Origin: an uncultured Eubacteriales bacterium
Lineage (GTDB): Bacteria > Bacillota > Clostridia > Peptostreptococcales > Anaerovoracaceae
Assembly: GCA_902778565.1 (NCBI GenBank)
Contig: CACYYH010000002.1
Span: forward strand, 69,659-117,927
Reading direction: 5' to 3'
DNA: 48,269 nt
Under the pieces are notes generated by a model, which saw only the letters and a list, made by a program, of their open reading frames with translations, ran no database searches and was not told the DNA's origin. The position numbers and the translations under genes were made by a program. Below, piece by piece: positions 1-48,269 of the stretch (its first letter is position 1; the number at the start of each line of letters is the position of its first letter).

Positions 1-584
1 GGGGTTACCTTTCCGGATCCGGCTGGGCAAGCTACTGCGAGAATGGCACTGTCTCCGGTATCAGGCTTCCGGAGGGCCTCAGGGAATCCGAAAAACTCCC
101 TGAGCCGATATTCACCCCTACCACCAAGGCTGCTCTCGGGCTTCACGATGAACAGGTATCCTTCCTGAAGTGCGTCGAGATCCTTGAGAAGCTGTACCCG
201 GAAAAAGGATCCCTTTATGCCGCGGAGATCCGTGAACTCACCCTTAAACTATATGAAAAGTGTTCAGAGTACGCTTTGAGCCGGGGGATCATCATTGCTG
301 ACACGAAGTTCGAGTTCGGACTGGATGAAAAGGGCAAAGTCGTCCTCGGTGACGAGATGATAACTCCGGACAGCTCCAGATTGTGGCCCCTTGATACGTA
401 CGCCCCCGGAGGTCCTGAATTTTCCTTTGACAAGCAGTATGTCAGAGATTGGCTCAAGGAAAATCCGGATTCCGGATACGTGCTTCCCGAAGACGTCATA
501 GAAAAGACTTCTGAAAAATACAGAGAAGCTTACAAATTACTTACCGGAAAAGATTTTGATACAGCGGAGGCATGTCATGGCTAA
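1..584 (+). CDS. purC: SAICAR synthetase, 3' part (5' end outside window)
   Basis: Phosphoribosylaminoimidazole-succinocarboxamide synthase joins CAIR and aspartate using ATP in de novo purine synthesis. The open frame enters the window in its third base and runs without a stop to TAA at 582-584. The visible part carries the family stretch GYLSGSGW, a proline/leucine-rich [12 protein letters not shown] segment, a HDE motif, and near the C-terminus the DTKFEFG and [12 protein letters not shown] motifs that bind substrate. About 193 residues are present, so roughly the N-terminal third is missing. It overlaps the start of pyrG by 8 bases, suggesting translational coupling. Confidence 0.95.
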
Positions 585-2223
585 ATATATTTTTGTTACC
601 GGAGGAGTAGTCTCCGGACTTGGCAAAGGCATAACTGCGGCCTCTCTGGGCAGACTTCTTAAAGCCAGAGGTCTGAAGGTGGCCGCCCAGAAGATGGATC
701 CCTACATCAACGTGGATCCCGGCACCATGAGCCCCTTCCAGCACGGCGAGGTATACGTGACCGAAGATGGCGCTGAAACCGACCTGGATCTGGGCCACTA
801 TGAGAGATTCATAGATGAGGATCTGAACAAGTATTCCAACCTTACCACCGGTAAGGTCTACTGGAACGTTCTCAACAAAGAACGCCGGGGCGAATACCTG
901 GGCTCCACCGTCCAGGTGATCCCCCACATAACCAACGAGATAAAGGATTTCGTATATAACGTAGCCTCCAAGACAGATGCAGATATCGTCATTACGGAGA
1001 TCGGAGGCACCATTGGAGACATCGAGTCCCAGCCCTTCCTTGAAGCGGCCAGACAGATATCTCTGGAGGTGGGAAGAGACAACAGCCTCTTCATCCACGT
1101 GACCCTGGTGCCCTATTTAAGCGGATCCGATGAACACAAGTCCAAACCCACCCAGCATTCAGTAAAGGAACTGCAGGGCATGGGAATAAGTCCGGACATA
1201 ATAGTGCTTCGGTGCGACGAGCCTCTGGAGGAATCAATCTTCGACAAGATCTCGCTTTTCTGCAACGTCAAGCGGGACTGCGTTATCGAAAACATCACTT
1301 TGCCCACGCTGTATGAGGCGCCTCTCATGCTGGAGAAGTCCGACCTTTCAGCCGTGGTTTGCAGGGAACTGGGCATCTACGCTCCTCACTGCCGCATGGA
1401 GGAATGGGAGGAGATGGTTAAAAGGATCAAGTCCAGGAGCAAGCACGTGGACATCGGACTGGTGGGAAAATACGTGGCTCTCCACGATGCCTACCTTTCA
1501 GTCGCCGAGGCTCTCCGCCACGCAGGTTACTGCTATGACTCCCACATCGACATCCACTGGCTGGATTCCGAGGAGATCACCGAAGATACAGCTGACGAAA
1601 TGCTCGGCGGCCTTGATGGCATCATAGTTCCCGGAGGTTTCGGAAACCGCGGTACAGAAGGCATGATCCTGGCTGCAAAATACGCCCGCGAACACTCCGT
1701 ACCCTATTTCGGCATCTGCTTAGGGATGCAGATAGCCGTCATCGAATTTGCCAGAGACGCAGCAGGCATGGCTGACGCTCATTCGGGAGAATTCGATCCC
1801 GAAAGCACCCACAAGGTCATAGACTTCATGCCCGGCCAGAGCGATGAGATAGACAAGGGCGGCACCCTGAGACTCGGCGCATACCCCTGCGTCATCTCCC
1901 CGGGCACCCTCATGGAACGCTGCTACGGCACAACTGCAATAAGCGAGAGACACAGACACCGCTATGAGTTCAACAACGATTACCGCGATGCCCTGACGGG
2001 TGCGGGCCTTGTGCTTTCAGGCCTTTCCCCTGACGGAAACCTTGTGGAGACCGTGGAACTTCCGGATCATCCTTTCTTCATAGGAGTCCAGTATCATCCG
2101 GAGTTCAAGAGCCGTCCCAACAAGGCTCACCCGCTGTTCAAAGGCTTCATAGAGGCTTCTCTCAAAAACAGAAAACTGCATAAAAAAGATGAAGAAAGGA
2201 TATCATTATGTGCGGTATTGTAG
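577..2223 (+). CDS. pyrG: CTP synthase
   Basis: CTP synthase aminates UTP to CTP with glutamine and ATP in the cytosol. The chosen start is ATG 577, preceded by the ribosome binding site CGGAGG at 565-570; an in-frame TTG at 556 lies upstream of that site and is unlikely. The protein is 548 residues, the usual length. The N-terminal synthetase domain opens with [15 protein letters not shown]. The C-terminal class I glutamine amidotransferase domain has the nucleophile Cys381 in GICLGMQ and the catalytic His-x-Glu in QYHPEF. It overlaps purC upstream (8 bases) and glmS downstream (16 bases), so the three are probably one transcript. Confidence 0.97.
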
Positions 2224-4079
2224 GATATACAGGTAAGTTTCAGGCAGCACCCATACTTCTGGAGGGCCTCTCCAAGCTGGAATACAGGGGCTATGACTCA
2301 GCCGGCATCGCCGTCCGCGACGGAAGCGATGCTTTCGAACTGGTGAAAGCCAAGGGAAGGCTGCAGAATCTATATAACAAAACTGACGGAGGCAATGCTC
2401 TCTCGGGCACCTGCGGCATCGGCCACACAAGGTGGGCCACCCACGGAGAACCCAGCGAGGTCAACGCCCATCCTCACATCAGCGATATATTTGAGGGCTC
2501 CGGCACCAGCGAATACGATTCCGACGTCATCGGCGTTCACAATGGCATAATCGAGAACTATCAGGAACTGGCGGACAAGATGGTCAGGAACGGCTATACG
2601 TTTTACAGCCAGACCGACACCGAGGTGCTGATCAAGCTGGTGGACTACTACTACAAAAAATACACCCACGATCCCATAGACGCCATGTCCAAGACCATGG
2701 TCAGGGTCAGAGGATCCTTTGCGCTGGCTCTGATGTTCAAAGACCGTCCGGGCGAGATATATGCCGCAAGAAAGGACAGCCCTCTTGTCATCGGCGTTAC
2801 CGACGATGCGGCTTACCTTGCTTCCGACGTTCCCGCTCTCCTGAAATACACAAGAGACGTATATTACGTCGGAAATCTGGAGATGGCAAAGATCGTTCCC
2901 GGGGATGTGGAATTCTACAACCTGGACGGAGACCAGACCGAAGTGCTGCTGACCAGGATAGACTGGGACGCTGAAGCAGCCGAAAAAGGCGGCTATGAGC
3001 ACTTTATGATCAAGGAGATCCATGAACAGCCTAAGGCTGTACGTGACACGGTCAACTCTGCTATGGGTCCGGATGGCGAGATCGCTTTCAATGAGGCCGC
3101 TCTTACAGATGAAGACATACGCAAGATATCGCAGATAAACATCGCAGCCTGCGGATCTGCTTACCACGTGGGAATGACCGCACAGTACGTCATAGAAGAT
3201 CTGACGGGGATCCCTGTTAGAGTGGATCTGGCATCCGAGTTCAGATACAGAAGCCTTCCTCTTGACAAGAACGCTCTGGCTGTTTTCATCAGCCAGTCCG
3301 GCGAGACCGCAGACACTCTGGCAGCTTTAAGGAAAGCCAAGGAAAGCGGCCTCCGCACCCTGGCCATAGTCAACGTTCTGGGAAGCAGCATAGCAAGAGA
3401 AGCCGACGGCGTGATATACACCCTTGCAGGTCCGGAGATCTCAGTTGCCACCACCAAAGCCTACTCCGCTCAGCTCATCGTCTGCTACCTCCTGGCCCTT
3501 AAATTCGCCCGGGTGCGAGACACCATCGAAGATGAGAAGTACCGTGAAATGACCGGGGAACTGCTTTCTCTTCCTGACAAGATAAACAGCATACTGAACG
3601 ATAAAGAGAGGATCCAGTGGTTCGCCTCCAAGCATGCTCATGACAGCGACATGTTCTTCATCGGCCGCGGTGTGGACTATTCAGTCAGCATGGAAGGCAG
3701 CCTGAAGATGAAGGAGATCTCCTACATCCACAGCGAGGCCTACCCCGCCGGAGAGCTCAAGCACGGCACCATCAGCCTCATAGAGGAGGGTACTCTGGTG
3801 GTTGGCGCCCTGACCCAATCCGCTCTCATCGAAAAAACCCTGAGCAATCTGGTTGAGTGCAGGAGCCGCGGAGCTTACATAATGGGACTCACCACCTACG
3901 GAAACTATTCCGTGGAGGATACCGCCAGCTTCACCGTCTATATCCCGAAGACAGACGAGCACTTCGCCGCCAGCCTGGCGGTAGTGCCTTTGCAGCTCCT
4001 GGGATACTATCTCAGCGTCTCCAAAGGTCTGGACGTGGACAAGCCCAGGAATCTGGCAAAGAGCGTCACGGTGGAATAA
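2208..4079 (+). CDS. glmS: Glutamine--fructose-6-phosphate aminotransferase (isomerizing)
   Basis: GlmS makes glucosamine-6-phosphate from fructose-6-phosphate and glutamine, the entry step to peptidoglycan amino sugars. The 623-residue protein starts MCGIVGYTG, so Cys2 is the N-terminal nucleophile of the amidotransferase domain. GHTRWATHG and HNGIIEN follow. The C-terminal half holds two SIS domains, with SQSGETADT in the first and the SxExK-like region near the end. It starts inside the 3' end of pyrG. That leaves no room for a glmS ribozyme leader, so regulation by glucosamine-6-phosphate self-cleavage is not expected here. A strong terminator follows. Confidence 0.97.
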
Positions 4080-4095
4080 TATTTCAGACTTTATG

Positions 4096-4120
4096 CCGGC
4101 AGTTGGGCTGCCGGTTTTTT
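4096..4120 (+). terminator. Intrinsic terminator after glmS
   Basis: CCGGCAG at 4096-4102 pairs perfectly with CTGCCGG at 4108-4114 around a 5-base loop, followed by six T. It ends the purC-pyrG-glmS transcript. Confidence 0.9.
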
Positions 4121-4159
4121 GATGCAAAAAAATTTTTTTAATTTTTTTGAAAAAATATG

Positions 4160-4188
4160 TTTAACTTTTTGAAATGTAGGTATATAAT
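4160..4188 (+). promoter_or_regulatory. Promoter of the NrdD-tail protein
   Basis: TATAAT at 4183-4188 with TTTAAC at 4160-4165 and a 17-base spacer, in a T/A-rich tract. It predicts an untranslated leader of roughly 110 bases before the ATG at 4309. Confidence 0.65.
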
Positions 4189-4238
4189 ACATACCGGAGC
4201 GCAAAATATGGTTGTTCTATGGCTGAAATTTCGCCGAA

Positions 4239-4255
4239 AACCACAAGTTGTAGTT
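4239..4255. promoter_or_regulatory. Inverted repeat in the leader, possible operator
   Basis: AACCACAA (4239-4246) and TTGTAGTT (4248-4255) form a near-perfect inverted repeat with one mismatched pair around a single G. It lies in the predicted transcribed leader, so it could be an operator or simply a chance palindrome. It does not match the NrdR box I would expect for ribonucleotide reductase genes. Confidence 0.3.
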
Positions 4256-4308
4256 CCGTTAACAGGAAACCAAATTTAATTCAACATAGATCGAGGAGGG
4301 AGAACGAC

Positions 4309-4587
4309 ATGAGTGTATCGATCACAGGAAACGCAACCGCAAGAGAAAGCCTTGCATACGTAGGATACTTAGAGAAGAAGTACAACAGAAAACTCAAGAG
4401 CCTGGACATCAATCTGAACGGAGATTATGCAGATCTTAACTATGAATTCGAGAAGGCTCCCTTCGAGAGGATCAGAAGGATCACCGGATATCTGGTAGGA
4501 ACCATGGACCAGTGGAACGACGCTAAGCGTGCCGAAGAACATGACAGAGTAAAGCACGACACCAGCACAGGATTTGAAAAGCTTTGA
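4309..4587 (+). CDS. Stand-alone NrdD-type glycyl-radical tail protein
   Basis: This 92-residue protein begins MSVSITGNATARES. Its last ~40 residues match the extreme C-terminus of anaerobic ribonucleotide reductase NrdD. RRITGYLVG at 56-64 aligns with the RVCGYLG glycyl-radical loop of E. coli NrdD, putting the candidate radical glycine at Gly60. WNDAKRAEEHDRVKH at 69-83 matches the tail that follows the radical. The zinc-binding cysteines that precede the loop in full NrdD are absent; the protein has no cysteine at all. I chose ATG 4309 because GAGGAGGG sits just upstream at 4293-4300; an upstream in-frame ATG at 4219 has no such site. It is transcribed alone between two terminators. By analogy with GrcA/YfiD, which replaces the damaged radical domain of pyruvate formate-lyase, a repair role is possible but inferred. 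Confidence 0.75.
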   Translation: MSVSITGNATARESLAYVGYLEKKYNRKLKSLDINLNGDYADLNYEFEKAPFERIRRITGYLVGTMDQWNDAKRAEEHDRVKHDTSTGFEKL

Positions 4588-4618
4588 TATAATTCTGAAT
4601 AAAACCAACGCATAAAAA

Positions 4619-4645
4619 AGGCGCCGGCATCAGCCGGCGCCTTTT
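4619..4645. terminator. Bidirectional terminator
   Basis: GGCGCCGGC (4620-4628) and GCCGGCGCC (4633-4641) form a perfect 9-bp stem with a 4-base loop. A-rich sequence precedes it and TTTT follows, so it can end transcription from both sides: the NrdD-tail gene and cysK. Confidence 0.9.
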
Positions 4646-4665
4646 ATCATATCAAACACTCATGT

Positions 4666-5598
4666 TTATGCCGTGAACAGCGGTGTTGAATAGTATCTGT
4701 CTCCGCTGTCCGGAAGAAGTGCAACTATGGTCTTGCCTTTGTTTTCAGGGCGTTTAGCAAGCTCGATGGCTGCAGAAAGCGCCGCGCCGGAGGAGATTCC
4801 CACAGAGATGCCCTCTTTCTTTGCAAGAAGTTTAGCTGCTGCAAAAGCCTCATCAGCAGTAGCTCTGTAGATCTCATCGTAAACTCCGGTGTTCAGAACT
4901 TCCGGAACAAAGTTGGCTCCGATGCCCTGTATCTTATGGGGGCCTGCCTTTCCTTCAGAAAGAAGTGGCGACGTGTCCGGCTCAAGAGCAACGATCTTTA
5001 CGTTGGGATTCTGTGAGATGAGGTACTCTCCTACTCCTGTCACCGTTCCACCGGTGCCGACTCCTGCAATGAAGATATCTACTTCACCGTCGGTATCTTC
5101 CCAGATCTCAGGACCCGTGGTAGTTCTGTGAATGGCGGGATTTGCCGGATTCACGAACTGACCGGGAATGAAACCGCCTTCGATCTCCGAAGCCAGTTCT
5201 TCTGCTTTGGCTACAGCTCCTGCCATGCCTTTGGAACCTTCTGTGAGCACTATCTCAGCGCCGTAAGCCTTGAGGATGTTGCGGCGTTCCACGCTCATGG
5301 TCTCGGGCATAGTGAGGATCATACGGTAACCCTTGGCCGCCGCAATGGATGCCAGACCGATACCCGTGTTTCCGGAGGTGGGTTCGATAATGACAGAACC
5401 TTCTTTAAGGAGGCCCTTCTCTTCAGCGTCTTCTATCATCGCTTTTCCGACTCTGTCTTTGACGGATCCTGCAGGATTGAAATATTCCAGTTTGACCAGG
5501 ACTCTGGCTTCAAGCCCCAGTTCTTTTTCTATATTGCTTACCTCCACAAGAGGAGTGTTTCCTATAAGTTCAGCAGCGCTTTTGTAGATCTTTCCCAT
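4666..5598 (-). CDS. cysK: Cysteine synthase A (O-acetylserine sulfhydrylase)
   Basis: A fold-type II PLP enzyme that makes cysteine from O-acetylserine and sulfide. The protein is 310 residues, the normal length. ELIGNTPLVE lies near the N-terminus, the PLP lysine is Lys47 in NPAGSVKDR, the substrate loop is PTSGNTGIG, and the phosphate-binding glycines are GVGTGGTVTG. The C-terminus DSGDRYYST is typical of CysK. It follows metY with an 18-base gap and no promoter between, so the two form an operon downstream of the LysR gene. Confidence 0.95.
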   Translation of the reverse strand: MGKIYKSAAELIGNTPLVEVSNIEKELGLEARVLVKLEYFNPAGSVKDRVGKAMIEDAEEKGLLKEGSVIIEPTSGNTGIGLASIAAAKGYRMILTMPETMSVERRNILKAYGAEIVLTEGSKGMAGAVAKAEELASEIEGGFIPGQFVNPANPAIHRTTTGPEIWEDTDGEVDIFIAGVGTGGTVTGVGEYLISQNPNVKIVALEPDTSPLLSEGKAGPHKIQGIGANFVPEVLNTGVYDEIYRATADEAFAAAKLLAKKEGISVGISSGAALSAAIELAKRPENKGKTIVALLPDSGDRYYSTPLFTA

Positions 5599-5616
5599 GT
5601 TGTTTACCTTCTTTCT

Positions 5617-6900
5617 TTATCTGATGGCGCTGAAACCTTTTTCCAGGTCAGCGATGATGTCGTCTATGTGCTCCGTGCCTATTGACAGCCTGATGGTGCT
5701 CTGGCTGATGCCCTGATCCTTGAGTTCCTCGTCGTTCAGCTGTGAGTGTGTGGTGGATGCCGGGTGGATAACCAGGCTCTTCACGTCCGCAACGTTGGCG
5801 AGCAGCGAGAATATCTCAAGATTGTCTATGAACTTCCAGGCCGCTTCCTTGCCGCCTTTGATCTCAAAGGTGAAGATGGAAGCGCCGCCGTTAGGGAAAT
5901 ATCTCTCATAAAGCTCATGGTCCGGATGATCCGGAAGAGCCGGATGGCTTACGCTCTCAACCAAAGGATGCTTTGCAAGATACTCCACCACCTTTTTCGT
6001 GTTCTCCGCGTGCCTCTCAAGCCTCAGGGACAGAGTCTCAACACCCTGCAGAAGAAGGAATGCGTTGAAGGGTGAGATACAGGCGCCGGTGTCCCTCAGC
6101 AGGATCGCCCTGATATATGTCACAAAGGCTGCCGGACCGACAGCGTCCACAAAGGATACTCCGTGGTAGCTGGGGTTGGGATCTGCGATGGCGGGATATT
6201 TGCCGGAAGCCTTCCAGTCGAAGGTGCCTCCGTCTACGATTATACCCCCGAGGGTCGTTCCGTGTCCACCGATAAATTTGGTAGCGGAATGCACTACGAT
6301 GTCAGCGCCATGCTCAAAAGGTCTGATGAGATAAGGCGTTCCAAAGGTATTGTCAACCACTACGGGAAGACCGTGCTTGTGAGCGATCTCTGCTATAGCA
6401 TCGATATCAGGAATGTCGCTGTTGGGGTTTCCAAGGGTCTCAAGATAGATGGCTCTCGTGTCCTCTTCGATGGCATCCTCTACTTCCTTAAGATTATGGG
6501 CATCTACGAAAGTGGTTCTGATACCGTACTGCGGAAGAGTGTGCGCCAGAAGGTTGTAGCTTCCGCCGTAGATCGTCTTCTGGGCTACGATGTGGCCGCC
6601 GTTGGCTGCAAGAGCCTGAACGACATATGTGATGGCGGCTGCTCCTGACGAAAGTGCCAGGGCTGCAACTCCGCCTTCCAGGGCAGCCAGACGTTTCTCC
6701 AGAACATCCTGGGTGGAATTGGTCAGTCTGCCATAGATATTTCCTGCATCTGCCAGACCGAAACGGTCCGCAGCGTGTTTGCTGTTATGAAAAACGTATG
6801 ATGTAGTCTGATAAATGGGAACGGCACGTGCATCGCTTGCCGGGTCTGCCTGTTCTTGTCCCACGTGTAACTGAAGTGTCTCAAATTTGTAATTTCCCAT
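5617..6900 (-). CDS. metY: O-acetylhomoserine sulfhydrylase
   Basis: A Cys/Met-metabolism PLP enzyme (fold type I) that uses O-acetylhomoserine and sulfide to make homocysteine; many family members also accept O-acetylserine. The 427-residue length and the start [20 protein letters not shown] are characteristic of MetY rather than shorter cystathionine synthases. The PLP lysine is Lys208 in [23 protein letters not shown] precedes the ATG at 6900. It is the first gene of a metY-cysK operon with its own promoter, so methionine and cysteine branches from sulfide are co-expressed. Confidence 0.93.
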
Positions 6901-6931
6901 CTAAGTTGCCTCCTTCGTTTTGGTTGTTTTT

Positions 6932-6970
6932 ATTATAGATCAGCAAAATATGTATGTAAATTCGTACATT
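6932..6970 (-). promoter_or_regulatory. metY-cysK promoter with LysR-like dyad
   Basis: On the minus strand TTTACA (6955-6960) and TATAAT (6932-6937) are spaced by 17 bases. A dyad ATGTA-N10-TACAT spans about 6950-6969 and overlaps the -35 box, a plausible site for the LysR protein encoded just upstream. A second AT-rich patch with GATAA repeats lies at 6972-7000. No SAM riboswitch or T-box is present in this gap. Confidence 0.65.
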
Positions 6971-7039
6971 TTTATCATCAGCGATAACCGATGCTTATCA
7001 CAGGATCGTTGATCGCATTTTCCCCGAAAAAGATTTCTG

Positions 7040-7945
7040 CTACAGTTCCTTGTACTTAAGCAGTTCTTCGACATAAGCCTCACCGTACTGAGAAAGGGAA
7101 CTGCCTTTTCTGGTAATATATCCTATGATCAGAGGGTCTTCCTCCTTCATCTTGATGGCTACCAGCCCCTGCAGGATCGCATCCTCCTGCGTGAGCATGC
7201 CCGATCCTACGGAATATCCGCCCAGATTTGCCATGAGTTCCATACTGGTGGCTCTGTCGCTGGATTTGACCATTTTGTCAAAGGAATAATCTGCCATGGC
7301 CTCTTCAGTCAGGTAAAAGTTGCTGTCGTCGCTCTGGTCAAATGAAACGCAAGGATAACCCCGCATCTCTTCGATGGAGATCTCCTTTCTTCCCGCAAAT
7401 TTATGATCCTTCCATACATATACGTATGTCTCTCTCTGCATCAGTGGATTGAATTCCAGCTGATAGTCGCGGAAGAGTTTTTTGATGACAGCCTCATTTG
7501 AACCCGAAAACGATATGATGCCCACCTCACTCTTAAGGCTTCTGACGTCTTCCAGAACGTCTTTTGTTTTGGTCTCATGTATCGAAAAGACGTACTTTTC
7601 AGGTTCCATCTTTTTTATCACGTCGGTGAATGCAGTGATCGCAAAATTATAGTGCTGCGTGGATACCGAAAACCTCTCCTTTTCTCTGTCGGCCAGAAGG
7701 TAACGGTCTTCCAGGATCTCATACTGGCTCACCGCCTTCTTGGCATACGTCAGGAACTCTCTTCCCGCGTCAGTAAGCGATATGCCCTTGTTTGTCCTGT
7801 CAAACAGCAGGATCCCAAGCTCATCCTCGAGGTCATGTATGCTTGCCGAGAGCGCCGGCTGCGAAACATAAAGTCTTGTGGACGCTTCCCTCATTGAAGA
7901 TGAACCTGCCACTTCAAGCACGTATTTAAGCTGATTGATATTCAT
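7040..7945 (-). CDS. LysR-family transcriptional regulator (CysB-like)
   Basis: 301 residues. Residues 1-58 form the LysR winged helix-turn-helix (INQLKYVLEVAGSSSMREAS, then SQPALSASIHDLEDELG and LFDRTNKG). The remainder is the periplasmic-binding-like effector domain. The gene lies directly upstream of metY-cysK in the same direction, which suggests it controls sulfur amino acid synthesis, perhaps sensing an acetylated precursor as CysB does; that is inference from position. It is separated from nifU by a hairpin and has its own gap to metY, so it is probably transcribed independently. Confidence 0.85.
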   Translation of the reverse strand: MNINQLKYVLEVAGSSSMREASTRLYVSQPALSASIHDLEDELGILLFDRTNKGISLTDAGREFLTYAKKAVSQYEILEDRYLLADREKERFSVSTQHYNFAITAFTDVIKKMEPEKYVFSIHETKTKDVLEDVRSLKSEVGIISFSGSNEAVIKKLFRDYQLEFNPLMQRETYVYVWKDHKFAGRKEISIEEMRGYPCVSFDQSDDSNFYLTEEAMADYSFDKMVKSSDRATSMELMANLGGYSVGSGMLTQEDAILQGLVAIKMKEEDPLIIGYITRKGSSLSQYGEAYVEELLKYKEL

Positions 7946-7966
7946 GATTATGACCCCTTATTCATA

Positions 7967-7996
7967 AAATGGCATGACCCTGACGCCATGCCATTT
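7967..7996 (-). terminator. Hairpin between nifU and the LysR gene
   Basis: AAATGGCATG (7967-7976) and CATGCCATTT (7987-7996) are perfect complements with a 10-base loop. Its place just after nifU suggests a terminator or processing site for nifSU, though the trailing T-run is short. Confidence 0.5.
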
Positions 7997-8003
7997 CCAA
8001 CAG

Positions 8004-8390
8004 TTATTCTTTTTCTTCAGGATCGTTTTTATAATAGTCTTCCAACGCTGACCGGATCGCCTCTTCAGCCAGCACCGAACAGTGCATCTTGTAATCAGGA
8101 AGACCGTCCAGAGCTTCTGCCACCGCCTTGTTGGTGAGCTGCATAGCTTCCTCCACAGGCTTGCCCTTGATGAGTTCAGTAGCCATGGAGCTGGATGCTA
8201 TAGCAGAGCCGCAGCCGAAAGTCTCAAACTTCACGTCTTCGATGATACCGTCCTCGATCTTAAGATACATTTTCATTATATCGCCGCATTTGGCGTTTCC
8301 GACTTCTCCCACCGCGTTAGCGTCCTCGATTACGCCGACATTTCTCGGATGAAGGAAATGATCCATTACTTTATCGCTGTATAAAGCCAT
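8004..8390 (-). CDS. nifU: Fe-S cluster scaffold protein, NifU/IscU type
   Basis: A 128-residue U-type scaffold on which [2Fe-2S]/[4Fe-4S] clusters are built. The three ligand cysteines are visible: Cys35 in NAKCGD with Asp37, Cys60 in TFGCGSAIASS, and Cys103 in KMHCSVLAEEA. It lacks the C-terminal NfuA-like domain of long NifU. It lies 10 bases after the cysteine desulfurase that supplies its sulfur, in one operon. The symbol iscU would be equally acceptable. Confidence 0.93.
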   Translation of the reverse strand: MALYSDKVMDHFLHPRNVGVIEDANAVGEVGNAKCGDIMKMYLKIEDGIIEDVKFETFGCGSAIASSSMATELIKGKPVEEAMQLTNKAVAEALDGLPDYKMHCSVLAEEAIRSALEDYYKNDPEEKE

Positions 8391-8400
8391 TTTTTGCCTC

Positions 8401-9588
8401 CTATAATATATGCTGTGCTTTGCCGGACTGGAGGTCTCTCCAAACCGGTGAGAAACTTCTGAGATATTCGACCACCTCGCCGACGGACCTGATGATGTAG
8501 TCCACCTGCTCTTCGGTTATGTCCTCTCCAAGGCTCAGACGGAGAGATCCGTGAGCCACGTCGTGGACCCGGCCGATGGCCAGCAGTACGTGGCTGGGGT
8601 CCAGTGATCCAGACGTACAGGCGGAACCGGATGATGCGCTTATTCCCTTCTGGTCCAGAAGGAGCAAAAGACTTTCGCCCTCGATCCCCTCGAAGCAGAA
8701 GTTGGCATTTGACGGGAGCCTGTGCTCTTCGTCGCCGTTGATGGCTGAGTGCGGAATCGCTTTGAGCCCTGCGATCAGTCTGTCTCTCATTCCTTTTATA
8801 TAGGGAGAAGTCTGTTCCATCTTGTCTGCCGCTTCCTTAAGTGCGGCGGCCATGGCCATGATGCCGGGAACGTTCTCAGTTCCCGCACGTTTCCCCCTTT
8901 CCTGCGCTCCGCCTTCGATCACGTTGGTGAGTACGATGCCCTTCTTCGTATAAAGGAAGCCCGTGCCCTTAGGTCCGTGGAATTTGTGAGCGGATGCCGA
9001 CAGCATGTCTATATTGTCAGCCTTCACATCGATGGGTACGTGGCCCACAGCCTGCACGGCGTCTGTGTGGAACAGCACTCCGTGCTTTCTGCAGATGGCC
9101 CCGATCTCCCTGATGGGCTGAATGGTTCCGATCTCGTTGTTTGCCATCATGATGGTCACCAGGCAAGTGTCATCTCTGATAGCCGCCTCCACCTCTTCAG
9201 GTCTCACAAGTCCGTCCTCATGAACGTTCACAAGTGTGACCTCGTAGCCTTCTTTCTCAAGCTTAGCCAGAGTGTGGAGCACCGCGTGATGCTCAAAGGC
9301 CGAAGAGACGATGTGTTTCTTTCCTTTCTTAGCGCCTATGACCGCCGCCGAGATGATAGCCTGATTGTCCGCTTCCGAACCTCCGGACGTAAAGAGTATC
9401 TCCCTGGGTTCTGCGTTGATCACCTTTGCCACCGTCTCTCTGGCCTCCTCCAGAGCCTCCTTGGCCTCCTGGCCTATCATGTAGAGGCTGGAAGGGTTGC
9501 CGTAGGTGTCTTCCATGTATTTCACCATGGTGTCTATTGCTGTGCGGCTCATCTTTGTGGTGGCCGCATTGTCTGCGTAAATCTTCAT
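8401..9588 (-). CDS. nifS: Cysteine desulfurase, NifS/IscS family
   Basis: A PLP enzyme that takes sulfur from cysteine and passes it to the scaffold. It is 395 residues and starts [13 protein letters not shown]. The PLP lysine is Lys202 in [10 protein letters not shown]. The catalytic cysteine is Cys324 in [10 protein letters not shown], on the loop typical of group I (NifS/IscS) enzymes. It begins the nifS-nifU operon, transcribed away from the Rrf2-type regulator at 9730, and shares with it a 141-base control region holding two operators. Confidence 0.94.
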
Positions 9589-9617
9589 ATTTATCCTCCC
9601 TGGATTTGATTAAGTTG

Positions 9618-9652
9618 ATTTTATACCTATTTGCCTACCGTGTCAATAGGTA
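9618..9652 (-). promoter_or_regulatory. nifSU promoter and operator 1
   Basis: On the minus strand TTGACA (9641-9646) and TAAAAT (9618-9623) are spaced by 17 bases. A perfect inverted repeat TACCTATT (9624-9631) / AATAGGTA (9645-9652) covers the spacer and -35 box. The same CCTATT...AATAGG arms recur at the facing iscR promoter, so binding by that regulator is likely. Confidence 0.75.
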
Positions 9653-9669
9653 AATAATAAATATTATGC

Positions 9670-9706
9670 TTGATTTATCCTATTACCCTGCGGTATAATA
9701 GGTAAA
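9670..9706 (+). promoter_or_regulatory. iscR promoter and operator 2
   Basis: TTGATT (9670-9675) and TATAAT (9694-9699) are spaced by 18 bases. CCTATT (9679-9684) and AATAGG (9697-9702) form the operator with a 12-base centre that itself contains TACC-ctgc-GGTA. The -10 box is inside the operator, so a bound regulator would block transcription: probable autorepression. Confidence 0.75.
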
Positions 9707-9729
9707 AGACTTGTAAGGAGGTAATTTAC

Positions 9730-10128
9730 ATGATCTCTACTAGAGGAAGATACGCGCTTCGCGTCATGATAGATCTGGCAGAACACAAGGATCAGGGCTA
9801 TGTACCCCTCAAAGACATAGCTGAGCGCCAGCAGATCTCCAAAAAATATCTGGAGATCATAGTCCGCGACCTGGTCTCTTCAGGGATGATCTCCGGAGTA
9901 AGCGGCAAGCGCGGCGGTTACAAGCTGGAGCGCGACCCTGATGATTACGCAGTCGGTGAGATAATCGAAACGATGGAAGGCACGCTGTCTCCTGTGGCCT
10001 GTCTGGCCTGCGAGGTGAATGAGTGTCCGAGGCAGGATGACTGCCAGACTCTGCCTCTTTGGTCTGAGTATGACACTATGGTGCATGATTTCTTCTATGG
10101 AAAGAAGCTGAGTTCACTGATAAAATAA
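9730..10128 (+). CDS. iscR: Rrf2/IscR-family regulator with cluster-binding cysteines
   Basis: 132 residues. The N-terminal winged helix starts ISTRGRYALRVMIDLA, with recognition region around QISKKYLEIIVRDL and the wing GVSGKRGGYKL. Cys91, Cys94, Cys99 and Cys105 form a cluster in the region where IscR holds its [2Fe-2S]; spacing differs slightly from E. coli IscR. The gene faces nifSU, so it very likely represses Fe-S assembly when clusters are plentiful and senses them through these cysteines. AAGGAGG precedes the ATG, and a terminator follows, so it is monocistronic. Confidence 0.85.
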   Translation: MISTRGRYALRVMIDLAEHKDQGYVPLKDIAERQQISKKYLEIIVRDLVSSGMISGVSGKRGGYKLERDPDDYAVGEIIETMEGTLSPVACLACEVNECPRQDDCQTLPLWSEYDTMVHDFFYGKKLSSLIK

Positions 10129-10144
10129 CCTATTATATATAAAG

Positions 10145-10166
10145 ACCGCCCGAGGGGCGGTTTTTT
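10145..10166 (+). terminator. Terminator after iscR
   Basis: ACCGCCC (10145-10151) pairs with GGGCGGT (10155-10161) around GAG, followed by a T-run. Confidence 0.9.
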
Positions 10167-10224
10167 ATTTTTTACAAAAAAACAGCAAAACAATAAAATA
10201 CAACAGCAACAATATTTATAGATT

Positions 10225-10250
10225 TACCTACTGGGTTAGTATATAATAGA
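10225..10250 (+). promoter_or_regulatory. Operator 3 at the promoter of the MtaA-like gene
   Basis: CCTACT (10227-10232) and AATAGA (10245-10250), 12 bases apart, match the iscR operator arms CCTATT/AATAGG with one change in each. The -10 box TATAAT (10242-10247) sits in the same register relative to the right arm as at iscR. An inner TACT/AGTA pair is also present. The -35 box is weak. This suggests the next gene belongs to the same regulon. Confidence 0.5.
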
Positions 10251-10305
10251 GGCGATGAAAGTTTTTTTATACTTTTTTGTTATTTTTGTCATCAGGAGGA
10301 AGATT

Positions 10306-11334
10306 ATGAACCATAAAGAAAGAATCGACGCTGTGATGAATCATCAGCCCGTGGACAGAACACCCTTTGCACTTGTAGACGGCGGCGCCTGGGTATCCAA
10401 GCATGAAAATTTATCATATCGCGAACTCTATCACCTGCCCGATGGCGGTGCTTCAATAATCGTTAAGCATATGGAAGAATTCGATACCGACCTTATCAGC
10501 GGCGTAAACGGAGCTTTTACCGCTCCCCTTAACGCTTTCGGCTGTTCCATCGATATCGACCATCCGGGCAACCCTGTAAACACCAAAGAATACATGACTG
10601 ACATAGTTGAAGACCTGAAGGCTTTGGACAAATCCAAGATCCGCGAGACCCTTCTTGCAAACGACTACTTCCAGTGCATGCTGAACCAGTGCGAGAACAT
10701 CAAAAAACTCGCCGGCGACGATAAATACCTCATCGTGGATATCGCCGGACCTTTCACCAACGCCTGCGTAATGCGCGGAACTGCAGAATACATGATGGAC
10801 CTCATCAGAAACAAAGAAGCGGCGGCAGAGCTTCTGGATTTCGGAACAGAGGTCTGCGTAACAGTAATGAACCTTCTCATCGAAAAAGGCGCTGACATCG
10901 CCTTCATCGCAGAGCCTTGCTCAGCCGGTACCATGATCAGCCCTAAGATGTTTAAGAGCCTGGTTCTCCCTAAACTCGTAGAAGTTAAGGAAAGAACCAA
11001 CTTCAAGTATTATATCTGCCATGTATGCGGAGGATCCGGCAAGCGCGTAGCTCCCCTTATGGAAGCCGGCTTCAATGCCTTCTCCTGCGACTATGCAGTA
11101 GATCTTGAGCAGGCTCTTCAGGATGCCGACGGCAAGATGGTCATCTACGGAAACATCAATCCTGCAGGCGCTCTTCTCTTCGATACACCGGAGGATGTTT
11201 ATGCTGAAGCTGCAGAAAGGATCAAAACCGCCGCAGGCAGAGGCTATATCATGGCTCCCGGCTGCGACATGGTATGCGACGCTCCTTTCGAGAACGTCAT
11301 GGCAATGCCGAAAGCATGCAAGGATCTGGCGTAA
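10306..11334 (+). CDS. MtaA/CmuA-like corrinoid methyltransferase (UroD superfamily)
   Basis: 342 residues from ATG 10306, chosen because AGGAGGAAG lies just upstream at 10294-10302; the frame extends upstream to 10255 but that part codes an implausible phenylalanine/valine-rich stretch. The uroporphyrinogen-decarboxylase fold is recognisable from MNHQPVDRTPFALVDGG. Zinc-ligand residues of methylcobamide methyltransferases are present: His239 and Cys241 in CHVCGGSG, and Cys320 in APGCDM. True heme decarboxylases lack these. Relatives move a methyl group from a corrinoid protein to coenzyme M; clostridia lack coenzyme M, so the acceptor here is unknown, possibly tetrahydrofolate. No corrinoid protein or substrate methyltransferase is adjacent, which is unusual. 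Confidence 0.8.
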   Translation: MNHKERIDAVMNHQPVDRTPFALVDGGAWVSKHENLSYRELYHLPDGGASIIVKHMEEFDTDLISGVNGAFTAPLNAFGCSIDIDHPGNPVNTKEYMTDIVEDLKALDKSKIRETLLANDYFQCMLNQCENIKKLAGDDKYLIVDIAGPFTNACVMRGTAEYMMDLIRNKEAAAELLDFGTEVCVTVMNLLIEKGADIAFIAEPCSAGTMISPKMFKSLVLPKLVEVKERTNFKYYICHVCGGSGKRVAPLMEAGFNAFSCDYAVDLEQALQDADGKMVIYGNINPAGALLFDTPEDVYAEAAERIKTAAGRGYIMAPGCDMVCDAPFENVMAMPKACKDLA

Positions 11335-11373
11335 TAAATACTTAGATGTAGCATGATCCACTCTCTATAAAAA

Positions 11374-11409
11374 AGGAGCTGTGCCCTGAAAGGGACGCAG
11401 CTCCTTTTT
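11374..11409. terminator. Bidirectional terminator
   Basis: GGAGCTG (11375-11381) pairs with CAGCTCC (11398-11404) within a longer imperfect stem, with A-run before and TTTTT after. It separates two convergent genes. Confidence 0.85.
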
Positions 11410-11417
11410 ACATTCTA

Positions 11418-12689
11418 TTAAAAATCGTTATTGCTGAAGGGCCTTTGCTTGTGATACAGCAACATGTCCAGCGTGTCGGTATATTCCGGCTTATCAGTCT
11501 CCATGACGCCCAGACGTATCAGTGCCCCTATATGTGCGGAACCCATGAGGATCGATGACAGGTCACCCTTCATGCATCTTAAGGTCACGTCCGGTGTTTC
11601 GTCAGCCTTAGCGACTGACCAAGCAGATGAATTGCCATCAGGGTCCTTGGCGAATCTGATCATCAGTCTGCCCTCTTCATCAGCCATCTCATCGTGGTAT
11701 TCAAAGGTGGTTGTAAGCTCAAGCGGAGGAAAACTGCGGTAAGAAGTCTCTCTCACGAAGGCCTCCGGATCCATGACTTTGTACATATTGCAAATAGCTG
11801 ATACGTTTGTCTGAAGGTATCCGTTAGGTATATAGTAGCCTGATACATGGGCGGGATCGGTAAAGAGATGGTAGAAATCCTCTTCGCCGGAGCGGATCAC
11901 TATGTTCTGTGCAAGATCCGCCTGGTTCCTGAAGAAGCCCAGAAGCTTTCTCAGAGTCTCTCCGTCGAAATATACCAGTTCATCTATCACGATGCGGTTC
12001 AGCGTGTAGTTGGTGTCGCTGGCGTTTTCAAAGCGATAAGCAGCATAGCCTGTGAGCTCGCCGTCCTTGAAGCAGCCCATCCTCTGTGTGGCTGTGTCGG
12101 CTTCCATCAGCCTCTTTTCTTCGCTGAACTTCTTCAGCATTCCATGGTTCATTTCGCAGAATCTGTCGTTCACTGCGAAGACTTCCCCTATCTCGTCCGG
12201 AGAAAGCGGCCTCAGCCCGCTGAGGTCATCCCACTTCGGAAGGTTGACCGTGGGCAGATGATATTCGTCCATCCTGGAGCCCAGGCCGTAGCCCATTTTG
12301 CGATAGAAGTCCATCCTGAATGGAAGCAGCGGGCATACGAGGGCGCCGTGTTCCACAGCGTATTTCTCGTAGAAGCGCACCATCTCCAGAGCGATGCCCT
12401 GCTTCTTATGAAGCGGATGCACTCCAAGAGCCATAAGACCTACAGCCTTATGCATCCTGCCAAAAAGATTCATCTGAAAGCTCACCAGTTTCATGGTGGC
12501 CACAAGTTTTCCATCCTCGAAGCAGCCATAGAAGTCCACGTCGTCATCCAGTTCCATGTCCCGGATGTTTTTTGCTTCATATTTTTTGTAGCAGTCTTCG
12601 TCCAGGTCTTTGAAAGCCGGATAGGCGTTCAGATATATATACATGTATTCGTCCATGATCTCAGGACCGATTTTTTTTATCTCTCTCAT
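11418..12689 (-). CDS. GNAT N-acetyltransferase, Eis-like
   Basis: 423 residues from ATG 12689, chosen for the GTGAGGA site before it; an upstream in-frame TTG at 12719 is less likely. Domain order matches the Eis/YkkB-type family. An N-terminal GNAT domain carries the acetyl-CoA loop region VHPLHKKQGIALEMV, then a second GNAT-like domain follows, and the last ~100 residues form an SCP2-like sterol-carrier domain ending in a free C-terminus that helps catalysis in Eis. Such enzymes acetylate amines, including aminoglycosides in some cases; the substrate here cannot be told. Monocistronic. Confidence 0.82.
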   Translation of the reverse strand: MREIKKIGPEIMDEYMYIYLNAYPAFKDLDEDCYKKYEAKNIRDMELDDDVDFYGCFEDGKLVATMKLVSFQMNLFGRMHKAVGLMALGVHPLHKKQGIALEMVRFYEKYAVEHGALVCPLLPFRMDFYRKMGYGLGSRMDEYHLPTVNLPKWDDLSGLRPLSPDEIGEVFAVNDRFCEMNHGMLKKFSEEKRLMEADTATQRMGCFKDGELTGYAAYRFENASDTNYTLNRIVIDELVYFDGETLRKLLGFFRNQADLAQNIVIRSGEEDFYHLFTDPAHVSGYYIPNGYLQTNVSAICNMYKVMDPEAFVRETSYRSFPPLELTTTFEYHDEMADEEGRLMIRFAKDPDGNSSAWSVAKADETPDVTLRCMKGDLSSILMGSAHIGALIRLGVMETDKPEYTDTLDMLLYHKQRPFSNNDF

Positions 12690-12783
12690 GTCTTTATCCT
12701 CACTTAAGTTCTTTGACAACTTAAATATATATCCTGCAGGCAGGCAGTGTCAACAGCGAACCCTTCTTCCAAAAAACAACAAA

Positions 12784-12804
12784 GCCCCCGGACGTCCGGA
12801 GGCC
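12784..12804 (-). terminator. Hairpin after nhaC
   Basis: GCCcCCGGAC / GTCCGGaGGC, an almost perfect stem centred on a self-complementary ACGT, followed on the minus strand by TTTGTTGTTTTTT. It ends the nhaC transcript. Confidence 0.75.
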
Positions 12805-12848
12805 TTGTCTTATCTCTCACATTATAAAGGTTTGATCATTCAAAATTA

Positions 12849-14369
12849 TTATTTGAAATCAGGATATTCACCTGAAGCACGGCGCTCAGCGAGAGCAGCC
12901 ATAGCGATTTCATGAGCTTCATCAGGAGCGCCTGCGGGGCCTTTGCCCTTAACGAGTCTCTTGAAGAGGTTTGTTCTGGAACCGTCTGCATAGATGATGT
13001 TTCCGCCATAGGAGGTGGTGATCAGTGCGTAGATAGGGTTCAGAATGTTCATGAATACGAAAGGCAGATAGCTGAGTGTGGGAACTCCGAGTACTCCTGA
13101 GTGATATGCACCGCAGGATGACCAGGGAACCAGAGGGCTCCAAAGTGTACCGCAGTCTTCAAGAGTTCTGGAAAGCATGTTTCTGCCAAGTCCCATCTGG
13201 TCGAACTTATCCTTGTACATTGAAGCAGGGATGATCAGTCCGAGATACTGGTCGCACATGGTGGTGATACAGAATGCTCCGGTGATCATGGTTACTGCTA
13301 CAAGCTGGAAAGGTGTCTTAACCTTCTTGATGAGTGCGCCGAGTAAGGACTCAACAGCTCCGATGGTCTGAAGGATTCCGCCGAAACCAACGGCAACGAT
13401 AACCAGGTTGTTTGTCCAAAGCATGGAGTCCATGCCGCCTCTGTTCATCAGTTTGTCAGCAAGTTCGTTTCCTGTCTCAGCCTCATATCCATAGTGGGTA
13501 AGAGTGATGCAGTCAGAGAAGTTTGCACCCTGGAAGATAACTGCGAAGATGCAGCCGATGGCTGACAGAAGCAGAACAGCAGGAAGTGCGGGAACTTTGA
13601 GAACTGCTACTACTATGATAAGGATCATAGGGATAAGAAGCAGAACGCTCATGTGATCATAGTGAGCTACGATAGCATCGCAAAGGTCGTTAGCGATGGT
13701 AGCATCGTAGTTAGCGGATCCCTTTACGCCGAGGATACCATAGAGAACGATGGCGATAACGAGTGAAGGGAATGTGGTGGTAACCATAGCTCCTACGTGG
13801 TCAAAGAGACCGGTCTGAGCAGAACCTGCAGCCAGGTTGGTGGAGTCGGAGAGCGGTGAGAACTTGTCTCCGCAGCAAGCTCCGGAAAGAACCATACCTG
13901 CGATAAGTGCGGGGTTGAATCCCATGGTTGTTCCGATGGTCATGAATGCGATACCCAGTGTAGCGGATACTGTCCATGCGGAACCAAGAGCGATACCTAC
14001 GATTGCGCAAAGTGCACAAGCAAGAGGCAGGAAAGCCTTAGGTGAGATCAGCTTCAGTCCGTAGAATACTACAGCGGGGATAGTACCGGAACCTTCGAAA
14101 GCTCCGATAAGGCATCCTACGCAAAGGATGATGATGATTGCTTCCAGAGACTGGCTTACAGCGTCAAGAGCGCCGGCAAGCATCTCTTTGTAAGTGTAGC
14201 CGTATACCTTACCTACGATCATGGCAACAGCACATGCGATAAGTACGGGAATGTGAGGGTCCTGACCCCAGCCGACTACGTAGTTGGTGATCATGATCGC
14301 GAGAAGCACGATTACAGGAATAAGTCCTGCGATCTTGCTGGGCAATCTGTGAGTTGTCTGTTCTGACAT
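12849..14369 (-). CDS. nhaC: NhaC-family Na+/H+ antiporter
   Basis: 506 residues with about eleven hydrophobic segments. The family signature GDKFSPLSDSTNLAAG is present near the middle, next to a GACC pair. NhaC-family carriers exchange protons for sodium, and some members (MleN) swap an organic acid such as malate for lactate; the substrate here is not certain. AAAGGAGGACATTCTAA precedes the ATG. It has its own promoter just beyond the stop of the LysO-like gene and a terminator, so it is a single-gene unit. A decayed relative lies at 24.2-24.4 kb. Confidence 0.88.
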   Translation of the reverse strand: MSEQTTHRLPSKIAGLIPVIVLLAIMITNYVVGWGQDPHIPVLIACAVAMIVGKVYGYTYKEMLAGALDAVSQSLEAIIIILCVGCLIGAFEGSGTIPAVVFYGLKLISPKAFLPLACALCAIVGIALGSAWTVSATLGIAFMTIGTTMGFNPALIAGMVLSGACCGDKFSPLSDSTNLAAGSAQTGLFDHVGAMVTTTFPSLVIAIVLYGILGVKGSANYDATIANDLCDAIVAHYDHMSVLLLIPMILIIVVAVLKVPALPAVLLLSAIGCIFAVIFQGANFSDCITLTHYGYEAETGNELADKLMNRGGMDSMLWTNNLVIVAVGFGGILQTIGAVESLLGALIKKVKTPFQLVAVTMITGAFCITTMCDQYLGLIIPASMYKDKFDQMGLGRNMLSRTLEDCGTLWSPLVPWSSCGAYHSGVLGVPTLSYLPFVFMNILNPIYALITTSYGGNIIYADGSRTNLFKRLVKGKGPAGAPDEAHEIAMAALAERRASGEYPDFK

Positions 14370-14468
14370 TTAGAATGTCCTCCTTTCAGAACGATGAATA
14401 AATGAATGATATATATTGTAACTATTTACAAACAAATTAATAAATCTGTCAAAGCGCACAGCGTTTAG

Positions 14469-14497
14469 ATATTATCAAAAAACAGACAGATTGTCAA
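14469..14497 (-). promoter_or_regulatory. nhaC promoter
   Basis: On the minus strand TTGACA (14492-14497) and TAATAT (14469-14474) have a 17-base spacer. A second TTGACA at 14447-14452 with TAAATA 18 bases on may add a start site. Confidence 0.7.
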
Positions 14498-14513
14498 TGA
14501 ATATTAACGCTTA

Positions 14514-15476
14514 TTATTCTATTATTATAGGAACAAGCACCGTTACCGCCATCGAACAGATAATACCGGATATAAGCGACATAATGGCGACTTCTCCATT
14601 TGTATACTTTTTTACCGCCGGCAGACAGCAGTCCATACCGGTGGATCCCGGAAGCGAAGCTGCTTCGAAGTATCCTATCCTTTGAGCTACGACCGGTATC
14701 AGCAGCATGGACAGCACTTCCCTGAATATATTATGAAGGAAGCTCACTGCAGACGCTGTGGCATGACCTGCATTCAGAATTATGGCAGGTGCCATACCGT
14801 ACCAGCCCATTCCCATGAACACCGCCAGCGATTCCTTTATTGAGAGCGGTCCGTAAACACCGTAGGCCAGGCCCATTACCGCAGTTCCGGACATAATGGC
14901 TATCGGAAGCCCCAGCACGCGGAATCCTATGGACCGGATCTTTCCGAAGATGTTTCCTTCAATACCGAGTCCGTATCCCACTCCCGCAAGAAGTATGCAA
15001 AGGCAGATATCTATCATGGTTCCGGCATCTTCCTGAAACTCATCCGGATCCACTATCATCTCAGGTACGATAAAATGCCCACAGGCCATTCCTACAGCGA
15101 CCAGAGAAAATATGATCACCGTCGACTTAAGGCTGTTCAAACCTGTGCCTTCTTCAGCAGTCTCCACATCAGATCTGATGTGCTTAGCCCCAAGACCATG
15201 CCTGTCGAGCATCAGGAAGGTCCTGACAAGGAAAGCCATCCCTATACTTCCGAAAAAAGCAAGAAATGTGGTAGCCAAAGCCTGTAATCCAACGCTGCCC
15301 AATCTGGATACAACTTCTTCATTGGCCCCTATCCTCATTCCCATAATGAAGACCAGCGTATAAAGGGCCATATCCGAGAAAGTCTGGACCGGTTTTCCAT
15401 AGTCTCCTTTTACGACCTTATCCGACAGGATGTAAAAGGCCGCCATGATAACCATGTATTTCAGCATTGAAAGCAC
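14514..15476 (-). CDS. LysO-family exporter (DUF340) under cobalamin riboswitch
   Basis: 320 residues, about eight to nine hydrophobic segments. It resembles E. coli LysO (YbjE), the lysine exporter. The N-terminal half has FIMGMRIGANEEVVSRLGSVG, and the C-terminal half has FREVLSMLLIPVVAQRIG and a GSTGMDCCLPAV stretch matching the LysO core. The start is GTG 15476, ten bases after AGGAGG; an in-frame ATG at 15467 is further away. The only promoter lies ahead of a cobalamin riboswitch and its terminator, so the gene should be expressed when B12 is scarce. Lysine as substrate is inferred from the family; the riboswitch hints at another, or at a link with B12-dependent lysine fermentation. Confidence 0.78.
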   Translation of the reverse strand: MLSMLKYMVIMAAFYILSDKVVKGDYGKPVQTFSDMALYTLVFIMGMRIGANEEVVSRLGSVGLQALATTFLAFFGSIGMAFLVRTFLMLDRHGLGAKHIRSDVETAEEGTGLNSLKSTVIIFSLVAVGMACGHFIVPEMIVDPDEFQEDAGTMIDICLCILLAGVGYGLGIEGNIFGKIRSIGFRVLGLPIAIMSGTAVMGLAYGVYGPLSIKESLAVFMGMGWYGMAPAIILNAGHATASAVSFLHNIFREVLSMLLIPVVAQRIGYFEAASLPGSTGMDCCLPAVKKYTNGEVAIMSLISGIICSMAVTVLVPIIIE

Positions 15477-15496
15477 TGAGTGATGACCTCCTGATT

Positions 15497-15529
15497 AAAA
15501 AACTTCTGTACGATCCGATCATACAGAAG
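15497..15529 (-). terminator. Riboswitch-controlled terminator before the LysO-like gene
   Basis: On the minus strand CTTCTGTA (15522-15529) pairs with TACAGAAG (15503-15510), followed by TTTTTTAAT. It sits between the riboswitch and the GTG start and is the likely off-state expression platform. Confidence 0.85.
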
Positions 15530-15619
15530 CCATGTTCTTCACTCAGGCAGGGAAATCAAATAATCCTCAGCCGAAAATCACAGTTTTCATATACACCGTA
15601 TGAAAGATCCATCAAAAGA

Positions 15620-15770
15620 CAAGCAGTTCTCCTGACTTAAGTTCACAGCGTGCGGCGCCTTCCCAAGGTTTACTCAGTGACATTATGCCGCCCGCTCCCT
15701 ATTACAGTGACGGGATCGTACCGGATTCACACCGGTTTCTCTTTTCATCCGCGTTAAGCGGAACTTGTCT
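15620..15770 (-). promoter_or_regulatory. Cobalamin riboswitch (1)
   Basis: Read on the minus strand the element holds the conserved pieces of the B12 class in order: AAACCGGTGTGAATCCGGTA, then GATCCCGTCACTGT, GTCACTG, a GGGAAGGCG core, and AAGTCAGGAGAACTGC at the 3' end (15621-15639). It lies between a strong promoter and a terminator ahead of the LysO-like gene. It therefore predicts repression of that exporter by a cobalamin. Confidence 0.92.
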
Positions 15771-15800
15771 CTTCGTGTTATTAATATGTATTCTTGTTAA

Positions 15801-15829
15801 ATTATAATCGATGCCAGCGACTTTTTCAA
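15801..15829 (-). promoter_or_regulatory. Promoter of riboswitch 1 and the LysO-like gene
   Basis: On the minus strand TTGAAA (15824-15829) and TATAAT (15801-15806) with a 17-base spacer. Confidence 0.75.
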
Positions 15830-15890
15830 GATATACTATAATGCTATTTGAGTTTATCGGATTGCTCTAAAGCGATAAAGCAAGTAATAA

Positions 15891-15919
15891 TTGATTTTCA
15901 CTAAGCTGCGGATTATAAT
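15891..15919 (+). promoter_or_regulatory. Promoter of the M20/PLP operon
   Basis: TTGATT (15891-15896) and TATAAT (15914-15919) with a 17-base spacer, about 50 bases before the ATG at 15967. Upstream, GCGATAAAGC and its flanks are repetitive and could bind a regulator. Confidence 0.7.
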
Positions 15920-15966
15920 TATACCATCTTAATTATGATATGAACGGACTTGAACAGGAGACTTAA

Positions 15967-17112
15967 ATGAAGGTTTTATCTGATAAAATGCGTGAGTGGC
16001 GGCATCATCTGCACAGTAACCCCGAGCTTTCATCCAACGAGTTCGAGACCGCAGCTTTTATCGCAAAGGAACTCCGAGCCATGGGGATCGAAGTCGCTGA
16101 AGGCATCGGCGGCACCGGCGTTGTCGGTACTCTTAAATGCGGTGACAGTCCCCGCGTTATCGGACTCAGGGCGGAAATGGACGCCATCCCGGTGACAGAG
16201 CAGACTGACTGCGAATTCCGTTCCCTTAATGACGGCGCAATGCATGCATGCGGTCACGACGGGCATATGGCAGCGCTCCTGGGAGCTGCAGCCATGCTGT
16301 CTGAGAACCGCGATTTCAACGGAACCGTCAGATTCATATTCCAGCCGGACGAAGAGACCGGCCATGGCGCCATGAACATGCTTAACGACGGCTTCCTCGA
16401 AAGGTTCCCCGTGGATGAGATCTACGGCTTCCATAACATGCCCCTGCTTCCCGAAGGCCTTGTGGCCACCAGAAACGGCGGCATAATGGCATCGGAAGAT
16501 AACTTCACCATCACCATCAAAGGCGAAGGCGGACACGCAGCTCAGCCTCATAAGGCAAAGGATCCTCTGGTTACAGCCTCGGAGATCATTTTAGGGATCC
16601 AGAGCATAGTCTCAAGGAACATCGATCCCACAGCTTCATCCGTCATCTCCCTTACAGAGATATTTTCCGATGGAGCCCACAACGTGATACCTTCCACGGT
16701 GATCATCAAGGGCGATACCAGGAGCACGGATCCCTTATCCCAGAAAAAAGTTGAAAAGCGCATGCGTGAGATCTGTCAGAGCATCTGCGCCATGAACGAG
16801 TCTGACTGCGATTTTGAGTTCACATATGAATTCATTCCGACGGTAAATGACCCGGAATACGTCAGATACCTTGTAGCAGCAGCTGAGAAGATCGTGGGTC
16901 CTGAAAACGTGGATCCCAATACCCCTGCCCCTCTCACTTCCGAAGATTTCGGCAGATTCCTGAAGGCGATTCCCGGATGCTTTTTCTTCATCGGCACCGG
17001 CAAAAGCCCCGACGAACCGTCACTCCACAATCCGAAATACAGATTCAACGACAATATACTGGAAACGGCAGCTGATATATTCGTTCAGCTGGTCCGCGAC
17101 CGTCTTAAATAA
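15967..17112 (+). CDS. M20 amidohydrolase (N-acyl-amino-acid deacylase type)
   Basis: 381 residues, the usual length of the hippurate/IAA-amino-acid hydrolase group. The N-terminus REWRHHLHSNPELSSNEFETAAFI, the metal motif MHACGHDGH, and FQPDEETGHGA with the catalytic glutamates are present. Late SEDFGRF and a terminal HNPKYRFND complete the metal site. Such enzymes cleave an amide bond to free an amino acid from an acyl or aminoacyl partner. It is first in a two-gene operon with the PLP enzyme 17 bases downstream, suggesting that one feeds the other. The natural substrate is unknown. Confidence 0.88.
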   Translation: MKVLSDKMREWRHHLHSNPELSSNEFETAAFIAKELRAMGIEVAEGIGGTGVVGTLKCGDSPRVIGLRAEMDAIPVTEQTDCEFRSLNDGAMHACGHDGHMAALLGAAAMLSENRDFNGTVRFIFQPDEETGHGAMNMLNDGFLERFPVDEIYGFHNMPLLPEGLVATRNGGIMASEDNFTITIKGEGGHAAQPHKAKDPLVTASEIILGIQSIVSRNIDPTASSVISLTEIFSDGAHNVIPSTVIIKGDTRSTDPLSQKKVEKRMREICQSICAMNESDCDFEFTYEFIPTVNDPEYVRYLVAAAEKIVGPENVDPNTPAPLTSEDFGRFLKAIPGCFFFIGTGKSPDEPSLHNPKYRFNDNILETAADIFVQLVRDRLK

Positions 17113-17129
17113 CGAAAAAGGAGCTCGAC

Positions 17130-18599
17130 ATGATAGACCTGAGAAAAAACGAAACCGGACTTAAGCACAATATCGACCGTGCCAGGGAAAGAAATATCAT
17201 CCTTCCCACTCTGGAACAGCAGAGAGACCCTTCTAAGATCCCTGAAAAGATCAAGGAAAAACTTACTAAGGTGGGCATGCAGGATATAAATCCTCTCAAC
17301 CTCTTCAGGATCACCTGGAAAAATGAACAAAAAGACTTTGGCGGCCTTTTCCACGGCCCTAACTATATCGTTTTGCCGCCTGAACTCACAGGCGTCAAAT
17401 GCCGCATCATCTGCATGCTGGGCAGATGGTTCCCCATCGGAGCTCACAAGGTAGGCGCAGCTTTCGGCTGTCTGGTGCCACCTCTGGTCACCGGTCAGTT
17501 CGATTCCACCTACCACAAGGGCGCATGGCCTTCCACCGGAAATTACTGCCGTGGCGGCGCATTCAACAGCGCGCTGCTCAGCTGCTATTCAATAGCAATC
17601 CTTCCCGAAGGCATGAGCCGCGAGCGCTTTGACTGGCTTGAAGGCGTGGCTTCGGAAGTCATCGCCACCCCCGGATCCGAATCCAACGTAAAAGCCATCT
17701 ACGACAAGGTGGCCGAACTCAAAGCGCAGGACGACGTATGGGTCTTCAACCAGTTCCAGGAGATGGGAAACTACATGTGGCACTATAACATAACCGGAAA
17801 TGCCATCTCAGATGCCTTTGAAGAGATCAAAGGCGAGAACGGCCGCTTCGCCGGCATGGCTTTCTGCTCAGGTTCAGCAGGCACCATGGGATCAGGAGAC
17901 AGACTGAAGGAACTCTATCCCACAGCCAAGCTTGGTGTAGGCGAATCCCTGCAGTGCCCTACTCTTCTGGACAACGGCTTCGGCGACCACAGGATCGAAG
18001 GCATAGGCGACAGACACGTGCCCTGGATACACAATGTAAAGAATACCGATATGGTGATCGCCATAGACGACGAGGATCCTGTAGAAGCCCTCCGCCTCTT
18101 CAATGAACCCATTGGACGAGCTTATCTGAAGGAGCAGGGCGTGAATCCCGAACTCGTAGATCTCCTCGGATACTTCGGCATCTCAGGCATAGCCAACGCT
18201 ATTTGCTGCATCAAGATGGCCAAGTACTATGAACTGAACGAAAACGACGTAGTCGCTACCGTGCTTACCGATTCAGCTGCCATGTATGGTTCCAGGATCG
18301 AGGAAATGAGAGCCCGCGACGGAGAATATACACACGAAAAAGCCGCCGTCGACTTCCATACCCACATCCTGGGAGAAAAGACCGATGGCATGCTGGAGCT
18401 CCGCTACACCGATAGGAAGCGCATCCACAACCTCAAGTACTACACCTGGGTGGAACAGCAGGGCAAGACCATAGAAGAGCTGAACGCTCTCTGGTACGAT
18501 CAGGCAGGAACCTGGGGACAGGCTGCCAAAGCCGCTGCTGACATCGACGACCTCATCAACGAGTTCAACGAAGCCACGGGGCTTCTGAAAAAGCTGTAA
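17130..18599 (+). CDS. Unassigned fold-type II PLP-dependent enzyme
   Basis: 489 residues, much longer than cysteine synthase (~310). The likely PLP lysine is Lys107 in FPIGAHKVGAAFG. STGNYCRGG follows, in the position of the SGNTG substrate loop, and SGSAGTMGSGDRLK looks like the phosphate-binding glycine loop. Extra sequence lies at the N-terminus (first ~90 residues) and in the C-terminal third. Cysteine synthase, threonine deaminase and diaminopropionate lyase all share the fold, but none matches closely. From its operon with an amidohydrolase I infer action on the amino acid that the partner releases, perhaps by elimination. GGAGCTCGAC precedes the ATG. Confidence 0.65.
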   Translation: MIDLRKNETGLKHNIDRARERNIILPTLEQQRDPSKIPEKIKEKLTKVGMQDINPLNLFRITWKNEQKDFGGLFHGPNYIVLPPELTGVKCRIICMLGRWFPIGAHKVGAAFGCLVPPLVTGQFDSTYHKGAWPSTGNYCRGGAFNSALLSCYSIAILPEGMSRERFDWLEGVASEVIATPGSESNVKAIYDKVAELKAQDDVWVFNQFQEMGNYMWHYNITGNAISDAFEEIKGENGRFAGMAFCSGSAGTMGSGDRLKELYPTAKLGVGESLQCPTLLDNGFGDHRIEGIGDRHVPWIHNVKNTDMVIAIDDEDPVEALRLFNEPIGRAYLKEQGVNPELVDLLGYFGISGIANAICCIKMAKYYELNENDVVATVLTDSAAMYGSRIEEMRARDGEYTHEKAAVDFHTHILGEKTDGMLELRYTDRKRIHNLKYYTWVEQQGKTIEELNALWYDQAGTWGQAAKAAADIDDLINEFNEATGLLKKL

Positions 18600-18614
18600 A
18601 TAAACCATCAAAAA

Positions 18615-18670
18615 GGAAAAGACCTCACCGTTGAGGTCTTTTCCTGACCTCTTCATCGAGGTCTTTTTTT
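18615..18670 (+). terminator. Tandem terminators after the PLP gene
   Basis: A perfect 13-bp stem (18615-18627 with 18632-18644, loop CCGT) is followed directly by GACCTC/GAGGTC (18646-18663) and a run of seven or more T. Both stems share GACCTC/GAGGTC, so they could exchange strands. The first may also stop cbiK transcripts arriving from the other side. Confidence 0.85.
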
Positions 18671-18738
18671 ATTTCTTTGGTTTCGCATATATTACAGGAG
18701 GTTTATTTCTGTATTCTGCGTTTCCAAAATAATAAACT

Positions 18739-19524
18739 TTATTTGATCACACTCGCATGCTCTGCATGCCAGATATACATCTTTACCACTTCCGGTAATT
18801 CTCCCAGGCCTCTTACATGGCATTCCACCTCAGGCCCCAGTTCTTTGATCTGGTTCTTCCAGGAATCCGGACTGTCGCCTGCCATATCATTGGTAGCATG
18901 GTCTCCTGCAACCAAAAGAAGCGGTGCCAGGAATACCCTCTCGGGTTTAAGTTCCTTTATTTTTTCAAGTACTGGCTCGATCCCCGGAGTGAATTCCACA
19001 GTACCTATCGCGTAGTTATCATGTCCATCTTTATTGAACTGTCTCTTCAGTTCCTCATAGGCGTCAAACTCTAATTTCGCGCTTCCGTGTCCCATAAACA
19101 CCAGCATGTCTTTATCTGTCAGTTCAGAATATCTGCTCTCTAGTATTCTTGCGACATGATATACATCTCTGTATGAACTGATCAGTGGCGCTCCAAAAGA
19201 AACGCTTTGGAATCTGTTCTGATTGGCGCAGATCCGATTCATGATTTTGTCATACTCTTCTCCTGCCACCAGATGCGTCGGCTGCACGAGAAGGTCTGTT
19301 ATGCCATCTTTTTCCATTTGGTCCAGAGCCTCATCAACAGAGAAAATGACCGTGTTATCTCTTTCCTTTATCTTTTTGCGGATCATGCCGCTGGTCCATG
19401 CGCGGTAGAATGTTCTGTCCGGGAACCTTTTCATAAGTTCTTCTTCTATAACGTCTATCGTCATGCTCCTTGTTTCAGGGTAAGATGTGCCAAAGCTTAC
19501 GACGAGAATTGCTTTGTTTTCCAT
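18739..19524 (-). CDS. cbiK: Sirohydrochlorin cobaltochelatase, CbiK type
   Basis: CbiK inserts cobalt into (pre)corrin sirohydrochlorin in the anaerobic B12 pathway. The 261 residues start with ILVVSFGTSYPETR, a class hallmark. The metal-site histidines are His146 in FMGHGS and His209 in LVAGDHATND, matching His145 and His207 of Salmonella CbiK, with glutamates 89-90 nearby. It is the last gene of a riboswitch-controlled operon with an ABC uptake system, 49 bases after the ATPase gene. No other cobalamin biosynthesis gene is in the window. Confidence 0.9.
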   Translation of the reverse strand: MENKAILVVSFGTSYPETRSMTIDVIEEELMKRFPDRTFYRAWTSGMIRKKIKERDNTVIFSVDEALDQMEKDGITDLLVQPTHLVAGEEYDKIMNRICANQNRFQSVSFGAPLISSYRDVYHVARILESRYSELTDKDMLVFMGHGSAKLEFDAYEELKRQFNKDGHDNYAIGTVEFTPGIEPVLEKIKELKPERVFLAPLLLVAGDHATNDMAGDSPDSWKNQIKELGPEVECHVRGLGELPEVVKMYIWHAEHASVIK

Positions 19525-19573
19525 ATTATTCCTTTCTCTTTAATAAACATTTACATCTTGCGATCCTGTCAGG

Positions 19574-20368
19574 TCAGAATCGTACGTCCGGCATAAATAT
19601 TACATTTGGCTTGCCTGTTACACTGTTGATGCTGATTTGGGTATCCACGCCGAACAGATCTTTGATCTTGGACGGAACAAACATTTCTTCAGGCGTACCC
19701 ACATCATAGATCCTTCCCTTTTTCATCAGAATGATCTTATCGCAGTAGCAGGCTGCTATGTTCAGATCATGGACAGAAGAAAAAACGGTAACGTCCTGAC
19801 TTTTCAATATGTTCATGATCTGATACTGATAGCCTATATCCAGATGGTTCGTGGGTTCATCAAGGATGATCAGCTGTGCCTGCTGTACAAGAGCCCTGGC
19901 CACCAGCGTTCTCTGCTTTTCGCCGCCGGAAAGGGACAGGAAGCTCCTTTCCTCATAGCCTTCCATCCCTACTTCCCTGAGTGCGGCTCGCACGATCTCT
20001 CCTTCGGCATGCATATCGTTATGGAACATCTTCTGATGGGCAAAACGCCCCAGCATCACCATATCGAAAACGTTCATGTCGAACTCCACGTTGTTTTCCT
20101 GCTGCATTACAGACATCTCCAGAGCAGATTCCTTGTTGGACATCTCCAAAACGCTTTTGCCGTCGATATACACTGCGCCGCGGCTTGGAGTATATACCCT
20201 GTAGATGTTTTTCAAGAGGGTGGACTTACCGCAGCCATTAGGGCCCACAAGACCCACAAAGGATCCCTCTTCCACGTCAAGGCTGACACCATCCACAATG
20301 ACTTTGGTGTTGATGGAGTATTTAAGTTCCTCAACGCTCAGTTTCACGTTCAAAGCATTGTTTTCCAT
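19574..20368 (-). CDS. ABC transporter ATPase, BtuD/FecE family
   Basis: 264 residues. Walker A is GPNGCGKST with Lys48, the signature is LSGGEKQR, and Walker B is LIILDEPTNHLD, followed by a switch histidine in SSVHDLN. It energises the permease encoded 2 bases upstream. The cobalamin riboswitch ahead of the operon points to corrinoid uptake (BtuD-like). The protein family also serves iron siderophores, so the assignment rests on context. Confidence 0.88.
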   Translation of the reverse strand: MENNALNVKLSVEELKYSINTKVIVDGVSLDVEEGSFVGLVGPNGCGKSTLLKNIYRVYTPSRGAVYIDGKSVLEMSNKESALEMSVMQQENNVEFDMNVFDMVMLGRFAHQKMFHNDMHAEGEIVRAALREVGMEGYEERSFLSLSGGEKQRTLVARALVQQAQLIILDEPTNHLDIGYQYQIMNILKSQDVTVFSSVHDLNIAACYCDKIILMKKGRIYDVGTPEEMFVPSKIKDLFGVDTQISINSVTGKPNVIFMPDVRF

Positions 20369-20370
20369 GG

Positions 20371-21447
20371 TCAGCCTCCTAACTTACTGTTCGACTTCCT
20401 GATCAGATACAGGAAGAACGGTGCGCCGAAAAAGGCTGAAACGACTCCGATGGGCAATTCCTCCGGAGCTACCAGAACACGCGACAGTATATCTGCTATC
20501 ACCAGGAATGTTCCCCCCACAAGCATTGACGCCGGCACCAGCCACTTGTGCTTGGTGCCCACTATAGATCGCGTGATATGAGGGATAGTGAGTCCGACAA
20601 AACCGATGGTTCCGGATATTGATACGATGATTCCGGTAAGGAGCGTTGCTATTATGATGATTGCAAGCTTTAGTTTATCAGTATTGACTCCCACGGTAGA
20701 TGCTACATCGTCTCCCAAAAGGAGAACGTCCAGCTGCTTCGTGAGCAGCATGATCAGTAGGAAGCACACAACAAACGCTATTGTGGCATATTTGAGTTTC
20801 TCCCATGAGGCTCCGCTTAAGGAACCCATCATCCAGTAGGTAGCCGTCTTCACTTTATCGGAACCTGTCTTGGTGTGATAGATCATGAAGTTGGTTATGG
20901 CGCTGAATAACGCTGAAACTGCGATTCCTGCCAGAACCAGCTGTGTAGCTGTTACCTTGTTTCTGATAGTAGCTATCTTCAGAGCCATCATTATACTAAG
21001 TACAGCTCCCGCAAAGGCACCTACCATGGTACCGTAACCACCGAGGAATGACAGATATCCATACATGATAACTGATACCGCTCCGGCGGATGCACCATGT
21101 GATATACCGAGTACGTAAGGGTCAGCCAATGGGTTCTTAGTAAGCACCTGCATCAGGATGCCGCAAAGAGTAAGGCCTGCCCCTACTATAAAGGCCGTGA
21201 GGATCCTGGGTATCCTGATTGTCCACAGGATGATCGCAGTGCTTTCTTCCCAGTCAGGCTCGTAGACCTCTCTCCCCGCAATTTCGTTGATTATCACCTT
21301 GCCTATAGACTCTTCTCTCAGGTCCACGCTTCCCAGGGTAGTCGCAGTAATAAATGCAAAAAACAATATGACCACCATCAAAAGACAAAAGATAAGATAG
21401 TGGGATTTTTTATTCAGCGGGAATAACGGTGTCTTTTCCTTTTCCAT
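20371..21447 (-). CDS. ABC transporter permease, BtuC/FecCD family
   Basis: 358 residues with about ten membrane segments. WTIRIPRILTAFIVGAGL and the coupling region GTIGFVGLTIPHITR, followed by VIADILSRVL and the GVVSAFFGAPFFLYL tail, are FecCD-family hallmarks. An N-terminal cytoplasmic lead and first helix precede residue 45. It works with the ATPase (2-base gap) and the lipoprotein upstream. Corrinoid specificity is inferred from the riboswitch. Confidence 0.88.
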   Translation of the reverse strand: MEKEKTPLFPLNKKSHYLIFCLLMVVILFFAFITATTLGSVDLREESIGKVIINEIAGREVYEPDWEESTAIILWTIRIPRILTAFIVGAGLTLCGILMQVLTKNPLADPYVLGISHGASAGAVSVIMYGYLSFLGGYGTMVGAFAGAVLSIMMALKIATIRNKVTATQLVLAGIAVSALFSAITNFMIYHTKTGSDKVKTATYWMMGSLSGASWEKLKYATIAFVVCFLLIMLLTKQLDVLLLGDDVASTVGVNTDKLKLAIIIIATLLTGIIVSISGTIGFVGLTIPHITRSIVGTKHKWLVPASMLVGGTFLVIADILSRVLVAPEELPIGVVSAFFGAPFFLYLIRKSNSKLGG

Positions 21448-21474
21448 TCCCTTGCTCCTTTTTTAACGGCGTAT

Positions 21475-21501
21475 AGCAGGTCCGGTTAAACCGGACCTGC
21501 T
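21475..21501 (-). promoter_or_regulatory. Intercistronic stem-loop between binding protein and permease genes
   Basis: AGCAGGTCCGGTT and AACCGGACCTGCT form a perfect 13-bp stem with a single-base centre. There is no immediate T-run, so it looks like an mRNA-stabilising or partial-stop hairpin that leaves more binding protein than permease. Confidence 0.6.
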
Positions 21502-21554
21502 GCCCTTTACATAAACACAAAAGTTACTGGTATTAAATCTTCAATGTCTGTTTT

Positions 21555-22613
21555 TTAGTTGAACTTTTCAGGATAGAACTGCTTAGCCATGATCTCAACT
21601 GTTCCTGCGGAACCTGCAGAGCCCTGCATGTCGGAGCAGCATGCTGAATAGATACGTCCCTCTTTGACAGCTCTTAACTGTGAAGTGAATTCGTTTGTTT
21701 TAAGGAATTCGGTCTTTGCTTCTGTGTCATAGTCATAATCAAGAATGAGAATGACGTCGGGATCTCTCTCTACTACTTCCTCCCATGAAGGTGTAGCCCA
21801 GCCTTTTTCGATGTCATCAAAAATGGAGATGCCGCCTGCGAGCTTGATCATATCGCCGGGAACGCCCTGGCATGCTGTGAAAGGAGCATCCTCACCGGAG
21901 TCATATACAAACACTTTGATAGGGTTCTTATAGACTTCCTCGCCGAGTGTCTCTTTAACTGCTGCAAGCTTATCCTTCATTGCCTGGACCTTCTGCTCTG
22001 CAAGCTCAGTGCAGCCGAATACGTGTCCGAGAACTTCATAGTCCTTGTAGATGTCCTCGAAGGTAGCTGAGTCGGAGCAGCAGTAAGGGAAATAAGGCAC
22101 GATGTTGTGCTCAAGGCAGAACTGAACCGAGAAGTTATCGTCTGAGAAGAGTGAATCCCAGCCCATCATGAAATCGCATCCTGTAGCAATGATCTGCTCT
22201 TTGGAAGCGTTTCTTAAGTTAACTCCGTCCTCGGTGATCTTGGTAACTTTATCTCTTGCGGGATAATCGGATACTGTTGACCAGCATGCTCCTCTTGTGA
22301 AGCCTGCCATGTGATCCTCAAGTCCCAGATCGAAGAAGAAGTCCGCCATCTGATCTCCGTCAGCTATAGCTGCAACGGGAGGAGCAGTGAAGGTTTCCTC
22401 CATGTTCTGGCCGATTCCGGATCTCTCCAGATTCAGAGTGATGGTGTAAGGTTCATACTCATTACCGTCTATACCTACCGCGATGTTTCCGTCCTGAACG
22501 GTATAGGTATCACCCTTGGAACCTGTTACGGTGTTGTCATCATCGTTTCCGCATGCTGCAAAGAGCATAACAAGGCATACGATCAAAAGAATAATAATAG
22601 TTTTCTTTTTCAT
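21555..22613 (-). CDS. Corrinoid-type ABC substrate-binding lipoprotein
   Basis: 352 residues from ATG 22613, which has a TCCTTTGAAA-region AAGGAGG site upstream; a longer reading frame to 22709 runs back through the terminator hairpin and is not real. Residues 1-20 are a lipoprotein signal (MKKKTIIILLIVCLVMLFAA) with lipid-modified Cys21. The rest is a TroA/BtuF-fold binding domain with GLEDHMAG, a NASKEQIIATGCDFMMGW segment and a final Cys-Cys pair in IYSACCSDM. It heads the operon right after a cobalamin riboswitch, so vitamin B12 or cobinamide is the likely ligand. Several cysteines are unusual for an exported lipoprotein. Confidence 0.85.
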   Translation of the reverse strand: MKKKTIIILLIVCLVMLFAACGNDDDNTVTGSKGDTYTVQDGNIAVGIDGNEYEPYTITLNLERSGIGQNMEETFTAPPVAAIADGDQMADFFFDLGLEDHMAGFTRGACWSTVSDYPARDKVTKITEDGVNLRNASKEQIIATGCDFMMGWDSLFSDDNFSVQFCLEHNIVPYFPYCCSDSATFEDIYKDYEVLGHVFGCTELAEQKVQAMKDKLAAVKETLGEEVYKNPIKVFVYDSGEDAPFTACQGVPGDMIKLAGGISIFDDIEKGWATPSWEEVVERDPDVILILDYDYDTEAKTEFLKTNEFTSQLRAVKEGRIYSACCSDMQGSAGSAGTVEIMAKQFYPEKFN

Positions 22614-22640
22614 ATTTTCCTTTCCTCCTTTGAAACTATT

Positions 22641-22669
22641 AAAAAAGCCGGCCTGCAGCACAGGTCGGC
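22641..22669 (-). terminator. Riboswitch-controlled terminator before the B12 uptake operon
   Basis: On the minus strand GCCGACCTG (22661-22669) pairs with CAGGCCGGC (22647-22655) with one G-U pair, followed by TTTTTTAAT. This is the expression platform of riboswitch 2. Confidence 0.88.
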
Positions 22670-22761
22670 AAATAATAAACGAACTATAGAAAACTAGCCT
22701 TCGTAACACGTCAAGTCCTATTCATTACCGGTGCCATACCTCGTGACACATGAGATAACGT

Positions 22762-22920
22762 ACAGAAAGCAGGTCTCCTGGCTCATGATGTAAGGGCTTC
22801 CGCCTTCCCGGAGATTCTCCAGTGACGTAATGGAAGTCCAAATCATTTACAGTTACGGGATAGCACAGGATTCTCACCTGTTTCCCTTTTAAAGCAATTC
22901 CGGTGGAAATTGCTACTCCC
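22762..22920 (-). promoter_or_regulatory. Cobalamin riboswitch (2)
   Basis: On the minus strand: AAACAGGTGAGAATCCTGTG, ATCCCGTAACTGT, GTCACTGG, GGGAAGGCGG and GAGCCAGGAGACCTGC (22769-22784), in the order of the cobalamin class. It lies between a strong promoter and a terminator ahead of the binding-protein gene. It represses corrinoid uptake and cbiK when B12 is sufficient. Confidence 0.95.
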
Positions 22921-22965
22921 TGTATAATTTTAATTTTGGTTAATTGATTAACAATTTATGTTTTG

Positions 22966-22994
22966 ATTATATCACCGCACTGTATAGTTGTCAA
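22966..22994 (-). promoter_or_regulatory. Promoter of the B12 uptake operon
   Basis: On the minus strand TTGACA (22989-22994) and TATAAT (22966-22971) with a 17-base spacer, a consensus promoter. Its -35 box overlaps the stop codon of the LuxR-type gene. Confidence 0.85.
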
Positions 22995-23956
22995 CGACTA
23001 ACATCAGGTACGACCGCCTCCTTCTCCCCTGCCATGACCTGGATGGCCTGCACCCGGTTCTCTGCACCTATTTTGCGGTAAAGGTTTGAAGCATGGACCT
23101 TAACGGTATTGGGGGAAAGATACATCATGGCAGCGATCTCTTTGTTGCTCTTTCCTTCATATAACAGTTTGGCGATCTCAACCTCTCTTTCGGACAGTCC
23201 GCAGGAGCTTTTCAGTTCATCCAGCCTCTTCTTAAATGGCACCTGCCTTTTCATCTCCCGGGAATCATCTTTGTTTATGGTCCTCCACACGAATTCGAAG
23301 GTGGCAACGTTGAATATCAGCCAGATCACTTCGTACACCTCTTCAGAGTGCAAAAAGAACTGGTACCTGGTCTGTTGGTCCGCATTGCTCATGGTGCAGA
23401 TGATACAAACAAATATGCAGAGTCCGATGAATACCGCTATGTATCCGTTGGCAGTACTGTTTTCTGAGCTTCTGCTCTTCCGGCAGAATGCGATGGTCTC
23501 CAGCGTAAGAACTATGATGGGAGCGGCGTTTATAACTATCATGAGTATGAAATATATTCTTTCTTCTTCAGCCCCATTCCAGTTCAGGAGAGCATCGAAA
23601 TATAAAAGCAAAAGCGCCGTAACAGCAAAAAATGCTTCTGACAATCTCGGCATGGGCAGCCCCAGATATTCCTTTTCCATATGTATCAGCACATAGATCA
23701 GGACTACTTCCAGGATGTTCTCCATGACATATATCCATTCCAGGTCAGGCTCTGCCAGGATCTGCGTCAGATACAGCCTCATAAAATCGCACAGATTAAG
23801 CAGGAGCACCGTGGTGAGAAATGCGGTGGTGCTCTTTTGCTTAGCTAATCTGCTGGTGGCTTCCAGGCCTTTGGTCCTGACTGTCATGTGTACAGCAAAC
23901 CCTGCCACGCTTATGAACATCGTAAGTATGTAAATGAATTCAACCAGAATATGCAT
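22991..23956 (-). CDS. Membrane-anchored LuxR-type transcriptional regulator
   Basis: 321 residues from ATG 23956, chosen because GGGAG lies 9 bases ahead; a longer frame to 24031 has no visible binding site. Six or seven hydrophobic segments fill residues 1-215. A charged linker of about 30 residues then leads to a C-terminal LuxR/GerE helix-turn-helix: LSEREVEIAKLLYEGKSNKE and MYLSPNTVKVHASNLYRKIG. It carries no receiver domain, so the membrane part is probably the sensor. Ligand and targets are unknown. Neighbours are the B12 operon downstream and a decayed antiporter upstream. Confidence 0.8.
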   Translation of the reverse strand: MHILVEFIYILTMFISVAGFAVHMTVRTKGLEATSRLAKQKSTTAFLTTVLLLNLCDFMRLYLTQILAEPDLEWIYVMENILEVVLIYVLIHMEKEYLGLPMPRLSEAFFAVTALLLLYFDALLNWNGAEEERIYFILMIVINAAPIIVLTLETIAFCRKSRSSENSTANGYIAVFIGLCIFVCIICTMSNADQQTRYQFFLHSEEVYEVIWLIFNVATFEFVWRTINKDDSREMKRQVPFKKRLDELKSSCGLSEREVEIAKLLYEGKSNKEIAAMMYLSPNTVKVHASNLYRKIGAENRVQAIQVMAGEKEAVVPDVSR

Positions 23957-24043
23957 GTCTCTTTTCTCCCAGTGATTTAATACCCATTCAGCCTCCCCTT
24001 CAAACCCTGCTTGCAATGTATTTTTTCGCATTCACTACGAGAA

Positions 24044-24063
24044 GACCCGGCTTTCACCGGGTC
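24044..24063. promoter_or_regulatory. Hairpin upstream of the LuxR-type gene
   Basis: GACCCGG (24044-24050) and CCGGGTC (24057-24063) form a perfect stem with a 6-base loop. On either strand the T-run after it is poor; it may be an old terminator belonging to the pseudogene beyond it. Confidence 0.4.
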
Positions 24064-24177
24064 CTTTCGCTCTTTACTTTCATGATTCGTTATTATTCCC
24101 GGAGATTTCGTTAGGCTTTCTGATCTTCCTCATATATGTTCGTTCTGCGTGATGATTTCCTCGGGGACTTCAGTTAT

Positions 24178-24373
24178 TCATCCATAGCTCAGTATATAAG
24201 GGACGCGAAGGAGAGGTCCTGCTGCGGGCGCAAGGTCAGTGGTATCGGAAAGCGTTGACACTTTATCTCAGAAATATGTTCCCGATACCACAGCTTCGGC
24301 AGTCATGGCGGGAGAGGAGCCAAGGACTGTGCCGACGCCTGTTAGGGCTGCGCCCATAATTTTTGTGGCGGGC
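24178..24373 (-). pseudogene. Remnant of an NhaC-family antiporter gene
   Basis: On the minus strand one frame reads MGAALTGVGTVLGSSPAM, continues to TAEAVVSGTYF, hits TGA, and goes on in the same frame with DKVSTLSDTTDLAPAAGP before ending at TGA 24178. This matches the NhaC segment LIAGMVLSGACCGDKFSPLSDSTNLAAG of the intact gene at 12.8-14.4 kb. The stop falls where the family has the glycine of GDK, and sequence between LGSS and PA is deleted. Only about 60 of 500 codons survive. The preserved LSDTT-LAPA motif is closer to the classical NhaC signature than to the intact copy, so it looks like a second antiporter rather than a duplicate. Confidence 0.7.
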
Positions 24374-24486
24374 TATGATGAACCTGTACAGGAATATCAG
24401 CAGTACGTTAAACATCTGGAGTACTGACGTACTGAAATTTTTCTGCCTGTAATTATTTCTCCTGATATTAAGAATAATAAAGGGAA

Positions 24487-24600
24487 AAGGGTATGAAGCG
24501 CTGCCTTTCACCAGCGCTCCCTAATTATAGGGTCGCCGCCCTCCGCTTCTCAATTACCCGCCAGGGTATTTCGCGCTAAACTTTCGGGTATATGATTTCC
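24487..24600. other. Unidentified structured intergenic block
   Basis: Within the 748-base stretch between the LuxR-type gene and the GATE gene, this part is rich in nested complementarity. GAAGCG (24495-24500) can pair with CGCTTC (24544-24549), enclosing hairpins AGCGCTG/CAGCGCT and CCCTA-atta-TAGGG; next to it lies TACCC-gcca-GGGTA. The plan resembles a multi-branched RNA. I compared it by eye with common riboswitch, tRNA, SRP and RNase P consensus and found no match; the coding strand is unknown. The rest of the gap (24064-24177, 24374-24486) shows nothing recognisable. Confidence 0.35.
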
Positions 24601-24640
24601 TGCCTGTCTGCATGAGCCACAGCACCCATTTTTCGGCAAT

Positions 24641-24666
24641 AAAAACCGGCAGCGCTATGCTGCCGG
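24641..24666 (-). terminator. Terminator after the GATE-domain gene
   Basis: CCGGCAGC (24646-24653) pairs with GCTGCCGG (24659-24666) around GCTAT; on the minus strand it is followed by TTTTT. Confidence 0.88.
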
Positions 24667-24704
24667 CTCCAATGTTTTTGGTTTATACGTTTGTGGTATT
24701 TACT

Positions 24705-25859
24705 TCAGACTATGATCACGAATATCCAGTGGGCCGCGACTCCGGCACAGATGCCGCCGATGGTGTGGCAAAGGATTGCTTTTCCGGTTAGCTGCCTGGC
24801 TCCCAGACTGTCCATCATGGCCACGTGAGTGCTGAGATATCCGCTCCAGCACATGCACATGGCGGTGAACACCGCTACGTCCGCTCCGCTTGCCTGGCCT
24901 GTTTTGATCATCTCGGGAATCAGCGCGATAGCCGCACCTGCGGAACCCAGAGCTGTGATGGGTATGGAGATGCACTCGTTGGAACTGAAGCCGAAGAGAG
25001 GTTTCAGAATGAAGGAAAGCTTTTCAGCTATCCAGGGGAAGACTCCTACGCCTTCGAAGGCGGCTCCGGTATATGTACCGTCCGCCGAAGGACCGTTTGT
25101 GAGCATCAATACCAGCGAGCAGATGATGAGTACTCCGGGTATGATCTCCAGGCCGATCTTCACCCCGGATTTTCCTCCGGAAAGCGTAGATTCTATGAGC
25201 CTCAGGCCTATGCTTTTCTCCGGCAGACCTTCAGTTTCATTCTTTTCCATCTTTTCTGCATATTCCTCCAGAGCCCATGACTCCGTTCCGTATTCCTTCT
25301 TTGTAAAGATCAGCATGAGGCGCGTGGATACGATGCTTCCGATAATGGCTCCCACGTTTCCCACTATTGCTGCCGTCACAAGACCCGTGGAACCGCCGGC
25401 GCTCAAGCCTATTACGAAGGTGGTTATTATGGCGCCCATTCCGAAGGCCGTACCAATATTGGTTAACGCAGGCACCTGATATTTCCTGAAATATCTGATG
25501 AAGGCCTTGTCATCAGCAAGTGCCAGGATGGCAGGGTTGTCCGACAGATAGGTGGTCATGACTCCCACCGACGCAGCCCCCGGAAGACCGTACAGCGGTC
25601 TCATAAGAGGAGACACTATGGTGTTTATCAGACCGATAACGCCGAATTCACTTAAGACCGATCCGATGGCGCCGGCAAGAACTGCTATGGCCATAATATA
25701 AAAGACCGTGTTCATGAGCAGATCATAGGCAGTATTCATCAGGGTGCTGAGCATATTGACTGCACCCATCCTGTGCCCGATGGCACCGAACAAAACTGCA
25801 AAAATCACCAAAAACACGATCGGTTCAATGATCGTTTTCTTATAATTCTTAACTGACAT
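24705..25859 (-). CDS. Nucleoside-recognition GATE-domain membrane protein (YjiH-like)
   Basis: 384 residues, eight or more membrane segments. Two GATE-type halves are visible: NTVFYIMAIAVLAGAIGSVLSEFGVIG with LPGAASVGVMTTYLSDNPA in the first, and PLFGFSSNECISIPITALGSAGAAIALIPEM in the second. A charged cytoplasmic stretch of about 30 residues separates them. Proteins of this group are thought to be transporters or parts of gates; substrate unknown. It stands alone between the ilvA terminator and its own terminator. Confidence 0.78.
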   Translation of the reverse strand: MSVKNYKKTIIEPIVFLVIFAVLFGAIGHRMGAVNMLSTLMNTAYDLLMNTVFYIMAIAVLAGAIGSVLSEFGVIGLINTIVSPLMRPLYGLPGAASVGVMTTYLSDNPAILALADDKAFIRYFRKYQVPALTNIGTAFGMGAIITTFVIGLSAGGSTGLVTAAIVGNVGAIIGSIVSTRLMLIFTKKEYGTESWALEEYAEKMEKNETEGLPEKSIGLRLIESTLSGGKSGVKIGLEIIPGVLIICSLVLMLTNGPSADGTYTGAAFEGVGVFPWIAEKLSFILKPLFGFSSNECISIPITALGSAGAAIALIPEMIKTGQASGADVAVFTAMCMCWSGYLSTHVAMMDSLGARQLTGKAILCHTIGGICAGVAAHWIFVIIV

Positions 25860-25952
25860 ATTCGCTTTCCACTTTCACGATAATAATACTCCCGGAATAT
25901 AATACTCCTTTTCGTTATAAATGGAAAGAGAGATGGTATTTTTCAGAAAATA

Positions 25953-25980
25953 AAAAACGCAGGACTCACCCTGCGTTTTT
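25953..25980 (-). terminator. Terminator after ilvA
   Basis: AAAACGCAGG / CCTGCGTTTT with loop ACTCAC; on the minus strand TTTTTTATTTT follows. It ends the ilvE-ilvA transcript. Confidence 0.9.
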
Positions 25981-25985
25981 GCTGT

Positions 25986-27209
25986 TTATACGTTTGTGGT
26001 AGTGATCTGAGGATCGTACCCCTTGTCAGCCAGAGCCTGGATTATCTTATGCTTATGCTCCGTACCGAAGGCTTCGATGGTGACCTTCAGTTCTACAGCC
26101 ACGTTTCTGTTGATGGAAACGAACTGGTTGTGCTCCAGCTTGATTACGTTTCCGTTCTCTTCTGCGATAATGGCGGCTACCTTGCTCAGTCCGCCCGGTT
26201 TGTCCGGGAGAAGCACGGAGATGGTGAAGACTCTGTCGCGCATTATCAGTCCCTGACGGATGACGGAGGACATTGTGATAACGTCCATGTTGCCTCCGGA
26301 AAGTATGGCCACTATGCGCTTATCCTTCACGTCGAGATGCTTAACTGCGGCTACAGCCAGAAGACCTGAATTCTCAACTACCATCTTGTGGTTTTCAACG
26401 ATGTCCAGATAGCTCATTACAAGCTCTTCATCCTCGATGGTAATGATGCCGTCCAGATTTTTCTGGAGATAAGGGAAGATCACTGATCCCGGAGTTTTAA
26501 CGGCGGTGCCGTCTGCGATGGTGTTGGCCGAGGGAAGTGTCACTACTTCGCCGGCTTCCAGAGATGCCTTGAGGCATGCGGCTCCGGCGGGCTCGACACC
26601 TATAACCTTGATCTTCGGATTCAGCAGTTTAGCCAGAGTGGACACGCCTGTGGCGAGCCCGCCTCCGCCCACGGGAACCAGAATGTAATCCACCAGCGGG
26701 AGGTCCTTGAAGATCTCCATGGCTATGGTTCCCTGGCCTGTGGCAACAGCTGTGTCGTCGAAGGGATGTACAAAGGTATATCCCTTTTCCTCTGCCAGTT
26801 TAAGAGCGTATTCGCAGGACTCGTCATATACGTCTCCGTAAAGGATGACCTCAGCGCCGTATCCTTTTGTACGGTTGACCTTGATGAGAGGTGTGGTAGT
26901 AGGCATAACGATGACAGCCTTCACTCCATATGCCTGAGCGGCATAAGCCACGCCCTGAGCATGATTCCCTGCGGATGCTGTTATCAGCCCGCGCTCGCGC
27001 TCCTCACGAGTAAGCGTGCTTATTTTGTAGTAAGCGCCTCTCAGCTTGTATGCGCCGGTCCTCTGCATATTCTCAGGTTTGAGATATACCTTATTTCCGG
27101 TCTGCTTGCTTAAATAGTCACTGAAGACAAGTTTCGTATCTAAAGTTACTTTTTTTACTTCTTCACTTGCCTCTTCAAACCTTTCGAGGCTCAGCATTTC
27201 ATATGACAT
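25986..27209 (-). CDS. ilvA: Threonine ammonia-lyase with C-terminal ACT domain
   Basis: Deaminates threonine to 2-oxobutanoate, the first step to isoleucine. 407 residues. The PLP lysine is Lys55 in TGAYKLRGA, SAGNHAQGVA is the substrate loop, and VPVGGGGLATG binds phosphate. Residues from about 330 form one ACT domain (FTISVLLPDKPGGLSKVA). This is the short TdcB-plus-ACT type rather than the 500-residue IlvA with two ACT-like units. The ACT domain suggests isoleucine or valine feedback. It follows ilvE by 18 bases and ends the minus-strand ilv/leu series. Confidence 0.93.
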   Translation of the reverse strand: MSYEMLSLERFEEASEEVKKVTLDTKLVFSDYLSKQTGNKVYLKPENMQRTGAYKLRGAYYKISTLTREERERGLITASAGNHAQGVAYAAQAYGVKAVIVMPTTTPLIKVNRTKGYGAEVILYGDVYDESCEYALKLAEEKGYTFVHPFDDTAVATGQGTIAMEIFKDLPLVDYILVPVGGGGLATGVSTLAKLLNPKIKVIGVEPAGAACLKASLEAGEVVTLPSANTIADGTAVKTPGSVIFPYLQKNLDGIITIEDEELVMSYLDIVENHKMVVENSGLLAVAAVKHLDVKDKRIVAILSGGNMDVITMSSVIRQGLIMRDRVFTISVLLPDKPGGLSKVAAIIAEENGNVIKLEHNQFVSINRNVAVELKVTIEAFGTEHKHKIIQALADKGYDPQITTTNV

Positions 27210-27227
27210 TATTTTCTCCTGATCCTT

Positions 27228-28298
27228 TTATTTTACCGGTACTACCCAGCCCATTTCGTCTTCGATCTTGCCCCACTGGATGCCTGTAAGCGTATCATAA
27301 AGCCACTGGGAAGTCTCGCCGATCTTGCCGCCGTTGATCTCGTAAACTTCATCCTTGAAGGCCAGAGTGCCAACGGGAGAAATTACCGCAGCAGTTCCGC
27401 ATCCGAAGGCTTCTTCAAGTCTGCCTGTTCTGGCAGCTTCCATGAGTTCTTCAGCGCTGATCTTTCTCTCTTCGCAGGGAATTCCCTTTGCTCTTAAGTA
27501 TTCCAGAATGCTCTTTCTGGTAATTCCGGGAAGGATGGATCCTTCAGCAATGCTCGGTGTAACTACCACACCGTCGATCTTGAACATGATGTTCATGGCT
27601 CCGACTTCTTCAACGTACTTTCTCTCTACGCCGTCAAGCCACAGAACCTGGGAATATCCCTTTGCCATGGCTCTGTCGCCGGCTCTCTGGGATGCTGCAT
27701 AGTTTCCGCCGCACTTGGTGAAGCCCGTGCCGCCTCTTACCGCTCTGACGTCCTCGTCCTCGATCATGATCTTGACCGGGTTCAGACCTTCAGCATAGTA
27801 GCTTCCGGAAGGAGAAACGATGATGACGAATCTGTAGTGTGTTACCTTGTGGAGAGCCAGGTCTATCTGGTCTGCAAAGTAGAAAGGTCTGATGTATAAG
27901 GAAGTACCAAAACCATAAGGTACCCAAGCACTGTCCACATCAACCAGTGCCTTTACAGCCTCTACAAAATCTTCCTCGGGAATGTCGGGCATGGAAAATC
28001 TGGCAGCTGATCTGTTCATTCTCTTTGCGTTCTCAATGGGTCTGAAAAGCTGGATCTTGCCTTCTGCAGTTCTGTATGCTTTCAGGCCTTCAAAGATCTC
28101 AAGGGCATAGTGGAGAACTGTGGATGCGGGATCTATCTCCAGAGGTCCGTAGGGAACTATGCGTGCGTCATGCCAACCCTGTCCTTCATCCCAGTCCATG
28201 AGAAACATGTGGTCAGTAAATTTGAGTCCGAATCCCAGGGTGCTCTCATCCTGCGGGATCGGCTTGGGGTTTGTAGTCTTGGTAACTTTGATTTCCAT
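27228..28298 (-). CDS. ilvE: Branched-chain amino acid aminotransferase
   Basis: Transfers amino groups between glutamate and the 2-oxoacids of valine, leucine and isoleucine. 356 residues of fold-type IV PLP family, in the longer group II form. The PLP lysine is Lys195 in GTGFTKCGGNYAAS; EIFEGLKAYRT and a late GCGTAAVISPVG lie in the active site. AGGAGGAAACACAAAAT precedes the ATG. It follows leuB after a 293-base gap that holds three palindromes, and so may have its own promoter there. Confidence 0.95.
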   Translation of the reverse strand: MEIKVTKTTNPKPIPQDESTLGFGLKFTDHMFLMDWDEGQGWHDARIVPYGPLEIDPASTVLHYALEIFEGLKAYRTAEGKIQLFRPIENAKRMNRSAARFSMPDIPEEDFVEAVKALVDVDSAWVPYGFGTSLYIRPFYFADQIDLALHKVTHYRFVIIVSPSGSYYAEGLNPVKIMIEDEDVRAVRGGTGFTKCGGNYAASQRAGDRAMAKGYSQVLWLDGVERKYVEEVGAMNIMFKIDGVVVTPSIAEGSILPGITRKSILEYLRAKGIPCEERKISAEELMEAARTGRLEEAFGCGTAAVISPVGTLAFKDEVYEINGGKIGETSQWLYDTLTGIQWGKIEDEMGWVVPVK

Positions 28299-28340
28299 AT
28301 TTTGTGTTTCCTCCTGTTATTGATAAAGATGTTTTATGGC

Positions 28341-28539
28341 ATTCAGGCTAAAAATGCAAAAAACCGATGTTTTAGCCTGAATATTTTTACTTTTACATGC
28401 CTAATTGGCCTTCTCATTGATAAATTTCAGGCTAAATCCAACGCTTTTGTATTATTTAGCCTGAAATATTAAAACTGATTGCAAAATACTGCTCGATTTT
28501 CAGGCTAAATATGAAATAATCGCAAAATTTAGCCTGAAT
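28341..28539. repeat. Three palindromes of TTCAGGCTAAA / TTTAGCCTGAA
   Basis: The leuB-ilvE gap carries three inverted repeats. Unit 1: ATTCAGGCTAAAA (28341-28353) with TTTTAGCCTGAAT (28370-28382). Unit 2: 28424-28437 with 28454-28467. Unit 3: 28499-28510 with 28527-28538. All arms are perfect complements, and each pair is separated by exactly 16 unrelated bases. Centres are 84 and 73 bases apart, close to 8 and 7 helical turns, so all three face the same side of DNA. This fits an array of sites for a regulator of ilvE-ilvA; hairpins in RNA are the alternative. No terminator of ordinary shape is seen after leuB. Confidence 0.85.
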
Positions 28540-28591
28540 GCATCGGAAATATCACTTACATCAGATTTCATCATTCTTTCTGCCATGTTTG

Positions 28592-29677
28592 CTAGATCAT
28601 TTCCGCGATCAGGTCTCCGGCTTCAGCGGTAGATACCGCTTTGTGCTCAGAAGAGGCCTGAAGGTCCGCTGTGCGGTAACCTGCCTTCAGGAACTCGCTG
28701 ACTGCAGCTTCTATTGCATCAGCTTCCTTGCCCAGTCCCAGACTGTATCTCAGCATCATGGCTGCAGAAAGTATGGTTGCTATGGGATTTGCCTTGCCGG
28801 TTCCTGCGATGTCAGGTGCAGAACCGTGTACCGGCTCGTACATGCCGAAATTGCCCTCCGTGAGACTTGCTGACGGCAGCATTCCGATGGATCCTGTGAT
28901 CTGGCTGGCCTCATCGGAAAGAATGTCACCGAAGATGTTTGAAGTGACGATCACGTCAAACTGCTTAGGCGCGCGGACCAGCTGCATTGCAGCGTTGTCC
29001 ACGTAAAGATTGTCCAGTTCCACCTCAGGGTAGTCCTTTGCAACTTCCGCCACAGTGCGTCTCCAGAGACGTGAACTCTCGAGAACGTTGGCCTTGTCTA
29101 CGGAGGTTACTTTTTTGTTCCTCTTCATGGCAAGGTCAAAGGCAACTCTGGCGATACGCCTTATCTCCATCTGTGAGTATTCCTCTATATCGTAGGCCAC
29201 TTCGCCCAGATCGTTATCAGGCGATGCGGGCTTCAGCGCATGCTCTCCGAAATATATGCCTCCGGTGAGCTCTCTGACGATCAGTATGTCCAGACCTCCG
29301 TCCAGGATTTCGCTCTTAAGCGGCGATGCATCCTTCAGTTCGTCAAAGACCACCGCGGGTCTCAGGTTGGCGTAGAGGTTCAGCGCCTTTCTGATTCCGA
29401 GAAGTGCTTTCTCAGGCCTGTTATTTGCAGGCTGGCTGTCCCACTTGGGTCCGCCTACAGCTCCCAGAAGCACTGCGTCTGAAGCCAGTGCCTTGTCAAC
29501 GGTCTCCTTGGGAAGGCATTCGCCTGTAGCGTCGATGGCGGCGCCTCCTATCAGGCAGTGATCGTAATTGAACTCGTGGCCGAACTTCGCGCCCACCTTG
29601 TCCAGGACTTTGAGAGTCTCGGCTACCACTTCGGGGCCTATGCCGTCTCCGGCCAGAACTGTTATTTTATAATTCAT
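28592..29677 (-). CDS. leuB: 3-isopropylmalate dehydrogenase
   Basis: Oxidises and decarboxylates 3-isopropylmalate to 2-oxoisocaproate with NAD+. 361 residues. The N-terminus reads [23 protein letters not shown] and [11 protein letters not shown] mark substrate binding; [20 protein letters not shown] is the cofactor-loop signature near the C-terminus. Its ATG overlaps the leuD stop by 4 bases (ATGA), so translation is coupled. Confidence 0.96.
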
Positions 29678-30165
29678 TTGTTATCCTCCGCGATGCTGTT
29701 CAGGAGTCCTCCTGCCTTTATGATCTTCTGGATGGATTCCGGAAAAGGATGGGCCTTGTATTCCTCACCCTTCGTCAGATTCTTTATGATTCCTGAATCG
29801 AAATCCACTTCGACCTCGTCCCCGGCTTCGATCTTTTCAGACGCTTCGGGGCATTCCATGATGGGAAGGCCGATGTTGATGGCGTTTCTGTAAAAGATCC
29901 TTGCAAAGGTATTGGCGATGACGCAGTCGATGCCTGCAGCCTTGATGGCTATAGGCGCGTGCTCACGGGATGAGCCGCAGCCGAAGTTGTCGCCTGCAAC
30001 CATTATATCCCCCTGCTGTACCTTGTTGATGAAGTCCTTGTCTATGTCCTCCATGCAGTGGGATGCCAGTTCTTTGTGGTCCTGGGTGTTAAGATGTCTT
30101 GCGGGGATGATAACGTCGGTATCCACGTTGTTTCCGTATTTATGTACTCTTCCTTGCGCTTTCAT
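29674..30165 (-). CDS. leuD: 3-isopropylmalate dehydratase, small subunit
   Basis: With LeuC isomerises 2- to 3-isopropylmalate. 163 residues, the compact archaeal/clostridial type. [19 protein letters not shown] near the N-terminus and [16 protein letters not shown] are the swivel-domain signatures. It lies 11 bases after leuC and overlaps leuB. Context in the leu cluster favours LeuD over the related homoaconitase subunit. Confidence 0.95.
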
Positions 30166-30176
30166 TCTCTCTCCCC

Positions 30177-31445
30177 CTATATCTCATCCGGTCCTGCGAT
30201 CCTGCCGGCCACAGCCGATGCGGCGGCAACAGCAGGTGAAGCCAGATATACTTCAGATTTTACGTGGCCCATTCTTCCTACAAAGTTTCTGTTGGTGGTG
30301 GCTACCGCCCTTTCACCTTCGGCCAGGATGCCCATGTAGCCTCCAAGGCAAGGTCCACAGGTAGGTGTGGAAACCACGCAGCCTGCATCGATGAAATCAT
30401 CGATATAGCCCAGTCTGATGCAATCCTTGTATATGCTTTGGGTAGCTGGGATGATGATGACTCTCAGTCCCTTTGCCACATGCTTTCCGCGAAGGATGTC
30501 CGCAGCGATCTTCATGTCGCTGAGTCTTCCGTTGGTGCAGGAGCCGATGACAACCTGGTCTATGGCTATCTCATCCATGGCTTTGATCTCGTCGATGGTA
30601 TGAGTGTTTTCAGGAAGATGCGGGAAGGACACCGTAGGTCTGATCTCGCTTAAGTCGATTTCGTAGACCTCGTCGTATTCCGCGTCCTCGTCGGCAGTGT
30701 ATACCTTATACTCGCGGTCTACTCTGCCCTTCATGTATTCCACAGTCTTTTCGTCCACAGGGAAGATGCCGTTCTTTCCGCCGGCCTCGATGGCCATGTT
30801 GCAGATACAGAACCTGTCGTCCATGCTTAAGGATGCGACTCCCGGGCCTGTGAATTCCATTGATTTATACAGGGCTCCGTCTACGCCGATCATACCGATG
30901 ATATGAAGGATCACGTCCTTGCCGGACACGTTCTCCTGTAGCTCTCCCTTAAGGTTGAACTTCAGGGCCGAGGGCACCTTGAACCAGGTCTGGCCTGTCG
31001 CCATTCCTGAAGTAAGATCCGTGGATCCTACGCCTGTAGAGAAAGCACCCAAAGCTCCGTAGGTGCAGGTATGTGAGTCAGCGCCGATAACGGCTTCCCC
31101 TGCAGCTACAAGGCCTTTCTCCGGCAGCAGCGAATGCTCGATGCCCATCTCGCCCACGTCATAGAAGTTGTCTATGTCGAAGCGCCTTGCAAAGGTACGG
31201 CATTTTTTGCACTGTTCTGCGGATTTTATGTCCTTGTTGGGTACAAAGTGGTCCATGACGAGAGCTATCCTCGACTTATCAAATACCTTGTCAAAACCCG
31301 CTCTCTCGAACTCACCGATGCTAACCGGTCCTGTGATGTCGTTTGCCAGCACCAGATCCAGCTTAGCCGTGATCAGCTCACCGGCTTCGACTTTGTCCAG
31401 GCCGGCATGCGCTGCCAGTATTTTCTGAGTCATGGTCATTCCCAT
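30177..31445 (-). CDS. leuC: 3-isopropylmalate dehydratase, large subunit
   Basis: Aconitase-family subunit carrying the [4Fe-4S] cluster. 422 residues, the shorter LeuC type. Cluster cysteines are in GSCTNGR and [25 protein letters not shown] and the terminal NRNFVGRMG help the active site. The first ATG (31445) has GGAGG seven bases ahead, so the full MGMTMTQ start is used. Second gene of the leu operon. Confidence 0.96.
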
Positions 31446-31467
31446 GAGTCTGCCTCCTTGTTGTCTT

Positions 31468-33177
31468 CTATCTGATAAAGTGATTTACGTCGTTCATTCT
31501 GTTCAAAGCGCTGACCAGGGCGTTGACCGAGGCCAGGATGATGTCCGCCTGGGTTCCTACTCCCCAGAACTGGCGGCCTACTTCATCCTCAATGCAGATG
31601 TATGCCGCAGCCTTGGAGTTGGATTCCTGGGAAATGGCGTGCTCTGAATATGTAACGAACTTGTAATTGAACTTGTAATCTGTCTTCTTGAGGGCGTTGG
31701 CCACGGCGTCCAGACGTCCGTTTCCTCTGCCTTCGTATTCCCTGACTTCTCCGCCGTCGATAACCACCTTCATGCGGACAGTGAAACCGTCGTCAGACTC
31801 GGCTTTGGTGGAGCTGAAATGGCTGAAGTACGCTTCCGTGATGTCCAGCGGGCTGAAGTAGTTGATATATTTCTTTTCGAAAGCCGCAAATATCTCGTCC
31901 GGCTTCAGCTCTTCGTGAGCCTTGTCGGAAATGTCCTTCATCATATAGCCTACTTCTGCCCTCATCGCCTTCGGGATCACGTAGCCATAGTCTCTCTCTA
32001 TGACGTATGCTACGCCGCCCTTTCCGGATTGGGAATTGATCCTGATGACGTCTCCTTCGTATTCTCTTCCCACGTCATGCGGATCGATGGGAAGATAAGG
32101 AACTGTCCATCTCGAAGGATCTGTTTCTTCTCTCCACTTCATACCCTTTGCGATAGCGTCCTGATGTGATCCGGAGAAGGCTGCGAATACCAGAGATCCG
32201 CTGTAGGGATGTCTGGGCTCCACTACCATTCCGGTATATTTCTCATACATCTCCACCGTTTCAGGCATGTTGCTGAAGTCAAGTTCAGGGTCCACACCGT
32301 GGGTGAACATGTTCATTGCCAGGGTTACGATATCAACGTTTCCGGTCCTTTCACCGTTACCGAAGAGGGTTCCTTCGATACGGTCCGCTCCTGCCAGAAG
32401 TCCCAGCTCTGCATCCGCAACGCCGGTGCCTCTGTCGTTATGAGGATGAAGGGAAACCACCACGTTTTCGCGGGAATGAAGGTTTTCGCACATATATTCG
32501 ATCTGATCCGCAAAAACATGGGGCATTGACATCTCTACGGTGGCGGGCAGATTGATTATCACTTTGTTATCCGGAGTGGGTTCCCAGATGTCTATTACTG
32601 CATTGCAGACCCGAAGGGCGAATTCCGGTTCAGTTCCGGTGAAGCTCTCCGGTGAATATTCATACTGAAATTCGGTTCCGGGATACTCTTTTGCGATTTC
32701 TTTGATGAGCTTCGCTCCTGTGACTGCGATCTCCGTGATCTCGTCCTCGTTCATTCTGAAGACCTGCTGTCTCTGTGCAAAGGAAGTGGAATTATACAGA
32801 TGCACTACCGCTTTTTTAGCGCCTACCAGAGAGTCGAAGGTCTTCCTTATTATGTGTTCCCTGGACTGCGTCAATACCTGTACCGTAACGTCCTCGGGAA
32901 TAAGATTATCGTCAATAAGCTTTCTGAGGAACTCGAACTCGGTCTCAGAAGCTGCCGGGAAGCCTACTTCTATCTCCTTGAACCCGATGTCACATAGGGC
33001 TTTGAACATGGCCAGCTTTTCATCCAGACTCATAGGCACTATGAGGGCCTGGTTGCCGTCTCTCAGGTCCACGCTGCACCAGCGGGGAGCCTTTTCTACA
33101 TGATCTCTTTTTACCCATTTGTGTTCGCATACAGGGGGCTTGAAATATCCCACGCTGTACTTGGTCCAATTCTTCAT
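31468..33177 (-). CDS. leuA: 2-isopropylmalate synthase
   Basis: Condenses acetyl-CoA with 2-oxoisovalerate, the committed leucine step. 569 residues from ATG 33177, eight bases after GGAGG; an in-frame TTG at 33192 overlaps that site. It is the long LeuA form: a TIM-barrel lyase domain with [14 protein letters not shown] and the metal motif HPHNDRGTG, then from about residue 440 a C-terminal regulatory domain likely to bind leucine. First gene of leuA-C-D-B, driven by a promoter back-to-back with ilvB. No T-box or leader peptide was found, so feedback inhibition and a DNA-binding regulator are the probable controls. Confidence 0.95.
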
Positions 33178-33270
33178 GTCACGTTCCTCCAAAAGGTTTA
33201 ATATCTGCTATTATAGTCTTTTATTCACGGTTTATGCAATTACTTTCTGCGCATAGCACCGTATATATTA

Positions 33271-33299
33271 ATATAATAGAAGAAAATAATACTTGTCAA
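33271..33299 (-). promoter_or_regulatory. leuA promoter
   Basis: On the minus strand TTGACA (33294-33299) and TTATAT (33271-33276) with a 17-base spacer. Confidence 0.7.
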
Positions 33300-33374
33300 G
33301 GGATTTTTTGTGTTTTGAGGATAATTTTTAGGTGCTTTTTTGTAAAATTAACACAATTTTTTATCTTTGGCGTG

Positions 33375-33404
33375 TTGACAAAATCACTGCAGAATGTATA
33401 TAAT
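33375..33404 (+). promoter_or_regulatory. ilvB promoter
   Basis: TTGACA (33375-33380) and TATAAT (33399-33404) with an 18-base spacer. About 75 bases of A/T-rich DNA separate it from the leuA promoter. The leader before ilvB is only ~55 bases, too short for a T-box. Confidence 0.85.
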
Positions 33405-33465
33405 ATTTAGACTACATAATTAAAATGGGGAAATAGGTGTTTTCCAGGAAAGGAATTTTGAAAAA

Positions 33466-35127
33466 ATGAAGCTTACAGGTTCACAGATCGTATGTGAAGT
33501 GCTCCTTGATCACGGGGTCGATACAGTGTTCGGATACCCCGGAGGCGCTGCCCTGAATATCTATGACGAGCTCTACAGATATCAGGACAGGATCACCCAC
33601 GTAATAAGCGCTCACGAACAGGGCGCCACCCATGCAGCTGACGGATATGCCAGAGCTACCGGTAAGACCGGCGTGGTCTTCTCCACTTCCGGCCCCGGCG
33701 CTACCAATCTTGTAACGGGAATCGCTACTGCATATATGGACAGCATTCCCATGGTATGCATCTGTTCCAACGTTAACAGCGAACTTATCGGAAGAGATGC
33801 TTTCCAGGAGATCTATATCACGGGTATTACGATCCCCATCACCAAGCAGACCTATTACGTCAACCATATAGAAGACCTTGAGCCCGCCTTAAGAGACGCT
33901 TTCAAGGTTGCAGCAAGCGGTCGCCGCGGACCCGTCCTCATCGATATCACCAAGGACGTATCAGTCGCAATGGCTGAATTCACCAACAAAGCTCCCCTTC
34001 CTCTGGATCCCATCCCTGAGATCCCTCAGGAGACCCTTCAGGAAGCTGCCAAGCTGGTGAACAATTCCAAAAAACCCCTGCTCTACGTCGGCGGTGGCCT
34101 TATAGCCTCCTCCGCTTCCGCAGAGCTGGAAGCCCTGATCGACAAGGCTGATATTCCCATGGTCCACACTCTCATGGCCGCAGGCGCCATCAGCTGTGAC
34201 AAGGATCTGAATCTGGGTCTCGTGGGAATGCATGGCACCGTAGCTTCCAACAGAGCTGTAGACCAGGCTGATCTGGTGATCTCTCTTGGTGCCAGATACA
34301 GCGACAGAGTTGCTCTCAACCCGGACAAATGGGCCAGAAAGGCTACCATCGTCCAGGTGGATATAGACAGAAGTGAAATGAACAAGAACGTTTACGTAGA
34401 CGTGGAGTGCACTGCGGACATCAAGGATTTCCTTACCCAGCTCCTTCCTCTCGTAAATAAAGCCAAACATGAAGAATGGCATGAGCGCACCGTAGGCTGG
34501 ACTGCAAAGGACAGAAAAGCTCAGGGAGTTCCCGGATACATGCATCCGAAGGACGTGCTGGAAGCCATTTCAGATGCTGTGGGCGAAGACGCCATCTTTG
34601 CTACCGACGTAGGTCAGCATCAGATGTGGGCAGCTCAGTATCTGAAGCACAGAAAGGCTCACAAGTTCCTGACATCCGGCGGCTTAGGCACCATGGGCTT
34701 CGGCTACGGAGCAGCCATAGGCGCCAAGATGGGCTGCCCTGATGAGACTGTGGTCCACATCACAGGCGACGGTTCTTTCCACATGAACATGAATGAAGCC
34801 TGCACAGCCGTTTCATACAAGCTTCCCATCATCACTGTCCTCATGGACAACCAGGTGCTGGGAATGGTATATCAGTGGCAGACAGCCTTCTACGGCGGAA
34901 GATATTCCAACACCTGCCTCGAGAGAAAGACAGACTTCGTGAAAGTCGCCGAAGGTTTCGGCTGCAAAGGATACCGCGCAGAGACTCTGGAAGAACTCAA
35001 AGCAGCTCTTGCAGAAGCCGTTAAATCCGACGTCCCCGTCTGGATCCAGTGCGTCATCAGCCGTGAAGAAAAGGTACTTCCAATGATCCCCGGCGGCAAG
35101 ACCGTGGACGACATGATCGTAGAGTAA
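33466..35127 (+). CDS. ilvB: Acetolactate synthase, catalytic subunit
   Basis: ThDP enzyme that makes 2-acetolactate or 2-aceto-2-hydroxybutyrate. 553 residues with the three-part ThDP fold: HEQGATHAADGYARATG near the N-terminus holds the activating glutamate, a central FAD-binding region includes GRDAFQE, and GDGSFHMNMNE is the metal/ThDP motif. The regulatory subunit follows 10 bases on, which identifies this as the anabolic enzyme and not a catabolic one. Confidence 0.96.
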   Translation: MKLTGSQIVCEVLLDHGVDTVFGYPGGAALNIYDELYRYQDRITHVISAHEQGATHAADGYARATGKTGVVFSTSGPGATNLVTGIATAYMDSIPMVCICSNVNSELIGRDAFQEIYITGITIPITKQTYYVNHIEDLEPALRDAFKVAASGRRGPVLIDITKDVSVAMAEFTNKAPLPLDPIPEIPQETLQEAAKLVNNSKKPLLYVGGGLIASSASAELEALIDKADIPMVHTLMAAGAISCDKDLNLGLVGMHGTVASNRAVDQADLVISLGARYSDRVALNPDKWARKATIVQVDIDRSEMNKNVYVDVECTADIKDFLTQLLPLVNKAKHEEWHERTVGWTAKDRKAQGVPGYMHPKDVLEAISDAVGEDAIFATDVGQHQMWAAQYLKHRKAHKFLTSGGLGTMGFGYGAAIGAKMGCPDETVVHITGDGSFHMNMNEACTAVSYKLPIITVLMDNQVLGMVYQWQTAFYGGRYSNTCLERKTDFVKVAEGFGCKGYRAETLEELKAALAEAVKSDVPVWIQCVISREEKVLPMIPGGKTVDDMIVE

Positions 35128-35137
35128 GGAGGACATT

Positions 35138-35644
35138 ATGAGAAAAGAAGAATTAAAGCGACACATCATAGTGATCCTCGCCCTCAACCAGGTAGGCGCC
35201 TTAGCCAGGATCATATCAGTATTCGGAAGACGAGGCTTCAATATTGAGACTATCACCGCTTCACCTTCCAATTATCCGGGACTGACCCGTATCACCATCA
35301 TCATTACAGCTACCGATTCCGCCATGGATCAGGTGCTGGCTCAGGTCGAGAAGGTCGAACTGGTAAAGAAAGTATTTACACCCGGTGAGAACACTCTCTA
35401 CCGCGAACTGCTTCTTCTCAAGATCAACGCCAAAGGCGAGGACCGCGAGAGAGCGATGTCCGTCATCAACGTATACAGAGGCCGCGTAGTAGACCTGACC
35501 TCTGAAAGCATGGTAATCGAAGTCACCGGCTCCCCTCAGAAGATCTCCGGTTTCATCGATATCATGAACGATTTCGACGTGGTGGAGATCTGCCGTACCG
35601 GCGCTACCGGAATCGAAGTGCCAGGGAGGACATTTGATATAATC

Positions 35645-35647
<3 letters not shown>
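35138..35647 (+). CDS. ilvN: Acetolactate synthase, regulatory subunit
   Basis: 169 residues. The N-terminal ACT domain (VGALARIISVFGRRGFNIET) binds valine for feedback inhibition and activates IlvB; the C-terminal half is the ALS small-subunit domain. TAAGGAGGACATT precedes the ATG. The stop codon is inside the left arm of the repeat element that separates it from ilvC. The symbol ilvH is used for the same protein. Confidence 0.95.
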
Positions 35648-36826
<1,179 letters not shown>

Positions 36827-36833
36827 AAACAAC

Positions 36834-36947
36834 ATGTGCCGGCCGGAGCGCTTGCGCTCAGTCCTCGCGCAGCAGTTCTAAGCTCTGGCATCGCTTAACG
36901 CTCGCCAATCGCTAAGTACCGGCGCTGCGGAAGTCCGCTCGGCACAT
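36834..36947. repeat. Stem-flanked element, copy 2 (before ilvD)
   Basis: A 114-base element eight bases after ilvC. Arms ATGTGCCGgcCGGA (36834-36847) and TCCGctCGGCACAT (36934-36947) are complementary apart from two central bases. The arms differ completely in sequence from those of copy 1, yet both copies keep a terminal stem, while the core between them is conserved (for example AGTCCTCGCG, GTTCTAA, CGCTGCGGAA). The inner hairpin is TGGC/GCCA here against TGTC/GTCA in copy 1. Confidence 0.7.
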
Positions 36948-36980
36948 ATTGTATTTCTTTTAAGGATTAAAGGTATAATT

Positions 36981-38645
36981 ATGACAAGAATCAGTGATAA
37001 TGTAACTAAAGGCGTTGAGAAGGCTCCTATGAGAAGCCTTTTCTATGCCATGGGATATACTGAAGAAGAACTGAGCCGTCCTCTTATCGGCGTGGTCAGC
37101 GCTCATTCCGAGATCGTTCCCGGACATATGCACCTGGATAAGATCACCGAGGCTGTCAAGGCCGGCGTACGCATGGCCGGCGGTACCCCTATCATGGTTC
37201 CCGCCATCGGCGTCTGCGACGGTATCGCCATGGGACACGTGGGAATGAAATATTCCCTCCCCAGCCGCGAGCTCATAGCTGACAGCGTTGAGTCCATGGC
37301 TCTCGCCCACCAGTTTGACGGACTGGTGCTGGTACCCAACTGCGACAAGATCGTACCCGGCATGGTTATGGGTGCATGCAGGATCGACATACCTACAGTA
37401 GTATGCTCCGGCGGTCCCATGATGAGCGGTCTGGTAGGCGGTCAGGAAGTATCCCTTTCCAAGATCTTTGAAGCTGTAGGCGCCAGAAAGGCCAACATCA
37501 TAGACGATGCAGGTCTTCTGGAATATGAGCAGAACGTATGCCCCGGCTGCGGTTCCTGTTCCGGTATGTATACGGCGAACTCCATGAACTGCCTTTGCGA
37601 AGCCATCGGCATCGCTCTTCCCGGAAACGGCACCATTCCAGCCGTTCACAGCGGACGTATCATGCTGGCTAAACATGCCGGCATGGCCATCATGGACATG
37701 GTGGAAAAAGGCATCACCGCCCGTCAGATCATAAACTCCAAATCGGTAATAAACGCTCTGGCCTGCGATATGGCTCTGGGCTGCTCATCAAATACCGTAC
37801 TTCACCTGCTGGCCATCGCCAAGGAAGCAGGAGTTCCTCTCAGCATGAACGTTTTCAGCGAAGTGAGCGAACGCACTCCCAACCTTTGCCACCTGGCACC
37901 GGCAGGCGATACTCACATGCACGATCTGAACCGTGCAGGAGGCATTCAGGCAGTTCTTTCCGAACTGGCAAAGAAAGACCTCATCGACACTTCCGCCCTT
38001 ACAGTTACCGGCAAGACTGTAGCCGAAAACATTCAGGGCAAGTGCATCAAGGGCCCTGAGATCAGACCCATCGAGGAACCTTATTCAGAGACCGGCGGCA
38101 TTGCTGTTCTCTGGGGAAACATCGCTCCCGAGGGTTCCGTAGTCAAGAGATCTGCAGTTGCTCCTGAAATGCTTAAGCATGAAGGTCCTGCCAGAGTCTT
38201 CGATTCCGAAGACGATGCCATCCAGGCCATCTATGACGGCAAGATCGTCGACGGAGACGTCGTGGTCATCCGTTACGAAGGTCCTAAAGGCGGTCCCGGC
38301 ATGAGAGAGATGCTGAATCCCACTTCTGCCCTCGCAGGCATGAAACTGGACAAGACCGTAGCTCTCATCACCGACGGACGTTTCTCCGGCGCAAGCCGCG
38401 GAGCTTCCATCGGCCACGTAAGCCCTGAAGCCGCATCTGACGGTCCTATCGGACTCATCAGAGAAGGCGATACCATTGCCATCGATATCCCCGCCGGCAA
38501 GCTGAACGTTCTCGTTTCAGACGAAGAACTGGCTGCCCGCAAAGCTTCCTATGTGAAGCCCGAGCCCAAGGTCAAATCCGGCTGGCTGGCAAGATACGCC
38601 AAGATGGTAACCTCCGCATCCCAGGGTGCTGTGATGAAAGACTGA
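36981..38645 (+). CDS. ilvD: Dihydroxy-acid dehydratase
   Basis: Removes water from dihydroxyacids to give the 2-oxoacids of valine and isoleucine. 554 residues. Fe-S ligand cysteines are in [10 protein letters not shown] and [30 protein letters not shown] near the C-terminus is the IlvD signature. Last gene of ilvB-N-C-D, followed by a strong terminator. The oxygen-labile cluster fits an anaerobe. Confidence 0.96.
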
Positions 38646-38657
38646 AAAACAAAATAA

Positions 38658-38682
38658 AACCCCGGAAAGCTCCGGGGTTTTT
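38658..38682. terminator. Bidirectional terminator after ilvD and bcp
   Basis: AACCCCGGA / TCCGGGGTT with loop AAGC, A-rich before and TTTT after. It serves convergent ilvD and bcp. Confidence 0.9.
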
Positions 38683-38690
38683 TAATGCAT

Positions 38691-39143
38691 TTATATCTCT
38701 TCCAGCATCTTTCCGGGGTTTTCGGCGGCCTTCACGTTGCCGAAGGCTTTGACGATCACTCCCTCTTCATCTATGAGGTAAGTGGATCTCACCACACCCA
38801 TGGATACTTTGCCGTAGTTCTTCTTTTCTTTCCACACGTCGTAGGCCTGGATCACTTCTTTTTCCGTGTCAGAAAGCAATGTGAAAGGCAGTCCGAACTT
38901 CTCTTCGAACTTCTTGTGCGATGCCACCGAGTCCTTGCTGACTCCCAGCACTACCGCGCCCTTCTCCATAAAATGCGGATAGAGCTCCGCAAAGCCGCAG
39001 GCCTGTTTGCTGCAGCCTGCAGTCATGTCTTTGGGATAGAAGTACAGTACCACTTTCTTTCCTCTGAAATCCTTGAGAGATCTCATATCGCCGTTCTGAT
39101 CCGGGAGTGTGAATTCCGGTGCCTTTGTTCCGATTTCCAGCAT
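38691..39143 (-). CDS. bcp: Thioredoxin-dependent peroxiredoxin, Bcp/PrxQ type
   Basis: Reduces hydrogen peroxide and organic peroxides in the cytosol. 150 residues of AhpC/TSA thioredoxin fold. The peroxidatic cysteine is Cys44 in PKDMTAGCSKQAC, with Pro37 and Thr41 completing the PxxxTxxC motif and resolving Cys49 five residues on. The usual sequence after the cysteine is TTE; here it is SKQ. It lies 11 bases after the DUF2130 gene and is likely co-transcribed with it. Confidence 0.93.
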   Translation of the reverse strand: MLEIGTKAPEFTLPDQNGDMRSLKDFRGKKVVLYFYPKDMTAGCSKQACGFAELYPHFMEKGAVVLGVSKDSVASHKKFEEKFGLPFTLLSDTEKEVIQAYDVWKEKKNYGKVSMGVVRSTYLIDEEGVIVKAFGNVKAAENPGKMLEEI

Positions 39144-39154
39144 TTTATCTCCTC

Positions 39155-40378
39155 CTATTTTTCCAGTTCATCGAACATCTCTTTCACAGACGGAGCGTTC
39201 TTCGTCAGTTTCTTGATGCTGAGATCCTGGGCTTTATCGTTGGCAAGTCTCAGGTTCCTTTCGGAAGAGGTCAGCGCCTCCTTCACTTTCTCAAGCTGCC
39301 TGATGGACTTGTCTATCTCGTTTATGGCATCCTCAAATTTCCTGCTGGCAAGGTCGTAATTCTTTGCAAAAGCAGATTTGAAGGTGTTCATGTTTTCCTC
39401 AAAATGCATGATGTCCAGCTGCTGGTTCTTCACCACGGCCAGTTCTCTTTGATAATGCAGCGAGTTCAGCGCGGCGTTTCTCAGAAGCGTGATCATGGGT
39501 ATGAAGAACTGGGGCCTGATGACGTACATCTTGTCATAGCGGTATGATACGTCCACTATGCCGTTATTATAGTACTCGTTGTCGGCCTCCAGCATGGATA
39601 CCAGAACAGCGTACTCGCAGTTCTTTTCTCTGCGGTCCTTGTCCAGTTCCTTGAAGAAGTCTTCATTCTTATGCTTGGTTGCCGTCTCGTCCGCTTCATT
39701 CTTCATCTCGAACATGATGGAAATGAATTCGGTGCCGTCCTCGGAGGCTTCTCTGAAGATGAAATCTCCCTTGGAGCCTGTCCTGGCGTCGTTGTCCTTC
39801 TCAAAATATGCGTTGGGGAAGGCTGTCATCCTGATGGAATTGAACTGGTTCTGACAGTGCTGCTCAAGGCTCTCCCCTATCATTTTGGTGGACTGGCGCG
39901 CCTTGAAGTCCTTGTAGTACTCGATCTGCTCGTCCTTCATCTTCAGGGCGTTTTCATACTGATCCCTGATGGATTTCTCCCTGAGCTCATTTTCCGCTGC
40001 TTTACTCTCCAGTTTTCCCTCGAGTTCCGTGATGGAAAGGGCTCTCTCTGCCAATTCTCTGTCCTTTTCCTGAACAGCTTCGGTGACCGCCAGTTTGCGC
40101 TCCGTCTCAGCGCCTTCAAGTTTAGCCTTCAGAGCCTGGATCTCCTTGTCCATTTCAGCGATCCTGTCGTTCTTTCTCTGAAGTTCCTCAGCGCTCACCT
40201 TTTCCTGTTCCATCCTGGCTATCTTCACGCTGGACTCGTTCTTTTCCCTGAGTTCCGCCTCTCTTCTCTCAAGTTCCTTATGAAATTCACTGTCTCTTAC
40301 CTGCTGTACTATGCTGGCATATCCGGATTCATCTACCTGGAATACCTGTCCGCAGTGAGGGCATTTTATCTCCTGCAT
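39155..40378 (-). CDS. DUF2130 coiled-coil protein
   Basis: 407 residues, function unknown. It opens with a CPHCG zinc-ribbon half site (Cys6, Cys9). Residues ~25-170 are strongly charged heptad-like sequence typical of a long coiled coil. The globular part holds GSKGDFIFRE followed by ISIMFEMKNE; the Asp...Glu-x-Lys pattern resembles the core of PD-(D/E)XK nucleases, and the overall plan is like RmuC. A short coiled coil and a conserved tail close the protein. It lies between pepV-like and bcp genes on one strand with ~10-base gaps, so all three may be one operon. Confidence 0.8.
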   Translation of the reverse strand: MQEIKCPHCGQVFQVDESGYASIVQQVRDSEFHKELERREAELREKNESSVKIARMEQEKVSAEELQRKNDRIAEMDKEIQALKAKLEGAETERKLAVTEAVQEKDRELAERALSITELEGKLESKAAENELREKSIRDQYENALKMKDEQIEYYKDFKARQSTKMIGESLEQHCQNQFNSIRMTAFPNAYFEKDNDARTGSKGDFIFREASEDGTEFISIMFEMKNEADETATKHKNEDFFKELDKDRREKNCEYAVLVSMLEADNEYYNNGIVDVSYRYDKMYVIRPQFFIPMITLLRNAALNSLHYQRELAVVKNQQLDIMHFEENMNTFKSAFAKNYDLASRKFEDAINEIDKSIRQLEKVKEALTSSERNLRLANDKAQDLSIKKLTKNAPSVKEMFDELEK

Positions 40379-40388
40379 CTCATTCTCC

Positions 40389-41723
40389 TTATTTAAAACT
40401 CTCTTCTGCTAATACTATCCTTGCGATGGATGCTGCAAAGATCTTTGCTGACTTCACCAGGCTGTCTATGGCGATGTATTCATTCACCTGATGACATGTA
40501 TCTTCCTCATCCGGGAACAGCGGTCCCCAGGAAACCACGTTGGGCATGGCCTTGGCATAAGTTCCGCCGTACTCCAGCGTAAAATCATTTTTAAGCCCCG
40601 ATACCTCCTCGTAGCATTCTCCGAAAACTTTGAGGAAGGGCCTGTCTTTGGGAACGAAGACTGCGGGCTGGCAGTCAGCCGTCAGTGTACGTCCTCCGCG
40701 AGCCTTCGCCCATTCATCTATCGTATTTTTTATCTGTTCCATATCCGCGCCGTAGGCAAATCTCACGTTCACGGTGAGTTCTGCCCTGCCGTCCTTTGCT
40801 TTTAGGATCGTAGGCGAGAAAATGTTGCGGTGCACGAACTCTCCGTTATAGTATTCGCCATCGGATCTGAGCCCCAGTCTTCCGCCTTCGGGGTCTCCGA
40901 AAACGTCGCATACGTCCATAAGAAGATCCAGGAGCTTGTTCCTTTTCAGACCTTCTGTCCGGAGTTTTTCTCCCATAAGGATCAGCGCATTGGTCCCATT
41001 CTCCGGCTGACTGGAATGGCAGGCTTTACCCGTCACTGCGATCTCTCTTCCATCCGAAAGAACAGCTGCCGCCCTGCCCGGGATCACATTTGCCGCCGTC
41101 CCGATGTCCAGCTCTCTGAGATATAAGCCATCCTCGCCTTTCTCATCAGAAACATCAAACTCCATGAGCTGATCGATATATCCCTTCTCGATATTGCATA
41201 CCGGATATGCTCCGTCCGGAGTGAAACCGTAATCCGGCAAAGGATAACTCTTCACATAGGCATCCATATCGGTCCATTCCACCTCTTCCCGGGTGCCGAT
41301 TATGAGCTGGACTTTTTTGCGCAAAGGCAGCCCCAGTTCTTTCACCGCCCTCATGGCATAGAGTGATGCTATAAGCATACCCTTGTCGTCCAGTGTTCCT
41401 CTTCCGAATATCTTTCCGTCTCTGATCTCAGCTTTGTAGGGATCGGAATCCCACTGCGCGGGATCTCCTGCGGGAACCACGTCCACATGGGTAAGTATGC
41501 CCAGAGTCTCCGGTCCCTCGCCCATCTCAACTATTCCCACCTGCTCATCCAGAACGGAATATGCTTTGAATCCGTATTTTTCAGCCTGGCTGACAGCTAT
41601 CCTCAAAGCTTCCCTGACCTTCTCTTTATCGTCAGATTCGCTGGGTACCGCTATGAGTTCTGCAAGATCATCTGTCAGGTCGTTAAAATGCTTATCTATA
41701 AACTCTGTCATTATTCTGTCCAT
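40389..41723 (-). CDS. pepV: M20 dipeptidase, PepV/Sapep type
   Basis: Zinc dipeptidase of the cytosol, 444 residues, the usual PepV length. HVDVVPAGDPAQWDSDPY supplies the first metal ligands, GRGTLDDKGM the bridging aspartate, and GTREEVEWTDMD the catalytic glutamate. A lid domain fills the middle. AAGGAG lies seven bases before the ATG. It cleaves dipeptides with a free N-terminus; the true preference is not evident from sequence. First gene of a probable pepV-DUF2130-bcp operon. Confidence 0.88.
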   Translation of the reverse strand: MDRIMTEFIDKHFNDLTDDLAELIAVPSESDDKEKVREALRIAVSQAEKYGFKAYSVLDEQVGIVEMGEGPETLGILTHVDVVPAGDPAQWDSDPYKAEIRDGKIFGRGTLDDKGMLIASLYAMRAVKELGLPLRKKVQLIIGTREEVEWTDMDAYVKSYPLPDYGFTPDGAYPVCNIEKGYIDQLMEFDVSDEKGEDGLYLRELDIGTAANVIPGRAAAVLSDGREIAVTGKACHSSQPENGTNALILMGEKLRTEGLKRNKLLDLLMDVCDVFGDPEGGRLGLRSDGEYYNGEFVHRNIFSPTILKAKDGRAELTVNVRFAYGADMEQIKNTIDEWAKARGGRTLTADCQPAVFVPKDRPFLKVFGECYEEVSGLKNDFTLEYGGTYAKAMPNVVSWGPLFPDEEDTCHQVNEYIAIDSLVKSAKIFAASIARIVLAEESFK

Positions 41724-41766
41724 GATGCTTCTCCTTAATAATGGCTAAGTTTAAACTTACAAGGTC

Positions 41767-41775
41767 ATTATATCA
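41767..41775 (-). promoter_or_regulatory. pepV promoter, extended -10
   Basis: On the minus strand TGATATAAT is an extended -10 box (TGnTATAAT) about 45 bases before the start. The -35 region is weak, as is common for this promoter type. Confidence 0.55.
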
Positions 41776-41827
41776 TAATTCACGTCCTTTTTTAATCGCA
41801 CAGCATGAGAAAATTATATAAATCAAA

Positions 41828-41853
41828 AGCTCCGGGTCATCACTCCGGAGCTT
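41828..41853. terminator. Orphan hairpin in the pepV-gcvT gap
   Basis: AAGCTCCGG (41828-41836) and CCGGAGCTT (41845-41853) are perfect complements with an 8-base loop. On the minus strand TTTTGATTT follows, but no gene ends there. The rest of 41854-42047 holds only A/T-rich sequence with GAAGAAATAA direct repeats and nothing I can name. Confidence 0.5.
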
Positions 41854-42047
41854 CTGTTAAAAGTTCGCTTATTATTTATTCGTTTAGGATTTGAAAGGAA
41901 AGAAATTCTTGTTTATCAGTTATTATAAAAGGAGTCTGGGGATACATTTATCCTTTTGACACTTTTATTATGCACGAATTTTATGAAGAAATAATGAAGA
42001 AATAAAGAAGGTTAATGTGAAATTATTATGAACTGTTTTCATATTTG

Positions 42048-42076
42048 TTGAATTTCTCGCTTTAGCGTGCTATACT
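42048..42076 (+). promoter_or_regulatory. gcv operon promoter
   Basis: TTGAAT (42048-42053) and TATACT (42071-42076) with a 17-base spacer, about 35 bases before the riboswitch. Confidence 0.75.
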
Positions 42077-42110
42077 ATTCACGTAATTTGAATATGATTT
42101 TTAACTGTAT

Positions 42111-42262
42111 GACGGGATCAGGAGAGACCGCGCGGACATGCGCCTCGCGCGGCGCCGAAGGGGCAAATGATATAAACTCTCAGGCAAAAGGACTGATCAT
42201 CGGACAGTTCCCTGGAGAGCGCATGCGCACCGACGAGGATCAATCTTTCAGGTAAAAGGACA
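42111..42262 (+). promoter_or_regulatory. Tandem glycine riboswitch
   Basis: Aptamer 1 has GGAGAGACCGCGC, GCGCCGAAGGGGCAAA and CTCTCAGGCAAAAGGACTG (about 42120-42197). Aptamer 2 starts CCCTGGAGAGCGCATGCGCA and ends CTTTCAGGTAAAAGGACAGG (about 42210-42262). Both match the glycine class, the second with a shorter middle arm. It precedes a terminator and the glycine cleavage genes, so glycine should turn them on. Confidence 0.95.
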
Positions 42263-42264
42263 GG

Positions 42265-42300
42265 GCACACAAAAGTTTTTGTGTGCTCTTTTGATTTTTT
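42265..42300 (+). terminator. Riboswitch-controlled terminator before gcvT
   Basis: GCACACAAAA and TTTTGTGTGC form a stem at 42265-42286, followed by TCTTTTGATTTTTT. The stem begins directly after aptamer 2, so glycine binding could prevent it from forming. Confidence 0.88.
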
Positions 42301-42353
42301 GAACGAAGAGCATGCCGCAACAACTGCTGTAAAAGAAACGGAGGTGAGAATTT

Positions 42354-43451
42354 ATGGCAGAAGAAAATTTGAAAAGGACTTCACTCTATGAGACGCATCT
42401 CAAATACGGCGGCAAAATGGTACCCTTCGCAGGCTGGGAAATGCCTGTACAGTACCCTGCGGGAGTTATTGCAGAACATAACGCTGTAAGAACTGCCTGC
42501 GGTATTTTTGACGTATCCCACATGGGCGAGATCACCATCGAGGGTCCTGATGCCATCGCAAACCTGAATTATCTTCTTACCAACGATTATTCCGGAATGC
42601 ATGACGGTCAGGCAAGATACTCCCCTATGTGCAACGAGGATGGCGGAGTTGTGGACGACCTCATCGTCTACAGAAAGGACGAGGACGAATTCCTGATGGT
42701 AGTAAATGCTGCCAACAAGGATAAGGACTTCGCCTGGATCAAAGCTCATGTCTTCGGAGACGTCGAAGTTGAGGATATTTCCGCTTTCGTAGGACAGATA
42801 GCGCTTCAGGGCCCTAAGGCAATGGAGATCCTGGCTAAGCTGGTAGGCTATGACAGCATTCCTTCAGAGTACTATGCTGCCACCTATGATATCCCCATGT
42901 GCGGAACAAACGTAATGATCTCCACCACCGGCTATACCGGCGAAGAAGGCGTTGAGATCTACATGCCTTGGGACAAGGCTCCCGACATCTGGGAAGCTCT
43001 TATGGAAGCCGGCAAGGATGAGGGTCTCATCCCCTGCGGACTCGGCGCAAGAGACACTTTGAGACTTGAAGCAGGCATGCCGCTTTACGGACATGAGATG
43101 GACGATACCATCACACCGAAGGAAGCTCTTCTTTCCATCTTCGTCAAGATGGACAAGGCTGACTTCATCGGCAAGGAAGCTCTCGAGAGAAAGACTCCTC
43201 CCGCTAGGAAGAAAGTAGGTCTCGAGGTCATCGGAAGAGGCATCATCCGTGAGCACATGGACGTTTACAAGAACGGCAAAAAGATCGGCGTTACCACTTC
43301 CGGAACCATGTGCCCTTACATTAAGAAGGCTGTAGCCTGCGCTTTGGTGGATGCTGACGAGAGAGTTCTCGGCGACGAAGTCGAAGTCGACGTAAGAGGC
43401 AGAAGAGTTCCTGCTAAAATGGTTACATCAGTATTTTATAAACGTGGATAA
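42354..43451 (+). CDS. gcvT: Glycine cleavage T-protein (aminomethyltransferase)
   Basis: Moves the methylene group from the aminomethyl-lipoyl H-protein to tetrahydrofolate and frees ammonia. 365 residues. LKYGGKMVPFAGWEMPVQY and FDVSHMGEI at the N-terminus and TGYTGEEGVEIY in the folate pocket are T-protein signatures; the usual C-terminal GCV_T domain follows. First gene of the glycine-controlled operon, with GGAGGTGAGAATTT ahead of the ATG. Confidence 0.96.
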   Translation: MAEENLKRTSLYETHLKYGGKMVPFAGWEMPVQYPAGVIAEHNAVRTACGIFDVSHMGEITIEGPDAIANLNYLLTNDYSGMHDGQARYSPMCNEDGGVVDDLIVYRKDEDEFLMVVNAANKDKDFAWIKAHVFGDVEVEDISAFVGQIALQGPKAMEILAKLVGYDSIPSEYYAATYDIPMCGTNVMISTTGYTGEEGVEIYMPWDKAPDIWEALMEAGKDEGLIPCGLGARDTLRLEAGMPLYGHEMDDTITPKEALLSIFVKMDKADFIGKEALERKTPPARKKVGLEVIGRGIIREHMDVYKNGKKIGVTTSGTMCPYIKKAVACALVDADERVLGDEVEVDVRGRRVPAKMVTSVFYKRG

Positions 43452-43468
43452 ATATAAAGGAGGACAAA

Positions 43469-43840
43469 ATGGCTTTATTATTTGCAAAAACACATGAGTG
43501 GTTAAACGATCTCGGAGACGGCGTAGCTGCAATCGGTATTTCCGATTTTGCTCAGAACGAGCTTGGCGGACTGGTATTCGTTAATCTCCCTGAACCCGGC
43601 GATGAAGTAGTGATGGGCGAGACTTTTGCAGACGTTGAATCCGTAAAGGCAGTATCCGACATCTACTCCCCTGTTACCGGCACCGTTCTTGAGATCAACG
43701 AGGAACTCCTGGATCAGCCCGAGCTCATCAATGATTCCGCTTATGATGCATGGTTCATAAAAGTCGAGAACATCACAGAGCATGCTGACCTTATGACTGA
43801 AGACGAATACAAAGCTTTCTGTGAGACAGAGGAAGCATAA
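43469..43840 (+). CDS. gcvH: Glycine cleavage H-protein
   Basis: Carries the lipoyl arm between the P, T and L proteins. 123 residues. The lipoylated residue is Lys60 in ADVESVKAVSDIYSP; KTHEWL near the start and NEELLDQPELINDSAYDAWF near the end are conserved. AAAGGAGGACAAA precedes the ATG. No lipoate ligase or synthase is in the window. Confidence 0.96.
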   Translation: MALLFAKTHEWLNDLGDGVAAIGISDFAQNELGGLVFVNLPEPGDEVVMGETFADVESVKAVSDIYSPVTGTVLEINEELLDQPELINDSAYDAWFIKVENITEHADLMTEDEYKAFCETEEA

Positions 43841-43879
43841 CTCATCTTTATAGATTATTTTAGAATCGAGGTGAAATCT

Positions 43880-45232
43880 ATGGGCTCTTATGTACCTAAT
43901 ACATTAAAAGAGCGGGATGAGATGCTGAAGGAGGCAGGTTACACTTCCTTTGAAGATATGTTTTCCTGCATTCCTGATGAGGTAAAACTCAAAGAGCCTC
44001 TCAATCTCCCGTCGGGCCTGAGTGAAATGGAAGTCGCCCGCAAGATGGAAGAACTGGCCGACAAAAACACGGTCTTTAAGAGCATCTTCCGCGGTGCAGG
44101 CGCTTACGATCACTTCATACCCGCAATCGTTAACAGCGTAATTTCCAAGGAAGAATTCCTGACAGCATATACCCCTTACCAGGCTGAGATCAGCCAGGGT
44201 ATCCTTCAGTCCATCTTTGAGTTCCAGACCATGATCTGCGAGCTCACCGGAATGGACGTAGCCAACGCTTCCCACTATGACGGAGCAACGGCTGCAGCCG
44301 AGACGATCCCCATGTGTATCGACAGAAAGCATAAGACTGCTTATGTTTCCGCCACCACACATCCCGGAGTAGTCAAAGTCATGCAGACCTACTGCTTTGG
44401 CTCCAACACCAAGCTGGTTGTCATCCCTTCAAAGGACGGTCTGACAGACATGGATGCCCTTCAGGATGCTCTCGACAAGGATCCTGAAGCTGCCTGCTTC
44501 TATCTGCAGCAGCCCAACTTCTACGGAAGCTTCGAGGATGCCGAGGCTATCGGCGAGATCGTCCACGCTCACGGCGCTAAGTTTGTCATGGGAGTCAATC
44601 CCATCGCTCTGGCAATCATGAAGTCTCCGAGAGAATGCGGAGCTGATATCGCAGTAGGCGACGGACAGCCTCTGGGCATGCCCATTTCCTACGGCGGACC
44701 TTACGTCGGATTCATGGCTGCTACATCTGCTATGATGCGTAAGCTTCCCGGAAGGATCGTTGGCGAGACCACCGATAATGACGGCAACCGTGCTTACGTT
44801 CTGACCTTACAGGCCAGAGAGCAGCACATCCGCCGTGAAAAGGCAAGCTCCAACATCTGTTCCAACCAGGATCTCTGCGCACTGACGGCTTCCGTATATA
44901 TGGCGGCCATGGGTGCTGAGGGAATGGCCGAAGCAGCCCGTCAGTGCATGGCAAAGGCACAGTATCTGAGAGACGAGCTCAAGACAGCAGGCTTATATCC
45001 TGTTTTCCACGGACCTTTCTTCAATGAGTTCGTTACCAACTGCCCTGTAGATGACGGCAAACTTTTGGATGCTCTGGCAAAAGAAGGCATCCTGGGAGGT
45101 CTTCCCATCGCAGACGGCAGCATCCTTTGGTGCGTGACCGAAAAGAATACCAAGGCCGACATAGACAAATTGGTGGCCATAGTAAAAGAAATAACAGGGA
45201 AAGGAGGTCTGAGCTATGAATCTAATTTTTGA
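43880..45232 (+). CDS. gcvPA: Glycine decarboxylase P-protein, subunit 1
   Basis: N-terminal half of the split PLP glycine decarboxylase. 450 residues from ATG 43880, six bases after GAGGTG; an in-frame GTG at 43871 is part of that site. GAGAYDHFIPAIVNSVISK and PYQAEISQGILQSIFEFQ are family hallmarks, then NASHYDGATAAAE. This subunit has the same fold as subunit 2 but lacks the PLP lysine. It overlaps gcvPB by 17 bases. Confidence 0.95.
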   Translation: MGSYVPNTLKERDEMLKEAGYTSFEDMFSCIPDEVKLKEPLNLPSGLSEMEVARKMEELADKNTVFKSIFRGAGAYDHFIPAIVNSVISKEEFLTAYTPYQAEISQGILQSIFEFQTMICELTGMDVANASHYDGATAAAETIPMCIDRKHKTAYVSATTHPGVVKVMQTYCFGSNTKLVVIPSKDGLTDMDALQDALDKDPEAACFYLQQPNFYGSFEDAEAIGEIVHAHGAKFVMGVNPIALAIMKSPRECGADIAVGDGQPLGMPISYGGPYVGFMAATSAMMRKLPGRIVGETTDNDGNRAYVLTLQAREQHIRREKASSNICSNQDLCALTASVYMAAMGAEGMAEAARQCMAKAQYLRDELKTAGLYPVFHGPFFNEFVTNCPVDDGKLLDALAKEGILGGLPIADGSILWCVTEKNTKADIDKLVAIVKEITGKGGLSYESNF

Positions 45233-46655
45233 GATAGGTAAAGAAGGCCGCGGCCTTTCACTTCTCCCGAAGTGCGACGTGCCTCAGACAGACCTTCCTG
45301 AAAAATTCAAGAGAACAACTAAACTTCATCTGCCTCAGCTTTCTGAGAACGAGATCTCGAGGCACTATACGAAGCTCGCCGGCCGCACTCACGGCGTAAA
45401 TGACGGCTTCTATCCTCTGGGATCCTGCACCATGAAGTATAACCCCAAGGTGAATGAATTCGCCGCTTCATTAAAGGGCTTCACCAGGCTCCATCCTCTT
45501 CAGGAGGAGAAATACGCCCAGGGTGCCCTGGAAGTGATCCAGATGACTGAGAACAGCCTTGCTGAGATCCTGGGCATGGATTCCTTTACGCTCCAGCCCG
45601 CCGCAGGCGCTCACGGCGAATTCACCGGCCTTCTCCTCATCAAGTCCTACCATACAGACAGAGGAGATACCAAGAGAACCAAGATCATCGTTCCCGACTC
45701 CGCTCATGGCACCAACCCCGCTTCTGCTGCAATGTGCGGCTATGAAGTTATCAGCATCCCTTCAGCTGAAGACGGATGCGTGGATCTGGACGCATTGAGA
45801 GATGCAGTCGGCGAAGATACTGCAGGCCTTATGCTCACCAATCCCAACACCGTAGGTCTCTTCGACAAGAACATCCTGGAGATCACGAAGATCGTACATG
45901 AAGCAGGCGGTCTCTGCTACTATGACGGAGCCAATCTGAACGCCGTCATGGGCCAGGCAAGACCCGGTGACATGGGCTTTGACTGCGTACACGTTAACCT
46001 GCACAAGACCTTCTCAACGCCTCACGGCGGCGGCGGTCCCGGTTCAGGTCCCGTAGGCTGCAAAGCATTCCTGGCAGACTTCCTTCCCGGTGCCAGAGTC
46101 ACCGGAACTCCTGAAGAAGGCCTCAAGCTCGTAGGGGCACCCAAGTCCATGGGTCTGGTAAAGGAGTTCTACGGCAACTTCCTGGTTGTTGTGAAGGCCC
46201 TCGCCTACATCCTGACCCTTGGTAAGGAAGGCATTCCCGAAGCATCTGCCAACGCAGTGCTGAACGCCAACTATATGAGAGTCAAACTCTCCAAGAAGTA
46301 TGAGATGGCATATGACACCACATGCATGCATGAGTTTGTAATGGATCTCGCGGAGCTTAAGCACAGGACCGGAGTATCCGCTCTCGACGTTGCAAAGGGA
46401 CTTTTGGACTACGGTATCCACCCACCTACAATGTACTTCCCTCTCATCGTTCACGAAGCTCTCATGGTAGAGCCCTGCGAGACTGAACCGAGAGAAGTCA
46501 TGGACGAGGCCATCGAAGCTCTTCTGGAACTCTACGATACAGCAGAAAAGGATCCCGAGTATCTCCACGGCGCGCCTCATAAGGCTGTCATCGGAAGACC
46601 CGACGAGCTGGGAGCCGCAAGAAATCCTGTAGTAAGATATACTTTTGAAGACTGA
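45216..46655 (+). CDS. gcvPB: Glycine decarboxylase P-protein, subunit 2
   Basis: Catalytic half, decarboxylates glycine and loads the methylamine onto the H-protein. 479 residues. The PLP lysine is in HVNLHKTFSTPHGGGGPGSG, with the glycine-rich loop at its side; GFYPLGSCTMKYNP and LQPAAGAHGE are typical. AAAGGAGG lies inside the end of gcvPA. Split subunits are common in Firmicutes. Confidence 0.96.
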   Translation: MNLIFEIGKEGRGLSLLPKCDVPQTDLPEKFKRTTKLHLPQLSENEISRHYTKLAGRTHGVNDGFYPLGSCTMKYNPKVNEFAASLKGFTRLHPLQEEKYAQGALEVIQMTENSLAEILGMDSFTLQPAAGAHGEFTGLLLIKSYHTDRGDTKRTKIIVPDSAHGTNPASAAMCGYEVISIPSAEDGCVDLDALRDAVGEDTAGLMLTNPNTVGLFDKNILEITKIVHEAGGLCYYDGANLNAVMGQARPGDMGFDCVHVNLHKTFSTPHGGGGPGSGPVGCKAFLADFLPGARVTGTPEEGLKLVGAPKSMGLVKEFYGNFLVVVKALAYILTLGKEGIPEASANAVLNANYMRVKLSKKYEMAYDTTCMHEFVMDLAELKHRTGVSALDVAKGLLDYGIHPPTMYFPLIVHEALMVEPCETEPREVMDEAIEALLELYDTAEKDPEYLHGAPHKAVIGRPDELGAARNPVVRYTFED

Positions 46656-46681
46656 TCTTACATAAGCATAATAAACAATGA

Positions 46682-46706
46682 TCCCGGGAGGTCTGCCCTC
46701 CCGGGA
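46682..46706 (+). promoter_or_regulatory. Intercistronic hairpin between gcvPB and lpdA
   Basis: TCCCGGGAGG / CCTCCCGGGA, a perfect 10-bp stem with loop TCTGC. It is followed by A, not T, on the coding strand, so it is not a terminator; it may stabilise or process the message. Confidence 0.6.
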
Positions 46707-46742
46707 AAAACATATTTGTTCCATTAAGGAGAAATATCAAAC

Positions 46743-48131
46743 ATGGAAAAATTCGATCTGATAGTTATAGGCGGAGGCCCCGGCGGCTATGAAGCCGCAC
46801 TCGAGGCATCCAAAGTATACGGAATGAAGGTCGCCCTCGTGGAAAACCGCGAACTGGGAGGCACTTGCCTTAACCGAGGCTGCATACCCACCAAGACCCT
46901 TCTTCACACCGCAGAACTTCTCTATGATCTGAAACAGCACGGAGAAACCATAGGCCTTAAGGACTTCCAGAATACCACCTGCGATATGGCCGCTCTTCAT
47001 CAGCGCAAAAACGACGTTGTGGGCCAGCTGGTATCGGGCATCGGTTCTTTGATGAAGGCCGGCAAGGTCACAGTATATAACGGCCTTGGCACCATCCTTT
47101 CCAGTGATCTTGTGAAGGTCACCTTGAATGAAGGCGGCGCCATGGATCTTGAAACTGATAACATCCTTATAGCTACTGGCTCTGTACCCGCCGTACCTCC
47201 CATCCCGGGAGCAGACTCCCCCAAGGTCATCACCAGCGATGAGCTTCTGGATCTCGATCATCCGATCGATGAACTGGTCATCATCGGCGGAGGAGTCATC
47301 GGCTGTGAATTCGCATCGGTGTTCAACGCTCTGGGAACGAAGGTCACCATCATCGAGGCCCTTCCTTCCATCATAGCCAATCTGGACAAGGAGATCGGCA
47401 GGAGCCTCAGCATGATCCTGAAGAAGAACCGCGGTATCGACATACATACCGGAGCCATGGTCACCGCCATAGAAGATGACGGAAACAAGGCTGTCTGCGT
47501 TTACACCGAAAAGGACCAGGAATGCAGGGTTCCCGGCGATCTGATCCTTATGTCCGTAGGAAGACGGGCCAATACGTCCGGTCTCTTCTCAGATGACAGT
47601 TCAGATGTCGTGAAGGCCATTGAAATGGACCGCGGCAAAATAATCGTAAATGAACGATATGAGACTAACGCCCCCGGCATCTACGCCATTGGAGACGTGA
47701 TCGGCGGCATACAGCTGGCACACGTGGCCACCGCAGAAGGAAGATGCGCCGTTGCTTTCATGAACGGAGCTCCTGCCCCGGTGGATATAAACACCGTGCC
47801 TTCCTGCATCTATACCAGCCCTGAGATCGCTTCCGTAGGACTTTCAGCTGACGAGGCCAAGGAAAAAGGCATCGAAGTGGTTTCAAAGAAATATCCCATG
47901 TCCGCCAATGGCAAGACCGTGCTTTCCCTTCAGGAACGCGGCTTCATCAAAGTCATCGCAGACAAGGAGACCGGCCGCATCCTGGGCGCCCAGATGATGT
48001 GCGCAAGGGCCACCGACATGATCAGCCAGTTCGCCCAGGCAGTAGCCAACGGCCTGACTTTGAAAGACATGTCAAAGGTTATCTACCCTCACCCGACTTT
48101 CTCGGAAGGTATAGGTGAATCCGTCAGATAA
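46743..48131 (+). CDS. lpdA: Dihydrolipoyl dehydrogenase
   Basis: L-protein of the glycine cleavage system; reoxidises the lipoyl arm with NAD+. 462 residues. FAD fold GGGPGGYEAALEA, redox disulfide Cys42-Cys47 in GGTCLNRGCIPTK, NAD fold GGGVIGCEFA, and the C-terminal HPHPTFSEGIGE with the catalytic His-Glu pair. TTAAGGAGAAATATCAAAC precedes the ATG. Last gene of the gcv operon; the IS end begins about 40 bases after its stop, with no terminator of its own visible. Confidence 0.95.
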   Translation: MEKFDLIVIGGGPGGYEAALEASKVYGMKVALVENRELGGTCLNRGCIPTKTLLHTAELLYDLKQHGETIGLKDFQNTTCDMAALHQRKNDVVGQLVSGIGSLMKAGKVTVYNGLGTILSSDLVKVTLNEGGAMDLETDNILIATGSVPAVPPIPGADSPKVITSDELLDLDHPIDELVIIGGGVIGCEFASVFNALGTKVTIIEALPSIIANLDKEIGRSLSMILKKNRGIDIHTGAMVTAIEDDGNKAVCVYTEKDQECRVPGDLILMSVGRRANTSGLFSDDSSDVVKAIEMDRGKIIVNERYETNAPGIYAIGDVIGGIQLAHVATAEGRCAVAFMNGAPAPVDINTVPSCIYTSPEIASVGLSADEAKEKGIEVVSKKYPMSANGKTVLSLQERGFIKVIADKETGRILGAQMMCARATDMISQFAQAVANGLTLKDMSKVIYPHPTFSEGIGESVR

Positions 48132-48170
48132 AACAATATGACAAAAATAAAAAAGAAGGGACATTCTCAT

Positions 48171-48269
48171 TGAACTAGTCAACAAAAAGTAGACAAACTA
48201 AAAAAACTATGCAAAGCCCATTTCAGCTCTAAACTGGACTGGGCTTTTGTATTTGAGAGCATATGCAAG
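48171..48269 (-). mobile_element. Terminal part of an IS3-family insertion sequence
   Basis: From about 48171 (TGAACTAGTC...) the sequence looks like an IS3-family end: TG-start, then AACAAAAAGTAGACA, like the terminal inverted repeats of IS150-group elements. The transposase tail comes next and the element runs off the window. The boundary is an estimate, because the opposite end and any target duplication are not visible. Confidence 0.6.
48207..48269 (-). CDS. IS3-family transposase, extreme C-terminus (partial)
   Basis: The minus strand encodes LAYALKYKSPVQFRAEMGFA then TAG at 48207. The KSPVQFR...GF ending is the classic C-terminus of IS3-family OrfB (rve integrase) proteins, where it reads KSPxQYR. 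Twenty codons are in the window. Confidence 0.65.
   Translation of the reverse strand, partial: LAYALKYKSPVQFRAEMGFA

Follow-up and report, generated by a model that had tools for sequence, protein, structure and literature searches.

Does the class III ribonucleotide reductase NrdD have a replaceable glycyl-radical domain of its own? The question is raised by a gene for a 92-residue protein in a stretch of 48,269 nucleotides (the window, by which we mean the whole of the DNA analysed) from an uncultured bacterium of the Eubacteriales. According to PMC8683613 two such spare parts have been validated, namely YfiD (GrcA) of Escherichia coli and Y06I of phage T4, both of which rescue cleaved pyruvate formate-lyase (PFL); the same source regards others as possible and, in 2021, stated as open whether glycyl radical enzymes besides PFL have spare parts. 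Where PMC12338860 deals with GrcA, it treats it with PFL only. The reductase data set described in PMC9531940 is without sequences under 400 residues, and a family of such small proteins is therefore invisible there. In our literature search, confined to non-subscription papers other than preprints, a free-standing NrdD loop was named in no title or start of an abstract.

The gene, its product and the organism's reductases

The gene and the signals around it are as follows:
4161..4188, plus strand: promoter-like site TTAACT-16-TATAAT with 10 of 12 matches, weak since the region scan found 2 such sites against 1.7 expected by chance
4199..4214, no strand assigned: weak NrdR-box-like site 1, 5.0 of 27.1 bits in the matrix scan, identical in the related locus L003
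4241..4256, no strand assigned: weak NrdR-box-like site 2, 4.5 bits in the matrix scan, with a 26-bp spacer from site 1
4294..4299, plus strand: strong ribosome-binding site AGGAGG, from the sequence
4309..4587, plus strand: gene for a free-standing NrdD-type glycyl-radical domain of 92 residues (open reading frame, profile search, alignment, dN/dS)
4309..4461, plus strand: N-terminal part, residues 1-51, conserved in the long-form family and without known domain (alignment, Pfam and NCBIfam, dN/dS)
4462..4557, plus strand: glycyl-radical domain, residues 52-83 (FERIRRITGYLVG...DRVKH), on PF13597 positions 532-562
4486..4488, plus strand: codon of Gly60, the candidate radical glycine, which aligns with the radical Gly of 8p23
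4620..4645, plus strand: terminator-like stem and T run 3' of the gene, recognized by eye and absent from the output of a terminator scan that requires 5 T

The reading frame runs from an ATG start to a TGA stop. In profile searches residues 51-83 of its product match positions 532-562 of the 562 positions of PF13597 with 33.3 bits (cut-off 26.2; E 2.9e-8), and this is the sole Pfam family matched at E up to 1. Likewise, the sole sequence recovered from the PDB with phmmer (E up to 1) was the NrdD of Prevotella copri (8p23; E 4.6e-8, residues 49-83). Gly60 is aligned there with the Gly of ITGYLVG (residue 715 in the deposited numbering), and assuming a 4-residue offset we take this Gly to be the published Gly711; in class III reductases Gly alone is found at the radical position (PMC11528403). 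Both searches agree with the sequence-only reading of this DNA, which had recognized an NrdD radical loop with Gly60 as the candidate radical residue. Its further observation that the catalytic domain and the zinc cysteines are absent also stands: the protein contains no cysteine, and therefore lacks the four-cysteine zinc site that precedes the loop, and PF13597 positions 1-531 are unmatched, with neither a catalytic barrel nor an active-site cysteine found in it. The same reading had called residues 1-45 foreign to the NrdD tail, and indeed no Pfam or NCBIfam model matches them. The N-terminal part, residues 1-51, is a probable docking part. The PFL-type glycyl-radical domain (PF01228) gave no match in the protein, and neither in Pfam nor in NCBIfam was a dedicated entry found for the family to which it belongs. 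The neighboring genes are presumably glmS-like and cysK-like, as judged from the sequence. Rfam searches at gathering scores recovered no riboswitch near the gene; elsewhere in the window they identified two cobalamin riboswitches on the minus strand and one glycine riboswitch on the plus strand (15605-15783, 22751-22935 and 42109-42205).

The genome of the window's organism (1.78 Mb, 90% complete) has two PF13597 matches, which are the 92-residue protein and a complete nrdD of 784 codons on another contig, C40, that is followed by nrdG. This complete NrdD (PF13597, TIGR02487) keeps its own loop and zinc cysteines, and shares the loop domain with the small protein at 31 of 32 residues; the small protein is without the ATP-cone, barrel and zinc cysteines of NrdD. 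A search of this genome for class I and II reductases (PF02867) gave no match, and NrdD therefore seems to be its only reductase. The genome additionally codes for NrdR and for one PFL-type glycyl-radical domain besides NrdD.

A clostridial family linked to nrdD, nrdG and NrdR

A genome scan confirmed at least 557 relatives, which may include ordinary NrdD ends; in the best 80 of these, which were kept, the match lies inside a short frame of at most 242 codons in every case. The family is widespread and clostridial. A parallel scan of viral sequences returned 61 loci, of which 44 have a short frame (one of them, L104, being the end of an interrupted NrdD), four match only within a long NrdD frame and 13 gave no frame match in the ORF search. 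Among the candidates rejected as free-standing loops is a C. difficile phage match (H7) located inside an annotated complete nrdD gene; a second such match (H6) is listed with the same kind of annotation. Two architectures were recognized, namely a long form, mostly of 86-104 residues and resembling the window's protein, and a mini form without its N-terminal half, of about 49-68 residues in phages and with frames of 58-73 codons in bacteria. In these assignments three loci (L042, L044, L082) were given no start, the exact motif string being absent, and three others (L011, L092, L096) were given starts that are too short. When 36 long forms, of which 26 are cellular and 10 viral, are aligned, 19 positions prove invariant, 17 of them in the loop domain, and Gly60, on whose conservation the sequence-only reading had staked its proposal, is kept in all 36. 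Furthermore, the dN/dS of the loop domain in 13 ortholog pairs is 0-0.11, and that of the N-terminal part 0.04-0.48 (12 values, one pair being saturated), with 10 of the 12 values at or below 0.13 and the value of 0.48 coming from a pair with one synonymous difference. These low ratios imply purifying selection and hence that the 92-codon frame is not a chance ORF. Among the more unusual members, one genome (G263) carries four long-form copies (L261-L264), one of them near a Mu-type transposase, and a viral contig (L083:21-5273) has a long form beside genes for DNA polymerase III alpha, RusA and a PD-(D/E)XK nuclease, with no match to nrdD within the fetched stretch.

Among 243 sampled genomes of the class, 219 of which have PF13597 matches, we found the long form in seven (the window's own, G068, G082, G126, G196, G215 and G228) and the mini form in six (G103, G144, G178, G195, G212 and G242). 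Two further candidates were discarded: in G020 the loop is part of an NrdD end that contains an insert and lies on a broken contig, and in G036 it is joined to a broken second NrdD. A sample of 80 genomes of the organism's own family divides into 40 without an alignment match, 24 with the long form, 15 with an NrdD tail alone and one (G338) with the mini form. The 24 long-form genomes comprise 19 with a matching complete NrdD tail, two with a loop-less NrdD and three in which no NrdD was found. As the free-standing form is missing from 15 of the 34 own-family genomes that have a matching, complete NrdD tail, the protein is dispensable. The sequence-only reading had further expected orthologs to occur in genomes that encode NrdD. 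This was borne out for 46 of 50 named carriers (50 of the best 80 of the at least 557 loci), in which the NrdD core was found, with a contig-end fragment in one more; it was not for the remaining three of the 50 or for the three in the own-family sample, all of them draft genomes. The carriers without any NrdD thus number six, the three from the own family being 92, 83 and 73% complete. Among the NrdDs of the 50 named carriers 41 reach the end of the profile and five are loop-less (G257, G258, G263, G265 and G291).

The genomic context of the family points to the nrd genes. The order nrdD-long form-nrdG is seen in three genomes (G082, whose locus L014 has identical coordinates; G266, locus L030; and G196), and in G082 and G196 nrdR comes next. 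All 13 class-sample genomes with a separate loop have an NrdG match, 12 over the curated cut-off, and an NrdR match over the cut-off. We also scanned leaders with an NrdR matrix built from nrdD leaders, using the NrdR consensus as seed (30 of 30 training leaders have a site; L228 was skipped). NrdR-type sites of at least 8 bits were found in 36 of 76 small-gene leaders, against 3.1 of 76 in shuffled leaders and 2 of 69 in control stretches, which leaves 40 of the 76 without such a site; these leaders come from loci L002-L082 (the best 80 of at least 557) with at least 80 residues and at least 120 nucleotides upstream. The commonest distances between site starts are 31 and 33 bp. Spacers between NrdR boxes are reported to be 15-16 or 25-26 bp, with repression in E. 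coli at 26 +/- 1 bp (PMC12051234). In the window itself, sites 1 and 2 are the sole NrdR-spaced pair of at least 4.4 bits in 48 kb, a threshold chosen after the sites were seen, and an NrdR-spaced pair arose in 3 of 5000 shuffled versions of the window's leader. The pair is kept in L003, and not in L004 or L008.

NrdDs without a loop beside separate loops

In nine long-form genomes (G215, G228, G257, G258, G263, G265, G291, G295 and G365) we found an NrdD that lacks the loop. These chains keep a remnant of the FERIRRIT strand and end there or within about 15 residues, which replace the radical Gly (e.g. FERIPRL in G215, FERIERILP in G365 and SERVARIKA in G228), and no loop-like words were found in three frames of the 600 nucleotides that follow them. 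The gene nrdG comes directly afterwards in G215 and, as judged by eye, in four others of the nine. Cutting of the chain by oxygen at the radical glycine is reported for glycyl radical enzymes, among them NrdD (PMC12288474), and the nine chains stop near where such a cut would fall. In cleaved PFL the strand before the cut is required for rescue by YfiD (PMC8683613), and by analogy the strand remnants of the nine loop-less NrdDs may serve a parallel requirement.

Loop-less NrdDs co-occur with a separate loop. Principal NrdDs that end at profile positions 530-541, away from contig ends, occur in eight class-sample genomes, and all eight are among the 13 with a separate loop. No such end was found in class-sample genomes without a separate loop among the matches listed, which cover second copies in part; 15 + 75 genomes were additionally inspected, and the alignment search could overlook a separate loop that has diverged strongly. 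Likewise, in a check on the own-family sample whose outcome was predicted beforehand, five carriers had no matching NrdD tail, and the NrdDs found in two of them were both loop-less. Some genomes have further reductases: G295 also encodes a complete NrdD of a different type, G265 has a second NrdD and G215 a class I/II match, and the loop-less NrdD may therefore be unneeded there. In G228 (100% complete) the loop-less NrdD is the only reductase found, and PF01228 gave no match in this genome. A tree was built from NrdD cores truncated ahead of the zinc domain and includes seven of the nine loop-less chains; L227 was dropped because it shares its genome with L182. Two of the losses lie well apart in this tree, one in G215 inside the own-family clade and one in a group formed by G228, G257, G258, G263 and G291. 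Here G291 is sister to seven complete NrdDs, and five losses are needed if a lost loop is never regained; the placement of G265 is unsure, and the automatic label count ignores complete rows. Divergent second NrdD-like copies that end near profile positions 502-504, before the zinc site and the loop, are present in G145 (C13:2921-4417), G178 (L197) and G229 (C17:110317-111915).

A comparable division is associated with the mini form. In the six genomes with the mini form the NrdD chain extends past the zinc domain only by a tail of a different kind; the next gene is that of the loop, and in five of the six nrdG comes after it. In G195 and G212 (both 99% complete) no reductase other than such a loop-less NrdD was found; the same applies to G178, except that a second NrdD-like copy is present there and it, too, stops early. 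G103 encodes a further, loop-bearing NrdD, and G144 and G242 have class I/II matches. As a loop-less NrdD is the sole reductase found in the nearly complete genomes G195, G212 and G228, the loop appears to act in trans, as it would have to in at least these three organisms if their assemblies are complete. Contig C12 of G242 has extra loop copies (L267, L268) beside genes for a serine recombinase and a DNA adenine methyltransferase, which suggests prophages. Split nrdD genes were also recovered on the phage contigs L116, L126, L128 and L131, as judged by the NrdD ends, and on L132-L136, as judged by match ranges alone. The isolated Eggerthella phage EL753P1 (OP172808.1) has an nrdD without a loop; downstream of it lies loop sequence in two frames (interrupted), with one annotated 42-residue hypothetical protein. 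In L131:3390-5164 the RRVTG part of the loop gene is separated from YLVG by an insertion, probably an intron inside the radical loop, that contains an ORF for a LAGLIDADG_2 endonuclease (PF03161, E 1.2e-15); the L132-L136 matches are alike, L131 alone having been read.

Reductases in several pieces have precedents. The class II enzyme is split into NrdJa and NrdJb, one of them the catalytic chain and the other a C-terminal chain that carries zinc and IscU-like domains (PMC9669993), whereas here the radical loop alone is separate. Six cases of phage nrdD in several pieces are counted in PMC3653736, where split reductase genes are tied to introns, inteins, homing endonucleases and unexplained fragmentation; the parts of that paper on split genes mention no conserved gene for a separate loop.

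A probable spare loop for NrdD

The sequence-only reading had proposed that the protein is an NrdD counterpart of the GrcA/YfiD spare domain. The operons, the NrdR-type operators, the co-occurrence with NrdG and the NrdDs that are loop-less where a separate loop exists all speak for this proposal, and because of them we regard NrdD as very probably the partner. It appears likely from these sequence comparisons that the 92-residue protein is a GrcA/YfiD-like replaceable glycyl-radical domain for NrdD. Like the window's protein, GrcA/YfiD and Y06I are small, consist of a C-terminal copy of the radical domain and an unrelated N-terminal half, are phage-borne and are meant to replace a tail cleaved by oxygen (PMC8683613). 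That the NrdD of the window's organism retains a built-in loop counts against a need for a spare part there; the gene for GrcA/YfiD likewise accompanies an intact enzyme that has a loop. The loop of GrcA/YfiD is of the PFL type (PF01228) and that of the small protein of the NrdD type (PF13597). Unlike GrcA/YfiD, the small protein is linked to nrdD, nrdG and nrdR, and is the sole remaining loop in some relatives.

We propose that oxygen would cut the active NrdD chain at the radical glycine, and that a fall in dNTPs would then release NrdR, so that nrdD and the small gene would be made together, as the operators suggest. The small protein may dock on the cut NrdD, anchored by its N-terminal part and with its loop in the position of the one that was lost; NrdG would set the radical on Gly60, from which it would pass to the active-site cysteine. 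In some relatives and phages, whose NrdD has lost its own loop, the small protein would be an apparently obligatory subunit. The step with the strongest support here is the action of a separate loop in trans with NrdD, as the gene complements suggest; the rescue of oxygen-cleaved NrdD in the window's organism is inferred. By a slight preponderance we further favor a two-part NrdD whose disposable loop subunit began as an NrdR-controlled repair part and took over in several lineages and phages, where NrdD would be born in the shape of the oxygen-cleaved enzyme.

It is possible that the protein is instead an everyday second source of the loop, acting in trans on intact or nascent NrdD so as to provide more active sites, with no repair involved; genomes with a complete NrdD would then be en route to a split enzyme. 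Split enzymes do occur in bacteria and phages, co-regulation by NrdR fits constant co-production, and 19 of the 24 own-family carriers retain a complete NrdD. However, P. copri NrdD has its loop either inside the barrel, where it is buried in the active monomer, or mobile (PMC11226230), and therefore a second loop would enter only if the first were gone or mobile; persistence beside a complete NrdD in dozens of genomes also suggests a distinct role. We accordingly consider an everyday subunit unlikely. A regulator that damps the reductase, either as a rival of NrdD for NrdG or by occupying the active site, would also fit the operon and operator linkage to nrdD and nrdG, but a decoy needs neither the radical Gly nor the whole loop, both of which are invariant, and NrdDs that lost their own loop beside a separate one would be left unexplained, which makes such a role very improbable.

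Service to another glycyl radical enzyme, e.g. as a true GrcA for PFL, is largely refuted and barely credible: the window's organism does have its one PFL-type domain, but the small protein has no PF01228 match, the carrier G228 has none either, in G196 the NrdD tail was the only such domain found, and the linkage recovered is to nrd genes. A non-functional leftover of a duplicated nrdD end, which would account for the coverage of NrdD's last part only, is refuted by the purifying selection; the gene's own start, ribosome-binding site and conserved N-terminal part, the short frames in all of the 80 best loci and the Gly in 36 of 36 also speak against it.

The spare loop resembles that of its own NrdD more than those of others, with identities of 0.90 and 0.83, respectively, over 41 pairs (0 of 20000 permutations as high; G256, from which no NrdD end was taken, is outside the comparison). 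Special matching by gene conversion was considered and rejected, since the observed identity of 0.895 compares with 0.92 predicted from NrdD relatedness in 30 genomes and shared descent accounts for the closeness. The length of the tail after VKH also correlates between spare and own NrdD (Spearman 0.71, 40 pairs, leaving aside G279, in which the NrdD frame runs on), which is equally open to shared descent.

The family thus provides a widespread candidate spare part for an enzyme that makes DNA precursors. In its carriers NrdD is often the only kind of reductase found, 10 of the 13 class-sample carriers being without a class I/II match. Action of the loop in trans is directly testable because the activity of a natural loop-less NrdD should depend wholly on the small protein. 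One consequence for annotation is that an nrdD gene is not necessarily broken when its product stops short of the loop. If the proposal is true, it would suggest a reason for the carriage of loop genes by phages, and would give strict anaerobes a route to restore DNA synthesis after exposure to air.
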